Of a stretch of DNA of 10,865 bases, positions 1 through 10,865 are shown piece after piece. Source of the stretch: Tubulinosema ratisbonensis. Its lineage: Eukaryota; Microsporidia; Tubulinosematidae. Under the pieces are notes generated by a model that was not told the DNA's origin, ran no database searches, and worked only from the letters and a program-made list of their open reading frames with translations. The DNA is taken from contig RCSS01000500.1 in NCBI GenBank assembly GCA_004000155.1, positions 1 to 10,865 on the forward strand. The letters run 5' to 3'. How positions within the stretch are numbered: the stretch's first letter is position 1; every line of letters begins with the position of its first letter. The translations under genes and the position numbers were made by a program.

Positions 1-885
1 GAAAAGAAAGAAGAAACATATAAAAAAGAAACTAAAAATAACATTGAAGAGATTATCAAAAACAATAATTTAAAAAAACTACTTGAAGAAATGAGAATTC
101 GGTATACTAGTAGTTTAATGATCAATAAGTCACCGCCTTCACCTGAGTCATTCAAATTAATTTGTGAATTAGTTAAATTTGATCTGGGATTATTCAAAAA
201 AGCTTTTAAAACACTCAATTCACATTACAAAAAAAATAATCCAGATGATCCATTTTATAAGGAATTTAAAAATAATATTGAATTAAAAAAGAAATTTGGT
301 ACCCAAATTAATTCAATAATCAAAGATAATAAGTTTATTGTTGTAGGAGAAGAGAGTGGTAGCATTACTTTTCTTAAGAAAGATACTTTATTTGATATTA
401 AAATACAATCACCAGTTCATAAAATATCTTTTTTAGAGAAGGTAGATGACGTTAAATATTTATTAGTGACTGATAAAAATGGCTTTGCTTACATTCTTAA
501 CAATAATAAAATACTTTTTACCATAAAAGTAAGAGATTCTTTTGTTTATGGGATAGGAAATGTTAATCATATTTATTTTGCAGGGTATGATAACAGAATT
601 ACTCTTTTTAACAAAATAAATGATGAATATGTTAAAGTATTTCAAAAGGATTATCACACTTCAGAGATAATTAGTTTTATTAAGAAAGGTAAAAGATGTT
701 TAGCATTGAGTAAAGATGGTATTTTTTCTGAAGAGAGTCATGGTTATGTCAGTAAAATGACTTTATTTCCTAAAGAAGTAAAGTATTTTAATGACTTATT
801 AATTTATAAAGAAAACAATGATTTACATTTTTATAAATTTGATAAAGAAAGAAAAAAAGAAACAAAAAAAAATCTATTTTACTAA
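1..885 (+). CDS. 3' part of a gene for a probable beta-propeller (WD40-like) protein, 5' end outside window
   Basis: The frame is open from base 1 to the TAA at 883-885, giving 294 residues. The first ATG in the window is at 91, but the lysine/glutamate-rich frame runs upstream of it without a stop, so the true start is probably outside the window. Residues 1-30 are highly charged and could form a coiled coil or linker. About 48-100 look alpha-helical. From about 110 to 280 short beta-strand-like segments recur in the style of propeller blades: a Val-Val-Gly-Glu-Glu-Ser-Gly-Ser turn near 114-121, then Leu-Leu-Val-Thr-Asp-Lys-Asn-Gly near 154-161, and Tyr-Phe-Ala-Gly-Tyr-Asp near 192-197. These resemble the G-x-I/L strand pattern of divergent WD40 proteins. 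No classic Trp-Asp dipeptide is present and I do not recognise the family. The C-terminus is Lys-rich. No signal peptide or membrane span is visible in the part seen. Coding status is fairly sure; function is unknown. Confidence 0.8.
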   Translation, partial: EKKEETYKKETKNNIEEIIKNNNLKKLLEEMRIRYTSSLMINKSPPSPESFKLICELVKFDLGLFKKAFKTLNSHYKKNNPDDPFYKEFKNNIELKKKFGTQINSIIKDNKFIVVGEESGSITFLKKDTLFDIKIQSPVHKISFLEKVDDVKYLLVTDKNGFAYILNNNKILFTIKVRDSFVYGIGNVNHIYFAGYDNRITLFNKINDEYVKVFQKDYHTSEIISFIKKGKRCLALSKDGIFSEESHGYVSKMTLFPKEVKYFNDLLIYKENNDLHFYKFDKERKKETKKNLFY

Positions 886-1495
886 AAAACAAATGGTCAA
901 AAACTTCTTTTGTGGATCAAAAATTTTTTACAACAATATTTGTAATTTCTTATATAGCTTATCTCAAGGACTTATATTCTGATTTATACAAAATTCATAA
1001 CATTTTTAAAATGTACACATATCAGCGTTTGAGGTTATCATAATTTGCGACTAAAAAATTTTTTCTCAAGAGAAAAGTTGCATTACGACACAACAGAGTA
1101 TGGCGAGCATTTCGTATGTTTAAAAAAGAAGTATACTAGCAATAGTAGAACATATTAGAGATTTTGTAGAAAAATAGCGAATCTTTCGTCATACATGCTA
1201 AAAATTCAATACAGGCTCTAACTAAAACCTGCAAGAAAAGTTAAAGTTTAGCAGTCAATAAAATGTTTATGTGAGTTAGGGATGAAAACTTGTAAGTAAA
1301 ATGAGCTGTATCTGTTATAAAGAAGCATAACATAACATATATCTCCTAGTAAATGGATGATTTTATATTGCATAGAAAGGGTGTAGCGATATATTCTTGC
1401 ATGGATTTTCAATTCTTAGGCAACAAAAAAAGGAAGATATATCTTTGTCAGTAATAGAAAAAAAGCTTTAGATAATACAAAGACTTTTTTTAATT
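886..1495 (+). pseudogene. Possible decayed transposase relic (ISXO2/Merlin-like order of motifs)
   Basis: This stretch, especially 1021-1440, is visibly richer in G and C than the DNA around it. Read in one plus-strand frame (codon starts divisible by 3) it looks protein-like but carries many stops (1041, 1137, 1143, 1146, 1167, 1242, 1272, 1293, 1302, 1347, 1350, 1452, 1455). Segments in order resemble an ISXO2/Merlin (IS1016-type) transposase. Near 1104-1133 there is Val-Trp-Arg-Ala-Phe-Arg followed by Lys-Lys-Glu-Val, like the end of a zinc ribbon, but with the cysteines missing. Near 1245-1290 there is a Val-Asn-Lys-Met-Phe and Val-Arg-Asp segment. Near 1353-1380 there is Met-Asp-Asp-Phe...Arg-Lys-Gly, where the first catalytic Asp would be. 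Near 1404-1446 there is Gln-Phe-Leu-Gly...Lys-Arg-Lys-Ile-Tyr-Leu, like the WvFG strand. The spacing from ribbon to Asp is about 78 codons, which fits that family. No terminal repeats were found and the match is by eye only. The frame could be spurious. Confidence 0.3.
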
Positions 1496-2963
1496 TTTAA
1501 TGTACGTTTAAATAAAAATATCGATAGAATGAAGGTGTTTGATGTTTTTGAAACTCATTAATGGCCATAAATTAATACTAAAAATTAGAAATATGACACT
1601 ATATTGTTTTTAATAATTTTTAAAGATTACTATGAAGTATTTGTTGTAAACAAACTAAAAATTTAATTTTAACTAATAACAAGATAGACCCTGTGTAAAG
1701 TTTACTTAAACATTTAATTGCAAATCATTAAATAGGTATATAAAGGAAATAGTTTGAATTAGATTTAAAATGTTTTTAATTATTAAAAAAATTGAATTTA
1801 TTTATTTTACCTCTTTTAAGACATCTATTATAGAGTTCCGAAACTTTTTAATAATATTATCTTACCTGGGGTTTTTTAATCATATTTCTACTTTTGTTTA
1901 AGAAAAGATTTTGATTTAGAAGATCTTGAATAAATTATGAAAACTTTTTGTTGTTGTATTTACAAAAATGATTACAATATTTAATTATAATCGTTAAGTT
2001 ACTTATCATCTGTAACATTTTTTGTTTAGGACGTTTTTAAAATATGCATTTTAGTATTGATTAGAGTTTTTGAAAACAGATTGCTTATCAATTCTTTCCT
2101 TGATTATTTTCTTGAACATTAGAACGACTTTTTGAGGTAGTCTATATTTATAGCCTTACACAAATATTTTATAAATTTAGCAAATAATTTCAAAGAATTG
2201 TGTGGGTCTTTTAGAATACAACGAGATAATCATTTTAATGAATCGTTAAGCACTTTGCATTTCAAAAGGAACCTATGTGATTTTATTTATTTTAAAATTT
2301 TTATACCAAAAGATTATAAAAGTGTTTTTTATTTTAAAAAATATTATTGGTTTATGACTATTTATTTGTATAAAACAAGGATATTTTTTAATTGTATTTT
2401 TATATAAAAATTTTACTCTGGTTTACAATTCCCAATTTAAATATTTATGATTGACGACTATAAAACGCAAATTTTATTGGTTGATTTTAGGTTTTATTCA
2501 TTATATTATATCAGGGTCAACATTTTTAGAATATTATACTAAAGTATATAGCTGTTGTTATATTCCATTTAATGTTTTTTAACTTTTTGTCAACTTTAAT
2601 CATAGTTTCGGATGTTTTAAATAGTTCTATAATATTTTTGCCGCTGTAGATTTTTAACTTCGTTTTTAATAAATATTAAAATATGTAAAATTTTACTTTT
2701 CTGAATAGGATTTTTATTTGTAAAACAATTTTATAATATATTATCTCATTAAATTATGTCCTTTTTTCTAATTTTTGCGAAAAAATTATAGTAAGAGCAA
2801 AACAATATTATCTATTTTTATTTTTAATTTGACAATCATATAAAAATTTACCATAAAAAATTTTCGACGTTTAATTATTGATAAAAGTCAAAATTTTAAA
2901 ACTTTTAATAGTTTTTAGATGGGTGCCGATTTTTTATTTTGTGTTACAAATGCAACAAATTTT

Positions 2964-2983
2964 GCGGGATATAAAAGGCCCGC
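2964..2983. repeat. GC-rich inverted repeat with a TATAAAA loop
   Basis: GCGGG at 2964-2968 is matched by CCCGC at 2979-2983, with the 10-base loop ATATAAAAGG between. Five consecutive G-C pairs are unusual in DNA this AT-rich. The loop contains a perfect TATA-box core. It could be a hairpin, a flanked TATA element or chance; no gene follows that would explain it. Confidence 0.4.
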
Positions 2984-4336
2984 TAAGCTTTACAATGTTT
3001 CTTAAATTTTACAATAAAAAATCTTATTTGAGCTAACATAATGAATAGTGCAATTCAATAGAAATAGAATTTAAAACTTTCATAATGCGTGAAGAAAACC
3101 TTTCAAAGATTTCAATCTAAAGTGTAATTAATGCGATTCCTAAAATTGTGTTTTCAATCTAAGGATATTATTATTATTTGTTGGCTGAAAATTTTGATCA
3201 TCACCAAATATTGATTTAATATTCTTTGCTTTTTTATTTTTTATTGCAATGGTTTAGCTACCGTATTTATGTTTTAAAAATCAGATTTGTTTTATTCGCT
3301 AGCTCATAAGTGCAAGTTCTTCTTGTTATATTTCTCACAAAGCTTTTTAGATAGATATTTAGGAATATTGAATAAATAGTAGTGTGTAGAAGGGTTGAAT
3401 ATAAATATGATAAAGGATTTTTTAGAATCATCATTCAATCAGATAGAAGAAAAAATATAAATAAGCTAAAAAAATGATATTGAATAATTTTAATTATTTT
3501 TTTAATCATAAAAAGATGAATTTGTAGCCATCGTTAGTAAAATCTTATTTTGTAGTATAATGAAAATTAATTATTTTTTAATAACATTTGTAAAAATATA
3601 TTTATTTTCTGTTTTTCGTTCTTTTGTTTAATTAAATATTCTTTTACATTTTAATTATTAATGAAATTAAAAACTATTTAGATTTATGATTATGAATCAA
3701 AGAATTAGGTATTTATAAGGGATCTTTAATATTTATAAAAATTATATTTAAAAGGGTTTTACTATAAATGATATACAAAATTAAGACGATTTGATTTTTC
3801 AGCAATCATTTTTTTATTTATTTAATAATTTTAATTTAATCTTATGCTACCTGCTCGCCCGTTATTTTTGCATTTTATTTCGAGGAAATAGTTTTAATAC
3901 TTATTCTTCATGAAAATTTTATGGTATTATATATGATGTTAAACAATAAAAATGACAGTTTTTTAAAATGCCTTAAATCTTTTATATTTCAATAAATATG
4001 ACACAAATTCTATAAAGAATTTTTACTCTAAAATAGAAGCTTTTTTAAAAGCATACAAACAAAACTTAAAATGAAAAAATTGTCTTTGTGAAATGCAACG
4101 TATATTTAGTAGGGATTCTTAAACCGTATATATAGTGGTATTCGTGTACTATACCTTGTGATCGGTCAAATATTTTTCAAATTTAAATTTATTATATTAA
4201 AAGGTTGTATATTAAATTAAGAAGATAATAGTTATGTTCTTTCCTTCAACATAAATGGAAAAATTTCTTAAATTGATAGCAATGATCAAGGTTATCCAAA
4301 TTTAATGTAAATACTCCAATTTATTTAGATAAAAAA

Positions 4337-4347
4337 TTCTGAGAACA
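4337..4347 (+). promoter_or_regulatory. Candidate upstream element TTCTGAGAACA shared with the paralogous gene
   Basis: TTCTGAGAACA ends 37 bases before the ATG at 4384. It contains the 9-base dyad TTCT-N-AGAA. The paralogous gene on the other strand has TTCTAAGAACA at 10084-10074, 29-39 bases before its own ATG, differing at the central base only. The sequence just upstream is also loosely alike in the two (TTTATT a few bases before). Because it is dyad-symmetric and precedes both paralogues, it may bind a dimeric regulator. Alternatively it is merely residual similarity left by the duplication. Confidence 0.4.
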
Positions 4348-4383
4348 TAGTAATGAAATTTAAATAAATTTAAATTCAACTCC

Positions 4384-4824
4384 ATGTTTTTAATGTATTT
4401 GGCGTTCACTTTAGAATCTGACAAGACACGTAAAGATACTGTTTGTTCACTGAATAGAATATCAGAAGAACTAGGTTTAGAACACCGTAAGGTCATTGCA
4501 CAAGAGATGGGTATGCTATTATATTCGGAATTGAATAAACTTGCAGCTGCTGACAATATAGATAAGTTTTCTCAATGCGACAGGCATATTACAGTTGATT
4601 TTCTGAAATCACCGGGTTTTATAATCCAAAGATTTGGCGAAATCATAATTCATCGATTCTGCCCCAATCCTATTTCTCACTCGGAATATAAAAAAGCTAT
4701 CCTTGTTGAGTTAGAGAAATGGGAAAAAATTGGGCGAGGTGACCAAACGGTAATGAATATATTTCTTGATTTACTTNAAATAAAGAGAAACGTTAAAAAT
4801 TTTTCATGTTTTTATTTTTTTTAA
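4384..4824 (+). CDS. Small protein of unknown function, member A of a two-copy family (NPISH family)
   Basis: I do not recognise this protein. The first ATG after in-frame stops (TAG TAA TGA at 4348-4356) is at 4384. The first ten residues are hydrophobic (Met-Phe-Leu-Met-Tyr-Leu-Ala-Phe-Thr-Leu) and could be a short signal peptide or a buried helix. A mixed helical region follows with Asn-Arg-Ile-Ser-Glu-Glu at 24-29 and Glu-Met-Gly at 41-43. The most conserved part is residues 92-131: Asn-Pro-Ile-Ser-His at 95-99, then Glu-Tyr, a Glu-Leu-x-x-Trp helix (109-113), Gly-x-x-Asp-x-Thr-Val-x-Asn-Ile-Phe (117-127) and Leu-Leu. Here 20 of 40 residues are identical to the protein at 9581-10045. The codon at 4777-4779 is NAA. 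If N is T the protein ends after Leu131, exactly at the end of the conserved block. The 14 residues after it are AT-driven and unlike the paralogue, so I think 4779 is the real end. The full open frame to 4824 is given because the base is undetermined. Confidence 0.75.
   Translation: MFLMYLAFTLESDKTRKDTVCSLNRISEELGLEHRKVIAQEMGMLLYSELNKLAAADNIDKFSQCDRHITVDFLKSPGFIIQRFGEIIIHRFCPNPISHSEYKKAILVELEKWEKIGRGDQTVMNIFLDLLXIKRNVKNFSCFYFF
4779..4784 (+). terminator. Candidate polyadenylation signal AATAAA overlapping the probable stop
   Basis: AATAAA begins at the third base of the ambiguous NAA codon. If that codon is TAA, the signal overlaps the stop, as it does in the two minus-strand genes of this window. 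This is also indirect support for a stop here. Confidence 0.4.
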
Positions 4825-5430
4825 AGTTATAATTTTTACTTCTAAACCTTGCAGGGTTAAAAATATAAAGAAATGTGAAAAATAAATAGAATTTTTTACT
4901 GTCACTTCGAAAAGCCCGTTTTCTAAAAAACTTATGAAAACAACCTTGTTTATTTATGTAATCATATACATTTTATAGAATACTTTGCATTTTGTAAACA
5001 TTAGGAGACCTAGAAGGTAAGGTAGACTTAAGTAGTCAATAGAACATAAATATGATAAAAAATCAAAGTATTTAACTATGTAAACAATATATAGTAAAAT
5101 ACTTTTGATGCTTCTTGCTATTATGAAAAGTTTAAAAATCAAATTACGACGTATTTATGTTATATGTACAAACATTCTATTCTTAGACAATTAAAATATA
5201 TATTTGTTCAATGGATTTATAATTTTTAATTCCAAATTTAAGAAAGTTTTATTTTTTGAAACCATTTTTTTGCAAATTAACAGTTTTTTAAAATATAAAT
5301 GACAATTTTTAAAAATTACAACATAAAAAAAACTTTTCAGATTAAAAAATATCTTAAGGTTTTTAAAAACATTCTTAAAAATTTTTAACTAATGTTGTAA
5401 ATAAACTAACANNNTNAATAATATCATTCA
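4825..5430. other. AT-rich region between two convergent genes, with unresolved bases
   Basis: This is the stretch between the plus-strand small gene and the minus-strand nucleoporin gene, whose 3' ends face each other. No gene is seen. It contains one member of a degenerate dispersed repeat (5012-5070) and unresolved bases at 5412-5414 and 5416. An open minus-strand frame at 4954-5142 is AT-driven, hydrophobic and crosses the repeat, so it is not called. Confidence 0.6.
5012..5070 (+). repeat. Degenerate dispersed repeat, copy 1
   Basis: Bases 5012-5053 align without gaps to 8078-8119 with 30 of 42 identities; 8 of the 12 differences are transitions. Bases 5045-5068 (CATAAATATGATAAAA, then TCAAAG) also match 7644-7664 with small gaps. 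The 14-mer ATAAATATGATAAA at 5046-5059 recurs exactly at 3401-3414. Both long copies carry a TAG at the same place, so the common ancestor was non-coding or already broken. Confidence 0.4.
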
Positions 5431-5436
5431 TTTATT
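5431..5436 (-). terminator. Candidate polyadenylation signal AATAAA overlapping the nucleoporin stop
   Basis: On the minus strand the stop TAA (5437-5435) is followed directly by TAA, forming TAATAAA. The last two bases of the stop are the first two of AATAAA. The gene at 9581 has the identical arrangement. Confidence 0.45.
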
Positions 5437-7129
5437 ATAAATGTTCTACCTCATAAACATAAACCATCTCATTCTGATCATATTCAACAAACTTTCTATC
5501 TTTACAGCTTTTAAGCCCCCAAACAAACCTTTCTATACCACAATCACTAACCACATTATAAACATAGACTCTACATCTTTTGTTTAAACCTGTGCCGATT
5601 GGATCTAAGCACTTAACTGTTTCCTTCGAGAAAAACAATTTGGTTTGAATGTTTTCTAAGTAACAATCGTTTGCCTTNACACTTTCTAAATATTCTAATT
5701 TACCTTCCTTAAAAAGAATTATTAGATTTACGTTACTTAGTTTTGGTAATGAATCTTGGCTTGGGATTGTTTCTATCTCAGAAGGTTTGGTTGATTTTTC
5801 TCTTAAATCTAATTTGACGTACTCTTCTGATTTTTTGATAAATTTTGGTTTAGTAAACTTTTTTACTGGCAAAACTTCTTCTTCTTTAAATTCTTCTAAG
5901 TTTAATTCTTCTAAAGAGTAAGGATCTCTTTTGATCTTTGCTTCAACGTACTGAGCAATCTGATCAGACACTTTTACTTCATTTTGAACAAAATTAGAAG
6001 AAGTGTAGGAAGGTTGTGTGAAAGTAGAAGTAAAAGAAGGCTGAATGGGGGTTGGCTGATTAAAAACAGAAGTAGATGTTGGGAAAAGAGACGATGAAGG
6101 CTTAGTTTGAGTAAAACCACTGCTAATTGTTTGAGGAGTGCTAAACATAGAAGTAGTCCCAGTATTTATATTTTGAGTAGAAGAAGGGGTGAAAATAGGA
6201 GTAGAAGGTGTAAAAATAGAAGTAGAAGGGGTACTACTTNTAAATAAAGAACTGGTTTGATTTAAATTACTCTGATTAGCAGTGCTTAATGGAGTGGGAT
6301 TAGTCAAATTAGAAGAAGAAAATGTAGAAGTAGTAGGAGTATTTAGCGTAGAAGGAGTGAATGAAGAGGTAGGTTGATTGAATATAGAAGAAGTAGGTGT
6401 AGTGTTAGAACTAAAAATAGAAGAAGAAGGAGCACTGCTTGTAAATAAAGAACCTGTTTGACTCATAGAAGAAGGATTTAAGTTAGAAGTAGTCATAGAA
6501 GGAGAAGTATTTAAATTAGAAGAAGTAAAAGAAGGTGTAAAAGAAGAGGGGGTAGTAGAACTGAAAATAGAAGAACCACCCAACCCTAAAGGTTTATTCT
6601 CCTTAGTCATAGCCCCAAAAGAATTAACAGCACTCTGCGCAGGCTTTCTTCCTAAAGAATAATCTTCTAACCTCAACTCAAAAGTACTTCTATCCTTGTA
6701 ATCACTCATAAGTGTGATATCAATGAAAGTTTGATATTCATACGAACCCATTTCTTTTTGCCTTGTAGGAGTATATTTTGGTTTATTCGTACCTTTTTTT
6801 ACATCCAAATCAAATGATTGTGAATAAGGAAAAGAATGGATTGTGCTTTGTTGGTTAAACAAAGGTTTATTTTCACCAAAAGAAGACTGGAACAAAGGTT
6901 TTTGCTGAGTGGTAAATGGGGACTGAGCGAAGGATGACTGGTTAAATTGGGATGGATTGTTTGGTTGGAATGGCGACTGAGTAAAGGATGACTGATTAAA
7001 CTGTGTTTGTTGGAATGGTTGATTAAAATTCTGGTTTGGTTGTTGCTGTCCGAATAAGTTTTGTTGGAATGGTTGGTCTTTTTTTTCTTCTGGTTTAAAA
7101 ATGTTTTGGTTAAAAAAGTTGTTATTCAT
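5435..7129 (-). CDS. NUP98: Nup98/Nup145N-type nucleoporin with GLEBS motif and C-terminal autoproteolytic-type domain
   Basis: This is a 564-residue nuclear-pore protein. Nup98-family proteins form part of the permeability barrier, anchor to the pore scaffold and hold the mRNA-export factor Gle2/Rae1. Residues 1-100 are Gln/Asn/Phe-rich. Residues 113-165 match the Gle2-binding (GLEBS) motif, with Phe-Glu-Leu-Arg-Leu-Glu-Asp-Tyr at 150-157 and Gly-Arg-Lys at 160-162, very close to the family consensus ELRLEDY...RK. Residues 166-380 are Ser/Thr/Pro-rich with repeated Ser-Ile-Phe, Ser-Leu-Phe and Ser-Phe units. Only three true Phe-Gly pairs exist (26, 84, 171). Residues about 460-564 fit the C-terminal Nup98 domain: Pro-Ile-Gly-Thr-Gly-Leu-Asn at 510-516 parallels PxGxGLN. 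The end, Val-Tyr-Glu-Val-Glu-His-Leu, parallels the VxHF that precedes the self-cleavage site. The protein stops there, so no Nup96 part and no cleavage are expected. It is shorter than human Nup98 and the larger yeast homologues. Residue 484 (GTN) is Val whatever the undetermined base; residue 297 (ANA) is unresolved. The ATG at 7129 is the first in frame and follows a CCC motif. Confidence 0.92.
   Translation of the reverse strand: MNNNFFNQNIFKPEEKKDQPFQQNLFGQQQPNQNFNQPFQQTQFNQSSFTQSPFQPNNPSQFNQSSFAQSPFTTQQKPLFQSSFGENKPLFNQQSTIHSFPYSQSFDLDVKKGTNKPKYTPTRQKEMGSYEYQTFIDITLMSDYKDRSTFELRLEDYSLGRKPAQSAVNSFGAMTKENKPLGLGGSSIFSSTTPSSFTPSFTSSNLNTSPSMTTSNLNPSSMSQTGSLFTSSAPSSSIFSSNTTPTSSIFNQPTSSFTPSTLNTPTTSTFSSSNLTNPTPLSTANQSNLNQTSSLFXSSTPSTSIFTPSTPIFTPSSTQNINTGTTSMFSTPQTISSGFTQTKPSSSLFPTSTSVFNQPTPIQPSFTSTFTQPSYTSSNFVQNEVKVSDQIAQYVEAKIKRDPYSLEELNLEEFKEEEVLPVKKFTKPKFIKKSEEYVKLDLREKSTKPSEIETIPSQDSLPKLSNVNLIILFKEGKLEYLESXKANDCYLENIQTKLFFSKETVKCLDPIGTGLNKRCRVYVYNVVSDCGIERFVWGLKSCKDRKFVEYDQNEMVYVYEVEHL
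6914..7000 (-). repeat. Tandem duplication inside the nucleoporin N-terminus (18-residue period)
   Basis: Residues 44-54 (Phe-Asn-Gln-Ser-Ser-Phe-Thr-Gln-Ser-Pro-Phe) recur at 62-72 with only Thr to Ala changed, an offset of 18 residues or 54 bases. It indicates recent unit duplication in the Q/N/F-rich repeat region. Confidence 0.7.
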
Positions 7130-7137
7130 TTTTGTAA

Positions 7138-7140
7138 GGG
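7138..7140 (-). promoter_or_regulatory. CCC motif just upstream of the nucleoporin start
   Basis: On the minus strand the ATG is preceded by TATCCCTTACAAAA; the CCC lies 9-11 bases before the A. CCC/GGG-type motifs immediately upstream of start codons are a known mark of microsporidian genes and are thought to lie at the transcription start. It supports the chosen ATG and the lineage. Neither small paralogue has a CCC at this distance. Confidence 0.45.
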
Positions 7141-7611
7141 ATAGAAAATAAAAATTAATAAAAAAATAATTAATTATTTTTTAATTTGAATTTTAATTTG
7201 TATTTATTTATTAAATTAATGATTGGAGTACAAAGAAAAGAAATTTTATAGTTGGAATAAAAAATTATTTTAGAGACATGGATAATGTTAAGTGAGTTTA
7301 ATTATAACATATATAAAAGTATTAGTTTAATTAAAATATAGAGCAATATCTTTTTAATTGAAAAGACATCTTTTTTGCAAATTAAGTAATTTTACGGTTT
7401 GGTTTGTCGAATCAAAATATTTCTGTCTTGAGAAAATTTGCAGCAAAATTACTTTAAAAAATATTTAATTAAGTTTATGTATTGAAAACAATAATTAGAT
7501 ACATGTTATTATTTTTAAGTTGCTCAGAATGTTCAATCTCACGAAGAATTTTTTGCCATGTCTTTTATATAGAATATTAATACCTATTCATAAAGAAATT
7601 TACAGTAAAAT

Positions 7612-7668
7612 ATATTTAAGTGGATGTAATAAGCCAGAAAAATCATAAGCGATAAAAATCAAAGTTGT
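7612..7668 (+). repeat. Degenerate dispersed repeat, copy 2
   Basis: Bases 7644-7664 (CATAAGCGATAAAAATCAAAG, given here only as a match) align to 5045-5068 with small gaps, and the preceding 30 bases also resemble 5015-5044. The 15-mer AAAAATCAAAGTTGT at 7654-7668 recurs exactly at 8223-8237, about 100 bases downstream of copy 3. Confidence 0.35.
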
Positions 7669-8077
7669 GATGCTTGATTTTCGATTTAAAATATGAGATT
7701 TATGTAAAACAATTGTAAGAATTATAAATTCAAATAAAAATTAAATTCTAATTTTATTATACTATGATTTTTGTATATTGTTATTTTACTTCGTTCAGTT
7801 TTATTGTTTAATAATTGTAGTGAATACCGATGTTCTGTGCACGATAAGTTTTAAGTTTTTTATAAGATTTATTTTGGTTGAGTAATGGTTTATTAAAAAA
7901 AATTTTTAGAATGGTAGGTACAGAATCTTAGAATGAATATGTTATTTTTTTGCAAACATTATAAAAAGAATTAAATTGTATACAATAGAATACCAGGTAT
8001 CTTAAGTATATTTTTGTAGAAAATAGTTTTGTATAATTAGAGAAAAATGTAAATAATACTTAATGTGAGTGAAGTAT

Positions 8078-8119
8078 GGAAGTTAGAGTGGATTTAGGCA
8101 GTAAATAGAATAAAAATTT
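8078..8119 (+). repeat. Degenerate dispersed repeat, copy 3
   Basis: Aligns without gaps to 5012-5053 at 30 of 42 positions, mostly with transition differences. All three copies lie in the same orientation. What the original element was is not clear. Confidence 0.4.
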
Positions 8120-9199
8120 TTTACTTGTGTAAAGCTTATATTTAAAAAGTTAGAGGTATTGTACAATAGGAAATTTACTAATTATTATATAGCTTTTGTA
8201 ACTATAAACATCTTTTAGATCGAAAAATCAAAGTTGTATAAATTAACCACCAGCAAGACTGTGAATTTATATATTGTTTAATTCAAACTTATACTCAGTT
8301 TAAGAATGTTTTTTTAAATAAACAGATAGTAAAATTTAATATTTGTTTGGTGTTTTATTATTAATTTAATAGTAAAAAAATCTTTGAAAAATTATACAAA
8401 ATCACAAATAAAGAAAATAACTCCAAGTTGTACTAAAATATTAAACAAATAATAATGTACTTTTTATTTTCTCAAAATGAAAAAAGCTAAAATATATTTT
8501 ATAGTGTTATAAATTATTCAAATAACCACAAAATATTGGCTTTTAAAATAATATTAGCTACTAAATTGATTTAAATAAAACGCATATAATTCTTTGTGCA
8601 TTATATTTTGATTTTTTTAGAAATTAGTTATGTTGTTTTAGAATATCAAAGATCATAAATATTATCATCAAAAATTTTTTTAATTTATTTAATCTTTTAA
8701 ACTGTTAATATTTTAATAATAAATTACATCGATGTTTATAAAACAAAGAAAACAAATAACTCAGATTGATTGCACGCTTGTCTATTAAAAATCTTTTAAC
8801 TCATAAATTTTATTGATTTTAAAAAAAAGTTCAATACCATTTGTCAAAAAAGCATCATTCATTAGTATAAATATTTACTATTAAATTTGTTGTTAAAAAA
8901 CATCTCATTTAACTATTTAAGGATTGAAAATTTTTGAATATTTTCATTAATGCTTTCTTGCAAGCAAGTATAAGTTAAAAGTATTTTTTTAAACAAATCA
9001 ATAAGTAAATCGTTAAACGAAATATTATTAATATCTAAATTGCTAAAATATAAATAGATTTTATTCCAAATAAATAAAAATCTTCTTATCATATTTTTTT
9101 TAAAAGTGTTTTCTATACATCAGGTAGATTAAACATAAGCTTGAAAAGATTTTACGATTGTTAAGTAAAAAAAATTTAACCAAATAAAAATATTTAAAA

Positions 9200-9233
9200 T
9201 ATCACTATAGTAATTAATTCTGTTACAGTGATA
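9200..9233. repeat. Imperfect inverted repeat
   Basis: TATCACT at 9200-9206 is the reverse complement of AGTGATA at 9227-9233, with further weak pairing (GTAA/TTAC) inside the 20-base spacer. It could form a hairpin in RNA or be a palindromic binding site. It lies about 350 bases beyond the 3' end of the gene at 9581, so it is unlikely to be that gene's terminator. Confidence 0.35.
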
Positions 9234-9576
9234 GAATTAGTATAATTTTTTTAGATTATTAGTCTTTTTACTTTTTTATTTTTACTTTTCGTAAACTTGT
9301 TACCAAATAATAATAGAATTATTATTTTAGGTCTTGTATATTTTTTAAACAATTTTTTGTTTAAAATTTATATTTATCAAAACTTTGCCATTATAAAAAT
9401 AAACATAACACATAACACATACAATACTTTATCTAATTTAAATATTTGTGAATTGTTTTAAAACAAACGATTAATTGAAATTTAAAGATTAAATTATAAT
9501 AAAATTTTACTCAAAAAGTCAAAATAAATATTCAAATTGTTATAAATTTTTTACTTTTTGAAGTTTTAGAAATTTA

Positions 9577-9582
9577 TTTATT
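9577..9582 (-). terminator. Candidate polyadenylation signal AATAAA overlapping the stop
   Basis: On the minus strand the stop TAA (9583-9581) runs into TAATAAATAAA. The first AATAAA shares its first two bases with the stop and a second overlaps it downstream. The arrangement equals that of the nucleoporin gene. Confidence 0.45.
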
Positions 9583-10045
9583 ATATCATAAATTCATCTT
9601 CTACTCTATTCAGCAAAAATGTAAGTAATCTGGCAAAAACATTCGCAACAGTTTCATCGTTTTTGCCCACATTTCTCCAAATATTTAATTCCTTTTCAAT
9701 TCTTTTTATGAATTCTTGATGCGAAATAGGATTCATATTAAACCTACTCTTAAAAATTTTTCTCATTCTTCTGACTATAAAACTATGCGATTGCAGGTTC
9801 TCCATCCTAGGTTTATCATAGCAAACAAAAAATTTCTCTAAACTTAATGAATCCTTTAAATTTCTTGTCTTTACAATTAGCATTTTTCCCATGTCTTCAG
9901 ATTCCATTCTTCTAATAGGATTATATGAATCGCATTCCTTTGATATTCTGTATAATTTTTCTAAGCAAAGTTCTTCCCAAAGTCCATGTAACTGAGATGG
10001 TATAAAATAGAACAGTAGCATGGGCAGAGATAAACACTCAATCAT
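9581..10045 (-). CDS. Small protein of unknown function, member B of the NPISH family
   Basis: The protein has 154 residues and I do not recognise its family. The first ATG after an in-frame stop (TAA at 10063-10061) is at 10045. A second Met at residue 9 begins Met-Leu-Leu-Phe-Tyr-Phe, which lines up with the hydrophobic start of paralogue A, so translation may begin at 10021 instead. Residues 1-20 lack charged residues apart from Glu3 and could be a signal peptide. Residues 31-35 (Leu-Tyr-Arg-Ile-Ser) and Asp-Met-Gly at 51-53 align with Leu-Asn-Arg-Ile-Ser and Glu-Met-Gly of the 4384 protein. The block 102-141 contains Asn-Pro-Ile-Ser-His (105-109), Glu-Leu-x-x-Trp (119-123), Gly-x-x-Asp-x-Thr-Val-x-Asn-Val-Phe (127-137) and Leu-Leu, with 20 of 40 identities to paralogue A. 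It extends 13 residues beyond the block, ending in an acidic tail. There are basic patches at 91-101. No catalytic signature is evident. Confidence 0.82.
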   Translation of the reverse strand: MIECLSLPMLLFYFIPSQLHGLWEELCLEKLYRISKECDSYNPIRRMESEDMGKMLIVKTRNLKDSLSLEKFFVCYDKPRMENLQSHSFIVRRMRKIFKSRFNMNPISHQEFIKRIEKELNIWRNVGKNDETVANVFARLLTFLLNRVEDEFMI

Positions 10046-10073
10046 GAGTTTTAAAAAATTTTATCTAAGCATT

Positions 10074-10084
10074 TGTTCTTAGAA
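10074..10084 (-). promoter_or_regulatory. Candidate upstream element TTCTAAGAACA, counterpart of 4337-4347
   Basis: On the minus strand TTCTAAGAACA begins 39 bases before the ATG at 10045. It matches the element before the paralogue except at the central base, and both copies keep the TTCT-N-AGAA dyad. Either a shared regulator site or leftover similarity from duplication. Confidence 0.4.
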
Positions 10085-10865
10085 TAATTAATTCAATAAA
10101 ACCAAAATACTAAAATTCAGCATATTTGTAATTTCTTAAAACTCGTAAAAAAGTAGTAAAAAATTCAAACAATACCTTTTGAATTAAGAAACAACTGCTT
10201 AAATTCGTTTCAAATATAATTTATAACTCTTTACACAATCTAATTTAATTTAAAAAATGCTAGCAGTAATTAGAAAAAAATAAAGCTTTAAGAATATTTA
10301 AAGAAAAAATTTCAAAAACACATAGTGTCTAAAAAGATCTGCATATAAAAAATCAAACATGTTTTTTATAATAAAATTATGATTTTTTTGTGCAATCTTT
10401 TATATATTTAACTATAAATTTTTTTTAAACTTTAAAATTATAACTGATTTGTGTTTTTTAAAAGAAAGTTAGCGATCAAGTAATGATTTCGCTGAAAATT
10501 TAATATGTTAAATCACTACAAAATTATAAACTTTTAAAATTAAAAATTAAAATTTGTTTAAAGCTTTTAATTTATTTAGTTTTGATAATATATATGCAGA
10601 ATAAAATTAATAAATAATTTAATAATCAACACTGCAAAATAAAATAAATTCAGTAAGCAAGTAACTCATTAATAGTATTTTTAAACTTAACTATAAGATA
10701 TATGAGTGTTTTTATTTTTTAAAAAAGTTCTACAAAAAAATCTTACTGTAAAATACTCATGTTCTTGAGTGGGCTTTTTTTAGAATTTTTCAAAACATTT
10801 ATATACTGTTGATGTAAAAAAAATTTTATCAACCTAATTTTTGCTTTTATAGTAAAACAAAGGTG
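10085..10865. other. AT-rich non-coding end of the window
   Basis: No gene is supportable on either strand. Near the end, ACTCA at 10755-10759 and TGAGT at 10766-10770 form a small hairpin, followed by GGGC and seven T residues (10775-10781). That could stop a short polymerase III transcript, but no RNA gene is recognised before it. Confidence 0.55.

What the first reader, a model, noticed from the sequence alone, without database searches (positions are those of the whole stretch)
4384..10045. A pair of divergent paralogues of an unrecognised small-protein family
The proteins at 4384-4824 (+) and 9581-10045 (-) share 20 of 40 residues in a C-terminal block (positions 92-131 and 102-141) with invariant Asn-Pro-Ile-Ser-His, Glu-Leu-x-x-Trp, Gly-x-x-Asp-x-Thr-Val-x-Asn and Leu-Leu. 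Further matches lie near the N-terminus (Arg-Ile-Ser, Met-Gly). Both start with a hydrophobic stretch. The conservation while the rest diverges implies selection on a real domain. I can place it in no known family, so it may be lineage-specific, possibly secreted.
Basis: partly seen in the sequence, partly recalled or inferred. Interest (0 to 1): 0.75.

Follow-up and report, generated by a model that had tools for sequence, protein, structure and literature searches.

The report
Two diverged orphan microsporidian sister genes
A parasite of fruit flies carries, close together, two old and much-changed copies of a small gene of unknown role; the pair is real, but such unplaced genes are common in this parasite.

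Summary
ORF A (4384-4824 +) and ORF B (9581-10045 -) share 20 of 40 residues in the stated block and 36% identity over 111 columns (66.6 bits). They are old paralogues: 22 of 40 identical residues share a codon, against 21.0 expected by chance. The genome is Tubulinosema ratisbonensis, a microsporidian of Drosophila. Four protein searches of the 4.12 Mb held (published assembly: 7.56 Mb) found only these two; the protein database gave only B. No Pfam, NCBIfam or PDB-sequence relative was found. Lineage-specificity is not shown: the same kind of search also found no relative of the neighbouring Nup98-like C-terminus. B probably starts at its second ATG (10021), directly preceded by CCC, a microsporidian start signal; A's first Met aligns there. 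Models are all-helical but poor (pLDDT 50 and 54), without a usable fold match. Secretion is possible but weakly supported. About 30% of this species' genes lack a microsporidian orthologue (PMC6675976), so an orphan pair is ordinary.

The parts
4384..4824 (+). ORF A, 146 codons; codon 132 (4777-4779) holds an unresolved base, so what can be read without doubt is 131 aa
4450..4776 (+). Shared domain in A, residues 23-131
   Evidence: 36% identity over 111 aligned columns with B; own-genome hit 7.0e-15
4657..4776 (+). C-terminal block in A, residues 92-131 (NPISH...EL..W...G..D.TV.N.F..LL)
   Evidence: 20 of 40 identical to B
4380..4383 (+). CTCC directly before A's ATG, at best a weak form of the microsporidian CCC-like start signal
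   Evidence: signal described in PMC10815200 (passages)
9581..10045 (-). ORF B as listed, 154 aa
9581..10021 (-). Probable true coding sequence of B, 146 aa, from the ATG at 10021
   Evidence: CCC directly before this ATG, none in the 40 nt before 10045; aligns with A's first Met
10022..10024 (-). CCC before B's second ATG
   Evidence: 6 of 202 intergenic ATGs have CCC/GGG within 15 nt upstream
9623..9955 (-). Shared domain in B, residues 31-141 of the long form
9623..9742 (-). C-terminal block in B, residues 102-141 of the long form

Best explanation
A and B are two anciently duplicated genes of a fast-evolving small-protein family of Tubulinosema ratisbonensis. Shown: homology over about 110 residues, and a substitution pattern of protein-level constraint, strongest in the C-terminal block. 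Inferred: each makes a mostly helical protein of about 130-146 residues whose last helices (around NPISH and EL..W...G..D.TV.N.F..LL) form the conserved core and binding face. Inferred and weak: the short hydrophobic N-terminus acts as a minimal signal sequence, so that the helical domain leaves the parasite and binds a host or parasite-surface partner, like the clade-specific host-exposed proteins known in Nematocida. The two copies have diverged in charge (pI 6.1 versus 9.2), which would fit different partners.
For: Pairwise score 66.6 bits against 25.8 for the best of 2,000 shuffles. Codon-position pattern and saturated silent sites with conserved residues. Matching starts with C-rich letters directly before the ATG. 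Two helical models with corresponding helices in the core. Organism: uL2 100% identical to the T. ratisbonensis entry, and contig lengths 59,712 and 12,152 equal to the published largest contig and N50. Reinke et al. [quoted passage not shown] PMC6675976: 2,099 of 3,013 genes have a microsporidian orthologue.
Against: The N-terminal hydrophobic run is short and no predictor of signal peptides was available; the best 8-residue hydropathy mean is 2.1-2.2. B is basic and neither protein is cysteine-rich (3 Cys each from the starts preferred here), which fits an intracellular or nuclear protein as well. Only two members were found, not a large family. No transcript evidence was available. Both structure models are below pLDDT 55 and rest on the same two sequences, so their agreement is not independent. 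Codon usage does not support either ORF.
Confidence: 0.35

Rival explanations
1. A and B are diverged copies of an ordinary intracellular core protein (for example a nuclear, kinetochore or transcription-complex helical subunit) that has drifted beyond sequence recognition, with no secretion.
For: Core proteins of this genome drift that far: the Nup98-like C-terminal domain scores only 23.1 bits against a cut-off of 28.4 in Pfam and found no database relative. No glycosylation motif, few cysteines, basic B. The hydrophobic start is short.
Against: No Pfam or NCBIfam model reached its cut-off for A or B. A duplicated, highly diverged pair would be unusual for a core subunit (general knowledge, not tested).
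Confidence: 0.35
2. The domain comes from a mobile element or virus and the two ORFs are domesticated or decaying copies.
For: 160 sequences of this genome were classed as transposable elements (PMC6675976). The flanking intergenic stretches contain old dispersed repeats. The copies lie in opposite orientation, 4.8 kb apart.
Against: Only two copies found in the DNA held. No confirmed viral-contig or prokaryote-contig relative; PHROGs matches only E 0.029-0.44 for B, none for A. I saw no repeat pair framing the ORFs in the listed repeats (20 of 42 direct families and 25 of 271 inverted pairs were listed). The codon pattern shows constraint.
Confidence: 0.12
3. One copy (most likely A) is a pseudogene, or ends at the unresolved codon, and only the other is functional.
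For: Unresolved base at 4777, after which A has low-complexity A+T-rich codons.
Against: 155 stop-free codons in an A+T-rich window. The similarity runs on to the last Leu-Leu before the unresolved codon.
Confidence: 0.13

Closest known systems
Clade-specific host-exposed proteins and large gene families of Nematocida and other microsporidia (Reinke et al. 2017, PMC5423893, passages read)
   Same: Rapidly evolving, paralogous, no known domain, hydrophobic N-terminus
   Different: [quoted passage not shown] here two members are known, with a doubtful signal sequence and no localisation data
SPK domain (Pfam PF04435, DUF545)
   Same: Similar length; B matches weakly at residues 46-106 (numbered from 10021)
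   Different: E=0.088, 13.4 bits against cut-off 22.1; A does not match at all; read as a chance match
Fungal Pcl-type cyclin box (PF08613)
   Same: A likeness recalled from memory to the P-x-I-S...Y/F..RI start of the box
   Different: No cyclin model listed for any of six pieces, and both proteins end where, as I recall the box, most of it would still have to follow

Membership tests
Microsporidian large host-exposed gene family (definition in PMC5423893) | At least 10 homologous members in one species | tested here: inconclusive
   2 members found in 4.12 Mb of a 7.56 Mb assembly; the first look passed on 2 candidates each time
Microsporidian large host-exposed gene family (definition in PMC5423893) | Signal peptides or transmembrane domains | tested here: inconclusive
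   Hydropathy only: 8-10 hydrophobic residues at the start; best 19-residue mean 0.88 in A and in B from 10021, 1.41 in B from 10045; no signal-peptide predictor on hand
Microsporidian clade-specific protein | No homologue outside the clade | tested here: inconclusive
   Profile search found only B itself among 90 candidates, but the Nup98-like control found nothing either among 98 candidates
SPK (PF04435) | Reaches Pfam's curated score | tested here: not met
   13.3-13.4 bits against 22.1 for B, nothing for A
Cyclin, Pcl type (PF08613) | Reaches Pfam's curated score | tested here: not met
   Not listed for any of six pieces with the limit at E<=10; HMMER's filters drop most matches above about 0.1. 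The own-genome family search rang in no control genome and says nothing
Any fold in the PDB | Significant structural match | tested here: inconclusive
   [not shown]

The most novel reading that the evidence does not exclude
A and B are the first seen members of an undescribed, Tubulinosematidae-restricted family of helical secreted proteins with a new fold built around the NPISH...EL..W...G..D.TV.N.F..LL core, each copy tuned to a different fly-cell partner.
Probability: 0.12. Interest if true: 0.55.

Novelty: new member of a known kind. Interest (0 to 1): 0.25.

Why it matters
If both proteins are made and leave the parasite, they would be candidate host-interaction factors in a microsporidian that infects Drosophila melanogaster, where host genetics can be used. 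If not, the pair is still an example of how far duplicated microsporidian proteins drift while a short core stays fixed, and it shows that 'no homologue found' means little in such genomes without a sensitivity control.

Tried and rejected
Family libraries: Pfam, NCBIfam and PADLOC gave nothing at a cut-off for A or B. PHROGs gave three matches of E 0.029-0.44 to families of unknown function for B and none for A. PDB by sequence profile gave 0 hits at E<=10. Viral contigs (36, 56; the second call used the same two peptide patterns as the first): 216 stretches matched a pattern, 0 confirmed. Genome contigs (37): 69 stretches, 0 confirmed. Rfam and tRNA scans of the window: 0 matches.

Cyclin idea: rejected. 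Weak Pfam matches of B or pieces of B to SPK, a toxin N-terminal helical domain and RNase III (E about 0.09-0.14) and to NETI (E 1.5), all below cut-off and none in A: rejected as chance. A third NPISH pattern hit, on contig C108, lies opposite a 169-codon ORF and in no ORF of 40 codons or more on its own strand; rejected. The pattern gave 5 hits in all against 3 for its backward control.

Flank homology between the two copies: only short matches (best 32 nt at 81%, E 1.5e-4, upstream against upstream), comparable with the upstream-against-downstream pairing (best E 5.2e-4). Codon usage: not discriminating. The microsporidian SSU rRNA model found nothing in the contigs held. Paper searches listed nothing whose title or abstract start concerns this pair; they were not searches for the genes by name, and one search listed no Tubulinosema paper.

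Full report
What was checked. A BLASTP of the two gives 40 identities in 111 columns, 66.6 bits, E=1e-19. The best of 2,000 shuffles of B reached 25.8 bits, and the best ungapped 40-residue window in 1,000 shuffles had 13 identities against 20 observed. This is homology.

Coding evidence. A run of 155 stop-free codons was reached in 0 of 300 simulated sequences from an intergenic model and in 1 of 300 from a model trained on the whole window. Between the copies the second codon position is most alike (0.64) and the third least (0.39) over 109 codons. Of 40 identical residues 22 use the same codon, against 21.0 expected if codons were drawn independently from local usage. Silent sites are therefore no more alike than chance while half of the C-terminal block is identical, so the duplication is old and the block has been kept by selection on protein. 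Against this, codon-usage scores do not separate the two ORFs from noise.

Starts and ends. In microsporidia a CCC- or GGG-like signal, or in A+T-rich genomes a strong A+T bias, sits just upstream of the start codon (PMC10815200, passages). Of three other genes looked at here, the Nup98-like gene and uL2 have CCC within 15 nt of their ATG, and the ORF beside uL2 has only ACC. ORF B has no CCC or GGG in the 40 nt before 10045, but CCC directly before the ATG at 10021. ORF A has CTCC directly before its ATG, not a full CCC. Only 6 of 202 intergenic ATGs have CCC or GGG within 15 nt upstream. With the start at 10021 both proteins begin M-[FL]-L-[MF]-Y-[LF] and align from their first residue. A's codon 132 holds an unresolved base immediately after the last conserved residue, so its C-terminus is open.

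Whose genome. The uL2 protein of the same assembly (L005) is 100% identical over 247 residues to the database entry named Tubulinosema ratisbonensis; next come an unnamed 88% relative and Anncaliia algerae at 81%. Two contig lengths returned (59,712 and 12,152) equal the largest contig and the N50 of the published assembly (PMC6675976, part 1 of 2, which holds the main text). That assembly is 7,555,974 nt in 952 contigs; the copy held here is 4,116,903 nt in 236. The paper reports 3,013 genes, of which 2,099 have a microsporidian orthologue.

How many members. Four protein searches of the held genome, with A, B, A's first 131 residues and B's C-terminal part, found only these two places. An NPISH-coding pattern found 5 places, with 3 for its backward control: the two genes, two that do not code NPISH, and one opposite another ORF. 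A profile search of the protein database found only B among 90 candidates. A control with the Nup98-like C-terminal region of the same contig scored no protein at E<=0.01 among 98 candidates. The search is thus too blunt for proteins that evolve this fast, and nothing can be said about lineage restriction from it. The uL2 search shows that proteins of this species and its relatives are in the database.

What it might be. No Pfam, NCBIfam or PADLOC model reaches a cut-off or E<=0.05; PHROGs has three matches of E 0.029-0.44 for B alone, to families of unknown function; no PDB sequence matches. Two AlphaFold2 models are all-helical, with corresponding helices at the conserved core (B, long-form numbering: 88-102, 109-127, 131-147; A: 77-92, 99-116, 121-130), at mean pLDDT 49.9 and 54.4. 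They rest on the same two sequences and differ at the N-terminus, where A is drawn as one helix 2-29. Fold searches gave nothing usable. A is mildly acidic (pI 6.1), B from 10021 is basic (pI 9.2); each has three cysteines and no N-glycosylation motif; the hydrophobic start is 8-10 residues.

Reading. The firm result is an old, constrained paralogue pair of an unplaced, probably helical protein. Whether it is a host-exposed protein or a drifted intracellular one is even in my estimate (0.35 each); I put host-exposed first by analogy with Nematocida (PMC5423893, passages) and because of the matching hydrophobic starts. Since about 30% of genes in this species have no microsporidian orthologue, an orphan pair is not surprising in itself. 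Interest is low to moderate.

Noticed in passing
window 7541-7617 (up to 7512-7620): Dispersed short repeat: 13 further places on 12 other contigs at 76-83% identity, both strands; an alignment of 14 copies shows a shared core flanked by degraded ends, an old interspersed element of unknown kind.
   Followed up: partly
window 1123-1430: Second dispersed repeat in the long intergenic stretch, 3 other places at 69-72% identity.
   Followed up: no
window 5435-7129 (-): Repeat-rich nucleoporin of Nup98 type between the two paralogues: weak Pfam matches to the Nup98 autopeptidase domain (E 8.8e-5) and the Gle2-binding sequence (E 0.0038), both below cut-off; two unresolved bases inside.
   Followed up: partly
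window 1-885 (+): C-terminal part of a possible beta-propeller protein running off the contig; only sub-threshold Pfam matches (best KNTC1_N, E 0.0069).
   Followed up: no
window 5412-5416, 4777, 5678, 6240: Scattered unresolved bases, plausible for the published 454/Illumina assembly.
   Followed up: no
window 886-4383 and 7130-9580: Long intergenic stretches (3.5 and 2.5 kb, 22% and 18.6% G+C) without convincing ORFs; the published assembly averages about one gene per 2.5 kb, so this may be usual here.
   Followed up: partly
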